Shown in pieces: positions 1-44,142 of a stretch of 44,142 bases of DNA (its first letter is position 1; each line of letters starts with the position of its first letter). Made by a program: the position numbers and the translations under genes. Below the pieces are notes generated by a model. That model searched no databases, was not told the origin of the DNA, and saw only the letters and a list, made by a program, of their open reading frames with translations. The stretch is taken from positions 81,415-125,556 of the forward strand of contig CAJAHH010000111.1 in assembly GCA_903939515.1 (NCBI GenBank), given 5' to 3'. The stretch comes from an uncultured Verrucomicrobiota bacterium. GTDB lineage: Bacteria > Verrucomicrobiota > Verrucomicrobiia > Limisphaerales > UBA9464.

Positions 1-987
1 CCGGCCAGCACGGCTGCGGCCAGCACCACCAGCCAGGTTTCCACGCTCTCAACCAATGGGGAATCTGTCTGGGCTGAAGGCGATGGACTCCGCATCACCG
101 CCAGCGCCGTCAGTGCCAAGGTATCGCGTGCGGTCGCTGAGGCCGCCGCCTCAGGCCGCTCTCTCTCGGATCGCGACCTGACCGCCCTCCGCGGACGCAC
201 CCTCGATACCCTCATCTTTGTGCAACTGGTCCTGCGCCGGGCCGATCAGGGCGACACCAACCGCGCTCTTTTTGAAACCAAGAGCCGCATCGACGGCATG
301 ATCAAGAACGCCCCTTCCGCCGACGCCTTCTTTCGAACTCTGGCGCAGGCCGGCTACACCGAAGAATCCTTCCGCAGGGAGAAGTTTGAAGAGGCGCTGG
401 TGGTGAACATCATCGACCGAGAGGTGAAGAATCGCATCCGTATCCCGGATTCCGAAATCCAGGGCTACTACGACTCGGATGACACCCGCTGGAAGAAGCC
501 CGATCAGGTGAAGGCGGCCCAAATCTTTTTCGCCACCATCAACGCAGAAAATCGCGAAAAGCTGCCGGCCGACGTCATCGAAGCCAAAAAGAAGAAGGCC
601 GAAGAAGCCCTGGCCCAAGTGCAGGCCGGAACCAACTTTGCCACCCTGGCCAAACAGGTGAGCGAAGACCCCTCCTCTCGGGAACGCGGCGGAGAGTACG
701 TCTTCCAGAAAGGTCAGATGTTCCCCGAGTTCGAAAAGGCAGTCTGGGACCTCAAGCCCGGCACCCTGCACAGTCAGGTGGTCACCACCCAGTTTGGCTT
801 CCATGTGTTCAAGAAACTTGAAGAGGTTCCGGCCCGAATCATCCCGCTGGCCGAAGTCACCGAACAAATTCGTGACCTCATGATCCAACGCGATATGGAG
901 GTACGGATTCCGGAATACGGCGACCGACTCCGGGCCGAGGCCCACGTCAAGCTGCTGCCCGGCGCACCGCAGCCCTTCCAACCTTAG
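1..987 (+). CDS. Parvulin-type peptidyl-prolyl cis-trans isomerase (5' end outside window)
   Basis: The frame is open from the first base to the TAG at 985-987, so this is the C-terminal ~328 residues of a longer gene; GTG at 220 is internal and not a convincing start. The N-terminal part is helical and SurA/PrsA-like (a SurA_N-type chaperone domain in which the chain contains LRRADQGD and DREVKNRIRIPDSEIQGYYD). It is followed by a rotamase domain running from about KPDQVKAAQIFF to FGFHVFKKLEE, with the conserved SEDPSSRERGGE and FGFHV elements. Family knowledge: these are exported foldases acting on secreted or outer-membrane proteins. Export is inferred, since the signal peptide lies outside the window. 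It is followed 27 bp later by the DAHP synthase gene on the same strand. Confidence 0.85.
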   Translation, partial: PASTAAASTTSQVSTLSTNGESVWAEGDGLRITASAVSAKVSRAVAEAAASGRSLSDRDLTALRGRTLDTLIFVQLVLRRADQGDTNRALFETKSRIDGMIKNAPSADAFFRTLAQAGYTEESFRREKFEEALVVNIIDREVKNRIRIPDSEIQGYYDSDDTRWKKPDQVKAAQIFFATINAENREKLPADVIEAKKKKAEEALAQVQAGTNFATLAKQVSEDPSSRERGGEYVFQKGQMFPEFEKAVWDLKPGTLHSQVVTTQFGFHVFKKLEEVPARIIPLAEVTEQIRDLMIQRDMEVRIPEYGDRLRAEAHVKLLPGAPQPFQP

Positions 988-1014
988 TTTTCTACCCCTA
1001 CACTCTTTCCCGAC

Positions 1015-2106
1015 ATGCAAAAGACGAACGACCTCCGCGTCGTCGCCACACGACGCCTCCCGGCACCGCGCGAACTCAAGGAAGCGCTGCCGATGGACGA
1101 GCGCGCCAACGAAACCGTGGTCCAGGGTCGACTGACCGTGCAGCGCATCTTGCGCGGCGAAGATCCGCGCCTGCTCGTGGTGATCGGGCCGTGCTCCATC
1201 CACGATCCGGAAGCGGCCATGGAATACGCGCGCAAACTCGCCGCCCTGTCGGCCGAGGTCGCAGACCAGCTTTTCCTCGTGATGCGGGTTTATTTCGAAA
1301 AGCCCCGCACGACCATTGGCTGGAAGGGCCTGATCAATGACCCGCACTTGGACGGCTCTTATGACGTCGACACCGGCCTAAGAAACGGACGGCGTCTCCT
1401 CCTGGCGGTCAACCACCTGGGTCTGCCGGCTGCCACCGAATTCCTAGATCCCGTGGTGCCGCAATATTTGGCAGACCTCATTAGTTGGGCCGCCATCGGA
1501 GCCCGGACCACCGAGAGCCAAACCCACCGCGAAATGGCCAGTGGCCTGTCGATGCCCGTGGGCTTCAAGAACGGTACCGACGGTTCCCTGCAAATCGCCA
1601 TCGACGCCATGCTGTCGGCGCGCCACTCACATCATTTCCTGGGCATGGACCAAGAAGGGGTCACCGCCGTCGTGCGGACCACCGGCAACGAAGACGGCCA
1701 TGTCGTCCTGCGCGGCGGACGAGCGAGCACCAATTTCGACGCGGCCTCCATCGCCGAAGCCGCCGCCCAGTTGAAGGCCGCCAAACTGCCCGAAGCCCTC
1801 ATGGTCGATTGCAGCCATGCCAATTCTGGCAAGCAGCATGCCCGTCAGGAAGACGTGTGGATGAACCTCATCGCCCAGCGCGCCGAGGGATGCAAGCCGC
1901 TCATCGGCGTGATGGTCGAGAGCCACCTGACCGAAGGCGCTCAAGCGCTGAAGGATCCCAAGGACCTCAAATACGGCCTAAGCATCACCGACGCCTGCCT
2001 AGGCTGGGAAGTCACCGAGCGCATGCTGCGGCACGGCGCCGAACTCTTGCGCAAATCGGCCGTGGCTTGTCCGACGGCAGCGCCCGCTGCAACGACGACG
2101 ATCTGA
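1015..2106 (+). CDS. 3-deoxy-7-phosphoheptulonate (DAHP) synthase, class I AroF/G/H type
   Basis: This 363-residue protein catalyses condensation of phosphoenolpyruvate and erythrose 4-phosphate, the first step of the shikimate pathway, in the cytoplasm. Seen in the sequence: the [10 protein letters not shown] metal-cysteine motif (about residues 58-67), [16 protein letters not shown] with the PEP-binding [16 protein letters not shown] (about 164-174), GFKNGTDGS, and DCSHANSGK near the C-terminus. The length matches the E. coli AroF/G/H group (about 350 aa), including the N-terminal extension that carries the feedback-inhibitor site in that group; which aromatic amino acid inhibits this copy cannot be read from the sequence. 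The ATG at 1015 is preceded by no strong Shine-Dalgarno. It lies 27 bp after the PPIase gene, so co-transcription is possible. The final residues are a low-complexity Ala/Thr tail. Confidence 0.95.
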
Positions 2107-2151
2107 CGATCTGACGGCCTAACGGCCAGCCAGACTCAACCACCGCCCGCC

Positions 2152-2340
2152 ATGCTCCCCGCCCTGAGCACCGCGCAATGGATCGCCATCGCGGTGGCTG
2201 CTGCGGTGGTCTTGGCGTTGGTGCTGCTCTTCCTGAAGCTCGGCTTCAAGGTGCTGAAAGCCCTGCTGATCCTCGCCCTGGTGGCCTTCGCCGCCGCCTT
2301 CATCACCTTCCTCATCCTCGCCTACCGCAAGGGCTGGTGA
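2152..2340 (+). CDS. Small two-helix membrane protein
   Basis: This 62-residue protein consists almost entirely of two hydrophobic stretches, roughly residues 8-28 (WIAIAVAAAVVLALVLLFL) and 33-56 (VLKALLILALVAFAAAFITF), separated by a Lys-containing turn and ending in a basic tail (YRKGW). The composition is strongly membrane-like rather than random, which supports a real gene despite its size. It begins 46 bp after the DAHP synthase stop on the same strand and may share its transcript. No family was recognised and no catalytic residues are visible; the role is unknown. Confidence 0.6.
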   Translation: MLPALSTAQWIAIAVAAAVVLALVLLFLKLGFKVLKALLILALVAFAAAFITFLILAYRKGW

Positions 2341-2448
2341 GGTGTGGGGCAAAAGGTGGGATCGGGTGGCCCATGCGAGCCCGCTGAGGCGCAGTGAAAA
2401 TGAGCTCAGCGGATCAACCGCCCTCACCCCCGGTTTCGGCCGCATCCG

Positions 2449-2474
2449 AGTCAAGGGGTCAAGTCAAGGGGTCA
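2449..2474 (+). repeat. 13-bp perfect tandem duplication at RAYT terminus A
   Basis: The unit AGTCAAGGGGTCA occurs at 2449-2461 and again at 2462-2474, the second copy running into the conserved element terminus GTCAGTTCTTAATATTG (2471-2487). Confidence 0.85.
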
Positions 2475-2587
2475 GTTCTTAATATTGATACATAAAGCGG
2501 CCGAAGCCACTGTCCAGTCATGGCCTGCAAGTTGAGGGTCGAGTATGCTGGCGCAGATGAGCGAGCGGATGGGGGCGGAGCATTACG
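2471..2587 (+). mobile_element. RAYT-derived element, copy A (left end only)
   Basis: The segment starts with the terminus GTCAGTTCTTAATATTG and shares about 115 bp with copy B (offset 145 bp, five or so differences): the AT-rich leader ATACATAAAGCGGCC, then the first ten codons of a RAYT transposase (ATG at 2520, encoding MACKLRVEYA). The reading frame then jumps directly to sequence resembling the transposase C-terminal part (MSERMGAEHYERARG in another frame), so the catalytic core is absent. The right end is missing because copy B begins here. Alternative explanation: a local 145-bp tandem duplication rather than an independent insertion. Confidence 0.75.
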
Positions 2588-2619
2588 AGCGGGCAAGGGG
2601 TCAAGCGGGCAAGGGGTCA
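2588..2619 (+). repeat. 16-bp perfect tandem duplication at RAYT terminus B
   Basis: The unit AGCGGGCAAGGGGTCA is present at 2588-2603 and 2604-2619, directly abutting the terminus GTCAGTTCTTGATATTG (2616-2632). Part of the unit appears to derive from transposase C-terminal coding sequence of copy A (in frame as ERARGQ), so copy B sits inside copy A. Confidence 0.85.
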
Positions 2620-3006
2620 GTTCTTGATATTGATACATAAAGCGGCCGAAGCCACTGTCCAGTCATGGCCCGCAAGTTGAGGGTCGAGTATGCTGACGCA
2701 GATGAGTGAGCGGATGGGTGCGGAGCATTAAGGCGAGTAGCGCGCGGAGACGGCGGAGGCGCTGGCCTAGTTAATCATCGCGGAGGAGTTGAAGCTGGGG
2801 CGGTGGCAGGAAGCTGATCTCAAAACTCGGCCCAAGGGCGATTCAGTGAAGGTGGCTTTGGCGGCGCGCCTGCGGGCGGAGACAACGATGACGGTGGGGT
2901 GGATCGCTGAGCGTCTGGTGATGGGCACGCGCGGTTATCTGAACCATCTCTTGTATCGCCGAAGGAAGCTGGGCGGGGAGTAGACAATATCAAGAACTGA
3001 CCCTTT
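2611..3006 (+). mobile_element. Non-autonomous RAYT-derived (MITE-like) element, copy B
   Basis: The element is bounded by a perfect 17-bp inverted repeat: GTCAGTTCTTGATATTG at 2616-2632 and its complement CAATATCAAGAACTGAC at 2985-3001. It is about 0.4 kb long and contains the 5' end of a Y1/RAYT transposase gene joined to its 3' end. The HUH/Tyr catalytic core is missing, so movement would need a transposase supplied elsewhere (a related copy lies at 43.9 kb). The same 5'/3' junction is present in copy A. Knowledge: RAYTs are single-copy or low-copy IS200-related transposases associated with REP-like palindromes; long perfect terminal inverted repeats plus an internal deletion give this one a MITE-like look. 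Confidence 0.75.
2665..2983 (+). pseudogene. Internally deleted and decayed RAYT transposase
   Basis: The start ATG at 2665 gives MARKLRVEYA, the usual RAYT N-terminus, but the frame ends within a few codons after the deletion junction (TGA at about 2707). The C-terminal third reappears in another frame from about 2780 to TAG 2981-2983 and reads EELKLGRWQEADL, then RPKGD, LAARLRAETTMTVGWIAERL, GTRGYLNHLLYRRRKL, typical of the helical C-terminal domain of verrucomicrobial RAYTs. Further stops (TAA, TAG) interrupt the 2730-2775 stretch. No functional product is expected. Confidence 0.8.
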
Positions 3007-3023
3007 TTCTTGACCCTTTTCTC
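2998..3023 (+). repeat. Near-perfect tandem duplication at right terminus of copy B
   Basis: The unit TGACCCTTTTTCT (2998-3010) is followed by TGACCCTTTTCT (from 3011), differing by one T. It immediately follows the terminus CAATATCAAGAACTGAC (2985-3001). On the complementary strand this is the same arrangement as at the left termini, a duplicated unit containing GGGTCA. Confidence 0.75.
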
Positions 3024-3061
3024 TGGCGAGAAGATGGCGGGTGCTTGGGTGGGCATTGTGT

Positions 3062-3496
3062 TCAGGAGGTGATGATATTGATTCCCTTTAGACCAAAAAA
3101 CGGAGCGGCGGCGAGGAAGTGGCGGTCGTTGGAATAAACCTCGGTAAAACCGTGCTCAGCCGCACATGCAAGGTGGAGGGCGTCGGCGGCGCGGAGGAAG
3201 GCGGTTTGCGGAAGTTTGGCATACCGTCCAGCCATCGAAGCGACGAGAGCCGCTTCAGCTGGGAGCCAAAGATATGCCTCGGCGGCGCAGTCATTTTGAA
3301 ACTGCTCCACACAAGCTTGAAAGATGGCCGAGGCTAGCCGCCCCTCCCGAAAAGCTCGATGTAATGCTGCAGGAACCTCCACCAATGCGTGCCCTGCGGA
3401 TGCAACTTGATCCTTATAGCAAAGCTCACGAACCGCTTCGTGACCGGGCTCAGCAAGGTAAAGCCGCACCAGATAGCTGGTGTCGCAGTAAATCAT
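3062..3496 (-). CDS. vapC: PIN-domain ribonuclease toxin (VapC-like)
   Basis: This 144-residue protein has the PIN-domain acidic set: D5 in MIYCDTSYLV, E in HALVEVPAAL, D in RAADALHLA and D in VYSNDRHF. Family knowledge: VapC toxins are Mg-dependent endoribonucleases that cut tRNA or rRNA when freed from their antitoxin. The gene overlaps its upstream partner by 4 bp (TCAT at 3493-3496, ATGA on the coding strand), the usual coupled vapB-vapC arrangement. The pair lies between RAYT-derived termini at 3.0 and 4.05 kb, so acquisition or mobilisation with flanking elements is plausible but not shown. Confidence 0.88.
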   Translation of the reverse strand: MIYCDTSYLVRLYLAEPGHEAVRELCYKDQVASAGHALVEVPAALHRAFREGRLASAIFQACVEQFQNDCAAEAYLWLPAEAALVASMAGRYAKLPQTAFLRAADALHLACAAEHGFTEVYSNDRHFLAAAPFFGLKGINIITS

Positions 3497-3768
3497 AGAA
3501 AGACGTCATCCTTGATGTCTGCGATGATGTCGTCGATTGAGCCGGTGCCTGGCGTCAGCTTATTTAGACCAGATTCTTCCGCAGCGGCGAACTCCGGCGT
3601 CAGCTTACGCCGAGCGAAATAAGGAACAGTAGCCGTGGCCGTGGCCGGATCAGTCAGATTTTTTTCCAAGGACGTCAGAACGATTTGTCTGAGGGTCTGG
3701 CCGCATTCAATGGCACGTATTTTAACTTTTTTGTAAAGCGCTTCCGGGATGTCTATGGTCGTTTTCAT
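3493..3768 (-). CDS. vapB: VapB-like ribbon-helix-helix antitoxin
   Basis: This 91-residue protein begins MKTTIDIPEALYKKVKIRA, a beta-strand followed by helix typical of ribbon-helix-helix DNA-binding antitoxins, and ends with an acidic tail (SIDDIIADIKDDVFL) of the kind that occupies the PIN active site. It precedes and overlaps the PIN toxin by 4 bp, consistent with autoregulated co-expression. A perfect 10-bp inverted repeat lies 17-42 bp upstream of its ATG and is a likely operator. No strong Shine-Dalgarno is visible. Exact VapB subclass was not determined. Confidence 0.82.
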   Translation of the reverse strand: MKTTIDIPEALYKKVKIRAIECGQTLRQIVLTSLEKNLTDPATATATVPYFARRKLTPEFAAAEESGLNKLTPGTGSIDDIIADIKDDVFL

Positions 3769-3784
3769 GGATTTAAAATATAGA

Positions 3785-3810
3785 AAGACGGATTCCCGTC
3801 AATCCGTCTT
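3785..3810 (-). promoter_or_regulatory. Candidate autoregulatory operator of the vapBC pair
   Basis: A perfect inverted repeat, AAGACGGATT (3785-3794) and AATCCGTCTT (3801-3810) with 6-bp spacing, lies just upstream of the antitoxin start at 3768. Between it and the ATG, the coding strand carries TATATTTT, a possible -10. Position and symmetry fit binding by an RHH antitoxin; a terminator is less likely because there is no T-run in either orientation. Confidence 0.55.
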
Positions 3811-3913
3811 CCCATCTTTAATGACGAGCCTAGTGACGAGTTCGCGGTAGGTCTTCTCGTGGACCTGTCCCATCGCATCCGGCAAGACGAAGCCCCGTCC
3901 GGATTGGAAACCG

Positions 3914-4044
3914 GAGGCGGCGCACTTGCGGGCGGAGACGACGATGACGGTGGGGTGGATCGCCGATCGTCTGGCGATGGGTACGCGGGGTTATCTGAAC
4001 CATCTCTTGTCTTGTATCGCCGGAGGAAGCTGAGTGAGGAGTAA
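3914..4044 (+). pseudogene. RAYT transposase C-terminal remnant (copy D)
   Basis: In frame, the stretch reads HLRAETTMTVGWIADRL, MGTRGYLNHLL, then SCIAGGS and a stop, closely matching the end of the copy B transposase. A 5-bp insertion (TTGTC near 4008) shifts the last codons out of frame. No 5' part is present. It ends at a conserved terminus, CAATATCAAGAACTGAC (4046-4062). Confidence 0.75.
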
Positions 4045-4045
4045 C

Positions 4046-4122
4046 CAATATCAAGAACTGACCCGTTTACTGACCCGTTTACGTTTAAGTATCAAGAACT
4101 GCCCCCTTCACGACCCCTTCAC
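4046..4122 (+). repeat. Two stacked RAYT right termini with tandem-duplicated flanks
   Basis: The first terminus is CAATATCAAGAACTGAC at 4046-4062, followed by TGACCCGTTTAC repeated perfectly (4059-4070 and 4071-4082). The second is a shortened terminus, TATCAAGAACTG (4090-4101), followed by GCCCCCTTCAC (4101-4111) and GACCCCTTCAC (4112-4122), one mismatch. The stacked ends imply successive insertions at one spot. Confidence 0.75.
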
Positions 4123-4141
4123 GGGGGACCCATTGAACCCT

Positions 4142-4981
4142 TCATGGATTAGGAAGGGCATCTGGGTACCTAGCTGGCTCAATCGACAACAATCGTTGAA
4201 AAACCGCTTTCGGAAGATCTCCATAGAGGTACTCCAACAACCGTCTCGTTCGGTCGATTCCGGCCTGTTGCTTCAACCTTTCCATGGCGATTTTCCTATC
4301 AGCAAACCATCGGATTGATCGGAGTTCCTCCGCCCGGAGCTCTGGATCGGAGATCTCTTGGGCCTCATCCAACTTTCGTTGCGTGTTCAACAGGATTTGC
4401 CCTTGGTCGTAGCGACGGCCATGAACATCTTCACTTGAGATGTACATAACGTAAACACCACTATAAATCATTCCACTATCCCTGGCAGCGGGATGCTCTT
4501 CGAGGATTTCCAGATATTCCGCCGCGATGGGATCCGCCTTGAATTCTTTCTCACAGGCAGCTTTGGCCAACGTCTCGAATTCCTCGGTGCCGAACTTGCG
4601 GAAGAACGGAGGAAATTGGCCTACTGCCACCATGGTTGTGTTGGAGGAAAGGGTGTAGACGTTGGTGATGGTTTCGCCCCGCAGGATACGAGCGATTTCG
4701 TCGTCAATCTTCCGGGCGGGTTGGAGCCCCGTAGCTTGGCCAAAGCGGCTCGTAGAACCTGATGGCCCTCCGGTCCGAGGGTTTGAGGGGTGGTTCGACG
4801 GGGAGTCGGTCAGCGGCAGGGCGGCCGCGGGACTCGCGCTCGGGTTTCTCCGAGGCAACCACCAGAAGAAGCCCAACAGCGCCACGAAGAAGAGGAGCAT
4901 CCACAGCGTCCGATGCCTGGCGCCAGGAATGTTCGGTTCGGGAGGCTGGTGGATCGGCGAGGAGGGTGAGCGTTGGTTCAT
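4142..4981 (-). CDS. Membrane-anchored protein of unknown function, paralogue of its upstream neighbour
   Basis: This 279-residue protein has a Pro-rich N-terminus, one membrane segment near residues 26-42 (LWMLLFFVALLGFFWWL), a Pro/Ser/Gly-rich linker to about residue 85, and a soluble, probably periplasmic domain of about 190 residues. That domain shares a pattern with the upstream gene: a short strand region with TNVY (TNTY in the paralogue), then F/YETxAK, a helix containing ILEExP, IYSGV/LYSGI, and a closing helix LYGDLPKAVFQRLLSIE (LYGELPKAVHQRLMSIE in the paralogue). The start ATG overlaps the upstream stop by 4 bp (TCAT 4978-4981). No known family was recognised. Confidence 0.75.
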   Translation of the reverse strand: MNQRSPSSPIHQPPEPNIPGARHRTLWMLLFFVALLGFFWWLPRRNPSASPAAALPLTDSPSNHPSNPRTGGPSGSTSRFGQATGLQPARKIDDEIARILRGETITNVYTLSSNTTMVAVGQFPPFFRKFGTEEFETLAKAACEKEFKADPIAAEYLEILEEHPAARDSGMIYSGVYVMYISSEDVHGRRYDQGQILLNTQRKLDEAQEISDPELRAEELRSIRWFADRKIAMERLKQQAGIDRTRRLLEYLYGDLPKAVFQRLLSIEPARYPDALPNP

Positions 4982-5784
4982 GGTGCTTGCAAGGGTTCAG
5001 CCGGCTCATAGATTTCGATTGACATCAATCGTTGGTGCACCGCCTTCGGCAACTCGCCATAAAGTCGAGTCAGCCGTTGCTTGAGGCGTTCCCCTGCATC
5101 CCGGTAATCCAAATCGATCATTGTGCTCCCTTCCGAGGACAGCTTGATTGCCTCCTCTTCGAGCTGCTGGCGCTGAGCATCGTCCAACAGTTGTGAGTTA
5201 AGGCGTTGGTTTTCGAGTTGGCTGACCCGATCGGAGTTCTTGTACCCCTCGTCGCGGAGTTGCCGCATTCGAGCGCGAGTCGCGTAGGCCTCTCGGATGC
5301 CACTGTAAAGCCTCTGGGAGGCGATGGCCGTTGGGAAGTCTTCGAGGATCGCTTTGATTTCAAGGAGATTGGTTTCCGTCGCGACATGGCGCTCGAAATC
5401 CACCTTGGCCACCGTTTCGTAGTCCAAGGAGCCCAAGCGTTGATCCATGGGATCGGGACTCACGACCCGGACGATGAATTGGGTGGGTGACACCTGATAA
5501 GTGTTAGTGATCATGCCCGAGTCGGATTCCTCGCTGATGAGCATCGGCCCGTCCCCGGCCATTCGCCCCCACAGGGTAACGCGTTTGTTAGGCTGGATCC
5601 TCTGGGTTGGCTTGGGCGCCACCGCGCGCGCAACATCAGGTCCGGTTGCCGGAGTTCGATCGGGTCCTAAGATCGATCGGTCCGCAGGTGGAAGGAACCG
5701 CCAAACCGCCACCGTAACAATCAGAAGGAAGCTGCCAATCCAGAGGGCGGGTGTCTTTTTCATCATCAAATGATAACGAATCAT
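4978..5784 (-). CDS. Membrane-anchored protein of unknown function, paralogue of its downstream neighbour
   Basis: This is about 268 residues from the ATG at 5784; TTG at 5787 and ATGs at 5766 and 5763 are alternatives, and the last gives the most natural N-terminus (MKKTPALWIGSFLLIVTV). One membrane segment covers ALWIGSFLLIVTVAVWRFL, then a polar linker and a C-terminal domain rich in helices (QLEEEAIKL, RLKQRLTRLYGELPKAV). The paralogy with the next gene, the 4-bp overlap with it, and the 1-bp overlap of the ATG with the preceding TGA (5782-5786) indicate a translationally coupled operon. Function unknown. Confidence 0.72.
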   Translation of the reverse strand: MIRYHLMMKKTPALWIGSFLLIVTVAVWRFLPPADRSILGPDRTPATGPDVARAVAPKPTQRIQPNKRVTLWGRMAGDGPMLISEESDSGMITNTYQVSPTQFIVRVVSPDPMDQRLGSLDYETVAKVDFERHVATETNLLEIKAILEDFPTAIASQRLYSGIREAYATRARMRQLRDEGYKNSDRVSQLENQRLNSQLLDDAQRQQLEEEAIKLSSEGSTMIDLDYRDAGERLKQRLTRLYGELPKAVHQRLMSIEIYEPAEPLQAP

Positions 5785-6545
5785 CAATTGAAACCAAACC
5801 CAGCTCCATCTCCAGAGCTTAGGTTGATCCAGTTTCCATCCGCCTTGTAAGACCTAACCGTGATGTACCCAAATCCATTTACAGGGATTTCACCTCCAAA
5901 GGATCGATATATAATAGGGAACCCCATAACGGGATCACAGTTTGATCGTTCCGGTGTCCAATTAAGGAGAAGTACCGAGACCCTCTCTCTACCGCCGCCT
6001 AACCACGGAGTAGCTATGTATTTGGAATTAACTCTCACTTGAAATTCAGTTTGGTTGTCGAATGAATACAACTGCCTACCCCCGTCTTGTTGAGGATAAT
6101 TGTAGGTGCAACTGAAATTACGAACTTCAAGCGGTACGTCCCCGTAACGGGATCCGTTTTCAGATATTTCAAATGGCTTGATGCTTGTCATTAATGTCTG
6201 GTCGGTAAATTGAGCGCTTTCGCATGTGTATAAATAGCGCCAGTCTCCTAATTTTCTACCTTGTTCAGCGTACCATGTTTGCTCTATTTTTACACCCTTG
6301 TAATTTGTGGTTATTGATCGAGTGTATTTAGATATATCACCATTAACCTCTAATTGACCTCTAAGCCCATTAACAATTCCAGTGAACGCTTCTGCCGCCC
6401 CCGCAACCGCGCCGGCTGCTCCACTTGAACCTTCGACGTTACTTTCGGTTTTAAGTAAAATTAGAACCAACAACATTGCTTTCAATGTTGATAATATTGC
6501 GACTCCACTGTAGCGGCAGGTGCTTATGTTTGACTTGGGCTTCAT
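5784..6545 (-). CDS. AT-rich exported protein of unknown function, first gene of the operon
   Basis: This 253-residue protein has a hydrophobic export segment near residues 15-32 (VAILSTLKAMLLVLILL), a Gly/Ala-rich stretch (GAAGAVAGAAEAF), then a beta-rich soluble part containing many Tyr, Asn and Ser residues and at least three Cys (YTCES, FSCTY, SNCDP). Base composition is clearly lower in GC than either flank, with AT-ending codons, unlike the two genes that follow. The ordered structure of the translation (no stops for 762 bp in AT-rich DNA) supports a real gene. No family recognised; recent acquisition or fast divergence is inferred from composition only. Confidence 0.65.
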   Translation of the reverse strand: MKPKSNISTCRYSGVAILSTLKAMLLVLILLKTESNVEGSSGAAGAVAGAAEAFTGIVNGLRGQLEVNGDISKYTRSITTNYKGVKIEQTWYAEQGRKLGDWRYLYTCESAQFTDQTLMTSIKPFEISENGSRYGDVPLEVRNFSCTYNYPQQDGGRQLYSFDNQTEFQVRVNSKYIATPWLGGGRERVSVLLLNWTPERSNCDPVMGFPIIYRSFGGEIPVNGFGYITVRSYKADGNWINLSSGDGAGFGFN

Positions 6546-7245
6546 ATCGTTATTTTTGATTCGAGCTGAATTCGATTAATTGCTGGGCAAGGAACGTGTT
6601 TTGTGAAATTAAACTATCTTATGAATCTGCGGCAACGACTCCGTTGATGAAAATGCAAGCGAAAGTGTTCCTCGCTGTCCCCAGTGGGGAAGAGAGAATT
6701 GAGGAAGATTGTGCCGCGCGGTATTACCGAAGAAGACGTCCGAACAATTGCTGGACCTTGAGAGAGCTTGCGTGTTCTCGATGCTCGGCTTGAGGCAAGC
6801 TCCTCGACATTCCTGTTGAAGGTGGAGGTAACGCCGGAGTTACGCCGGACGAGGGTGTGCGGGTTGGCACACCTATGGACATCCACGACCAGAGTCGGCA
6901 GGTCGGCGTCACTCGGCCCGCGAAAGGTCCAGCGCGAGGATTGGGCGGGGATCACCCGGGTGGCGATGCCTGCTTCGGGCCACCTCGGGCCATCAACATT
7001 CCCAACGGGCTGACTGCCGAAACTTCGGCGCAGCTTCCATGGTTGGGTCAGCTTTTTCATCGGTCGATCATTGATTTCTAAACTCGGTATTCGGATTAGT
7101 CAACGTTTTTAAGTTTTTGGGCATCATTTTCGTGCAATTCGATTCGAGTGACTAGGATGTTGGCCTTTTTTGCGAATAATTTTGCGTCATTCTGCCATTT
7201 TTCGGATCTAATTTTTTATAGAATTGATGATTTTTGAACACTCAT

Positions 7246-7400
7246 AGGTGACCGACGGAGTTCTCCTGAGCCTTCAGGTAGTGGCCTTCCAGAAAGTTTG
7301 TGCCGTCGTAGGGTCCGAAAATTGAGGTGATGGCATGGGTCTGGTCGTGGGTCCAGACCGCGTCGGGCCGGGTTCTTTTGCAGAATCGCCAAGGCCGACT
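7246..7400 (-). pseudogene. Possible C-terminal remnant of an unidentified protein
   Basis: In one minus-strand frame the stretch reads RTRPDAVWTHDQTHA, then ITSIFGPYDGTNFLEGHY and LKAQENSVGHL before a stop, a protein-like composition unlike the surrounding frames. The frame is closed upstream by a stop near 7405, so only about 50 residues survive. No family was recognised. It could still be chance. Confidence 0.3.
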
Positions 7401-7537
7401 CGGGACTCAGGTCGCCGCACAGACGGCGCTTCCTAACCACCAACTCAAACCCCTTCACCGGTAGCGCGCCGGAACGAAACAATGTGGGACCAGGACTGCT
7501 GGCCAAGACCGTCCCCGTCTGGGATCTATGGCGCTCC

Positions 7538-7636
7538 AGCACCTTCAGCACCTTCAGCACCTTCAGCACCTTCAGCACCTTCAGCACCTTCAGCACCTCC
7601 AACATCGCCAGCATCTCCGGCACCTCCAGCATCTCC
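7538..7636. repeat. 9-bp minisatellite (AGCACCTTC)n
   Basis: Six perfect copies of AGCACCTTC occupy 7538-7591, followed by about five degenerate copies (AGCACCTCC, AACATCGCC, AGCATCTCC, GGCACCTCC, AGCATCTCC). All six frames stay open across it, which explains the overlapping spurious ORFs here. Confidence 0.9.
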
Positions 7637-7857
7637 GGCTCGTCGCGGTCCCGATTCGGGTTCACTGTTCGGCGCACGGCACGCGGGTTCTCCGCCAAGA
7701 CCAGGACTCGGGCGGCCGACCCAACCCCGTCTCGGACCTCCGCTCCCGCAATCCGAGTTCCAACCTGGACCGCAAGCCGTACCAGCCAGCGCCTTCCTCG
7801 AAATCCGCGCCTTGCGTGGCGGGGCGGGGTCTGGCATTTGTTGAGGGTCGAAGTGCC

Positions 7858-7959
7858 ATGCGTTTCAACCTCTCCATTCAGGCAATCGGATTGATCGGGC
7901 AGATCGAGCAGATCGGAATCCGGAAGATTCCGGGACGATCCGAGAGCCGGTACTGTTGA
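7858..7959 (+). CDS. Candidate isoleucine-rich leader peptide upstream of cimA
   Basis: A 33-codon ORF from ATG 7858 to TGA 7957-7959, preceded by GAGGG (7843-7847) about ten bases upstream of the ATG. It starts MRFNLSIQAIGLIGQ and holds seven isoleucine codons (7876, 7885, 7894, 7903, 7912, 7918, 7927) within 18 codons, plus two Leu. It ends 15 nt before a strong intrinsic terminator that lies ahead of citramalate synthase, an enzyme of isoleucine synthesis. This is the architecture of ribosome-mediated attenuation, in which stalling at the regulatory codons prevents terminator formation. Caveat: the ORF is made partly of the near-repeat GATCGGGCAGATCGAGCAGATCGG-like sequence, so Ile enrichment by chance cannot be excluded without comparing relatives. 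Confidence 0.5.
   Translation: MRFNLSIQAIGLIGQIEQIGIRKIPGRSESRYC
7914..7932 (+). promoter_or_regulatory. Hairpin inside the Ile-rich leader
   Basis: CGGAATC (7914-7920) can pair with GATTCCG (7926-7932) around a 5-nt loop, overlapping the last Ile codons of the leader ORF. A ribosome stalled on those codons would block it. A full antiterminator pairing to the terminator stem was looked for; only a 5-bp match (GAACG 7958-7962 with CGTTC 7978-7982) was found. Confidence 0.35.
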
Positions 7960-7974
7960 ACGCCTGGGAAGAAG

Positions 7975-8005
7975 CCCCGTTCCGCATGCCGGAACGGGGT
8001 TTTTT
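7975..8005 (+). terminator. Rho-independent terminator or attenuator ahead of cimA
   Basis: CCCCGTTCCG (7975-7984) pairs perfectly with CGGAACGGGG (7990-7999) around a 5-nt loop, followed by six T (8000-8005). It points toward cimA, which starts 50 bp downstream at 8056, and no convincing upstream gene on this strand needs terminating except the Ile-rich leader ORF, so attenuation is the favoured reading. Confidence 0.88.
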
Positions 8006-8055
8006 GATATTCCCCTCACGCCGTACTCCACGACACCACGACAGAGATCTCATTC

Positions 8056-9621
8056 ATGAAGCCAAAGCAGATCGAAATCTACGACACCACGCTCCGGGAT
8101 GGTTCCCAGGGCGAGGGCATCAATTTCTCGCTCTCCGACAAGCTGCGGATCGCGGAGCGGCTCGATCAGTTCGGGGTTCATTACATCGAGGGCGGCTGGC
8201 CGGGCTCCAATCCGAAGGACCTGGAGTTCTTCAAGCAGGCCGCGCGCCGCAAGTGGAAGAACGCTCGCATCGCCAGCTTCGGCTTCACCCGACGCAAGGG
8301 CGTGGCCGTCGAGAACGATGAGCAAATCCGCATGCTGCTGGATGCCGAGACGCCGGTGATCACTATCGTAGGCAAGACGTGGCTGCTGCACGTGACCGAG
8401 GTGCTCCGGGCCAAGCCCGACGAGAACATCGGCATGATCGGCGACACGATCCGCTTCCTGAAAGACCACGGAAAAACCGTGGTGTACGACGCCGAGCACA
8501 GCTTCGACGGCTTCAAGGATGAGCCCGAGTACGCGCTGGCCACGTGGCAGGCGGCCGAGCAGGCCGGTGCCGATATCATCTGCCTGTGCGATACCAACGG
8601 CGGATGTCTGCCGTCGGAAATCGCGCGCATCACCGCCTTTGCTAAGGGCAAGCTCAATACTCCCCTGGGCATTCACACCCACAACGACTGTGGACTGGGC
8701 GTGGCAAATGGCATCGCTGCCCTCGAGGCAGGAGCGACCCAAATTCAGGGTGTGATCAACGGCTACGGCGAGCGCACCGGTAATTGCAACCTCACCAGCG
8801 TGATCCCCATCGTGCAGTTCAAAATGGGATTCCGGGGTGTGCCGGCCAAGTCACTACCCAAGCTCAAGGAGTTGTCCGAATTTGTGGACGGCGTGGCCAA
8901 CATGCGCCATGACCCGCGCCAACCATGGATCGGGCAAACCGCCTTCGCTCACAAGGGCGGCATCCACGTGCATGCCATCGAGCGCGTGGCTCGCAGCTAC
9001 GAGCACATCACCCCAGAGTCGGTGGGTAATCACCGCCGCGTGCTCGTCAGTGACATGTCTGGCCGAACCAACATCTTGGTGAAGGCCGCCGAGCTGGGCT
9101 TCAAGCTGACCGCGAGCCAACCGGAGACCCAGGCCATCACCTCCAAGATCAAGGACCGGGAAAACGCCGGGTACGAATACGAGGCGGCCGAGGCCTCCCT
9201 GGCGCTGCTCATCCGCGGGGTGCTCGATAACAACCCCGAGCTGCTCTTCACCGTCGATGGCTACCATGTCTCGATGCGGGCCAACGGTCCGCAGTCGGTG
9301 TGTGAAGCCACCGTCAAGGTGCGGGTGGGCAATCAAGTCCATCACACGGTGGCCGAAGGTGACGGCCCGGTGAATGCCCTGGATGGGGCTTTGCGCTCGG
9401 CGCTGGCCAAGTCGTTCCCAAAAATCCGGGCGCTGACCCTGACCGATTACAAGGTTCGGATCCTCGACGGCGTCGCCGGAACCGGAGCCAAAACGCGCGT
9501 GCTCATCCAGAGCACCGATGGCAAACGCGAGTGGGGCACTGTGGGCGTGAGCGAGAATATCATCACCGCTTCGCTGGAGGCGCTGGTGGACTCCATGGAG
9601 TACGCGCTCCTCAAGAAATAG
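8056..9621 (+). CDS. cimA: (R)-citramalate synthase
   Basis: This 521-residue enzyme condenses pyruvate with acetyl-CoA to citramalate, opening the threonine-independent route to isoleucine. Seen: IYDTTLRDGSQGEGINFS (residues 6-23), YIEGGWPGSNPKD typical of CimA rather than LeuA or homocitrate synthase, CDTNGGCLPSEI, HTHNDCGLGVANG metal ligands, GYGERTGNCNL, and the HKGGIHVHA region. The C-terminal portion (from about residue 385) is the LeuA-type allosteric dimer domain, where feedback inhibition by isoleucine occurs in characterised members. Length matches the family (about 520-530). Start ATG 8056. Regulation is suggested by the Ile-rich leader ORF and terminator directly upstream. tRNA-Leu follows. 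Confidence 0.95.
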   Translation: MKPKQIEIYDTTLRDGSQGEGINFSLSDKLRIAERLDQFGVHYIEGGWPGSNPKDLEFFKQAARRKWKNARIASFGFTRRKGVAVENDEQIRMLLDAETPVITIVGKTWLLHVTEVLRAKPDENIGMIGDTIRFLKDHGKTVVYDAEHSFDGFKDEPEYALATWQAAEQAGADIICLCDTNGGCLPSEIARITAFAKGKLNTPLGIHTHNDCGLGVANGIAALEAGATQIQGVINGYGERTGNCNLTSVIPIVQFKMGFRGVPAKSLPKLKELSEFVDGVANMRHDPRQPWIGQTAFAHKGGIHVHAIERVARSYEHITPESVGNHRRVLVSDMSGRTNILVKAAELGFKLTASQPETQAITSKIKDRENAGYEYEAAEASLALLIRGVLDNNPELLFTVDGYHVSMRANGPQSVCEATVKVRVGNQVHHTVAEGDGPVNALDGALRSALAKSFPKIRALTLTDYKVRILDGVAGTGAKTRVLIQSTDGKREWGTVGVSENIITASLEALVDSMEYALLKK

Positions 9622-9634
9622 TGATTTAGGCCAG

Positions 9635-9659
9635 AGCCTGTGTTTGCCAAAACACGGCT
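9635..9659 (+). terminator. Weak hairpin after cimA
   Basis: AGCCTGTGTTT (9635-9645) is nearly complementary to AAAACACGGCT (9649-9659), with one mismatch and a 3-nt loop, 14 bp after the cimA stop. There is no T-run, so termination is uncertain. Confidence 0.35.
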
Positions 9660-9713
9660 GGCGGCATAGCAATGGGGAACGCACTCCTGCAACGGAGTGC
9701 TGACGTCGGCGTT

Positions 9714-9798
9714 GGGCGCGTGGTGGAATTGGCAGACACGATGGACTTAGGATCCATTGGCGAAAGCTGTGCAGGTTCAAGTCCTGTCGCGCCCACCA
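9714..9798 (+). tRNA. tRNA-Leu (anticodon UAG)
   Basis: This is 85 nt with a 7-bp acceptor stem GGGCGCG (9714-9720) / CGCGCCC (9788-9794), discriminator A and encoded CCA (9796-9798). The anticodon stem ATGGA/TCCAT encloses loop CTTAGGA, giving anticodon TAG at 9748-9750. A long variable arm (class II) and T-loop TTCAAGT are present. It decodes CUN leucine codons. Confidence 0.97.
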
Positions 9799-9873
9799 CG
9801 ATCGACGTCACGGCTCACGCCGAACACGCCTCACCCGCCAAAAATCGTTCCCCTTCCAGCACCAGCACCACGG

Positions 9874-11910
9874 ATGAATGCCCACGGGAACACGAAACGA
9901 CTCCCCTCACCCGTTTCCCTCGGCAAGGCTTCGATGGTCACATTGAGCCTGTTTCTGGGCGGATGCAGCCCCTCGGGAGAACGGGCGTTGATCGAGGGAG
10001 ACCGTCTGCTCCAAATCGGCAAGTCAACCGAGGCCATACCATTGCTGGAGCGGGCCGCCTTGGATCTTCCGCAAAATGCCCCGGCTCTCAATCATCTGGG
10101 GCTTGCCTACCACGCCAGCGGCAAGACCAACGAGGCCCGGCGAGCCTATTTGCGAGCGCTAGAGGTCGACCGTAACCGGATCGAGGCCACCTACAATTTG
10201 GCCATTACCCACCTCGAACGAGGTGAACTGCTGGAAGCGGAGAAGGGCTTGAGGGCCTACTTGGTGGCCCACCCCACAGATGCCGCCGTCTGGGAAGTTC
10301 TCGCCCAATTGCAGTTTCAGTCCGGTCGTTGGGACGATGCTGAGCGTTCCTTCGCCTCCATCCAACCAACTGGGGCCATTAGTGCCGACGGTTGGAATAG
10401 CCGGGGCTTGCTGAGTCTGCGAAAACGGCGTTTCAAGGATGCGGTCAATTGTTTCCAATACGCTCTCAGCCTCAACCCGGCGGCCACCACGCCTCTCTAC
10501 AACCTGGGTGTTTCCCATCAGCTTCAAGGGGATCGACGGTCCGCGGCGGCCCAATATCGCCGCTGGCTCGCGGTCAACCCGAGCGCCCCTCAAAGCGCCG
10601 CCGTGCAGGAGTTGGTCCGCCAGTGGGAAACCCCGGCGACTCCGCCCACCGCCCTGGTCAGCACCAATGCGCCGACGCCGTTAGTTCCGCAGAGACCCGG
10701 CCGACCGACCGCCCCAGTGGCACCCAACCCACGGACCAATGCTGTGGCCGTGACCGAAGCCCCGCGACCCCTGGCGACGACGACACCTCCGTCGACACCT
10801 CCGTCGAGCCCGGCCCGCACGCCTGAGCCCGCGGCCGTCAAGCCGGTCGCACCTCCGCAAATCGTCCCTCCGCCTCCGCCCCCGCTTCAGGTCGTCAACG
10901 TGCAGGAGGATCCGCCTCTGCGTCCGGCCCAAGACGAGCCCGTGGCCAAACCCGCCGCCAAACCGGTGGTCGCCGTTCCCACAGGGGTCGCAGCGCCTGC
11001 GCCTCAGAAGCCCACCGAGCCGGCAACTTCCACGGTCGCCTCTCCCAGCGCCGCAGAGGGCAAGGCTGATGCGACGGAGACCGACGACGCCAATAACCCT
11101 GCCAAGCGCTCGCTGTGGCAACGCGTGACCCCAGGCAAATGGGCCAACCCCGTGCAGTGGTTTCGCAAGTCTTCGGAAACCAACACCGCCGCGGCCTCCG
11201 ATGCCCGGCCGCCGGGAAACCCCGCCGAGGTCGCCGCCAAGGCGGCGTCCAAACCTAGCTCTTCGCCGCAGAAAAAACCCACGCCTCTGTCACCGCCAGC
11301 CGCCGTGGGCCCAGCGACCGCGCCGACCACCGCCGCAACGACTCCCTCGCGTCCGGCACCCCGAACGGAGATCGCCTCGCCCCGGCGCCCCGCCCCGCCC
11401 CGCTACGTCCGACGTTCGGTAGGCCTGCTGCCTGCGGGCAATCGCACCGCGGCCGAACCGCACTTTCAGCAAGGCATCGGCGCCCATCAACGCCGAGACC
11501 TCATTAACGCGGCCGCCCAGTATCGCCGAGCCACCGAGGTCGATCCGTCCTTCCACGAGGCCTATCACAACCTCGCCCTAGTCGCCCTAGATCAGGGAGA
11601 TGTGAATCTCGCTCTCGTCGCCTGTGAGCAGGCCCTGCTTCTCCGCCCCGCCGACTCCGAGTCGCGTCGCAATTTCGCCGTGGCGCTCAAGCAGGCCGGC
11701 CATTCCCAAGACGCCGCCGAGCAAATCGAACTGTTCCTCGCCGCCAAGCCCACCGAGACGGCGCTCCATCTGGCCGCCGCGGGCTTGTACGCCGGCGAAC
11801 TGGACGACCCGGCCAAGGCACGCAACCACTACGAATCGGTGCTGGCCCTCGAACCCAGCCACCCCCAAGCGGCAGCCATCCGTGGATGGTTGGCCTCTCA
11901 TCCGAAATAG
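9874..11910 (+). CDS. TPR-repeat lipoprotein with long Pro/Ala-rich linker
   Basis: About 678 residues from ATG 9874. The open frame extends back into the tRNA, so that earlier part is rejected. ATG 9934 is a second possible start. The N-terminus carries basic residues, a hydrophobic stretch (MVTLSLFLGG) and a cysteine (C31), a plausible lipobox LGGC. TPR motifs follow at about residues 40-240 (for example NHLGLAYHASGKTNEARRAY, NSRGLLSLRKRRFKDAV, YNLGVSHQLQGD). Then comes a roughly 280-residue Pro/Ala/Thr-rich linker with a KRSLWQRVTPGKWANP insert, and a second TPR block from about 530 to the end (YHNLALVALDQGDVNLAL). It is probably an envelope scaffold protein; partners unknown. It is followed by the zinc-ribbon gene. 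Confidence 0.82.
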   Translation: MNAHGNTKRLPSPVSLGKASMVTLSLFLGGCSPSGERALIEGDRLLQIGKSTEAIPLLERAALDLPQNAPALNHLGLAYHASGKTNEARRAYLRALEVDRNRIEATYNLAITHLERGELLEAEKGLRAYLVAHPTDAAVWEVLAQLQFQSGRWDDAERSFASIQPTGAISADGWNSRGLLSLRKRRFKDAVNCFQYALSLNPAATTPLYNLGVSHQLQGDRRSAAAQYRRWLAVNPSAPQSAAVQELVRQWETPATPPTALVSTNAPTPLVPQRPGRPTAPVAPNPRTNAVAVTEAPRPLATTTPPSTPPSSPARTPEPAAVKPVAPPQIVPPPPPPLQVVNVQEDPPLRPAQDEPVAKPAAKPVVAVPTGVAAPAPQKPTEPATSTVASPSAAEGKADATETDDANNPAKRSLWQRVTPGKWANPVQWFRKSSETNTAAASDARPPGNPAEVAAKAASKPSSSPQKKPTPLSPPAAVGPATAPTTAATTPSRPAPRTEIASPRRPAPPRYVRRSVGLLPAGNRTAAEPHFQQGIGAHQRRDLINAAAQYRRATEVDPSFHEAYHNLALVALDQGDVNLALVACEQALLLRPADSESRRNFAVALKQAGHSQDAAEQIELFLAAKPTETALHLAAAGLYAGELDDPAKARNHYESVLALEPSHPQAAAIRGWLASHPK

Positions 11911-11946
11911 GCCTTCACAACCGGGACCCCTGACCCACGACTCCCA

Positions 11947-13110
11947 GTGACTCCCGATTCCGTCCCGCCACCGATACTGATGCCTCCGGTCCCTCCGACC
12001 TCTGAGCGTCAAGCCCAAGGCAAGTTTCACTGCCCGGCCTGCGGCGGAGAAACCACCTGGGATCCGTCGACCAAGACCCTTGTCTGCGCCTACTGCGCCA
12101 CCCCTGCCAGCGAACACCCCGAGGCGCTGGTTCAGAAGCAGACAATCCTCGAGCACGATCTGGCCGAGGCTCTCGAACAACTGCCTGATTCCGCGCGCGG
12201 TTGGAATCCCAAGGCCAGTTCCGTCCGCTGCCAAAGCTGCAACGCCATCTCGGTCTTCGAGGCCGAACAGGCAGGCAAGCGGTGTGATTTCTGTGGATCT
12301 TCGGCATTGGTGCCCTACCAAGAACTCCAGCAATCCATTCGGCCTGAAAGCCTGCTGCCCTTGCGTATCGCCGAGAGCCAGATCCGCGAGAGCATCCGCA
12401 AGTGGTACTCGGAACGTTGGTTTGCCCCGTCGAATCTCGGTCAACAGGCCCTCACCGATACGGTCCATGGCGTGTACCTGCCCTATTGGACCTTCGATGC
12501 GCACGCGGCGGCCCATTGGACCGCCCTCAGCGGCTACTATTATTACACGACCGAGTCCTACACCGACTCCAACGGACGCTCTCAGACCCGACAAGTCCGC
12601 CACACGCGGTGGGTCCCGAGCTCCGGCTCCTTAGCGCACTTTTTCGACGATGAACTGGTGCCGGGATCGAAGGGCGTGAAGTCAGACCTTCTGCGCAAAA
12701 TTGAACCGTTTCCCACCGCTGAACTGGTGCCCTATCACGATGGGTTCGTCGCCGGCTGGACTGTCGAGCGCTATCAAATCGACCTCGTGGGAGCCGCGAC
12801 CGCCGCTCGACAAGACATGGCCGATCAAGTTCGCTCGCTCTGCGCCCGCGAGGTTCCCGGAGACACGCACATGAATTTGCAGGTCTCCATTCAGTGGAGC
12901 GGCCAAACCTTCAAGCACATCCTGGTGCCCGTCTGGCTGCTGACCTACGACTACGGACGCAAGAGCTACCAAGTGGTGATCAACGGCTACACCGGAAACA
13001 TCGCCGGAGAACGACCCTACAGCGTTCTCAAGATCTTCTTTGCGGTGCTGGCCATGGTGGCCTTCATGGCGGCGGTGGCGTGGTACGCGGAGAACCAGAA
13101 ATACCGCTGA
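11947..13110 (+). CDS. Zinc-ribbon membrane protein
   Basis: 387 residues from GTG 11947, or 376 from ATG 11980. Two zinc-binding ribbons sit near the N-terminus: CPACGGE...CAYC and CQSCNA...CDFCGS. A soluble central domain follows, with aromatic-rich YLPYWTFDAHAAAHW and GYYYYTTESYTD elements, then the strand VPVWLLTYDYGRKSYQVVINGYTG, and one C-terminal membrane segment (ILKIFFAVLAMVAFMAAVAWY approximately). This is a conserved type often annotated only by its zinc ribbons (sometimes wrongly as a helicase or primosomal protein). No catalytic residues seen. It lies 36 bp after the TPR gene on the same strand. Confidence 0.8.
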   Translation: MTPDSVPPPILMPPVPPTSERQAQGKFHCPACGGETTWDPSTKTLVCAYCATPASEHPEALVQKQTILEHDLAEALEQLPDSARGWNPKASSVRCQSCNAISVFEAEQAGKRCDFCGSSALVPYQELQQSIRPESLLPLRIAESQIRESIRKWYSERWFAPSNLGQQALTDTVHGVYLPYWTFDAHAAAHWTALSGYYYYTTESYTDSNGRSQTRQVRHTRWVPSSGSLAHFFDDELVPGSKGVKSDLLRKIEPFPTAELVPYHDGFVAGWTVERYQIDLVGAATAARQDMADQVRSLCAREVPGDTHMNLQVSIQWSGQTFKHILVPVWLLTYDYGRKSYQVVINGYTGNIAGERPYSVLKIFFAVLAMVAFMAAVAWYAENQKYR

Positions 13111-13141
13111 CGGTTCCGACCAATCCGCTTCAGACAGGCTC

Positions 13142-14635
13142 TCAGCGCCGCGGCATCACGCCCGCAAGCAGAGCGCCCGCCAAGGTGAACGCGGTCCATG
13201 CCGAGGCGGGGATGTAGAGTCCGAACTCAGCCAATCCATGGGTGAACCATCCGAGGAGGCCAATGAACACCGCCAACTCCAGACGCCGCCGGTGGATCTC
13301 CGGCCACACCGGCCAACCAGTCCCCGAAGGTTGCACCCCAACCGCGGGCGATGCCTTCAGGGGCTGAGCTCCTAGGTCTTTTTCACGGGTGATCCGCCGA
13401 CCCAAGGTCCAAAGCAACCCCCCGATCCAAGCCGTGTAGAGGACAAAACCAGGCAATCCAGAGTCGCTCGCCTGCTCCAGGAAATCGTTGTGAACCAACC
13501 GGGCCATCTCCGATTCCGGGGCCTTGAGGCGGGCGTAAGGTCGCTGGAATGTTCCCGGACCACTGCCCCAGAGCGGATGCTCCCAAGTGTTCTGCACAGC
13601 GGCTTTCCAATAATCGGTTCGAGCCACGGCGCTGGTCGCCCCTTTGGCAAAGTAGCCGGCAAAGCGAAGTCCAAAAAGCCCCAGTCCACCGGCCAATAAC
13701 AGGGCCACCCATGCCGCCTTAATTCGGGCTGAACCCGGCCGCAAGAGCAGTGCAACCGCACCGACCCCGATTGCTACCAACCAACCGGCCTTAGACCCCG
13801 TCCAATACAGGGTCAGGAGTCCCAGTAGACCAAAGCTACCCACCACCAAGCGCCGGACCGAGGCCTTTAGGGTGCCGCTCACCGTTGCCAGCACCGCCAA
13901 GGACGCCGGCAAGAGCAACAGGATCATTCCAGCCAGCGCATTCGGATAAACCATCGTGCCGTTCACACGCGCCCGCTTCATCTTGTCGAGGATGACCGGA
14001 TTGGCTATCTCCACGCCGTTGGTCTGAATGAGCAGAAGATTGGCCCTCATTTCCGCCAACGACGACTCCGTGAAATTAGTCCAACCTGTCGCCTGCCCTT
14101 CGAGCAACACTTGATAGTCTTGGCGCAATTCGAAGAGATGCTGTTGGGCGGCCCTATTGAGGCAGAGTCCGAAACCGGCGATGAGTCCGACCCAGAGCCA
14201 ACCGCTGCGCAGCGCCGGACCCAACACCAGGAACCCAAGGCTGTAGCAGGCCAAGCAACCGGCTAGTTGAGGGAGCGTCAACCCGGTGAGCACCGGATCG
14301 ATCGAACGGCCCGCCGCCAACGACTGCCACGCCATCCAGATGGCAGGCAAGATGAACAAGAGTGCTGGAATGCGGCGACCCCGGAACGACTCCATCGGCT
14401 TGGAAGTCATCACTCCGACCACGACGAGCACCATCAGGAACGGCGGGGCCAGGCGCGACGGCCACGGCTGCTGAAGCCATTCCGCCGCATCCCGGGGCAT
14501 GGGGATTTGCGCATCGAGAATGACGGGGTTGCCCCACTTCAGAATGCAAAGCCCCAAGAACGCGCCGAAAATCAGGGCAAAGAAACGCAGGGCTTCCGTA
14601 CTGGAAGAACGGGTGGGAGATGCGGGGCCATTCAC
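13142..14635 (-). CDS. O-antigen ligase-like polytopic membrane protein
   Basis: About 497 residues. The frame is open to 14716, but GTG at 14635 overlaps the holB stop in a GTGA arrangement and is the better start. Roughly ten to twelve hydrophobic segments are visible. A periplasmic loop and a Wzy_C-like region contain GSKAGWLVAIGVG and WEHPLWGSGPGTFQRPYARLK, with the conserved HNDFLEQASDSGLPGFVLY that marks the O-antigen ligase/polymerase superfamily (WaaL, Wzy and related bactoprenol glycan ligases). Substrate is unknown. Coupled to holB by overlap, which likely reflects gene packing rather than shared function. Confidence 0.85.
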   Translation of the reverse strand: MNGPASPTRSSSTEALRFFALIFGAFLGLCILKWGNPVILDAQIPMPRDAAEWLQQPWPSRLAPPFLMVLVVVGVMTSKPMESFRGRRIPALLFILPAIWMAWQSLAAGRSIDPVLTGLTLPQLAGCLACYSLGFLVLGPALRSGWLWVGLIAGFGLCLNRAAQQHLFELRQDYQVLLEGQATGWTNFTESSLAEMRANLLLIQTNGVEIANPVILDKMKRARVNGTMVYPNALAGMILLLLPASLAVLATVSGTLKASVRRLVVGSFGLLGLLTLYWTGSKAGWLVAIGVGAVALLLRPGSARIKAAWVALLLAGGLGLFGLRFAGYFAKGATSAVARTDYWKAAVQNTWEHPLWGSGPGTFQRPYARLKAPESEMARLVHNDFLEQASDSGLPGFVLYTAWIGGLLWTLGRRITREKDLGAQPLKASPAVGVQPSGTGWPVWPEIHRRRLELAVFIGLLGWFTHGLAEFGLYIPASAWTAFTLAGALLAGVMPRR

Positions 14636-15657
14636 AAGGTCAACCTCAGTAGACCGACTTCCAGGGCCAAGGCCTCCTGAACATTGGTGTGGAGGAGGCG
14701 CTGGGTACTTTCCCAACTCTCCAGATTATTCTGCGCCTGGGCCACCTTGAGGCGAGCCGCCACGGCCTCCGTGGCAGATTCCAACGTGGGGAAGAAGGCC
14801 GATTCACCCGTGACTCCGCAAACCCGCAGCCACACGTCGCGCAGCCAAGCCTGAAGACCCGCCAGGTATTCTCCGCGACGCCGACGGTACTCGGCCTCGA
14901 TGGCCGCGGTCAGGGCGTCCTCCCACTGCTCCTTTTGAACCGGTGTGGCATCCGGGTATTTGGCTAGCGGCGAGGTCGCAGTCAATTGCTCTTCGATCAC
15001 CTCACGCGCCGCCGCCAGCGATTCGAGCAAGGTGCCCAGGAGTTGATAGCGAGCGAGGACCCCGGTCGAACCCGGTGCGGCTTTACGGGCGAAATCGGTG
15101 ACCCATCGACCGACCTCATCACCGACTCGAAAGGGCCTCACACCGAAGCTGACCCGTTGGCATCGGGAAAGGATGGTCTCCAGCAACCGGCTCGGCTCGG
15201 TGGTCAGGAGAATTAGCACGGAACCGGCCGGCGGCTCCTCGAGGGTTTTAAGAAAGATATTGGCCGCCGACGTGTTCATGCGATCAGCCCCGGCAAAGAT
15301 CACCATCTTATGAAACCCCTGCATGGGTTTGAGAGTGATCATGCGGACGATCTCGCGCGTCTGGTCAGCACTGATTTGGCGGGACTTGTTCTCCGGACGC
15401 ACCCAGGTGACATCGGCATGATTGCGCGCGGCGATCCGATGGCAGTTGGGGCACTGGCCACAGGGAGCCATGGGGGTGCCGCCCGGGGATCGTTCCGGAG
15501 GCGCGGAGCAGTTCAACGTCTGGGCCAACGCCTCCGCCCCCACCTCGAGCGAATCCATGTCATCGCCAATAAAGAGATACCCATGGGCCAGGCGATCCCG
15601 CGACAGGCTTCGCCGCAGGAGTTCCCAAGCTTTGGACGAGGCAAGATCCGAATCCAT
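14632..15657 (-). CDS. holB: DNA polymerase III subunit delta prime
   Basis: 341 residues from ATG 15657; an upstream TTG (15714) would overlap glnS. This is the clamp-loader AAA+ subunit. Seen: HGYLFIGDDMDSLEVGAEAL in place of a canonical P-loop, as expected for the non-ATP-binding delta prime; a zinc module with CGQCPNC; VRPENKSRQISADQTREI; KMVIFAGADRMNTSAANIFLKTLEEPP; and ILLTTEPSRLLETILSRCQRV with the SRC element. The C-terminal helical part is less conserved. It lies between glnS and the O-antigen-ligase-like gene on the minus strand with very short spacing. Confidence 0.9.
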   Translation of the reverse strand: MDSDLASSKAWELLRRSLSRDRLAHGYLFIGDDMDSLEVGAEALAQTLNCSAPPERSPGGTPMAPCGQCPNCHRIAARNHADVTWVRPENKSRQISADQTREIVRMITLKPMQGFHKMVIFAGADRMNTSAANIFLKTLEEPPAGSVLILLTTEPSRLLETILSRCQRVSFGVRPFRVGDEVGRWVTDFARKAAPGSTGVLARYQLLGTLLESLAAAREVIEEQLTATSPLAKYPDATPVQKEQWEDALTAAIEAEYRRRRGEYLAGLQAWLRDVWLRVCGVTGESAFFPTLESATEAVAARLKVAQAQNNLESWESTQRLLHTNVQEALALEVGLLRLTL

Positions 15658-15686
15658 GGATGCAGGCAACGGAGTGAACGCAGTGG

Positions 15687-17474
15687 CTACTTCTTGGCCA
15701 TTTCCTTGGCCCAACTGTCCTTGAGTCCCAGGGTCCGGTTGAAGATCAGCGGCACCGAGGTGGGAGCAACGCCCGTCGGGGAATACGGTACATCGAGAGT
15801 GAAATACCCAACGCGCTCGAACTGAAAGCGGTCGGTTTGGCGCGCTTCAGCCAAGGACGGCTCCAGCAAGGCGGTGATGGTGTGAGAGCTCTCGGGGTTT
15901 AGGACCGACTTGAAATCTCGCCCCTCGGCCTCCGGTGCCTCTTCGGTGAACAAACGGTCGTACAGGCGCACCTCGGCCCGAATGGCATGGGCGGCACTCA
16001 CCCAATGGATGGTTCCCTTGACCTTCTTGGCGGCGTTGGCTCCGCCGCTGCGGGTCTCGAGATCGGCCGTGCAACGCAGTTCAACGACCGCACCGGCGGC
16101 ATCTTTGACGACTTCGTCACAGCGGATAATGCAGGCGTACTTGAGCCGAACCTCGCCGCCCGGACGCAGCCGGAAATACTTCGGCGGCGGCACTTCCATG
16201 AAGTCGTCGGAGTCGATCCACAGCTCGCGGGTAAAGGCGATCTTGCGTGTGCCCAACTCCGGATTGGAGGGGTTATTCACCGCATCGAACCAGTGGGTTT
16301 CACCCTCGGCAATGTTGGTCAACACCACCTTGATGGGTCGAAGCACGGCCAACCGTCGCAAGGCCACCAAGTTCAGGTCGTCACGAATGCAGCCCTCGAA
16401 CACCGACACCTCGGTGAGGCCGTTGTACTTGGTCACGCCGATGGCGGCGGCGAAGGCGCGCAACGCCTCGGGCCGAACGCCCCGACGACGCAGGCCACTC
16501 AAGGTCGGCATGCGCGGATCATCCCAACCGCTGACCAGGCCTTCTTCGACAAGCTGCAGCAACTTGCGCTTGCTCATCACCGTGTAGCCGAGGCTCAGGC
16601 GAGCGAACTCAATCTGGCGGGGCAGCGTGCGCGGGAGGTCGAGCGACTGAAGCACCCAATCGTAGAACGGCCGATGAATCTCGAACTCGAGCGTGCAAAT
16701 CGAGTGGGTGATGCCCTCCAAATAATCGCTAATCGGATGGGCGTAATCGTACATCGGGTACAGGCACCAACGGTCTCCAGTCCGGTGGTGCGTGGCATGG
16801 CGGATCCGGTACAGGGCCGGGTCGCGCAAATGAATGTTTGGCGACGTCATGTCGATGCGCGACCGAAGGGTGCGGGTGCCGTCCGGGAACTCGCCCTTCC
16901 GCATGCGCTCGAACAAATCGAGGTTCTCCTCCACGGAGCGCTCGCACCATGGGCTCGGCTTGCCGGGACGCTCGGGCACACCCCGGTACTCAGACATTTG
17001 TTCCGGGTTCAGGTCGCACACATAGGCCTTACCGCGGCGGATGAGCTCCACCGCGAAGGCGAGCATTTGCTCAAAATAATCCGAGGCGAAGAACGGCTCG
17101 AGCGGACGGCCCGAGGCCTCCGAGGTCAGCACCGCGGACCCGCTGACATCGCCGGGGACCTTGCGGCCCAAGCGGTCGTCGGCCCAACCGCCGATGAGCC
17201 AATCGACATCAGCCTGGATGGACTCGACGTACTCGACCTCTTCCTTGGTGGGATTGGTGTCATCCATCCGCAGGTTGCAGCGTCCGTGCGTCTCCCGGGC
17301 GATCCCGAAGTTGAGGCAAATGGATTTCGCATGGCCAATGTGCAGGTAGCCATTGGGCTCCGGCGGAAAGCGGGTGACGCTGAGCGGGTGCTTCCCGGAC
17401 TGCAGATCTTCCGCGACGATATCGCGGATGAAGTCTGCCGGGGCGGGAGGCGTCGTGGGTTCAGATTCCGACAT
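15687..17474 (-). CDS. glnS: Glutaminyl-tRNA synthetase
   Basis: 595 residues from ATG 17474; the open frame continues upstream but that part is Arg-rich and unlike the family. It charges tRNA-Gln with glutamine. Seen: RFPPEPNGYLHIGHAKS with the class I HIGH at residues 45-48, RMDDTNPTKEE, the YDYAHPISDYLEGITHS region, and VMSKRKL (KMSKS equivalent) near residue 300, then the two C-terminal anticodon-binding beta-barrels (typical GlnRS, absent from GluRS bacterial type). Knowledge: GlnRS is patchily distributed in bacteria, many using the GatCAB amidotransferase route; its presence suggests direct charging here. holB follows after 29 bp. Confidence 0.95.
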   Translation of the reverse strand: MSESEPTTPPAPADFIRDIVAEDLQSGKHPLSVTRFPPEPNGYLHIGHAKSICLNFGIARETHGRCNLRMDDTNPTKEEVEYVESIQADVDWLIGGWADDRLGRKVPGDVSGSAVLTSEASGRPLEPFFASDYFEQMLAFAVELIRRGKAYVCDLNPEQMSEYRGVPERPGKPSPWCERSVEENLDLFERMRKGEFPDGTRTLRSRIDMTSPNIHLRDPALYRIRHATHHRTGDRWCLYPMYDYAHPISDYLEGITHSICTLEFEIHRPFYDWVLQSLDLPRTLPRQIEFARLSLGYTVMSKRKLLQLVEEGLVSGWDDPRMPTLSGLRRRGVRPEALRAFAAAIGVTKYNGLTEVSVFEGCIRDDLNLVALRRLAVLRPIKVVLTNIAEGETHWFDAVNNPSNPELGTRKIAFTRELWIDSDDFMEVPPPKYFRLRPGGEVRLKYACIIRCDEVVKDAAGAVVELRCTADLETRSGGANAAKKVKGTIHWVSAAHAIRAEVRLYDRLFTEEAPEAEGRDFKSVLNPESSHTITALLEPSLAEARQTDRFQFERVGYFTLDVPYSPTGVAPTSVPLIFNRTLGLKDSWAKEMAKK

Positions 17475-17809
17475 ACAGGTTCTGCACAAGAGTCTTACGG
17501 CTGCCCCCGGGGAAGTCGAGAACCGCAGACGTAGGACAAAGGAGGACTGCGGCCTCAGGAGTCGTGTTTCCACGGCCTGTTCGCCTCAATGCATCCTCGG
17601 TGATGCTACGCGGGTCAGGCCTGCGTTCGCAGGGAACGTGGCTGAGCGGCGGTTTTTGGCACTCCGCGCCAACCGGAATCAGAATATTCACGTTCCAGCG
17701 CTCACTCCGGTGAGAGACGAATGCTCTCTTGAAACTGACTGCCCTTGCCAACTGGCTGGGTTGCCAAACTGTCAGAAATCGTTGCCTGCCCCTCATTCCC
17801 CGATACCCG
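17475..17809. other. Intergenic region upstream of glnS
   Basis: 335 bp between the esterase stop and the glnS start. It presumably contains the glnS promoter. No RNA gene, repeat or convincing coding region was seen. Confidence 0.5.
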
Positions 17810-18718
17810 CTATTTTTCTAACAACTTTGCCAACAGAAACGCCTGGCCGTCGGCATACTGCTCAGACTTTGAATAACCCGGTATCACCAGATGGCACTCG
17901 TGTCCCACCTGGTCTGATTTCTTCTTCAGCTTAACCCCGAAAATCGGGTGATGAATGCCATGCCCAGCATCTCGCGCAGGGAAATCCATCTCTGCGCTGC
18001 AGGTCATAAACAAAGGGGGATCTTGGGCGTCGACATGATTCACCGGCGAAAACTCTTCGTAGATTTTGCGGTGCTTGGCGTCATTTTGCTGCGCCGCCGC
18101 AAGAGTGGTTTCCCCGACCGCGAGATAGATCATGGGATGCTGCAACACCATGGGCCCTAACCAACCTTCAATCACTTGGGGATCAATGGAGGTCTGACCC
18201 ACCGTTACCGCGGCAGCACAAACACGAGACGATTGACGCTGTACCAGGTCCGCCGCCTTGGGATCGGCGAGGTCATCGTGCAACAAGATCCACATCGCAG
18301 TGCAGGCACCTGCACTTGGTCCGGTTAAGGCAATGCGACGAGGATCTAGTTTCCATTCGATAGCCTTGGTTCGAATAAACTGAATCGCCCGCGCCGCATC
18401 GTGAACGGGCGCCGGCAGCGGGTCCTGCGGCACCAGTCGGTAGTTCATCGCCACACACGAAATACCCCGTTTCAAAAAAGGCTCGAACTCAGGCATTTTC
18501 TGACCCTTGTCGCCCGTCAACCAGCCGCCTCCGTGAATGTAAACTAACACGGGTCGGGGCCCATCCCCCGTGGCCTGCCAAAAATCGAGCACCTGCCGGG
18601 AATGCTTTCCGTAAGCCACATTCGCTCGGCTGATGGCCGGTTGTTGCCCGGCATCCAGCGCGCTCACCGACTCCGACCCCGCCCAAAAAAGGACCCAAGC
18701 CGCAAGGAAGTGTTTCAT
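17810..18718 (-). CDS. Exported alpha/beta hydrolase (carboxylesterase-like)
   Basis: 302 residues from ATG 18718, preferred because it gives a clean signal peptide (MKHFLAAWVLFWAGSESVSA); ATG 18736 is an alternative. The mature protein has the oxyanion-hole motif HGGGW (about residues 62-66), MNYRLVPQDPLPAPVHDA, and the nucleophile elbow GPSAG with Ser135. The catalytic His is probably in VGHECHLV near the C-terminus, and the acid is likely the Asp in CSAEMDFPARDAGHG. This matches the BD-FAE/HSL-like esterase group that hydrolyses acyl or feruloyl esters, in the periplasm. Substrate cannot be inferred. It is downstream of and on the same strand as the ABC export genes, separated by 155 bp. 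Confidence 0.85.
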   Translation of the reverse strand: MKHFLAAWVLFWAGSESVSALDAGQQPAISRANVAYGKHSRQVLDFWQATGDGPRPVLVYIHGGGWLTGDKGQKMPEFEPFLKRGISCVAMNYRLVPQDPLPAPVHDAARAIQFIRTKAIEWKLDPRRIALTGPSAGACTAMWILLHDDLADPKAADLVQRQSSRVCAAAVTVGQTSIDPQVIEGWLGPMVLQHPMIYLAVGETTLAAAQQNDAKHRKIYEEFSPVNHVDAQDPPLFMTCSAEMDFPARDAGHGIHHPIFGVKLKKKSDQVGHECHLVIPGYSKSEQYADGQAFLLAKLLEK

Positions 18719-18873
18719 AACTCGGGTGATCGGCATGGCTTAGAGTGGCGGGTAGAGGGAACAGCGATAGCTCATCCCTCGCCAGGGTGCCCGTTTTTTG
18801 TGCCAACCAACGAACCTCTGGGCTCGTCGAAATACTAAACCGCTTGGCTTGAGTACTTCTATGCGCGCCCCCG

Positions 18874-19911
18874 TCACTTCGCGGCATCTAGGAAATCGAC
18901 GGTGGCGCTGAGTTCGGGGGTGAGGAAACGGTCGGGCTCCAGGATTTGCACCTTCACTTGCACGGTGCCTTTGGCCCGGTTGGCCTCGGGCGCAATCTCG
19001 GCGACTTGGCCCTGGTAACGCTTGTCGGGATAGGAAACCGGGGAGATGACGCAGCGTTGACCGAGCGCAACGCGGGCCAGCTTGGATTCATCGATATCCA
19101 CCTCGATCTGGAGGTCTTGGAGATTGGCCACGGCCACCAGCGAGGAACTGGGTCCGCGGGTGCCTCCGAAGGTCTGCGGCGTGACCAGTTCACCGGGGTC
19201 GACGAGCTTCTCTAATACGACGCCGGTCACCGGCGATCGGATGATGCACCAGTCGAGAACGGTCTCGATGCTCTTGCGGGCACCCAATACTTGGGTCCGC
19301 TGGGCTTCGGCGCTGCGCACCGCCAAGCGGGCGTCGTCGAGGGCTTTCTGGGTTTCAATACGCTGCGAGACCAGCGGCTCTGCGCGCCGGAGGTCCACGT
19401 TCGACCGCTCCAAGGCCACCTCCGCCACTGCCAGCGCTCCGTCGTTTTCCGCCAGCCGGGCACGGTATTCAGAATCGTCCAAGCGAACCACCACCTGCCC
19501 ATTGGTGACCGCATCGCCCTTCTTGACCCCGATCCATTGCACAACTCCCATGAAACGCGGGCTAATCTCAATACGCTCGCGGGCGATAATATATCCCGAA
19601 ACCGTCAGCACTGAGCCCGCGACAGAACCCGCCGAGCGCTCCACGCGGGCGCCCTGCCCCACCGAACCGTTCGTTCCCGTCGCCAAACGGTCGGCACCCG
19701 CCTTCTCCAGCGGAATTCCGGCTTCCGTGCGAATGGCCTTCGGACCGGACTTCATGCCGGCGCGCACGTCGTCGCTGGCTCGGGGAACAGCCCACCAGGC
19801 AATCACACCGGTGATCACCAATACCCCGCCAATGATGAGCACGGTCGGAAGCCCTGAGCGCCGTTTCTGGTGGGAGGCGATCCGGAGCCGTTCGAGACGA
19901 TCATCTTTCAT
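18874..19911 (-). CDS. Membrane-fusion (HlyD/MacA-like) subunit of ABC export system
   Basis: 345 residues with one N-terminal membrane segment (LPTVLIIGGVLVITGVIAWWAV, about residues 21-42). A lipoyl-like half motif (GVVQWIGVKKGDAVTNGQVVVRLDD) is followed by a short coiled-coil hairpin (residues about 150-215, ALAVAEVALERSNVDLRRAEPLVSQ...), the second half (IIRSPVTGVVLEKLVDPGELV) and a beta-barrel with SPVSYPDKRYQGQVAEIAPEA. This is the periplasmic adaptor linking an inner-membrane ABC exporter to the envelope. Its start overlaps the upstream permease stop by 4 bp (19908-19911). Confidence 0.9.
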   Translation of the reverse strand: MKDDRLERLRIASHQKRRSGLPTVLIIGGVLVITGVIAWWAVPRASDDVRAGMKSGPKAIRTEAGIPLEKAGADRLATGTNGSVGQGARVERSAGSVAGSVLTVSGYIIARERIEISPRFMGVVQWIGVKKGDAVTNGQVVVRLDDSEYRARLAENDGALAVAEVALERSNVDLRRAEPLVSQRIETQKALDDARLAVRSAEAQRTQVLGARKSIETVLDWCIIRSPVTGVVLEKLVDPGELVTPQTFGGTRGPSSSLVAVANLQDLQIEVDIDESKLARVALGQRCVISPVSYPDKRYQGQVAEIAPEANRAKGTVQVKVQILEPDRFLTPELSATVDFLDAAK

Positions 19912-21092
19912 AAGGATTTGAGGGCGGAAATCACCGGCAACCGCGAAGCGCGCAAGGCCGGCAGGAAACTTCCAAAAAGTCCGATGACCAGCGAGAAGAT
20001 CAAGCCCAACAACATCAAGTCAGGGGTTACTCGGAACTGGTACACCGTTTCAGCGAAGGATTGGAAATCCATGGTCCCGAAGGTCACACCCCGAGCCACC
20101 ACATAGGCATAAATGCCCAAGGAAAACGCACAGCCCAGCAAACCACCCAACCCCGAGAGCAGCACGCCCTCGATGAGAAAGGACATCACGATGGCCGTCT
20201 GCGAATAGCCCAGCACCCGCAATGTGCCGATCTCACGGGTCCGCGAGGCGACGTTGGCGTACATGGTGTTCATGGCCGCAAAGACTGCACCCACCGACAT
20301 CGCCGTGCCCAAGAGTCCGGCCAGAATGTTGAAGGGCACCGCGGTGGCCGTCTGCTTGGAATAATACTCGGTCTCCGGCTCGGCGCGCAGGCCCAACCGC
20401 TTGTCTTGGGCGATCCGGTTGGTGAGCGAGCGCATCGCCGCCTCATCCCGCGGACGCAGCAAGATGCTCGAGTACATCTCGGAACGGTCGAAGATCGAAC
20501 GGGCTTCATCGGCATCCATCCAAACCTCCGAGTCGAAGGCGCTGCCGCCGGCTTCGAACAAGCCCACCACGCGGAGCCGGTCCGGTCCGGCCCGGATAAT
20601 CCCGCCCAACTCGAAGCCTTCAAAGCGACCCGCCAGCTTCTTCGATACCGTCACTTCACGCTGGCCTGGTTGGAACCAGCGCCCTTCCACCAAAGAGACT
20701 TTGGGCCGCAGCTCCAATCCACGCGGTGTGACGCCACGAATGAGGGTGTTGGCCGATCCCGGAGCCGCGCGACGCGGTGCGTTGATAATCATTACCAACT
20801 CCGCCGACACCACCGGCTGCCCCCCGGCATTGCGGTCTATTTCTTCGAAAAACTGCAACGTCCGGAACTGATCTCGAGTGACGAGGCTGCCGGATTCGGC
20901 CTGCGACCCCTTGCGCACCACCAAGATATTGCCCGGTTCGCCCGTGCGCGCACTGCTCGATTCAATGCCCTTGGCCAAGGCCTTGAGCAAGATGACTACT
21001 GACACGACCGCAGCCACCCCGACGACCGTGAACAACGTCGTCCGCCATCGGATGAGCACGTTGCGGTAGTTGTATTTAAGTGGGAGAGCCAT
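19908..21092 (-). CDS. ABC transporter permease, MacB/FtsX type (second)
   Basis: 394 residues. One N-terminal membrane helix (TTLFTVVGVAAVVSVVILLKALA), a large extracytoplasmic MacB-PCD domain (about residues 45-265), then three C-terminal helices (ILAGLLGTAMSVGAVFAAMNTMYANVA; SFLIEGVLLSGLGGLLGCAFSLG; LMLLGLIFSLVIGLFGSFLPALRAS). The SRTREIGTLRVLGYS stretch is the conserved FtsX coupling region. It lies 33 bp after the first permease. The two permeases probably form a heterodimer with the separate ATPase. Confidence 0.92.
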   Translation of the reverse strand: MALPLKYNYRNVLIRWRTTLFTVVGVAAVVSVVILLKALAKGIESSSARTGEPGNILVVRKGSQAESGSLVTRDQFRTLQFFEEIDRNAGGQPVVSAELVMIINAPRRAAPGSANTLIRGVTPRGLELRPKVSLVEGRWFQPGQREVTVSKKLAGRFEGFELGGIIRAGPDRLRVVGLFEAGGSAFDSEVWMDADEARSIFDRSEMYSSILLRPRDEAAMRSLTNRIAQDKRLGLRAEPETEYYSKQTATAVPFNILAGLLGTAMSVGAVFAAMNTMYANVASRTREIGTLRVLGYSQTAIVMSFLIEGVLLSGLGGLLGCAFSLGIYAYVVARGVTFGTMDFQSFAETVYQFRVTPDLMLLGLIFSLVIGLFGSFLPALRASRLPVISALKSL

Positions 21093-21125
21093 GGAGCGTG
21101 GGCTTATGCAGGGGGCAGGTTCGGG

Positions 21126-22334
21126 TCAGTCCAGGGTTTTCAGACCGGAGACCACGCTCATTCGGGCCACAGAAATCGAAGGGCCTATGGCGGCCAATAT
21201 CCCCAAGAGGGCCGCGACGATCCCACCGGTGGCCATGATGTGGGGTGTTACTTCGAAATGGACGAGGAACCCTTGCGAGAGCTTCTGGAGATTGATGGTG
21301 GACCAGAATAACCACGCGCCACCGATGCCGACGAAGGCCCCGACCATGGAGAGTCCGAAACTCTCGGCCAGGATGAATGCGAAGAGTTCGTGACGTCGAA
21401 ATCCCAAAGCCTTGAGCACGGCCAATTCCCGGAATCGCTCGCGAATGGCCATGCTCATGGTGCTCACGCACACCAGAATGAGCGTGAAGACCACCACCGC
21501 GCTAATACTGCCGAAGAGCATCTTCACATTGCCGAACATGCTCACAAAACCCAATTGGAAGGCCCGTTCGGTCTCCGCACGAACCTCGGCCGAAGTGTTC
21601 TCAAAGGCGGCGTTCACCCGTTCGATGACGCCGTCCACCGCGGCGGCCGAATCAGCCATGATGTACCAAGTACCCACCATGCCCCAGTCGTCCATCAATT
21701 GGTCCAACAAGGCATGGTGAAAAAAGCAGTTTCGATCATCGATGGTACCGGCATAGACCACTTCAATGGTCAGCTCCAAATCCACCGGATAAAACGTGCC
21801 GGTGAAGCGCAGCTTGTCTCCCACCTTCAGTCCGTAGCGGCGCAGGGTATCGGCACCCAGCATGCACCCATTGCGGTTTTTGACCCAGGCGTCGTACGAA
21901 CCCTCGATGATCTTGCCCTCCAAGATGAGCTCGCGGAACCGCGCCGGATCGACCGCGAATTGAGCCCAGCTCGTGGTGGTCTCGTCACGGAAGAGTCCGC
22001 CAAAATAAGTGAAGGGCGACACCTGCCGCAGGCCCGGGATTTTCTCGATGATTGTGCGCTGGCGCGCCGGCAAGGGTTGGGCCAACGAGACCTTGTTGCG
22101 CGCGATGATGCGGAACGAAGCCGCCTCGCTTTCCGGAGGCACGGTCAACTCGCGCTGCAACGTCAGCAACGTGACCAAGAGAGCGCAACTCATGGCCACA
22201 CTCAGGACCGTCAACAGCGCGCGCCGCCCATTGCGCAGCGCGTTCTTGAGAACGAACCCGGGAATGGTGATGCCGGAAGCCCGAGGCGGCCGCTCCGACG
22301 GGGAAGTCGCACGCTGGGAGCCAGCCGGGTTCAT
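21126..22334 (-). CDS. ABC transporter permease, MacB/FtsX type (first)
   Basis: 402 residues with the same plan as its partner: one N-terminal helix (RRALLTVLSVAMSCALLVTLLTL), extracytoplasmic domain (about residues 60-270), and three C-terminal helices, with IRERFRELAVLKALGFRRHELFAFILAES as the FtsX-type coupling segment. It overlaps the ATPase stop by 4 bp (22331-22334), showing tight translational coupling. Substrate unknown: such systems export lipoproteins, peptides, macrolides or glycolipids. Confidence 0.92.
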   Translation of the reverse strand: MNPAGSQRATSPSERPPRASGITIPGFVLKNALRNGRRALLTVLSVAMSCALLVTLLTLQRELTVPPESEAASFRIIARNKVSLAQPLPARQRTIIEKIPGLRQVSPFTYFGGLFRDETTTSWAQFAVDPARFRELILEGKIIEGSYDAWVKNRNGCMLGADTLRRYGLKVGDKLRFTGTFYPVDLELTIEVVYAGTIDDRNCFFHHALLDQLMDDWGMVGTWYIMADSAAAVDGVIERVNAAFENTSAEVRAETERAFQLGFVSMFGNVKMLFGSISAVVVFTLILVCVSTMSMAIRERFRELAVLKALGFRRHELFAFILAESFGLSMVGAFVGIGGAWLFWSTINLQKLSQGFLVHFEVTPHIMATGGIVAALLGILAAIGPSISVARMSVVSGLKTLD

Positions 22335-23017
22335 GCCACGAACTCACCCTTTTCGAGGTGAACGCTTCGAGTACCATAGCTGGCCGCCTTGGGATCATGG
22401 GTGACCATGACCACGGTCTTGCCGGCATCCCGAGCTAAGGACTGGAGAATTCCCAGCACGTCCGACGCCGATTTAGAGTCCAGATTGCCCGTGGGTTCGT
22501 CGGCAATGATTAGGGTCGGATCGGTGGCGATGGCTCGGGCGATGGCCACCCGCTGCTGCTGACCTCCGGACATTTGATCGGGCCGATGGTGTCCGCGATC
22601 GGCCAAGCCCACCAACTCCAGGGACGTCTCAACCTGGCGGCGGCGCTCGGCCTTAGACAGGGCCGTCAGCAGGAGGGGCAGTTCAATATTCTCAAAGGCC
22701 GTGAGCACCGGGATGAGATTGAAGCTCTGAAAGACGAAGCCCACGTTCTGGTTGCGCCAGTCGGCCAATTCCGACTCGTTCAAACCGGCCACGTTGACGC
22801 CCTGAACTTCCACGGTTCCGCGCGTGGCGGTATCGATGCCCGCCAAGATGTGCAACAGCGTCGATTTACCAGAACCTGACGGACCCATGAGCACCACGAA
22901 CTCTCCGGGATCGATGTCCAGAGAGACCCCGTTGAGAGCGCTCACATCGATGTCCCCCTGCCGGTAGACCTTGAAGAGATCTCGGATCTGAACAATCGGT
23001 GAGGATGTCTCCGGCAT
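22331..23017 (-). CDS. ABC transporter ATP-binding protein (MacB/LolD type)
   Basis: 228 residues from ATG 23017; the frame extends to 23101 but the extra residues are unlike the family. Walker [10 protein letters not shown] (residues 45-53), Q-loop in [21 protein letters not shown], signature [14 protein letters not shown], Walker [13 protein letters not shown] and a switch His ([10 protein letters not shown]) are all present. It powers the two downstream permeases. Gene order ATPase-permease-permease-adaptor is on one strand with 4-33 bp junctions, so a single transcript is likely. Confidence 0.95.
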
Positions 23018-23070
23018 GGGTGTAGGAAGGCGGGTATTAGGCAACCGGAGAGGGCTCAGATATTTTGAGT

Positions 23071-23460
23071 TCAGGCGCTGAAGCTCTCGCCGCAGGAACA
23101 ACTGGTGGCCGCGTTGGGGTTCTTCACCTTGAAGCCGCCCTCTTGCAGAGCATCCGCATAATCCAATTCGCTGCCGGTCACGTACAAGGCGCTCTTCGGA
23201 TCCACAACAACACGGACTCCGGCGCTCTCGACGAGAATGTCCCGGTTCTGAGGCTTGTCCTGGAGGTCCATCTTATACTGCAGGCCCGAACAACCACCAC
23301 CGACCACGGAAACCCGAAGCACGCCCTGAGGACGCCCCTGCTTGGTCAGCAAACCCGATACCTTGCGGCCCGCGTTCTCTGTCAGCTTAATGAGCCGCTC
23401 ATCCCCCACCCGGAAGGACGGCAGCGGACTGGCGGCGGCTCCAATTTTTCCTGCAATCAT
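23071..23460 (-). CDS. A-type iron-sulfur cluster carrier (IscA/ErpA/HesB family)
   Basis: 129 residues containing the three conserved cysteines: GGGCSGLQYKM and the C-terminal SCSCGESF. Between them is the YVTGSELDYADALQEGGFKVKNPNA stretch typical of the family. It carries or delivers Fe-S clusters to target enzymes in the cytoplasm. The N-terminus is about 20 residues longer than in E. coli IscA. It is 53 bp upstream of the ABC export operon on the same strand, with no obvious functional connection; no other isc/suf gene lies in the window. Confidence 0.93.
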   Translation of the reverse strand: MIAGKIGAAASPLPSFRVGDERLIKLTENAGRKVSGLLTKQGRPQGVLRVSVVGGGCSGLQYKMDLQDKPQNRDILVESAGVRVVVDPKSALYVTGSELDYADALQEGGFKVKNPNAATSCSCGESFSA

Positions 23461-23632
23461 CGTTAGACCACAAACCTACGAACGGACCCCTTCTAAGTCA
23501 ACGAACCCTCCACGAAGAACGGCGGCGTGTCAGAACCCCTCTGTGTCGCCAAAACGTGACTGGCCGGGCGTCCACGCTTGCTTCACTTTCTAAGTAAGAC
23601 TGCCGCTCGTAAACTCCGATCGTCCCCTTCCG

Positions 23633-24448
23633 ATGACCTTCCGATCTCCCACTCTTTCGATCTCCCATCGCGGATTCACCCTCATCGAATTGCTGGTGGT
23701 CATCGCCATCATCGCCATTTTGGCCGGCATGCTCTTGCCGTCGTTGGCCAAAGCGAAGTCCAAGGCCACCGGTATTCAGTGCATGAACAACGGCCGGCAG
23801 CTCATGCTCGGCTGGCGGCTCTATGTCGACGACCATCAAGAGCGACTGCCTCAATCTTATGGTCCCAACGAGTGGGTGCACGGATCCCTCGATTTCAACA
23901 ACGGCAACCGTAGCAACTGGGACGTGGATCAAGATCTCTCCAAGGGGCTGCTGTGGTCCTATGTGGGCAAATCGGCCCAGGTGTTCAAGTGCCCGGCCGA
24001 CCTGAGCACCGTCACCGTTGCGGGTGTCCGCAAATCTCGGGTCCGAAGCATGTCCATGAATGGCTGGATCGATTCCACCGATGTCTCCTCCTTCGGCGGC
24101 TCATTCCGGATTTACAAGAAATACTCCGATTTCAACGATCCCGGACCGTCGATGACTTGGGTGTTCATGGACGAGCGGGAAGACAGCATGAACGACGGAG
24201 AAATGATCGTGGGCATGTTCGGTTATCCGAGCACCCCCTCAGCTTGGAAGATCGTGGATTACCCGGCCAGCTACCACAATCAGGCCGGCGGCTTGTCATT
24301 CGCCGACGGGCACTCCGAGATCAAGCGCTGGAGGGACAAACGCACCTTCCCTGCCCTGAAAAAGGGTCAGGAAATCCCGCTCAACGTGGCCTCCCCCAAC
24401 AATCCGGACGTGCTGTGGCTCATGGAGCGCACCACCCGTCCGCTCTGA
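23633..24448 (+). CDS. Type II secretion-like pseudopilin with H-X9-DG ending
   Basis: 271 residues. A class III leader of 13 residues ends before [10 protein letters not shown] (G14), the prepilin peptidase cleavage and N-methylation site, followed by the hydrophobic helix. The C-terminal half has YHNQAGGLSFADGH, matching the H-X9-DG element common in very large verrucomicrobial, planctomycete and lentisphaeral pseudopilin families. These are exported and probably assembled on the surface or periplasmic side, with individual roles mostly unknown. It is a monocistronic gene, converging on the conserved gene at 24504. Confidence 0.93.
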   Translation: MTFRSPTLSISHRGFTLIELLVVIAIIAILAGMLLPSLAKAKSKATGIQCMNNGRQLMLGWRLYVDDHQERLPQSYGPNEWVHGSLDFNNGNRSNWDVDQDLSKGLLWSYVGKSAQVFKCPADLSTVTVAGVRKSRVRSMSMNGWIDSTDVSSFGGSFRIYKKYSDFNDPGPSMTWVFMDEREDSMNDGEMIVGMFGYPSTPSAWKIVDYPASYHNQAGGLSFADGHSEIKRWRDKRTFPALKKGQEIPLNVASPNNPDVLWLMERTTRPL

Positions 24449-24503
24449 TTGGTGCTTTTCGAGACGGGCCCGAGCGACCTCCCGGCCGCTCCGGCGCTCA
24501 ACC

Positions 24504-25901
24504 CTAGCCCTTGTACCCCAAGAGGTGTCGCTGCTTGATGAGGGTGGCTACCTCGTTGGGTACCATGGGTTCCCAACCGGGCTCGTTGTCTTGCAGCATC
24601 TTAAGAACATTGCGGCTCAACACGCTCATGTTGGCCTCGTTCACATCGCGCAGGCCTTGGATGAAGAAGTTCTCCATCAAGAACAGGTACAAGTGCCGCA
24701 AATGCGGAGCCACGCGCAGGTTGCCCGAAGTAATGATCGCCCCGCTCTCGGGATCCTTGAACGGATAGACGAAGAGCTTGAGGTCGTTTTTGAACATCCG
24801 CCCGAAGCTCTCCAAAATGCCGCCGGCCAACTCGGAATAATACCGCTCCTCGAACAATTCCTTGAGCGTGGGAATACCCATGACGAAGCCCACGGGGTTC
24901 TTGGTGAAGCGATGGAGGTAAGCCGCCAAGCGGTGAAACTCACCGTGGTTGGAGATCAACACCGGGTGACCCAGGGTGGTCAACATGTCTACGCGGTCGA
25001 GGAAGTCTTGGTGATCAATCCGCCCCTCGGCGCTCAGGTTCTTGAGGGTCATTTCCATCAAGACCACCAGGTTTTTACCGTCCACATTGGGCTCCTGAAT
25101 GAACTGAGCCTGTGCGTAGCGCAGCATGTCGACGGTGACATGGGTGACCGGCCGGAAAGACCCGCGCTCTACGAGGATGCTCTTTTTGTACAAGGCATCG
25201 GCCGGCTGGACGATGCGTCCGTCCGGCATGAACATCGCCGCATTGGTCAGCCCCTTCTCCACCAACTGAAGGGCGAGCAGTCGGTTGTCGACCGAGGCAA
25301 ATTCCTTGCCGCGGAACTCGATCATGTCGACCTCGATGCGCTCGATGGAGAGGTTGTCGAGCAGGGCGTTGACGATGGCCTCGGGGTGCCAGTTCAAGTA
25401 CATCGCCGCGTGGATGAGGTTCACGCCGAGGATGCCAATGGCCTCCGCCTGCTGGAGGCTGTCACGGTCCCACATCGCCACGTGCAACAAGATGTCACTG
25501 GGTTCGGAACCCGGATCGCTCTGGAAGCGAATGCCCATCCAACCGTGGGTCTCGTCCTTACGCTGGAAACTCTTGGCCGCCACGGTGGTGGCGAAAGCAA
25601 AGAACTTGGTGGTCGCGCCGCGCTGACCTTGAAGGCGTTCGACCAAAAGCGGGTATTCGTGATCGAGCATCGAGATCAACCGCTTGCTGCTCACATACCG
25701 GTCGCTATGGCCATAAATCGCGTCACTCACCGTCATGTCGTACGCGGAGATGGTCTTAGCGATGGTGCCGCTGGCTCCGCCGACTCGGAAGAACCACCGC
25801 GCGACTTCCTGACCGGCACCAATCTCGGCGAAGACGCCGTACTTGGTCGGGTCGAGGTTGATCTGCAGTGCTTTCTGGTGGGTATCGAGGTGGTCGCTCA
25901 T
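24504..25901 (-). CDS. Large conserved protein of unknown function
   Basis: 465 residues from ATG 25901 (the frame opens to 26012 but the added segment is basic and non-conserved in style). It begins LNLDPTKYGVFAEIGAGQEV-like (ALQINLDPTKYGVFAEIG), with WFFRVGGASGTIAKTISAYDMTVSDAIYG shortly after and long helical stretches later. I recall similar proteins in Bacteroidota and Verrucomicrobiota under misleading annotations (TonB-dependent receptor, nucleotidyltransferase), but there is no signal peptide, barrel or HxGH motif to support these. It appears soluble and cytoplasmic. Function unknown. Confidence 0.85.
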   Translation of the reverse strand: MSDHLDTHQKALQINLDPTKYGVFAEIGAGQEVARWFFRVGGASGTIAKTISAYDMTVSDAIYGHSDRYVSSKRLISMLDHEYPLLVERLQGQRGATTKFFAFATTVAAKSFQRKDETHGWMGIRFQSDPGSEPSDILLHVAMWDRDSLQQAEAIGILGVNLIHAAMYLNWHPEAIVNALLDNLSIERIEVDMIEFRGKEFASVDNRLLALQLVEKGLTNAAMFMPDGRIVQPADALYKKSILVERGSFRPVTHVTVDMLRYAQAQFIQEPNVDGKNLVVLMEMTLKNLSAEGRIDHQDFLDRVDMLTTLGHPVLISNHGEFHRLAAYLHRFTKNPVGFVMGIPTLKELFEERYYSELAGGILESFGRMFKNDLKLFVYPFKDPESGAIITSGNLRVAPHLRHLYLFLMENFFIQGLRDVNEANMSVLSRNVLKMLQDNEPGWEPMVPNEVATLIKQRHLLGYKG

Positions 25902-26323
25902 TCCTTGGCTCGTATAGAAAACCGGATTTCGCCGAGGCGCAACCTCGGGGCGACTCCGGAGTTTTCCTACTACCCCCTGCGCATCACGGCCCAACGGATC
26001 AATCGAGCTCAACCTTTAGCCACCGCAAAAAGCACGAATGAGAGTCAAACCCATCGATTTTAAACAACAGGGATCGAAGTCTTGGCAGAACCATCCATTG
26101 ATAATTTATACGCCTTAATTTTTCGAAAACCATTCCACCGGCGGCCGATCTCCAACTCATCAACCACAGCCCGTTTGAAAATTATTGGCAGCATTGTGCC
26201 TAGAAAAACGGCGAGCACCCACAGGCGCTGGGGAGCCCAGAAAATTCAGCAGCAGCCTGGGCCGATCACGGGCAACCGTTCCAAGCAACCGTTACAATTG
26301 AAGACTTCGGTTCCTCAGACTCC
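25902..26323. other. Intergenic stretch between two minus-strand genes
   Basis: About 420 bp, AT-rich between 26060 and 26200. It probably holds the promoter of the 24.5-25.9 kb gene. No RNA gene or repeat was recognised. Confidence 0.5.
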
Positions 26324-26914
26324 TCAGAACGGGCCGTTTTGAAGAACTTTCCATTCTTCCCGCACTCGGTTGCGGACGCGGAAGGCGTTGACCCGAACCA
26401 TCACCGCGCTGACCCCGATTTGTTCGGCCACTTCGGACGCCGTCAGTCCGTGGATCACGAAGGATTCGAACAATTGCCAATGCTGAGGGCGCACCACCGC
26501 TTTGACCCGCTGGAAGGCCATCGACAGCAACTCGTAGTCATGGCTGGTGGGTTGCTGGGAGGCCAACTGCGACGGGGCGGCCAATTCCTGCAGCATCTCT
26601 GCATATCGGCGCTTGATGGTTTCATCCTGAACTCGGGAACGAAAGCTCTCCCCGATCTGCTGATTAACGATGAGGTTCAACCACGAACGAAACCGGCCCA
26701 CCGCCTCGTTGTATTCAAAGGTAGGCAGGTAACGAAAGCAGCGGATGAAGCAATCCTGGGCTACTTCCTCCGACTGTTCGTTGGTCAGGCCATAACTGCG
26801 GCAATGTTTGACGATGGGGTTGCGGTAGAACCCAACAAACTGAGTCCACGCCGCCTCGTCATTGGAGTGTCGAACCCGACTCAGCAACTGATGGTCTGTG
26901 GTGTCGCAGTGCAT
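26324..26914 (-). CDS. ECF-type RNA polymerase sigma factor
   Basis: 196 residues. Region 2 is visible as EEVAQDCFIRCFRYLPTFEY and GRFRSWLNLIVNQQ (about residues 49-88), and region 4 as FVIHGLTASEVAEQIGVSAVMVRVNAFRVRNRVREE near the C-terminus, with a helix-turn-helix. The style (D-C/D-F near region 2.2, FRSWL) is that of the expanded planctomycete and verrucomicrobial sigma groups. No anti-sigma factor gene is adjacent, so its control is not evident here. ATG 26914 gives a compact N-terminus. Confidence 0.9.
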   Translation of the reverse strand: MHCDTTDHQLLSRVRHSNDEAAWTQFVGFYRNPIVKHCRSYGLTNEQSEEVAQDCFIRCFRYLPTFEYNEAVGRFRSWLNLIVNQQIGESFRSRVQDETIKRRYAEMLQELAAPSQLASQQPTSHDYELLSMAFQRVKAVVRPQHWQLFESFVIHGLTASEVAEQIGVSAVMVRVNAFRVRNRVREEWKVLQNGPF

Positions 26915-27071
26915 GGTGAGGGTGAGGAGGAATGGGGAAGAGACCTTCCTCTAGGCTAGGCAAGCTCCGGGCGGATCGGCAAGAACCCTTGGGAGTCGCC
27001 GTCTCTGGTCCTCTCTCTCCAGCCTTTCCGAGGTCTCAAGCTTCTGCTAACTCCATAGACCTCCGATCGAC

Positions 27072-27899
27072 ATGTCGCGCCCCCCTGTCAGCATTGTGAT
27101 TCGCACCCTGAATGCCGCCGAAACCCTTGGGAAGGTGCTGCTGGAGCTCCACCGCGGTGAATCCGACCAATTGATCGTGGTGGATTCCGGTTCAACGGAC
27201 GGCACGGTCGAACTGGCCCGAAGCCAAGGCGCAGAAATTATTGTCATCCGAAAGGACGACTTCACCTATGGCAGGGCCCTCAACCGGGGCTTTTCGGCTG
27301 CCCGTCATGATTGGATCTTGAGTCTGAGTGCTCACACCATTCCTGCGGATCGGTTGTTTTTGGAGTCTTACCGAAGAGCCATCGGGCGATTTCCGGAATC
27401 GGTGACAGCCGCTGTCGGCCCCATCCTCGGCGAATTTGATGCGGCCCTGAGTGGCGGTATCACATTGTTTGAAGGTGACGACCTCCGCCGGGGTTTCGGA
27501 TTCGGAGCCGGCAATCCGAACAGCCTCTACCGTCGCAGCACCTGGCAACGACGGCCCTTCGACGAAGAGATCGGCGGCGGTGAAGACCTCCAATGGTACT
27601 TCGATGCCCTGAAGGCCGGAGAAACCATCGCCGCGGTGCATGCGGCCGGGGTTCACTACCGGAACCGCCGATCCATGGGAGCCTTTTATCAGAAAGGCCG
27701 CGTGGACTACCGGGCGATGGCTCGCTTCATCGAACCACACCGTCCCAGCCTGCCCGGGATTTTCATCCGTGCCGCCAAACTAGCCCTGTATCTCCCCATC
27801 GGCCGCGTGGACTGGGCCGGAGCCAAGGGCAGCCTCGCCCATTGCATTGGTAATTACGTTGAGGCGCGTGCCCTGGCACGGCAGGCGCGCCGACCCTAG
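27072..27899 (+). CDS. Family 2 glycosyltransferase
   Basis: 275 residues. The GT-A fold is shown by VSIVIRTLNAAETLGKVL at the N-terminus, LIVVDSGSTDGTVELA (nucleotide-sugar-binding DSGSTDGT), ALNRGFSAARHDWILSLSAHTIP (with SAHT at the position of the DXD metal site), and EEIGGGEDLQWYFDALKAGE (the ED motif near the catalytic base). No membrane segment. It transfers a sugar from an activated donor to an unknown acceptor, possibly for extracellular polysaccharide. It is not inside a recognisable polysaccharide cluster. Confidence 0.9.
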   Translation: MSRPPVSIVIRTLNAAETLGKVLLELHRGESDQLIVVDSGSTDGTVELARSQGAEIIVIRKDDFTYGRALNRGFSAARHDWILSLSAHTIPADRLFLESYRRAIGRFPESVTAAVGPILGEFDAALSGGITLFEGDDLRRGFGFGAGNPNSLYRRSTWQRRPFDEEIGGGEDLQWYFDALKAGETIAAVHAAGVHYRNRRSMGAFYQKGRVDYRAMARFIEPHRPSLPGIFIRAAKLALYLPIGRVDWAGAKGSLAHCIGNYVEARALARQARRP

Positions 27900-28011
27900 C
27901 GGGCTTTACCCACTGCCCACCCAAGGAGCCGATCTGAACCCGGTCCGGTCGATGCAGTCCTTCCGTGGGATTGCTTCAATTCGAATGAACGGTTACGACT
28001 TCGCTTTAACC

Positions 28012-29085
28012 ATGAGCCTGTTCCCCTTTCGGACCCTTGCGTCCTGCCTTGCCGCAACCCTGATCGGACAACACACCTCGCTGGAGGCCGCTCGACCCGA
28101 CCTCGCAGCCGCCGCGCTCAAGCCGGCCCATCCCGCACCGAAGTACGCGACTACCGGCCACGTGGAACGCCTGACGCCCGAGTTCGATTCCCTGGTAGCC
28201 CCGGGCTCGGAGATGGAACTCCTGGCCGAGGGCTTCGACTGGTCAGAGGGCCCGGTCTGGATCCGCAAGAACCGCGAACTCCTCTTCTCCGATGTGCCGG
28301 TCAACAAAGTCTATCGCTGGACCGAAAAGGACGGCTTGAGCGTGGCCCTGAATCCCAGCGGCTACTCTGGCCAGGCACTCAAGTTCCGCGAGCAAGGCTC
28401 CAATGGATTAACCTCCGACCGCGGTGAGCGACTCCTCCTCTGCCAGCACGGCAACCGGCAAATCGCCCGACTGGAAGCCGACGGGAGCTTCACCCCGCTG
28501 GCCGAGCACTATCAGGGACGCCGCTTCAATTCGCCGAACGACCTCTGCCTGGCCTCCAACGGAAACATTTATTTCACCGATCCTCCGTACGGCCTCGAAG
28601 GATTGAACCAAAGCCCACTCAAGGAGCTGATGTTCAACGGCGTCTACCTGCGCCGCTCCTCCGGTGAGGTCGTGCTCATCTCGCGCAAACTCGAGTTCCC
28701 CAATGGCATCGCCCTGTCGCCCGACGAAAAGACACTTTATGTGAACCAGTCGGACCCCAAGGCCGCGACCATCACAGCCTTCTCGGTGCTGCCCGATGGC
28801 ACCGTGGGCGAGGGACGCCTGTTCTTCGACGCCACGCCCCGGGTGGCTGGCAACAAAGGGCTGCCGGACGGATTGAAGGTCGATGAGCGGGGCAACCTCT
28901 GGACCAGCGGCCCGGGCGGTATTTTAGTCATCTCCCCGGAGGGCAAGCTGTTGGGCGTCCTTAACACGGGAGAGGCCACGGCCAACTGCGCCTGGGGCAA
29001 TGATGGACGCACCCTCTACATCACAGCCGACAGCAAGCTTCTGCGCATCCGCACCCAAACCCGCGGTGCGAACTGGCCCCACTGA
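28012..29085 (+). CDS. Exported SMP-30/gluconolactonase-like six-bladed beta-propeller protein
   Basis: 357 residues from ATG 28012, chosen because it starts a signal peptide (MSLFPFRTLASCLAATLIG...); ATG 27985 is an alternative. The mature domain shows SEGPVWIRKNRELLFSDVPVNKVYRW, FNSPNDLCLASNGNIYFTDPPYGLEG, FPNGIALSPDEKTLYV and GLPDGLKVDERGNLWTSGPGGI, the diagnostic blade motifs with Glu, Asn and Asp metal ligands. Family members hydrolyse lactones; substrate here unknown. Periplasmic location is inferred from the signal peptide. Confidence 0.9.
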   Translation: MSLFPFRTLASCLAATLIGQHTSLEAARPDLAAAALKPAHPAPKYATTGHVERLTPEFDSLVAPGSEMELLAEGFDWSEGPVWIRKNRELLFSDVPVNKVYRWTEKDGLSVALNPSGYSGQALKFREQGSNGLTSDRGERLLLCQHGNRQIARLEADGSFTPLAEHYQGRRFNSPNDLCLASNGNIYFTDPPYGLEGLNQSPLKELMFNGVYLRRSSGEVVLISRKLEFPNGIALSPDEKTLYVNQSDPKAATITAFSVLPDGTVGEGRLFFDATPRVAGNKGLPDGLKVDERGNLWTSGPGGILVISPEGKLLGVLNTGEATANCAWGNDGRTLYITADSKLLRIRTQTRGANWPH

Positions 29086-29230
29086 GCCCCGGGCAACTTG
29101 CGTCACTTGAATTGGGACAATTCCTGACGTGCTTCAGCCATTGTTGAAATTCCCGGATTTTATTAGCCTCGTGGTGCTGCCTGAGCCCCTCACAGCCACA
29201 CTGGAGTGAGTGCCCGGATCCGACCGGACC

Positions 29231-29806
29231 ATGCCAAAGCGCTCGAAAAAAACATTCAAGACCCTCCACGGTCAATTGCTCCTCGATGGAGGCAGTTTGG
29301 GAGGGTCGTGCTTTCACCGGTCGGTGGTGCTGGTCTGCGAACACACGCCCGAAGGGGCCTTGGGGTTAGTCCTCACTCAACCCGGAACCCAGCTTCTGGA
29401 AGACTCTCTTCCCAGCGAGGTGCCGCCTCGGTTTCAGGGAGTCCCTCTTTTTGAAGGAGGCCCCGTTCAGCCCACCGCATTGAGCTACCTCTACAGTCAA
29501 CCGGGGCTTTTACTGGGCAATGTGTTGCCCCAACTCACCATTGGACACCAAATCGAAGAACTTGAAGAGCTCATGAATTCCGGCTCGCCGGAACTGCGAT
29601 TGAAGGTCTTCTCGGGCTACGCCGGCTGGGCCCCCGGACAACTCGACAACGAACTGCGCCAGAACAGTTGGCTCATCGCACCCGCCGACCTCTCACTCAT
29701 CTTCGAGACCCCCTCTCAAGACCTTTGGAAGACCCTCCTCCGGCAGCGCTCCAACTGGCAGGAACGAATTCTTGCCGAAACCCCGGACGACATCGCTTCC
29801 AACTGA
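29231..29806 (+). CDS. YqgE/AlgH family protein
   Basis: 191 residues from ATG 29231; GTG 29210 is an earlier option. The sequence follows the family: GQLLLDGGSLGGSCFHRSVVLVCEHTPEGALGLVLTQP near the N-terminus, then YLYSQPGLLLG, LRLKVFSGYAGWAPGQLDNELRQNSWLIAPAD. The molecular role of YqgE/AlgH is unsettled (linked to transcription regulation in some bacteria). The gene is 2 bp upstream of the phosphorylase-like gene, so they are likely co-transcribed. Confidence 0.9.
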   Translation: MPKRSKKTFKTLHGQLLLDGGSLGGSCFHRSVVLVCEHTPEGALGLVLTQPGTQLLEDSLPSEVPPRFQGVPLFEGGPVQPTALSYLYSQPGLLLGNVLPQLTIGHQIEELEELMNSGSPELRLKVFSGYAGWAPGQLDNELRQNSWLIAPADLSLIFETPSQDLWKTLLRQRSNWQERILAETPDDIASN

Positions 29807-29808
29807 CC

Positions 29809-30504
29809 GTGGAATCAACCCTGCTCTTCTTTGCGTTGCCGCAGGAGGCCGCGGCCTTCGTGAAACTGGGACGCCATCGCGGATGGCCCCTAAGGCCAAC
29901 AGCCTCGCCCCTCCCTGGCCGCGCCCTGCAACGCTTTGTCGCGCCGGGTCTCGAGGTCTGGGTAACCGGCATGGGACCAAAAAATGCCCTGCGCAGTGGC
30001 CACGCTGCCCTCGAAACGGGTCGACCCGAGCGCCTGTTCACCTGCGGAGTCGCCGGAGCCCTAAATCCTGAAGCCCAGGTCGGTTGGGTCTACCACGAGG
30101 CCGACACAGCATTCCCGGGCATCGATCGCCTTCAGGCCACGGCCTCGAACCCAGGGCGGATGGTCACCCGGGATCGAGTGGTCATCACGCACTTGGAAAA
30201 GGCGCAACTCCGCTCAGAAACCCAGGCCGACCTGGTAGACATGGAGTCGACCGTGCTGCGAGACATGGCACGAGCCCAAGGCATTCCTTCGGCCACCGTC
30301 CGGTCCGTCTCGGACACCGCCCACGGAGACCTGGTGCTCGATTTCAACCGCATTTACACGGCCGAAATGACCCTCCATCCCGGTCGCCTGGCCCTGGAGA
30401 TCGCCCGCGCCCCCTGGAAAATCCCTGCCCTGATTCGCTTTGGCGGTAATGCCCAGAACGCTTCAGTCCGCTTGGCCGAGGTCTTGGTGGAAACGCTGGT
30501 GTAG
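29809..30504 (+). CDS. Nucleoside phosphorylase/nucleosidase family protein
   Basis: 231 residues from GTG 29809, 2 bp after the yqgE stop. The frame is open further upstream but that overlaps yqgE. Seen: LFFALPQEAAAF at the N-terminus, VWVTGMGPKNALRSG, LFTCGVAGALNPEAQVG, then VDMESTVLRDMARAQGIPSATVRSVSDTA. The DMES and SDTA elements correspond to the base/ribose-binding site of MTA/SAH nucleosidases and the hopanoid-associated phosphorylase (HpnG-like) group. No hopanoid genes are nearby, so the exact substrate is open. Confidence 0.82.
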   Translation: MESTLLFFALPQEAAAFVKLGRHRGWPLRPTASPLPGRALQRFVAPGLEVWVTGMGPKNALRSGHAALETGRPERLFTCGVAGALNPEAQVGWVYHEADTAFPGIDRLQATASNPGRMVTRDRVVITHLEKAQLRSETQADLVDMESTVLRDMARAQGIPSATVRSVSDTAHGDLVLDFNRIYTAEMTLHPGRLALEIARAPWKIPALIRFGGNAQNASVRLAEVLVETLV

Positions 30505-30521
30505 CCCCTGTTTCAGGGCTC

Positions 30522-31529
30522 TCACATCCCCAACTGCTTGAGCAAGTCGGGGGCCATACGCTGGATCCATTCCTTGTTCCAGACGATGACGGCCAGCAGC
30601 ACAAAGGTGCTGGCGTCGAAAAAACCATGGGCAATGACCGCGGCCCAGAGTGACCGGTGCCCGATCATGACCAGCGCCAGGATGAACCCGACGACTCCCG
30701 TGAGAACGACGCCGCCGATCCCCTGCGGTAAATGGCCCAGACCAAAGACCACAGCAGCCAGACCGGCGACCAACACGGTGGGCCCGTGCCGACGCAGTTG
30801 CCAGTGAAGCCAGTGCTCTGAGGGCTTTCGCGGCCGAGGAGTCCACCAAGAGCGGGGCAGCAAGTCTCGAACGGCGGCCATGAATCCCGCCCGCCACAGT
30901 TCTTCACGCAACCCAGCGGTGACAAAACTCAACAGCGTGATCGCCAAAAGCAGGTAGATCGGATCGGCCAACGCGTCGAACTCGAGCAATGCTTCGAGCT
31001 TAGGTCGAAATTGCTGAAGGCGTTCTTCGATGGAAGGTCCGGCCGCAGCCTCCCCGGCGGACTTGGATTGCAGGGCTTCGACTAAGAGGAACGGAGCCAA
31101 GGCCCCATACACCACCACCACGGCCCCCAATCGAACTCCGATGGACCAGAGTGCTCCCCAGAACCAATCCAACCCTCGCATGGGTCGCCAGAAGAGTTCC
31201 TTGCGGGTCGGTCGGCCCACCCAGGCACCCGCGCCAAAGAAGAGGGCAAACACCGCCACGCTCTCCAGACAAACCAAGATAAGTCCCTGAATCGTCGGAG
31301 GCAGGGCTGGGCCCCGAGAGGCTCCGCCGATCTGCAGAAATTGGCTCAACACCCCGAGGATCAGGGGATAAAAACCCACCAGCATCAGGAAGGCCACTGA
31401 GCGCCAGCGTGGCCGGACCGCACCCGGATGAGGCGCGTCGGGGTGGGTCAACACCGGGGGAATTGCACCCTGGGTCGGAATCACAGGTGGAGCGGCCACT
31501 GAGGGATGGAAAGATTCCGGGGGTTCCAT
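30522..31529 (-). CDS. CPBP-family intramembrane glutamic endopeptidase
   Basis: 335 residues with a Pro-rich cytoplasmic N-terminus and about seven to eight membrane segments. The CPBP (Abi) motifs are present: EELWRAGF with E209-E210 and R213, FGLGHLPQG, and AHGFFDAS. Family knowledge: intramembrane proteases related to Rce1, with roles in prenyl-protein processing, bacteriocin self-immunity or regulated proteolysis. It lies 3 bp downstream of a MarR regulator on the same strand, suggesting joint expression. Converges on the phosphorylase gene. Confidence 0.9.
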   Translation of the reverse strand: MEPPESFHPSVAAPPVIPTQGAIPPVLTHPDAPHPGAVRPRWRSVAFLMLVGFYPLILGVLSQFLQIGGASRGPALPPTIQGLILVCLESVAVFALFFGAGAWVGRPTRKELFWRPMRGLDWFWGALWSIGVRLGAVVVVYGALAPFLLVEALQSKSAGEAAAGPSIEERLQQFRPKLEALLEFDALADPIYLLLAITLLSFVTAGLREELWRAGFMAAVRDLLPRSWWTPRPRKPSEHWLHWQLRRHGPTVLVAGLAAVVFGLGHLPQGIGGVVLTGVVGFILALVMIGHRSLWAAVIAHGFFDASTFVLLAVIVWNKEWIQRMAPDLLKQLGM

Positions 31530-31532
31530 GGT

Positions 31533-32159
31533 TCAACGGGACGTCGTCTTGGCGGAAGTCTCTGCGGCGCGGCGACACGCCATGGCGACGACCTCCAACT
31601 GTTCTAGAAATCGCTCCCGCTCCGATTCGGGTAAGTCGGCCAGCACATCGGACTGCAACCCCACGGCCACATCCCGCACCTGGCGATATTTGTCATGGCC
31701 CAAGGGCAACAGGCGAATCCGGTAAGCCCGGCGGTCGCGCTCATGGGCCTGCCGCTCAATCCAACCGGCTTCCTCCATGCGCTCCAGCAGCGACGCGACG
31801 GTGTTGGGATCGCTCGACATGACCTCGGTCAGGCTGCGTTGGGTCATTCCCTGTGTATCTCCCTCTAGCAGCGTTCGCAGGGCCGTGAACTGGTCCGGAG
31901 TCACTCCGGTGTGGGCAATGCGCCGGCGGAAAGTCTGGTTGAGGCTGTACCAAGCCCGGCGGAGCAAGGGTGGCAGGCGACGACGCTGGGGCGAATCCAG
32001 AGGGATCACCGATCCTGGGGTTGGAGAAGCGGGGCTGGACACAAGGGCGGACGGTTTGTCGCGGACAAGGTCCCCTTTGGCAAGGGCCGTTCCCAAGCAC
32101 CTCTCGTCTGCCGCCTCGGTAGCAACAGTTTTCGCATACAGCTCTGGGGAAATGGACAC
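31533..32159 (-). CDS. MarR-family transcriptional regulator
   Basis: 208 residues from GTG 32159, with about 60 poorly conserved residues before the domain. The winged helix-turn-helix is seen in VTPDQFTALRTLLEG, MTQRSLTEVMSSDPNTVASLLERMEEAGWIERQAHERDRRAYRIRLLP (recognition helix and wing with DRRA) and the C-terminal dimerisation helix. It probably binds a palindromic operator and responds to a small molecule. Coupled with the downstream CPBP protease (3-bp gap) and divergent from the DUF1501 gene 125 bp away. Confidence 0.88.
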   Translation of the reverse strand: MSISPELYAKTVATEAADERCLGTALAKGDLVRDKPSALVSSPASPTPGSVIPLDSPQRRRLPPLLRRAWYSLNQTFRRRIAHTGVTPDQFTALRTLLEGDTQGMTQRSLTEVMSSDPNTVASLLERMEEAGWIERQAHERDRRAYRIRLLPLGHDKYRQVRDVAVGLQSDVLADLPESERERFLEQLEVVAMACRRAAETSAKTTSR

Positions 32160-32284
32160 TCAGAACGCTCGGAACACCGAAGCGGCCATCCCTATCAGGT
32201 CGCATGGGGGCCAGTATCACCGAGTTTTCCTTGTGACTGCTCCGAACATTTACCGATGGTTCTCCGTCAACACGAGGTTCAGCT

Positions 32285-33739
32285 ATGTCAAAGCCTTCTT
32301 CACCCCTTGGAACCGCTTCCCTGCCCCGCCGGGAATTTCTTCGCAGCTGTGGCATGGGCATGGGATCGGTGGCCCTGAGCTCACTGCTGGGATCGGCCGG
32401 TCTGCTCACCTCCCAGGCCTTGGCCGAGTCCGGCACACTCAATCCCCTCACGCCGCGGGCTCCGCAGTTTTTAGGCCGGGCCAAGCGCGTCATCCACATC
32501 TTCGCTAATGGCGGACCGTCGCATGTAGACACCTTTGATCCTAAGCCCTCGCTCGACCGCTGGCATGGCAAGGAGATCCCCATCCACCACAACACCGAAC
32601 GCAAGACCGGTGCCGCGTGGCGGTCCCCCTTCCAGTTCAAAAAATACGGACAGAGCGGCATCGAGGTCAGCGAGCTCTTCGAAAAGACGGCCGCCTGCAT
32701 TGATGACATCTGCGTCATTCGCTCGATGAAAGCCGACGTGCCCAATCACGAGCCGTCGCTCTTGCTCATGAACTGCGGCGAGGCGCGCCAGGTGCGTCCC
32801 AGCTTCGGCTCGTGGGTCACCTACGGCCTGGGCAGCGACAACCAGAACATGCCCGGATTTGTGGTGATGTGCCCCGGCGGCTATCCGATTCAGGAATCGC
32901 AAAACTGGCAGAGCGGATTCCTGCCGGGTGTTTACCAGGGCACCTACATCGACACCAAGCACACGCAGATCGAGAAGCTCATCGAGAACATCAACAACGT
33001 CCGCACCTCACCCGAGGCCCAGAAGGGCCAGTTGGCCCTCCTGCGCAAACTCAATGAGGAACACCGACGGGCTCGCACCACTGATCCTCAGCTCGACGCC
33101 CGCATACAGAGCTTTGAGTTGGCCTACCGCATGCAGATGGATGCGGCCGACGCCTTCGACATCCAGCGCGAGCCGGAGTCGGTGCGAAAGCTCTACGGCG
33201 AAGGCACCCAGTCGCGCCAATTGCTCATTGCCCGCCGATTGGTCGAGCGCGGCGTGCGCTTCGTGCAAGTGTGGCACGGAGCCGGCCAACCTTGGGACAA
33301 CCACGACGACCTCGAGGTCAACCACCGCAAGCTGGCCCGCGAAAGCGACCAGGGCATCGCGGGTCTGCTCACCGACCTCAAGCAGCGCGGAATGCTGGAA
33401 GACACGCTGGTGATTTGGGGCGGCGAGTTCGGCCGCACCCCCACGGTGGAACTACCAACGCCTGGAGCCAATTCCGGCAAGATCAACGGCCGCGACCACA
33501 ACAACCACGGGTTCACGATGTGGCTGGCCGGCGGCGGCGTGAAGGGCGGCACCGTGTACGGCGCCACCGACGAGTTCGGATTCGCGGCCGCTGAAAACCC
33601 GGTTCATGTCCACGATCTCCACGCCACGTTGCTGGCGCTGTTGGGCTTCGATCACGAGAAGTTCACCTACCACCACGCCGGGCGGGATTTCCGCCTGACC
33701 GACCTCCACGGCAAGGTCGTCCGAGGCATCATGGCCTAA
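32285..33739 (+). CDS. Tat-exported DUF1501 protein
   Basis: 484 residues with a twin-arginine signal (LPRREFLRSCG, R15-R16, then a hydrophobic core ending near SQALA). Conserved parts: RAKRVIHIFANGGPSHVDTFDPKP, KKYGQSGIEVSELF, VPNHEPSLLLMN, DDLEVNHRKLARESDQGIAGLLTDLKQRGMLEDTLVIWGGEFGRTP, and a C-terminal RDHNNHGFTMWLAGGG. This is an alkaline phosphatase/sulfatase-like fold of unknown reaction, abundant in Planctomycetes and Verrucomicrobia. GAGG lies about 8 nt upstream of ATG 32285, a good ribosome-binding site. Same strand as the haem dehydrogenase downstream, with which this family is typically associated. Confidence 0.95.
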   Translation: MSKPSSPLGTASLPRREFLRSCGMGMGSVALSSLLGSAGLLTSQALAESGTLNPLTPRAPQFLGRAKRVIHIFANGGPSHVDTFDPKPSLDRWHGKEIPIHHNTERKTGAAWRSPFQFKKYGQSGIEVSELFEKTAACIDDICVIRSMKADVPNHEPSLLLMNCGEARQVRPSFGSWVTYGLGSDNQNMPGFVVMCPGGYPIQESQNWQSGFLPGVYQGTYIDTKHTQIEKLIENINNVRTSPEAQKGQLALLRKLNEEHRRARTTDPQLDARIQSFELAYRMQMDAADAFDIQREPESVRKLYGEGTQSRQLLIARRLVERGVRFVQVWHGAGQPWDNHDDLEVNHRKLARESDQGIAGLLTDLKQRGMLEDTLVIWGGEFGRTPTVELPTPGANSGKINGRDHNNHGFTMWLAGGGVKGGTVYGATDEFGFAAAENPVHVHDLHATLLALLGFDHEKFTYHHAGRDFRLTDLHGKVVRGIMA

Positions 33740-33752
33740 CCCCGAAGCCCGA

Positions 33753-33790
33753 AGGGCTGGAAGAATCTTTTCAGGCATCTTCCCAGCCCT
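33753..33790 (+). terminator. Hairpin after the DUF1501 gene
   Basis: AGGGCTGGAAGA (33753-33764) pairs with TCTTCCCAGCCCT (33778-33790), one bulged base and a 13-nt loop, 14 bp after the stop. Only a weak T-rich stretch follows (GTTTCT), so it may be a terminator or an mRNA-stabilising element. Confidence 0.4.
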
Positions 33791-33812
33791 CACCGTTTCT
33801 AACCGAATCCCA

Positions 33813-34139
33813 ATGTCCGACACCCCTCCTCCCGAAACGCTGACCACGACCTTGTTCGCGGCAGAACTGCGGGCAGCGCTCCAAAGCTACGAACGTCACA
33901 TCGTCTGCATCGAGCAGGTGCCGGAAGAAATGGAAAGTGCCTTACAGTCGCTAATCGAGAAGGCCATTCAGGCCTTCGAAAACCGCGCTCCCGGCCTCAA
34001 ACACGGGATTGCTCTGAACCGCCAGGTTACGGTCATCCTCAGCGAAAGTTCCGGCACCAAGCCGCTGTGCGGGATCTACTTCAACCTTCACTCCCCCTAC
34101 GCTCGAAAAATCGGCAAAACCGAATCGCCGAAGAGGTAG
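33813..34139 (+). CDS. Small conserved-looking protein of unknown function
   Basis: 108 residues, acidic and mostly helical in the first 65 residues (FAAELRAALQSYERHIVCIEQVPEEMESALQSL...), then a short beta-like portion (TVILSESSGTKPLCGIYFNLHSPY). No signal peptide or membrane segment. Sits between the DUF1501 gene and the haem dehydrogenase on the same strand. No family recognised. Ordered composition makes it likely real. Confidence 0.6.
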   Translation: MSDTPPPETLTTTLFAAELRAALQSYERHIVCIEQVPEEMESALQSLIEKAIQAFENRAPGLKHGIALNRQVTVILSESSGTKPLCGIYFNLHSPYARKIGKTESPKR

Positions 34140-34221
34140 CAACGTTCTCCGACTTCGACCAACGGCTCCCGCTCAAGGCCTCCATCGCCCCAAGAAAACC
34201 GACTCCCACCCGCCACCTGAC

Positions 34222-37131
34222 ATGACATCGATTTTCCTGAGCGCCCGATCGGCCAATCTCTTGTGGATGGGCCTCAGCCTGGCCACCACTCTCAGCACCA
34301 ATTCCCTCAGCGCGGCCACCCGCCAAATCGGTGCCCACACCTTCACCTTGCCCGAGGGGTTTCAAATCGAAGCCGTGGCCACGACCGACCACGTCGCCCG
34401 GCCCGTGAACGGATCCCTTGATGACCGGGGTCGCCTGTACGTCACCGATTCCAGCGGCTCCACAGAACCGCCGGCCACACAGGCCAAGAACCCACAATGG
34501 CGGGTGATCCGACTTGAGGACACCGACGGCGACGGACGCTATGACCGATCGGTCGTGTTTGCCGACAAACTGCCCATGCTCCAAGGCATCTTGTGGCATC
34601 AGGGTTCGGTGTATGTGGGCGGCACCCCGGCCATTTGGAAATTGACCGATGCCGACGGCGACGGGCGGGCCGAACGGCGCGACGAGTGGTGGAACGTGGG
34701 GCATCCATCGACCCATTGCGGCAACGAAGTCCACGGCCCCTACGCCGGTCCCGACGGTCTCATCTACTGGACCAAGGGAGCCTTCGAACCCGTGCGCTGG
34801 ACCAACGGCTTCACGGGCACCGTCCATCAAGATAAGGCATCCCACATCTTCCGGGCGCGTCCCGATGGTTCGGCCATGGAGTCGGTGATGACCGGCGGCA
34901 TGGACAATCCGGTGGACGTGGTCTTCAACGCCGACGGCGAGGCCTTCTTCACCAGCACCTTCATCGACTTTTCCCAGCCCGGATTCCGCGACGGCGTGGG
35001 CCATGCCTCCTTTGGGGCGGTCTTCGGCAAGGCCAACTCGGTGCTCGAAGACCGGGCGGTGTTCCGGCCCGGCCCGGCCCTGGCTCATCCCATCGCGCAA
35101 CTCGGCGCGGCGGCTCCGAGCGGATTGGCTGCCTATGACCACAGCGCTTTCGGCGCGGGCTACTCCGGCAACCTCTTCGCTTCGGCCTTCAATTTGCGGA
35201 AGATCTCCCGCCTCCAACTCGAACGCGACGGAGCGTCGTTCCGGGCCAAAGACACCGATTTCGTGGTGAGCAGCAGCATCGACTTCCACCCCACCGACGT
35301 GCTCGCCGATGCCGACGGATCACTACTCATCCTCGACACGGGCGGCTGGTACAAGCTGTGTTGCCCGAGTTCGCAGCTCTGGAAGGCCGACGTGCTCGGT
35401 GGCGTGTACCGGGTCACCAAAACCGGAGCATCGCATCAGCGACCCAAGCCTTCGACTGCGGCGGCCCCGGAGAGCGAACTGGCCCGAGTCCGCCGGCTCG
35501 GCGACCGACGTGATCCAGCCGGTGTTCCGGCGGCGATGGCTCTCTTGGATCAATCGCTGAAATCCGGTCTTCGTGACGGCCAACTCACGGCGATCACCGC
35601 CTTGGCGCGCTTGCGACACACCGCGGCGGCGCCGGCCATCCTCCGCACCCTGGAAGGCCCCGACGACGAAGCGCTGCGCATGGCCGCCACGGCCGCGCTG
35701 GCCGACCTCCGGGACACGAGCGCTCTGCGCACGGCCTTGAGCCATGCGAACCCTCGGGTCCAGGCGGCCGCGCTGCATGCCTTGGAGCAAATCCCCGGCG
35801 GTGGCTTGCGCGCCGAGGAGGTCGGAGTCGTCTTGTTTTCGGACCGCCCAGAGGCACGCGACGCGGCCTTGTGGGTGGCCCAGCGTCATGCCGACTGGGG
35901 CGACGCCCTGGCCGGATCACTGCGCCAACGCTTGCTGGCCGGTACGCCTCCGCCCGGAGGCCGCGATGGCCTGAGCAGCTTGCTGGGCGGATTAATGTCG
36001 TCACCGGCCGTGCAAGCCCTGGTGGCCGATGTGATCACTGCGGCGCAGGTGCACCCGGAAACCCGCCAAGGAGCCCTGAGCGCCATGGCCCAACACGCCC
36101 CGAAGAATCCGCCGGAGTCGTGGAGCCGGTCCCTGACGGCCTTGCTTGCGGCGCCCTCGACGTCCGCCCCGCCGGAGACATTCTCGTCGGTACTCCGTGC
36201 AGCCCGAACCCTCAACGGCCAGCCCGCCGTCCGCGAGGCCCTGCAAAGTTCCGCACGGGCTCAGTCCCTGCCGGCGTCGCTGCGACTCTCGGCCTTCGCG
36301 GCGTTGCCCGGCGGCTGGTCCGCCAACGACGCCGACCTCGCGTTTCTGCTCACGGGCTTGCGGGACCGACAAGGCTCAGCGGCCGAAGCCCTCTCCAAGG
36401 CCGCCCTCGAACCCCATCACCTCGACCAAGTCGCCCGCACATTGCCGGAGATCGGCCCGCTGGAGCTGAACCGGGTCCTGCCCGCCTTTGAACGCCAACC
36501 CAGTGCCAACGCCGGCCAATCGCTACTGACCGCTCTGGGCCAGTCCAAGGCCCGCACCGCCGTCCGCCCGGAAACGCTGCGGGCCACCCTCAAGGGCTAT
36601 CCTGCCGAAATTCGTGCCCAAGGCGACCGCTTCCTCGAGACGCTCGACACCGGATTGGCCGGTCGCCGCAAGCGCCTCGAGAAGATCCGTTCCGAGTTGC
36701 CCGCCGGGGATGTCCGTCGCGGACAAGCCGTCTTCAACTCGGCCAAAGCCGCCTGCATCCAGTGCCACCGCCTCGGATACCAAGGCGGCGACGTGGGCCC
36801 CGAACTCACCAGCATCGGCACCGTGCGCTCCGCCGACGACCTTCTGGAGGCCATCGTGGAGCCCTCGGCCAGCCTGGTCCGCAGCTATGAGCCTGTCTCG
36901 ATCACCACCCGCGACGGCGAAGAACGCCTGGGCATTTTGCGCCGCGACGACGCCCGAGGCGTGACCCTGGTCACCGGCCCCGGCTCGACCTTACAAATCG
37001 ACCGCGCCGACATCACCGCGATGACCCCATCCACCGTCTCCCTCATGCCCGCCGGCCTCGACGAACAAATCTCCCGCCAAGAACTGGCCGACCTCATCGA
37101 GTTCCTAAAAAACACCCGCTGGGGCCGGTGA
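34222..37131 (+). CDS. PVC-type haem-binding membrane-associated dehydrogenase
   Basis: 969 residues. A hydrophobic N-terminal export segment (about residues 10-32) is followed by a beta-propeller related to sugar dehydrogenases (TLPEGFQIEAVAT, NGSLDDRGRLYVTDSSGS, ILWHQGSVYVGGTPAIWKLTDADGDGRAE), then alpha-helical HEAT-like repeats from about residue 420 (ALRMAATAALADLRDTSALRTAL), and a c-type cytochrome domain with haem-binding CIQCH (C845, C848, H849) and DVGPELTSIG. The C-terminal segment RDGEERLGILRRDD and EISRQELADLIEFLKNT-like ending are typical of the large planctomycete/verrucomicrobial family. Substrate unknown; periplasmic electron transfer inferred. Confidence 0.92.
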   Translation: MTSIFLSARSANLLWMGLSLATTLSTNSLSAATRQIGAHTFTLPEGFQIEAVATTDHVARPVNGSLDDRGRLYVTDSSGSTEPPATQAKNPQWRVIRLEDTDGDGRYDRSVVFADKLPMLQGILWHQGSVYVGGTPAIWKLTDADGDGRAERRDEWWNVGHPSTHCGNEVHGPYAGPDGLIYWTKGAFEPVRWTNGFTGTVHQDKASHIFRARPDGSAMESVMTGGMDNPVDVVFNADGEAFFTSTFIDFSQPGFRDGVGHASFGAVFGKANSVLEDRAVFRPGPALAHPIAQLGAAAPSGLAAYDHSAFGAGYSGNLFASAFNLRKISRLQLERDGASFRAKDTDFVVSSSIDFHPTDVLADADGSLLILDTGGWYKLCCPSSQLWKADVLGGVYRVTKTGASHQRPKPSTAAAPESELARVRRLGDRRDPAGVPAAMALLDQSLKSGLRDGQLTAITALARLRHTAAAPAILRTLEGPDDEALRMAATAALADLRDTSALRTALSHANPRVQAAALHALEQIPGGGLRAEEVGVVLFSDRPEARDAALWVAQRHADWGDALAGSLRQRLLAGTPPPGGRDGLSSLLGGLMSSPAVQALVADVITAAQVHPETRQGALSAMAQHAPKNPPESWSRSLTALLAAPSTSAPPETFSSVLRAARTLNGQPAVREALQSSARAQSLPASLRLSAFAALPGGWSANDADLAFLLTGLRDRQGSAAEALSKAALEPHHLDQVARTLPEIGPLELNRVLPAFERQPSANAGQSLLTALGQSKARTAVRPETLRATLKGYPAEIRAQGDRFLETLDTGLAGRRKRLEKIRSELPAGDVRRGQAVFNSAKAACIQCHRLGYQGGDVGPELTSIGTVRSADDLLEAIVEPSASLVRSYEPVSITTRDGEERLGILRRDDARGVTLVTGPGSTLQIDRADITAMTPSTVSLMPAGLDEQISRQELADLIEFLKNTRWGR

Positions 37132-37138
37132 ATCCGTT

Positions 37139-37795
37139 TCAGGCACCCTCAACACGGTCCCCATCCGTTGGGACAGCTTGCAAGGTCGGGGGTGGAATCT
37201 GCTCGAAACGAAGCGCCCAGTGCTCGCTCAGAGGCTTCCAGTCGCAGTCGTCCGCCGCCTCCAACGCCCGGAAGTAAGCGGACCGATGCTCATCCCCCTC
37301 AACCGTCAGCACCACCTGAGGTAATCTAGCCCGCCGAAGAATCTCGCGAAGCCAGAGTCGGGTGACGCGGCCGTTGAAATCAAAGAATGGATGAATGGTC
37401 AGCAGACGGCCCTCAGCGAAGGCAAGTGTCTCCAGCGCAAGATGTCCGGCTACCGGAGCCAACGTGTTCCACCGGGCCGCCAGGTCTTCCGCATAATTCC
37501 TCATCATTTGGGGCACCAGATAGGACTCGGGCGGACACAGATTACCGACTCGAACATCGACACATCGCCACCGGCCTGCCCACTCGGGGAATAGGTCCGC
37601 ACAAATCAGCCGGTGAAACTGGACCAACAGTCGTTCGTCCAGTGGACAGTCATCGAAAGCCCCGGCGACGAGCGCCTCTTCGCAGGCCAGCACCCGCTCC
37701 GCAATGAGAGGCGCTAGCTGCGTGTAGGTGAGAATGCCGCGGCTGGATTCGACAAAGCGGGTATTTCGGTCCGGCGATGAATCTTTTCCAGCCAT
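37139..37795 (-). CDS. Fic/Doc-domain protein
   Basis: 218 residues from ATG 37795. The Fic core is present: FHRLICADLFPEWAGRWRCVDVRVGN (flap region), then the active-site loop HPFFDFNGRVTR (H135 to R146), where the consensus HxFx(D/E)GNGRxxR has Phe140 in place of Gly. H135 and the two arginines are retained. Family knowledge: Fic enzymes transfer AMP or another phosphate-containing group from a nucleotide to target hydroxyls. It overlaps the antitoxin-like gene upstream by 82 bp in another frame. The Gly-to-Phe change could change donor or activity. Confidence 0.82.
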   Translation of the reverse strand: MAGKDSSPDRNTRFVESSRGILTYTQLAPLIAERVLACEEALVAGAFDDCPLDERLLVQFHRLICADLFPEWAGRWRCVDVRVGNLCPPESYLVPQMMRNYAEDLAARWNTLAPVAGHLALETLAFAEGRLLTIHPFFDFNGRVTRLWLREILRRARLPQVVLTVEGDEHRSAYFRALEAADDCDWKPLSEHWALRFEQIPPPTLQAVPTDGDRVEGA

Positions 37796-37992
37796 GTTGG
37801 GTCCACGGGTTCTCCCTCAAAAGCCATGCTGGCCGCAACGCTCTGGGGGACTTGGGCCCAAGCTTGGTCGCGACGATTCTCCTCGGGGAGCGCCTGCCAA
37901 GCTTTCATGTTCGAGAGCCAGTCCATCTCCGAAGCATGTGACACCCACTCGTTCCCATCAAGAGGGCTTCGGTTGCCTGCGACTTCAGTCAT
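37714..37992 (-). CDS. Class I-like Fic antitoxin (VbhA-type inhibitory motif)
   Basis: 92 residues from ATG 37992. It contains SMAFEG (S55 to G60), matching the Fic-inhibitory motif (S/T)xxxE(G/N), within a helical stretch (WAQVPQSVAASMAFEGEPVD). In characterised modules the Glu of that motif pairs with the second Arg of the Fic loop and blocks ATP. The gene overlaps the start of the Fic gene by 82 bp (37714-37795). Alternative: both frames once formed a single class II Fic protein and were split by a frameshift, since the region after GEPVD continues plausibly in either frame. Confidence 0.6.
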   Translation of the reverse strand: MTEVAGNRSPLDGNEWVSHASEMDWLSNMKAWQALPEENRRDQAWAQVPQSVAASMAFEGEPVDPTWLEKIHRRTEIPALSNPAAAFSPTRS

Positions 37993-38089
37993 CGACTTCC
38001 TGTTGCACCTGAAGCAGCACGACGTAACGGTTGCTTGAGGCTGCAAGACTTAAAATATGGTGTCATCCATTCAGAAGCTTTGGGGAGTT

Positions 38090-38200
38090 ATGGCTTGTCT
38101 GTTCGCCATGATTCGATGGAGGAGCCATCCTGGTTTAAAGGCCAGCTTTATTGAGTCTGTGTTGATGGCGGTCCTGTTTGCGGCTGGCCTTTTTTTTTGA
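38090..38200 (+). CDS. Possible 36-residue hydrophobic peptide ending in a terminator
   Basis: ATG 38090 to TGA 38198-38200 encodes MACLFAMIRWRSHPGLK, then a hydrophobic segment (SVLMAVLFAAGLFF). The purine-rich GGGGAG lies just upstream (38082-38087) but spacing is short. The frame runs through the terminator-like stem and T-run, reminiscent of type I toxin-like peptides or simply chance coding of a ncRNA. Weak evidence. Confidence 0.25.
   Translation: MACLFAMIRWRSHPGLKASFIESVLMAVLFAAGLFF
38137..38198 (+). terminator. Terminator-like hairpin with nine T, possibly 3' end of a small RNA
   Basis: AAAGGCCAGC (38137-38146) is perfectly complementary to GCTGGCCTTT (38183-38192), with a 36-nt loop, followed by T at 38190-38198. 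No plus-strand gene of normal size lies upstream, so the transcript ended here would be a small RNA or the short ORF at 38090. Confidence 0.55.
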
Positions 38201-38508
38201 TTTTCGCCAAGAAGCCCCAAGACTCAGACAAGAAGTGAGATGATGGCGATTTCACCGCCATTCACTGCAGCCAAGGCCGTTTTGGTGTGCTCCCGCTCGA
38301 CGGATCCCCAGTGCAACGAGAGTCTGCGGTCGACATCGCCGCCCCCAGAGACTGCTGGAAAGGACGAAACACCGCTTGGATTGCGGAGCGTCAAAAAGCA
38401 AATTCCTATCAATGATCTGGGCCGGGGTGCCCGAGTTCGACCACGACGCCCACTCGTTGACGGAACTCGTGCCGAGCTCGCGCCCCTCATGGCACCCCTT
38501 CCGCCCCA

Positions 38509-39723
38509 GTGAAAGAGCTCTCCTTCCGGAACGCCGGCCTCGACACCCTTCCTCACGAAGTGTTCGCGCACGCGGACACGCTCGAGCACCTCGATCTCTC
38601 GGGTAATCACTTCACCTCGTTGCCCGACGAGTTCATGCGCCTGCGTTCCTTGCGACGCCTGTTTCTCTCGAACAACCCCTGTGAAGAACTCCCGCGGGTC
38701 ATCGGGCAGTTGCCGCAGCTCGAGATGGTGGTGCTCAAGTCCTGTCGCTTGAATCGCGTGGCCGAAGATGCGCTGCCCGCACGGTTGCGGTGGTTGACGC
38801 TGACCGACAACCAGCTCGAGCTCCTTCCCGAGTCACTCGGTCATCGCCCGCGCCTGCAGAAGCTCGCGTTGGCGGGTAATCGACTGCGCGCCTTGCCGAG
38901 CTCGATGAGCAACGCCACGGCGCTCGAGTTGATCCGCGTCTCGGCCAACGCGCTCGAGCAGTTCCCGCGCGCCTTGCTCACGCTGCCCCGGCTTGCGTGG
39001 TTCGCATGGGCGGGCAACCCCTTCTGCACGCGGCCCAACGTCGCCGCGCAGCCCATCGCATGGGACGCGCTCCAACTGCACGAGGTGCTGGGCTCCGGCG
39101 CGTCGGGCGTCATCTCGCGCGCCACGCGGCGGGACACCGGGGCGCAGGTCGCGGTGAAGGTCTTTAAGGGCGCGGTCACCTCCGACGGCTGGCCGGAAGA
39201 CGAGGTACGCGCATGCCTGCTCGCGGGACAGCACGAGCACCTGGTGGCGCTCGAGGGCCGCGTGGTCGGCCACCCCGAGGGAGCCGAGGCGTTGGTGCTC
39301 GCGCTCATTCCCCCCAGCTACCGCGCTCTCGGTGGGCCGCCCGACTTCGAGTCGTGCACTCGTGACGTGATGCCACCCGACCTTCACCTGTCGAGCGCCC
39401 AGGCCCTGCACATTGCACGCGGTGTGGCTTCGCTGGTTGGGCATCTCCATGCCCGCGGCATCAGCCACGGAGACCTTTACGCGCACAATACCCGGGTCGA
39501 CGACGCGGGTCACGCGCTGGTCGGTGACTTCGGCGCGGCGAACGTGCTTGAGGGGCTCGATACCGACCTCCGTGCCGGCGTGGAGCGGACCGAGGTGCGT
39601 TCCTTCGGAGCGCTGCTCGATGATCTCCTCATCCGCGGAGCCCCGGCCTCGCTCGCCGAGATGCGGGACGCGTGCTGGTCATCGAACCCTCCGTCGTTCG
39701 CATCGCTGGCGGGTGGATCATGA
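38509..39723 (+). CDS. Leucine-rich-repeat protein with C-terminal Ser/Thr kinase-like domain
   Basis: 404 residues from GTG 38509; the usual extra N-terminal residues of this family appear to be missing. About six LRRs occupy residues 1-170 (LEHLDLSGNHFTSLPDEF, LRWLTLTDNQLELLPESL, LQKLALAGNRLRALP). The kinase part has GSGASG (195-200), AVKVF with K217, HGDLYAHN (320-327, replacing HRDLxxxN) and DFGAA (340-344). A family with this architecture is known in proteobacteria. Codon use (GCG, CTC, GAG, CGC-rich) differs from neighbours, suggesting acquisition. The C-terminus (SFASLAGGS) is slightly short versus usual. No clear ribosome-binding site. Confidence 0.85.
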   Translation: MKELSFRNAGLDTLPHEVFAHADTLEHLDLSGNHFTSLPDEFMRLRSLRRLFLSNNPCEELPRVIGQLPQLEMVVLKSCRLNRVAEDALPARLRWLTLTDNQLELLPESLGHRPRLQKLALAGNRLRALPSSMSNATALELIRVSANALEQFPRALLTLPRLAWFAWAGNPFCTRPNVAAQPIAWDALQLHEVLGSGASGVISRATRRDTGAQVAVKVFKGAVTSDGWPEDEVRACLLAGQHEHLVALEGRVVGHPEGAEALVLALIPPSYRALGGPPDFESCTRDVMPPDLHLSSAQALHIARGVASLVGHLHARGISHGDLYAHNTRVDDAGHALVGDFGAANVLEGLDTDLRAGVERTEVRSFGALLDDLLIRGAPASLAEMRDACWSSNPPSFASLAGGS

Positions 39724-39780
39724 CCTGCTTCTCTCAATTCCAACTGCGGAACCACGATGTCGCGGCGGCCTGCGGGAAAT

Positions 39781-39806
39781 GGGGTCAGGGAACGATTTCC
39801 GATTTT
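39781..39806 (+). repeat. GGGTCAGG-type repeat, copy 1
   Basis: GGGGTCAGGGAACGATTTCC then GATTTT. A related sequence stands at 42406-42430. It resembles ends of a different RAYT or REP-like family, but no transposase remnant accompanies it. Confidence 0.4.
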
Positions 39807-39926
39807 GCTTCAACCGCGTTTTCACCACCGATGGATGATGCTCCGGCAAGACCGCCGGGCCGCTGCACCTCGGTCAGATAGCACCGGGGGCGTGCGCCTG
39901 AATGGCCGCAGGGTGAACCGCAGGGA

Positions 39927-40757
39927 TTACCAATATCCGTAACAACCGTCGGCACCCCAAATCTGCGAGCCCCGGTAGCGGTTCATCTGACGGATGTCCT
40001 TCCAACGGACCGATCCGTCGAGCAATCCCACGTTGCCTCCCTTGGCCCCGAGGTCAGCCGGCCGCATGTCGTAAGCCTCGGGATGCGAGTCGAAGTACTC
40101 GTCGTCGGCGATGCGAGGCCCGCGGGCGGTGTGCGGCACCAGAATCCGCTGGTAGGCCGGGGAGTCGACATTGAGGTCGGCCAAAAGCACCAGCGAAGGG
40201 TCTTCGGTGGCCTTCTGCGGCGAGACCCAGGTGTTGGTCACGCCGTCGATGAGACCCCAGGGCGAATTGGGATGTCCTCCGAGGTAGTGGTAACCGATGG
40301 CGATGCCGTAGTCGGGATGGTTGCGCCAGGCCGGTCGCTGCATCCAACGGGTCAGGTTCGGGCAGTCGAATGCCTTGAGATCGGTGGTGTAGCGCAGGAG
40401 GTTGGTCTGGTTGGCACTCGAGAAGACCGGTGTGTGGGTGTCCTTGGCATCGGCCTTGTCGGTGCCTCCCTGCGGCAGATACTGCTCGTTGTCGTTGGCG
40501 TAGAGCAGCGCGGCGAGGATGAACTGCCGCATGTTGTTGAGGCAGGCCGTCCGCTGCGCCCGCTCTTTGGCCGCCCCGAGCGCCGGAAGGATCATGCCGG
40601 CCAGGATGGCGATGATGGCGATCACCACGAGGAGTTCGATAAGGGTGAAGCCCGCACGGGTCCTGAAAATTCGAGAAAACCCTCGTTTTTGGCGGCCACG
40701 CGAGGCTCCCGATGCGGCGAGATCCCCGGAAACCATCGGGAGTTCGGTGAGGTTCAT
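39927..40757 (-). CDS. Type II pseudopilin
   Basis: 276 residues. A long basic leader (about 35 residues: ...[14 protein letters not shown]) precedes [10 protein letters not shown] (cleavage before G36), then the hydrophobic helix and a [19 protein letters not shown] segment, with a C-terminal [19 protein letters not shown] that corresponds to the DG ending. ATG 40757 overlaps the upstream PQQ gene by 4 bp (TCAT 40754-40757); an internal ATG (PMVSGD) would avoid that. Tight coupling to a beta-propeller protein suggests the two are exported together. Role unknown. Confidence 0.9.
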
Positions 40758-42292
40758 TGCGAGAGGCGCTCGGCCACGCGGAGCAGTATCGAGTTATCCG
40801 GCGCGTCCATCTCGGCCTCCAGGGCCCCGTCGGCCGGTGCCGCAAGGAACTCGAGGGTGGCAGGACGCCAGATCGGCAGACCGCCCGAGGGGATGGCCGA
40901 AGTTTCGAGGCGGATTCTGGGGGCCTCGGTGGAGGAAAGTGCCCGGCCACCGGGCGCGGTGACCCGAAGGGCGATTCGACCGGTACCCGGTCGCAGCTCC
41001 GCCGCCAACCTCAGCGGTGGCAACGGCGGCGCGGTCGCACCGAGATCTAGCGCGACGATCTCAATGTTGCTGCGGGCGTAAAGCTTCCCGTTGGAGAAGG
41101 CCGGATGGTTCCAGGAGGTGCCGGAAAGAGTCTGGAAGCGGGCAATCTCGGAGTAGGCAGTCGGATTGGGTTCGACCACTACCAGTTCGCCCCGCTCAGT
41201 GAGCACCACCAGCTTGCCCCCCACCTTGATGAGCGATCCGTAGCCGGGGTTGCCCGAGCCGACGGTCGAGCTAATCCAAGTGTTAGTCCTGCCCGAGAGG
41301 CTGAAGCAGGCGAGGCTGCGCATCGAGCGCTCGACAATGCTGTAGAGGTGACCTTCGTGGTGGACCGGGGAGGCCCAGTGGTTCTGGTGGGCGCTGCTGC
41401 GTTTGAAGTCGGTCTGGGTGACCGTGAAGGTCGATCCGCTGCGGGTGACCTTCGCCGTCCAGGCCCCGAGGGCGTAGGCGCAAGAGGCGTAGACTATTTC
41501 GTTCGCCACCACCGGGCTGGCGGCGATCGATGTGGAGGACGGAGCGAAGGAATGGCGCCACAGAACGTCGCCGGTTTCGGGCGACAGACCGAGCGTCCCC
41601 CGGGAAGTCACGAACACCACTTGTGGAATCCCTCCCAAGGTTGCCCGCACCGGCGAGGAGTGGGTCATGACGTCGTTCTGGCCGCTCCATAGGGTCTTGC
41701 CGTCGCTGGCTTGGACTGCCATCAGGCACTGGTTGGCGACGTTGCAGTTTAGGAACACCCGGTCCCCCACCACGAGCGGCGAGGCGGCATTCTGCCAGAG
41801 AATCACCGACGTGCCGGGGAACTCGGCCAGGAAGTCGCGGCTCCAGACGACGGCACCGGTGTCGGCTCTCAAGCAGTACAGCTTGAGGTACGACGTCAGC
41901 ACGTAGACCCGGTCGCCCTCGACGGTGGGAGTTGACCTTGGCCCGTCGGTGCTTCCCGTGCCTCCGTCCGGATAGGACGCCGTGTCGAGGTCCGCGGACC
42001 AGAGTTCGGCTCCGGAGGCGGTGTCGAGCGCCACGCAGCGTTCCCGTCGTTGGCTTCCGACGCGCCGGTTGACCTGGGTGAAGACCTTGCCGCCGGACAC
42101 CGTGACGGAACTCCAAGCCGGATCTATGGCGCGTTTCCAGACGACCCGAGGAGAGCGGGCGGCCCAATCGGTCCGGATCGGCTCGGGTGAAGATCCGTCA
42201 CCCTCGGGACCCCGATAATGCGGCCAATCGGCCGCGGTGAGAATTCCCTGCAGAACGAAAAGGATCGCGAGGGATAGAGAGGAGATCTTCAT
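40754..42292 (-). CDS. Exported PQQ-like (BamB-type) beta-propeller protein
   Basis: 512 residues from ATG 42292, which begins a signal peptide ([20 protein letters not shown]); an earlier start at 42334 is less likely. The mature part begins [13 protein letters not shown], characteristic of the PQQ-binding-like repeat family in this phylum, and contains repeated blades ([76 protein letters not shown]). No catalytic PQQ dehydrogenase residues were confirmed. Its stop overlaps the start of the pseudopilin gene by 4 bp. Confidence 0.92.
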
Positions 42293-42666
42293 GCGGGAAG
42301 CCGAGTGTTGGTTTGGTATGTCAAGTTGCCCCACACATACCCGGAGTCAAACCGAGGTTCCTGGACCGCCGCCCCGCTGCGGGCGGCCCCAGAACCGGAG
42401 AAAGTGGGTCAGGAAATAATTCCCAATTTTCGACGCCTTCATCGAATTCCCTCATCCATGCCAAGATCTCTGGCGATGGCTCATGGCTGGCCTGAAAGGA
42501 GCGTTTCCTAATCGCGGCGCGATAAAAACCTAATTCCCATCAAAGTAAGACACGCCCTGGGACCAGATTCTCCCCTCCAGAAAACGGAGGCCGAGCGAAG
42601 AAAATTAACGTGGAGATGGCAAATCAGATAGCCAGAGATCCCGGCGGCGGCTGAAGCTCAAGTTCC
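42293..42666. other. Intergenic region between divergent genes
   Basis: About 370 bp between the PQQ-propeller gene and the membrane protein gene; both promoters should lie here. It contains the GGGTCAGG-type repeat (42406-42430) and a GC-rich inverted repeat around 42367-42388. No gene seen. Confidence 0.5.
42406..42430 (+). repeat. GGGTCAGG-type repeat, copy 2
   Basis: GGGTCAGGAAATAATTCCC then AATTTT, about three quarters identical to 39781-39806. The two copies bracket the pseudopilin/PQQ operon in direct orientation. Confidence 0.4.
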
Positions 42667-43635
42667 ATGAACCCTCCCCCCGTGAATTCCTCCGTCGGAC
42701 CCTACCGGGACCGTCGCACCGCCCTGCTGATTGCGGGAGTTCTCGAAATCCTACTCGGCGTGGGGGCCTGGCTGATAGTGGGGTTGATGATTTTTGCCGC
42801 GTCGATGGTGACCGCCCAGGGGGCCGGGAGCAAAGGTTCCATGATCCCGGGAATAGCGGTGTACGGGATCGCCGGACTGGTCTTCGTGATGCTGGGGGTC
42901 GGCTCAATCCGGGCCCGCCGCTGGGCTCGGGCCCTCTGGTTGGTCGTATCCTCGTTTTGGCTGATTGGCGGAGTCTTGGCCGCGGCAGTGGTGGCCTTGC
43001 TCATGGCGTCCGTGGCCGGGGTGGAGTCCATTCTCTTGATCGCGATCCTATCGTTCTTCGCGGTGTTCATGATCGGTTTGCCGGCCTCCCTTCTGGCCTT
43101 TTATCGGAGCCCGCATGTGAAGGCGACCTGCGAGGCGGCAGGCCCCCAGCCATGCTGGACCGACGGATGCCCGCTTCCGGTGCTCGGGGCGGCCCTGTGG
43201 TTCGCGTCGATGACCTTGACACTCCCTTGGATGGGATGGCTCTACGGCGGACTCTACCCGTTCTTCGGACACTTCGTCCGGGGAGCCGCCGGTCACGGTC
43301 TCTGGATTGCGTCAGGCCTGCTCAGCGGGATCGCCACCTACGGGATTTATCGCCGGATCCACACCCTGTGGCTGTTGGGCCTCGTGCTGGTGCTCGTCCA
43401 GGGGATTTCCGCCACCGTCACGTATGCCGTGGTGGACCCGAAAGAACTCTTTGCGGCGATGGGCATCGAGGGGGCGGCATTGGAACAGATCGAGCGCATG
43501 GGAATGATTCGCCCTTCCTACATGATCGGTTCCGTGGCGGCCGCCATCCTGCCGATGGTGGGACTGCTGCTTTGGGCCCGGGCGTGCTTCCCGAAACGGT
43601 CGACCGAACCGGCCATCCCGCCGCCCCAAGGCTGA
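42667..43635 (+). CDS. Polytopic membrane protein of unknown function
   Basis: 322 residues with about eight hydrophobic segments: ALLIAGVLEILLGVGAWLIVG, GIAVYGIAGLVFVMLGVG, ALWLVVSSFWLIGGVLAAAVVALL, ILLIAILSFFAVFMIGLPASLLAFY, ALWFASMTLTLPWMGWLYGGLY, GLWIASGLLSGIATYG, LWLLGLVLVLVQGISATVTYAV and SVAAAILPMVGLLLWA. Short Cys/Pro-bearing loop (CEAAGPQPCWTDGCPLP) between the fourth and fifth. No recognised family. ATG 42667 follows a purine-poor leader. Confidence 0.8.
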   Translation: MNPPPVNSSVGPYRDRRTALLIAGVLEILLGVGAWLIVGLMIFAASMVTAQGAGSKGSMIPGIAVYGIAGLVFVMLGVGSIRARRWARALWLVVSSFWLIGGVLAAAVVALLMASVAGVESILLIAILSFFAVFMIGLPASLLAFYRSPHVKATCEAAGPQPCWTDGCPLPVLGAALWFASMTLTLPWMGWLYGGLYPFFGHFVRGAAGHGLWIASGLLSGIATYGIYRRIHTLWLLGLVLVLVQGISATVTYAVVDPKELFAAMGIEGAALEQIERMGMIRPSYMIGSVAAAILPMVGLLLWARACFPKRSTEPAIPPPQG

Positions 43636-43899
43636 CCGGAGAGCTTTCCCGCCGGAAGCTTGGCTTCCTACCGCAGTGACGCGGTGGTTGGACAGAGTCG
43701 GCAGCGACCACGAACCGGGTTTCCGCCGTTGCCGACATCGGTGACCCGATCGATGGCCAACCATCGGCCAACAAGTCACCCGCCGGATGCCTTGCACATG
43801 GAGACCAATCTACGGCAGTCCATTCGACCGGGCTCCCCCTCAATGCCGCAGCACGTGCCTGAGGTAAAGGTACATGAGGGGGGCGTTGAAGAGGAGGCT

Positions 43900-43923
43900 G
43901 GAAATAGGGTCGGAAATAGGGTC
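43900..43923 (+). repeat. 12-bp perfect tandem duplication at RAYT terminus E
   Basis: GGAAATAGGGTC occurs at 43900-43911 and 43912-43923, abutting the terminus GTCGGTTCTTGATATTG (43921-43937). The unit is unlike those at the 2.4-4.1 kb termini except for its GGGTC end. Confidence 0.85.
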
Positions 43924-44142
43924 GGTTCTTGATATTGATACATAAAGCGGCCAAAGGCGCTCCCCCGGCCCGGCCCGCTAGTTGAGAGTCGAGTAGGCTG
44001 GCGCGATTTATCACGTCATGAATCGCGGTGACCGGCGCGAACTGATCTTCATGGATGATGCGGATCGCCAGCGCTTCATCGACACGCTGGGCGAGGCTTG
44101 CGCCAAGACGGGCAGGCAGGTTCACGCCTATGTCCTCATGCC
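43921..44142 (+). mobile_element. RAYT element, copy E (runs off the window)
   Basis: It has the same terminus and leader as copies A and B (TTCTTGATATTGATACATAAAGCGGCC) but continues into the transposase body, so it is closer to full length than they are. It shows that elements carrying the catalytic part exist in this genome. Confidence 0.8.
43973..44142 (+). pseudogene. RAYT (Y1 HUH) transposase, broken and partial
   Basis: In frame from 43973 the translation is AR-stop-LRVE-stop-AGAIYHVMNRGDRREL, then IFMDDADRQRFIDTLGEACA and KTGRQVHAYVLMP at the window edge. The start codon is lost (ATG of the other copies reads CCG) and TAG stands at 43979 and 43994. Downstream sequence matches the family well up to the point where the HUH motif (NHFH in relatives) would follow. 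An internal ATG at 44018 would skip the first strand, so this copy is probably inactive. Confidence 0.8.

Follow-up and report, generated by a model that had tools for sequence, protein, structure and literature searches.

Tandem duplications beginning near the insertion junction at the ends of TIRtron-type elements in a Verrucomicrobiota genome

The ends of a family of single-strand transposons, of a known type, in the genome of an uncultured Verrucomicrobiota bacterium often bear genuine tandem duplications. Their units begin near the inferred flank/element (AAAAGGGG) junction and stop at a variable depth, from 0 to ~135 bp; they are found at left and right ends alike, and their number changes at a fixed insertion. 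The window, i.e. the whole analysed stretch of 44,142 nucleotides, contains all six arrays that had been predicted for it, five of them recovered by Tandem Repeats Finder (TRF) and the sixth (2998-3024) by viewing the sequence:

2449-2474, + strand: left terminus of an element copy that is truncated, with a 13-bp tandem duplication (AGTCAAGGGGTCA x2; TRF, 100%)
2465-2730, + strand: diverged 145-bp tandem duplication (TRF: period 145, 1.8 copies, 95% matches)
2588-2619, + strand: 16-bp tandem duplication (AGCGGGCAAGGGGTCA x2) at a left terminus (TRF, 100%)
2620-2997, + strand: short element without transposase gene between two GTTCTTGATATTG ends; orthologous element in relative G014
2998-3024, - strand: right terminus with an imperfect tandem duplication of ~13 bp, seen in the sequence; single unit in the G014 orthologue
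3916-4058, - strand: truncated right-end element fragment; its terminus lies at 4046-4058, and its left limit was set by eye
4059-4082, - strand: 12-bp tandem duplication (TGACCCGTTTAC x2 on the + strand; TRF 4057-4082, 100%)
4083-4123, - strand: truncated outer copy of the terminus (4087-4099, GTTCTTGATACTT), bearing an 11-bp duplication of its own (TRF 4103-4123, 11 bp, 1.9 copies)
43900-43923, + strand: 12-bp tandem duplication (GGAAATAGGGTC x2; TRF 43900-43925, 100%); empty site in relative G001
43925-44142, + strand: left end of a full-type element, its transposase reading frame running from about 44018 past the contig end

The 145-bp unit at 2465-2730 comprises the terminus and about 135 bp of element; it shares its start with the terminus, and its deep end lies within the element. 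The end at 4046-4123 is composite and displays two different private sequences.

GGGGWSAS in the terminal repeats and an HUH domain identify the element as a TIRtron with a TIRYT transposase, and the same two features place it provisionally in RAYT group 1 / TnpA-REP subclass 2.1. The terminal inverted repeats are ~24 bp long, start with AAAAGGGGTCA and read approximately AAAAGGGGTCRGTTCTTGATATTG, with GGGTC as part of the repeat. GGGGTCAG, which matches the published terminal-repeat consensus of TIRtrons, GGGGWSAS (PMC3733652), is present, inverted, at each end, for example at C55:1009 and 1939, around the gene for protein P0001. Some ends have GGGGTCGG or GGGTCAG instead of GGGGTCAG. P0001 (L027:1101-1925) represents the full-length relative of the element at 43925-44142; it matches the transposase domain PF01797 (Y1_Tnp) with E = 8.6e-8, and P0002 does so with E = 1.1e-6. 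P0001 also possesses HFH and YVHLNP motifs, which we take to belong to the HUH/Y1 domain. A search for the C-terminal helix-turn-helix (Bac_DnaA_C, HTH_23, HTH_28; E up to 10) returned only a weak wHTH-like match at 227-254 (E = 0.092), below the cut-off, and the NCBIfam model REP_Tyr_transpos (NF047646) scored 40.1 bits for P0001 and 32.1 bits for P0002, short of the curated cut-off of 80. The ends carry AAAAGGGGTCAG in place of a GTAG-tagged palindromic REP hairpin, and neither of two example ends that were folded forms a stable local hairpin (z = +0.32 and +0.68).

The genome contains 24 exact GTTCTTGATATTG sites, against none for the reversed control. Allowing mismatches, we read 136 distinct termini from the genome itself and from a chosen part of the listed places in relatives; one was dropped for its short flank, and the remaining 135 are not fully independent, since an array with several nested termini contributes each of them. 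A perfect tandem duplication adjoins 33 of the 135 (left ends 12/37, right ends 12/55, unassigned 9/43), compared with 24 of 14,600 positions drawn at random; at other GGGTC[A/G] sites the figure is 3 of 258. With one mismatch allowed the count rises to 44, whereas shuffled flanks gave a mean of 0.09 and a maximum of 1 (100 rounds). Swapping flanks among termini yields far higher scores in the one-mismatch test (mean 23.5 of 135, maximum 34, 30 rounds), since all termini have the greater part of each unit in common. The original prediction that the duplications differ between copies and are tied to element ends is supported, but its statement that copies share only GGGTC does not hold: the common part is usually (A)AAGGGGTC[A/G]. 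Nor is every terminus duplicated, as had been proposed with the proviso that a majority of termini lacking the duplication would refute it; counted strictly, this is so, with no perfect duplication at 102 of the 135, and the signature is therefore frequent, not universal.

The anatomy of the units is most regular on their outer side. Relative to GTTC, 26 of the 33 perfect duplications start at -11 (9), -12 (11) or -13 nt (6), which is approximately the beginning of the A-run of the terminal repeat. Usable empty sites exist for 13 termini, of which 10 are duplicated; in these 10 the first unit begins, by eye, no more than ~3 nt from the inferred junction (in one of these, L085-615, the units differ by a mismatch); the starts are inexact, scattering from about -3 to +3 nt around it. 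On the inner side, 28 of the 33 lose homology 0-3 nt after GGGGTCA, with a tail to 24, and units reaching into the element measure 18, 24, 37 and 60 bp, besides the diverged 145-bp unit of the window. In multi-unit arrays (C117, C108, C7, C141, L091, L253) the start is common and the ends differ. In L253 the A-run occurs in 20 copies, all with GAC in front of them, and the flank, too, terminates in GGAC.

One explanation does without the transposase: the polymerase would stall close to the end of the element, perhaps at paired terminal repeats, and prime again slightly upstream. A unit size of 11-16 bp is plausible for such replication slippage, and arrays that are already present, for example the AAAAGGAC x7 tract in L253, very probably grow in this way. 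As the origin of the arrays we regard it as a serious but unlikely candidate. Microhomology at the breakpoints shows no clear overall excess (mean 0.81 vs. 0.69 under the null for the 33 perfect duplications, leaving out two array cases with values of 12 or more); it is zero in 15 of the 33, although microhomology of two nucleotides, seen in 7 of 33, is somewhat commoner than under the null (about 10%). A local hairpin that could stall the polymerase is absent from the two example ends; left and right terminal repeats may still pair with each other. Slippage guided by microhomology and stalling at a local hairpin were accordingly both judged insufficient. Furthermore, the outer breakpoint follows the insertion junction, and one start is common to several units of different length, both of which speak against slippage.

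Empty sites bear upon the original prediction that the unit is derived from the target and made during insertion at GGGTC-type sites. The 13 usable ones belong to other species of the same genus, at about 83-99% identity; none is from a sister strain. We did not count the 'empty' C141 sites, where relatives have other repeat-like DNA, nor L102+654, where the relative is 84% identical and the junction unclear; L025+1432, L025+5578 against G007, L064+580 and L027-1939 were uninformative. GGGTC is missing from the junction at all 13, so that GGGTC as target site was rejected; the same result, with GGGTC as the motif tested, is at odds with a conserved target tetranucleotide of the IS200/IS605 type. 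A one-base variant, CGGTC, ends the empty flank of L102-1364. GGGGTCAG, moreover, fits the published terminal-repeat motif, and GGGTC is itself part of the element. What survives of the target-derived unit are 1-3 true host nucleotides inside some units, namely GGC (L092-1413), CG (L085-615) and G (L069-3848), and a longer flank stretch that by eye looks repeated in L345; the host flank can account for no more than a few nucleotides of each unit. The duplications are, as the prediction had also held, not ordinary flanking target-site duplications, and relatives hold single units at the same insertion. Duplication of the target at insertion into GGGTC sites, the core of which the empty sites refute, is hence highly improbable.

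Two orthologous insertions differ in unit number: one insertion is double in G000 and single in G017, with flanks 99.5% identical, and the element at window position 2997, which bears two units in the window, has a single one in G014. Arrays therefore change after insertion, and their formation during insertion, as originally assumed, is not required. Once two units exist, their number may also be altered by ordinary slippage or recombination, and unit loss by ordinary slippage is possible for the pair at C7:41577. Two further cases were excluded from the evidence: G014 C199 and G001 C157 are maybe separate insertions 9 bp apart, and G016 has two contigs with one flank, two vs. three units and a differing element interior, which could be due to assembly.

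An array might also be carried ready-made from the donor site, in which case its start at the junction would be trivial. Some unit letters, TT in C55:4664 and GGT in L069-609, are indeed absent from both the empty flank and the element, and G000 C153 and G001 C17 are alike over about 18 nt outside the terminus while their further flanks do not align. Units that include the last letters of the local flank must, however, have formed in place, and we consider transport from a donor quite improbable. The same letters are relevant to repeated insertion, in which a further copy lands at an old terminus and is then reduced to a stub. Truncated end fragments are common, e.g. a 49-bp solo right end (C7) and stubs of about 60-119 bp (C117), and composite ends such as window 4046-4123 would fit. 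Yet the stubs within arrays repeat identical flank-side letters, some of them true flank (L092-1413, L085-615), which independent insertions would not copy; this explanation is therefore improbable.

The reading we prefer, to which we give about an even chance, is that the arrays arise from nicking by the transposase at an inserted end, brief extension of the 3'-OH and resealing of the old end. The tandem units would thus originate at an element already in place. The transposase would nick one strand at, or a few nucleotides outside, the flank/element junction, a cleavage position suggested by the starts of the units, and this would leave a 3'-OH on the flank and the 5' end of the element held on the tyrosine of the enzyme. 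A polymerase would then extend the 3'-OH into the element over a length that varies, typically 11-14 nt but at times tens of nucleotides or more, before the displaced old end, still held by the enzyme, is resealed to the new 3' end, presumably by the transposase that made the nick. The product would be the junction to variable depth followed by the junction and the complete element, and repeated rounds would yield arrays. Known chemistry is compatible with this: according to PMC8266576, HUH cleavage by TnpA-REP gives a Tyr-5'P and a 3'-OH able to prime replication or to act in strand transfer, both of which are named as possible routes of REP spread. The available text of the cited literature contained no bench work on a TIRYT. 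More tentatively, TIRYT transposases may possibly work in a copying mode, in which each nick primes templated synthesis of the element from a host 3'-OH and arrays are abortive products of the replicative step, laid side by side.

Arrays recur in a second TIRtron family, where they are rarer (2/34 termini; 0/14 on NZ_CP116719 under the strict test) and where long arrays occur on two virus-like contigs. We scanned 37 loci (30 of the RAYT family, three plasmid regions and four further relatives) for paired GGGGWSAS, and this terminal repeat was found in L219 only. A scan of viral contigs with the L219 repeat led to L251-L254; scans of viral contigs with three guessed terminal repeats gave no match, and neither did a search of a phage collection. 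GGGGWSAS was not found in the relatives L197, L198 and L213, and L169 has GGGGTCAG ends of another type, at which no duplication is visible.

Short tandem repeats beside TIRtron ends are not target-site duplications, which calls for caution in annotation. If they are products of nicking, extension and resealing, the sequence alone tells, even where an element lacks an assay, at which point its end is cut and how far it is extended, and a simple PCR could read out transposase activity. If the copying mode is true, arrays are a readable record of how the TIRYT family moves DNA.

Among known systems, the closest likeness is to TIRtrons and their TIRYTs (PMC3733652, 2013; RAYT group 1, equivalent to TnpA-REP subclass 2.1, in PMC6006769, 2018), with a HUH/Y1 transposase gene between long terminal inverted repeats. 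These contain GGGGWSAS, in the present case GGGGTCAG, and both clusters and repeated solo ends have been described for such elements. The accessible portions of the two papers do not describe a junction-anchored tandem duplication of TIRtron ends: in PMC3733652 'direct repeat' and 'duplicat' occur 0 times and 'tandem' 8 times in all, the uses viewed not being about TIR ends, and 'tandem' occurs 0 times in PMC6006769. The REPs and BIMEs of RAYT groups 2 and 3 (TnpA-REP) belong to a related enzyme family, and clusters of GTAG REPs are, in the part of PMC3733652 seen, likewise reiterated in tandem with flanking DNA segments; those are GTAG-tagged hairpins, whereas the ends described here lack a local hairpin and their units restart at the junction. 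IS200/IS605 elements (IS608, ISDra2) share the HUH/Y1 chemistry. Their known members are described as having neither terminal inverted repeats nor larger target duplications (PMC2817692, in part) and adjoin a conserved target tetranucleotide (PMC6006769, in part), in contrast to the GGGTC of our elements, which travels with the element. Helitrons, finally, are HUH transposons of the rolling-circle type with reported tandem insertions, truncated ones included (PMC5148889); they differ in their eukaryotic Y2 enzymes, and their tandems are read as insertions and not as iterated restarts of one end.

Inverted copies of (A)AAAGGGGTC[A/G]GTTCTTGATATTG flank the gene of P0001 on contig C55 of the genome under study (G000; 4.71 Mb in 160 contigs), a protein of 274 aa with an HUH/Y1 transposase domain (PF01797, E = 8.6e-8); its terminal repeats and this domain place the element among the TIRtrons. 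A search for the helix-turn-helix of that class gave only a weak wHTH-like match below cut-off (E = 0.092 at 227-254). The window itself (C111:81415-125556) contains the following features:

2475-2997: copy of the element, short or truncated
3060-3770, minus strand: a pair of small genes next to the element which, by eye, we take to resemble a PIN-type toxin and its partner
about 3916-4099: copy of the element, short or truncated
7537-7631: 9-bp tandem repeat CAGCACCTT, about 10.6 copies, unrelated to the element
about 44018 to the contig end: transposase gene, start only

Most of the 64 related loci lie in verrucomicrobial metagenome bins, and by our own count 26 of them are labelled Akkermansia muciniphila; two (L197, L198; 33% identity) carry the labels Roseateles and Burkholderiaceae. 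Inverted ends also occur in pairs only about 72 bp apart (loci L114, L116, L118, L120; genomes G034, G028), those of G034 and G028 being REPIN-like mini-elements of the same TIRtron as in the window. A sister type of terminal repeat, with GGGGTCAGTCCTTTT-type ends (2685, 3532), lies near a 71%-identical transposase in the Spartobacteria genome of L169. The repeat GGGGTCAGG(G/A)AACGATTTC, perhaps another GGGGTCA-headed family, adjoins ends of the window's element (L072, L138 and L026 near 1400).

Each of the six ends in the window that had been described as duplicated proved to be so, and duplications occur at both ends of the element. The termini that we examined, 136 distinct ones in this genome and its relatives, are a chosen subset among the matches listed (G002, G007, G008, G009 and G018 were left out of the count). 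Among the 135 termini with enough flank, 33 carry a perfect tandem duplication (strict test) and 44 have one of unit length when a single mismatch is allowed. Shuffling of the outer flank over 100 rounds of the one-mismatch test gave a mean of 0.09 (maximum 1), and the strict test was positive at 24 of 14,600 random positions in the same loci and at 3 of 258 occurrences of GGGTC[A/G] elsewhere.

Perfect duplications per genome (duplicated/termini)
G000: 12/26
G014: 4/23
G017: 7/14
G034: 3/14
G036: 2/11
G001: 1/11
G016: 1/11
G005: 2/7
G003: 1/2
G010: 0/1
G028: 0/4
others: 0/11

The units do differ between copies, as proposed, but their private letters are few, and the claim that only GGGTC is shared was too strong: AAGGGGTC[A/G] or a close variant is present in nearly all units, and exchanging flanks among termini still gave a mean of 23.5 in the one-mismatch test. 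The original prediction further held that the unit derives from a GGGTC-type target. Flank searches within the genus for alleles without the element (17 flanks, then 16) yielded 13 usable empty sites.

Usable empty sites (number of genomes in brackets where counted)
C41:1440
C153:973
C55:4664
window 43925
C108
G017 insertion, empty in G000
L069-3848 (6)
L069-609 (3)
L102-1364 (3)
L092-1413 (3)
L085-615 (2)
L065-1591 (1)
L093+651 (1)

By eye, GGGTC is absent from the junction at all 13 (that of L102-1364 reads CGGTC, a one-base variant), and GGGTC is therefore brought by the element rather than found at the target, which fits the published TIRtron motif GGGGWSAS (PMC3733652). At the 10 of these 13 termini that carry a duplication, the first unit begins, again by eye, no more than about 3 nt from the junction. 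The unit includes the flank's own last letters at L092-1413 (GGC), L085-615 (CG) and L069-3848 (G), and at some sites one to three of its letters are absent from both flank and element (TT at C55:4664, GGT at L069-609).

Two observations concern the flanks themselves. A stretch of about 18 nt immediately outside the terminus, ending AACTGCCATTCGGGTC, is common to contigs C153 of G000 and C17 of G001 (directly before L033 118 and L082 142), with further flanks not alignable; donor flank may travel with the element. In G005, G003 and two contigs of G002 (L139, L129, L130, L141), the flank gcctatcag known from the C141 end in G000 (L031) continues into other repeat DNA of the AAAAGGGG type, as if this site attracted several terminal-repeat families.

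Of the 33 perfect cases, 26 have their unit start at -11 to -13 from GTTC, and 28 have homology that stops 0-3 nt beyond GGGGTCA. Longer units measure 18 bp (C141), 24 bp (L091), 37 bp (C108) and 60 bp (C117), and the window has a diverged 145-bp duplication. In multi-unit arrays the beginnings are alike or nearly alike and the stopping depths differ; at C7:38418, GAAAAG opens every unit. Arrays also differ at one and the same insertion: a 49-bp solo right end at C7:41577, common to G000 and G017 in flanks 99.5% identical, has two units in the former versus one in the latter, and the orthologous element of ~377 bp ending at window 2997 has two units in G000 versus one in G014. Because G000 has 16 extra letters there, the G014 sequence would not result from simply losing one 13-bp unit.

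When an HUH enzyme cuts DNA, the 5' end stays bound to the enzyme and a 3'-OH is set free that is able to prime synthesis or to attack the bound end (PMC8266576). We give an even chance to the reading that the arrays stem from such cleavage: the transposase would cut at the flank/element junction, the 3'-OH would be partly extended and the bound end would then be resealed, leaving a stretch from the junction to a variable depth followed by one from the junction through the complete element. Such a process could work at either end and repeatedly, and would need no microhomology. Junction microhomology averages 0.81 versus 0.69 in simulated duplications, which is no clear excess (these means exclude two array cases with values of 12 or more); it is lacking in 15 of the 33 perfect cases and amounts to two nt in 7 of 33, versus about 10% under the null. 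Two example ends, when folded, did no better than their shuffles. Replication slippage very probably aids the resizing of existing arrays, but leaves the junction start unexplained, and as their source we regard it as rather doubtful. Stub insertions and arrays carried in ready-made are both unlikely as the explanation, and may add some cases.

A second TIRtron family, with the repeat AAAGGGGACAGATTTATTTT, was reached via a plasmid record; it has an exact match in 12 of 369 genomes (class of G252) and perfect duplications at 2 of 34 distinct termini (30 loci; two test positions). Plasmid NZ_CP116719 scored 0/14 by the strict test, with two ends that look imperfectly duplicated. Long arrays stand on two of four IMG/VR virus-like contigs (L251, L253), including a very long junction-anchored one at L253:3600-3870 (IMGVR_UViG_3300046542_000320): GAC stands before each of the 20 A-run copies that we counted (one reads AAAAGT), GGAC forms the end of the flank, and the stopping points of the units are GG, GGGGAC, GGGGACT, GGGGACAAG or GGGGACAGATTTATTTT. 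The process is thus not limited to the window's genus, but its rate varies much.

A literature search mainly beyond subscription papers, with the portions consulted of PMC6006769, PMC2817692, PMC8266576, PMC3733652 and PMC5148889, turned up no account of TIRtron ends that bear junction-anchored arrays. The nearest reports in these portions are, for REP sequences, tandem REP clusters with flanking DNA (PMC3733652) and, for Helitrons, tandem Helitron insertions (PMC5148889).
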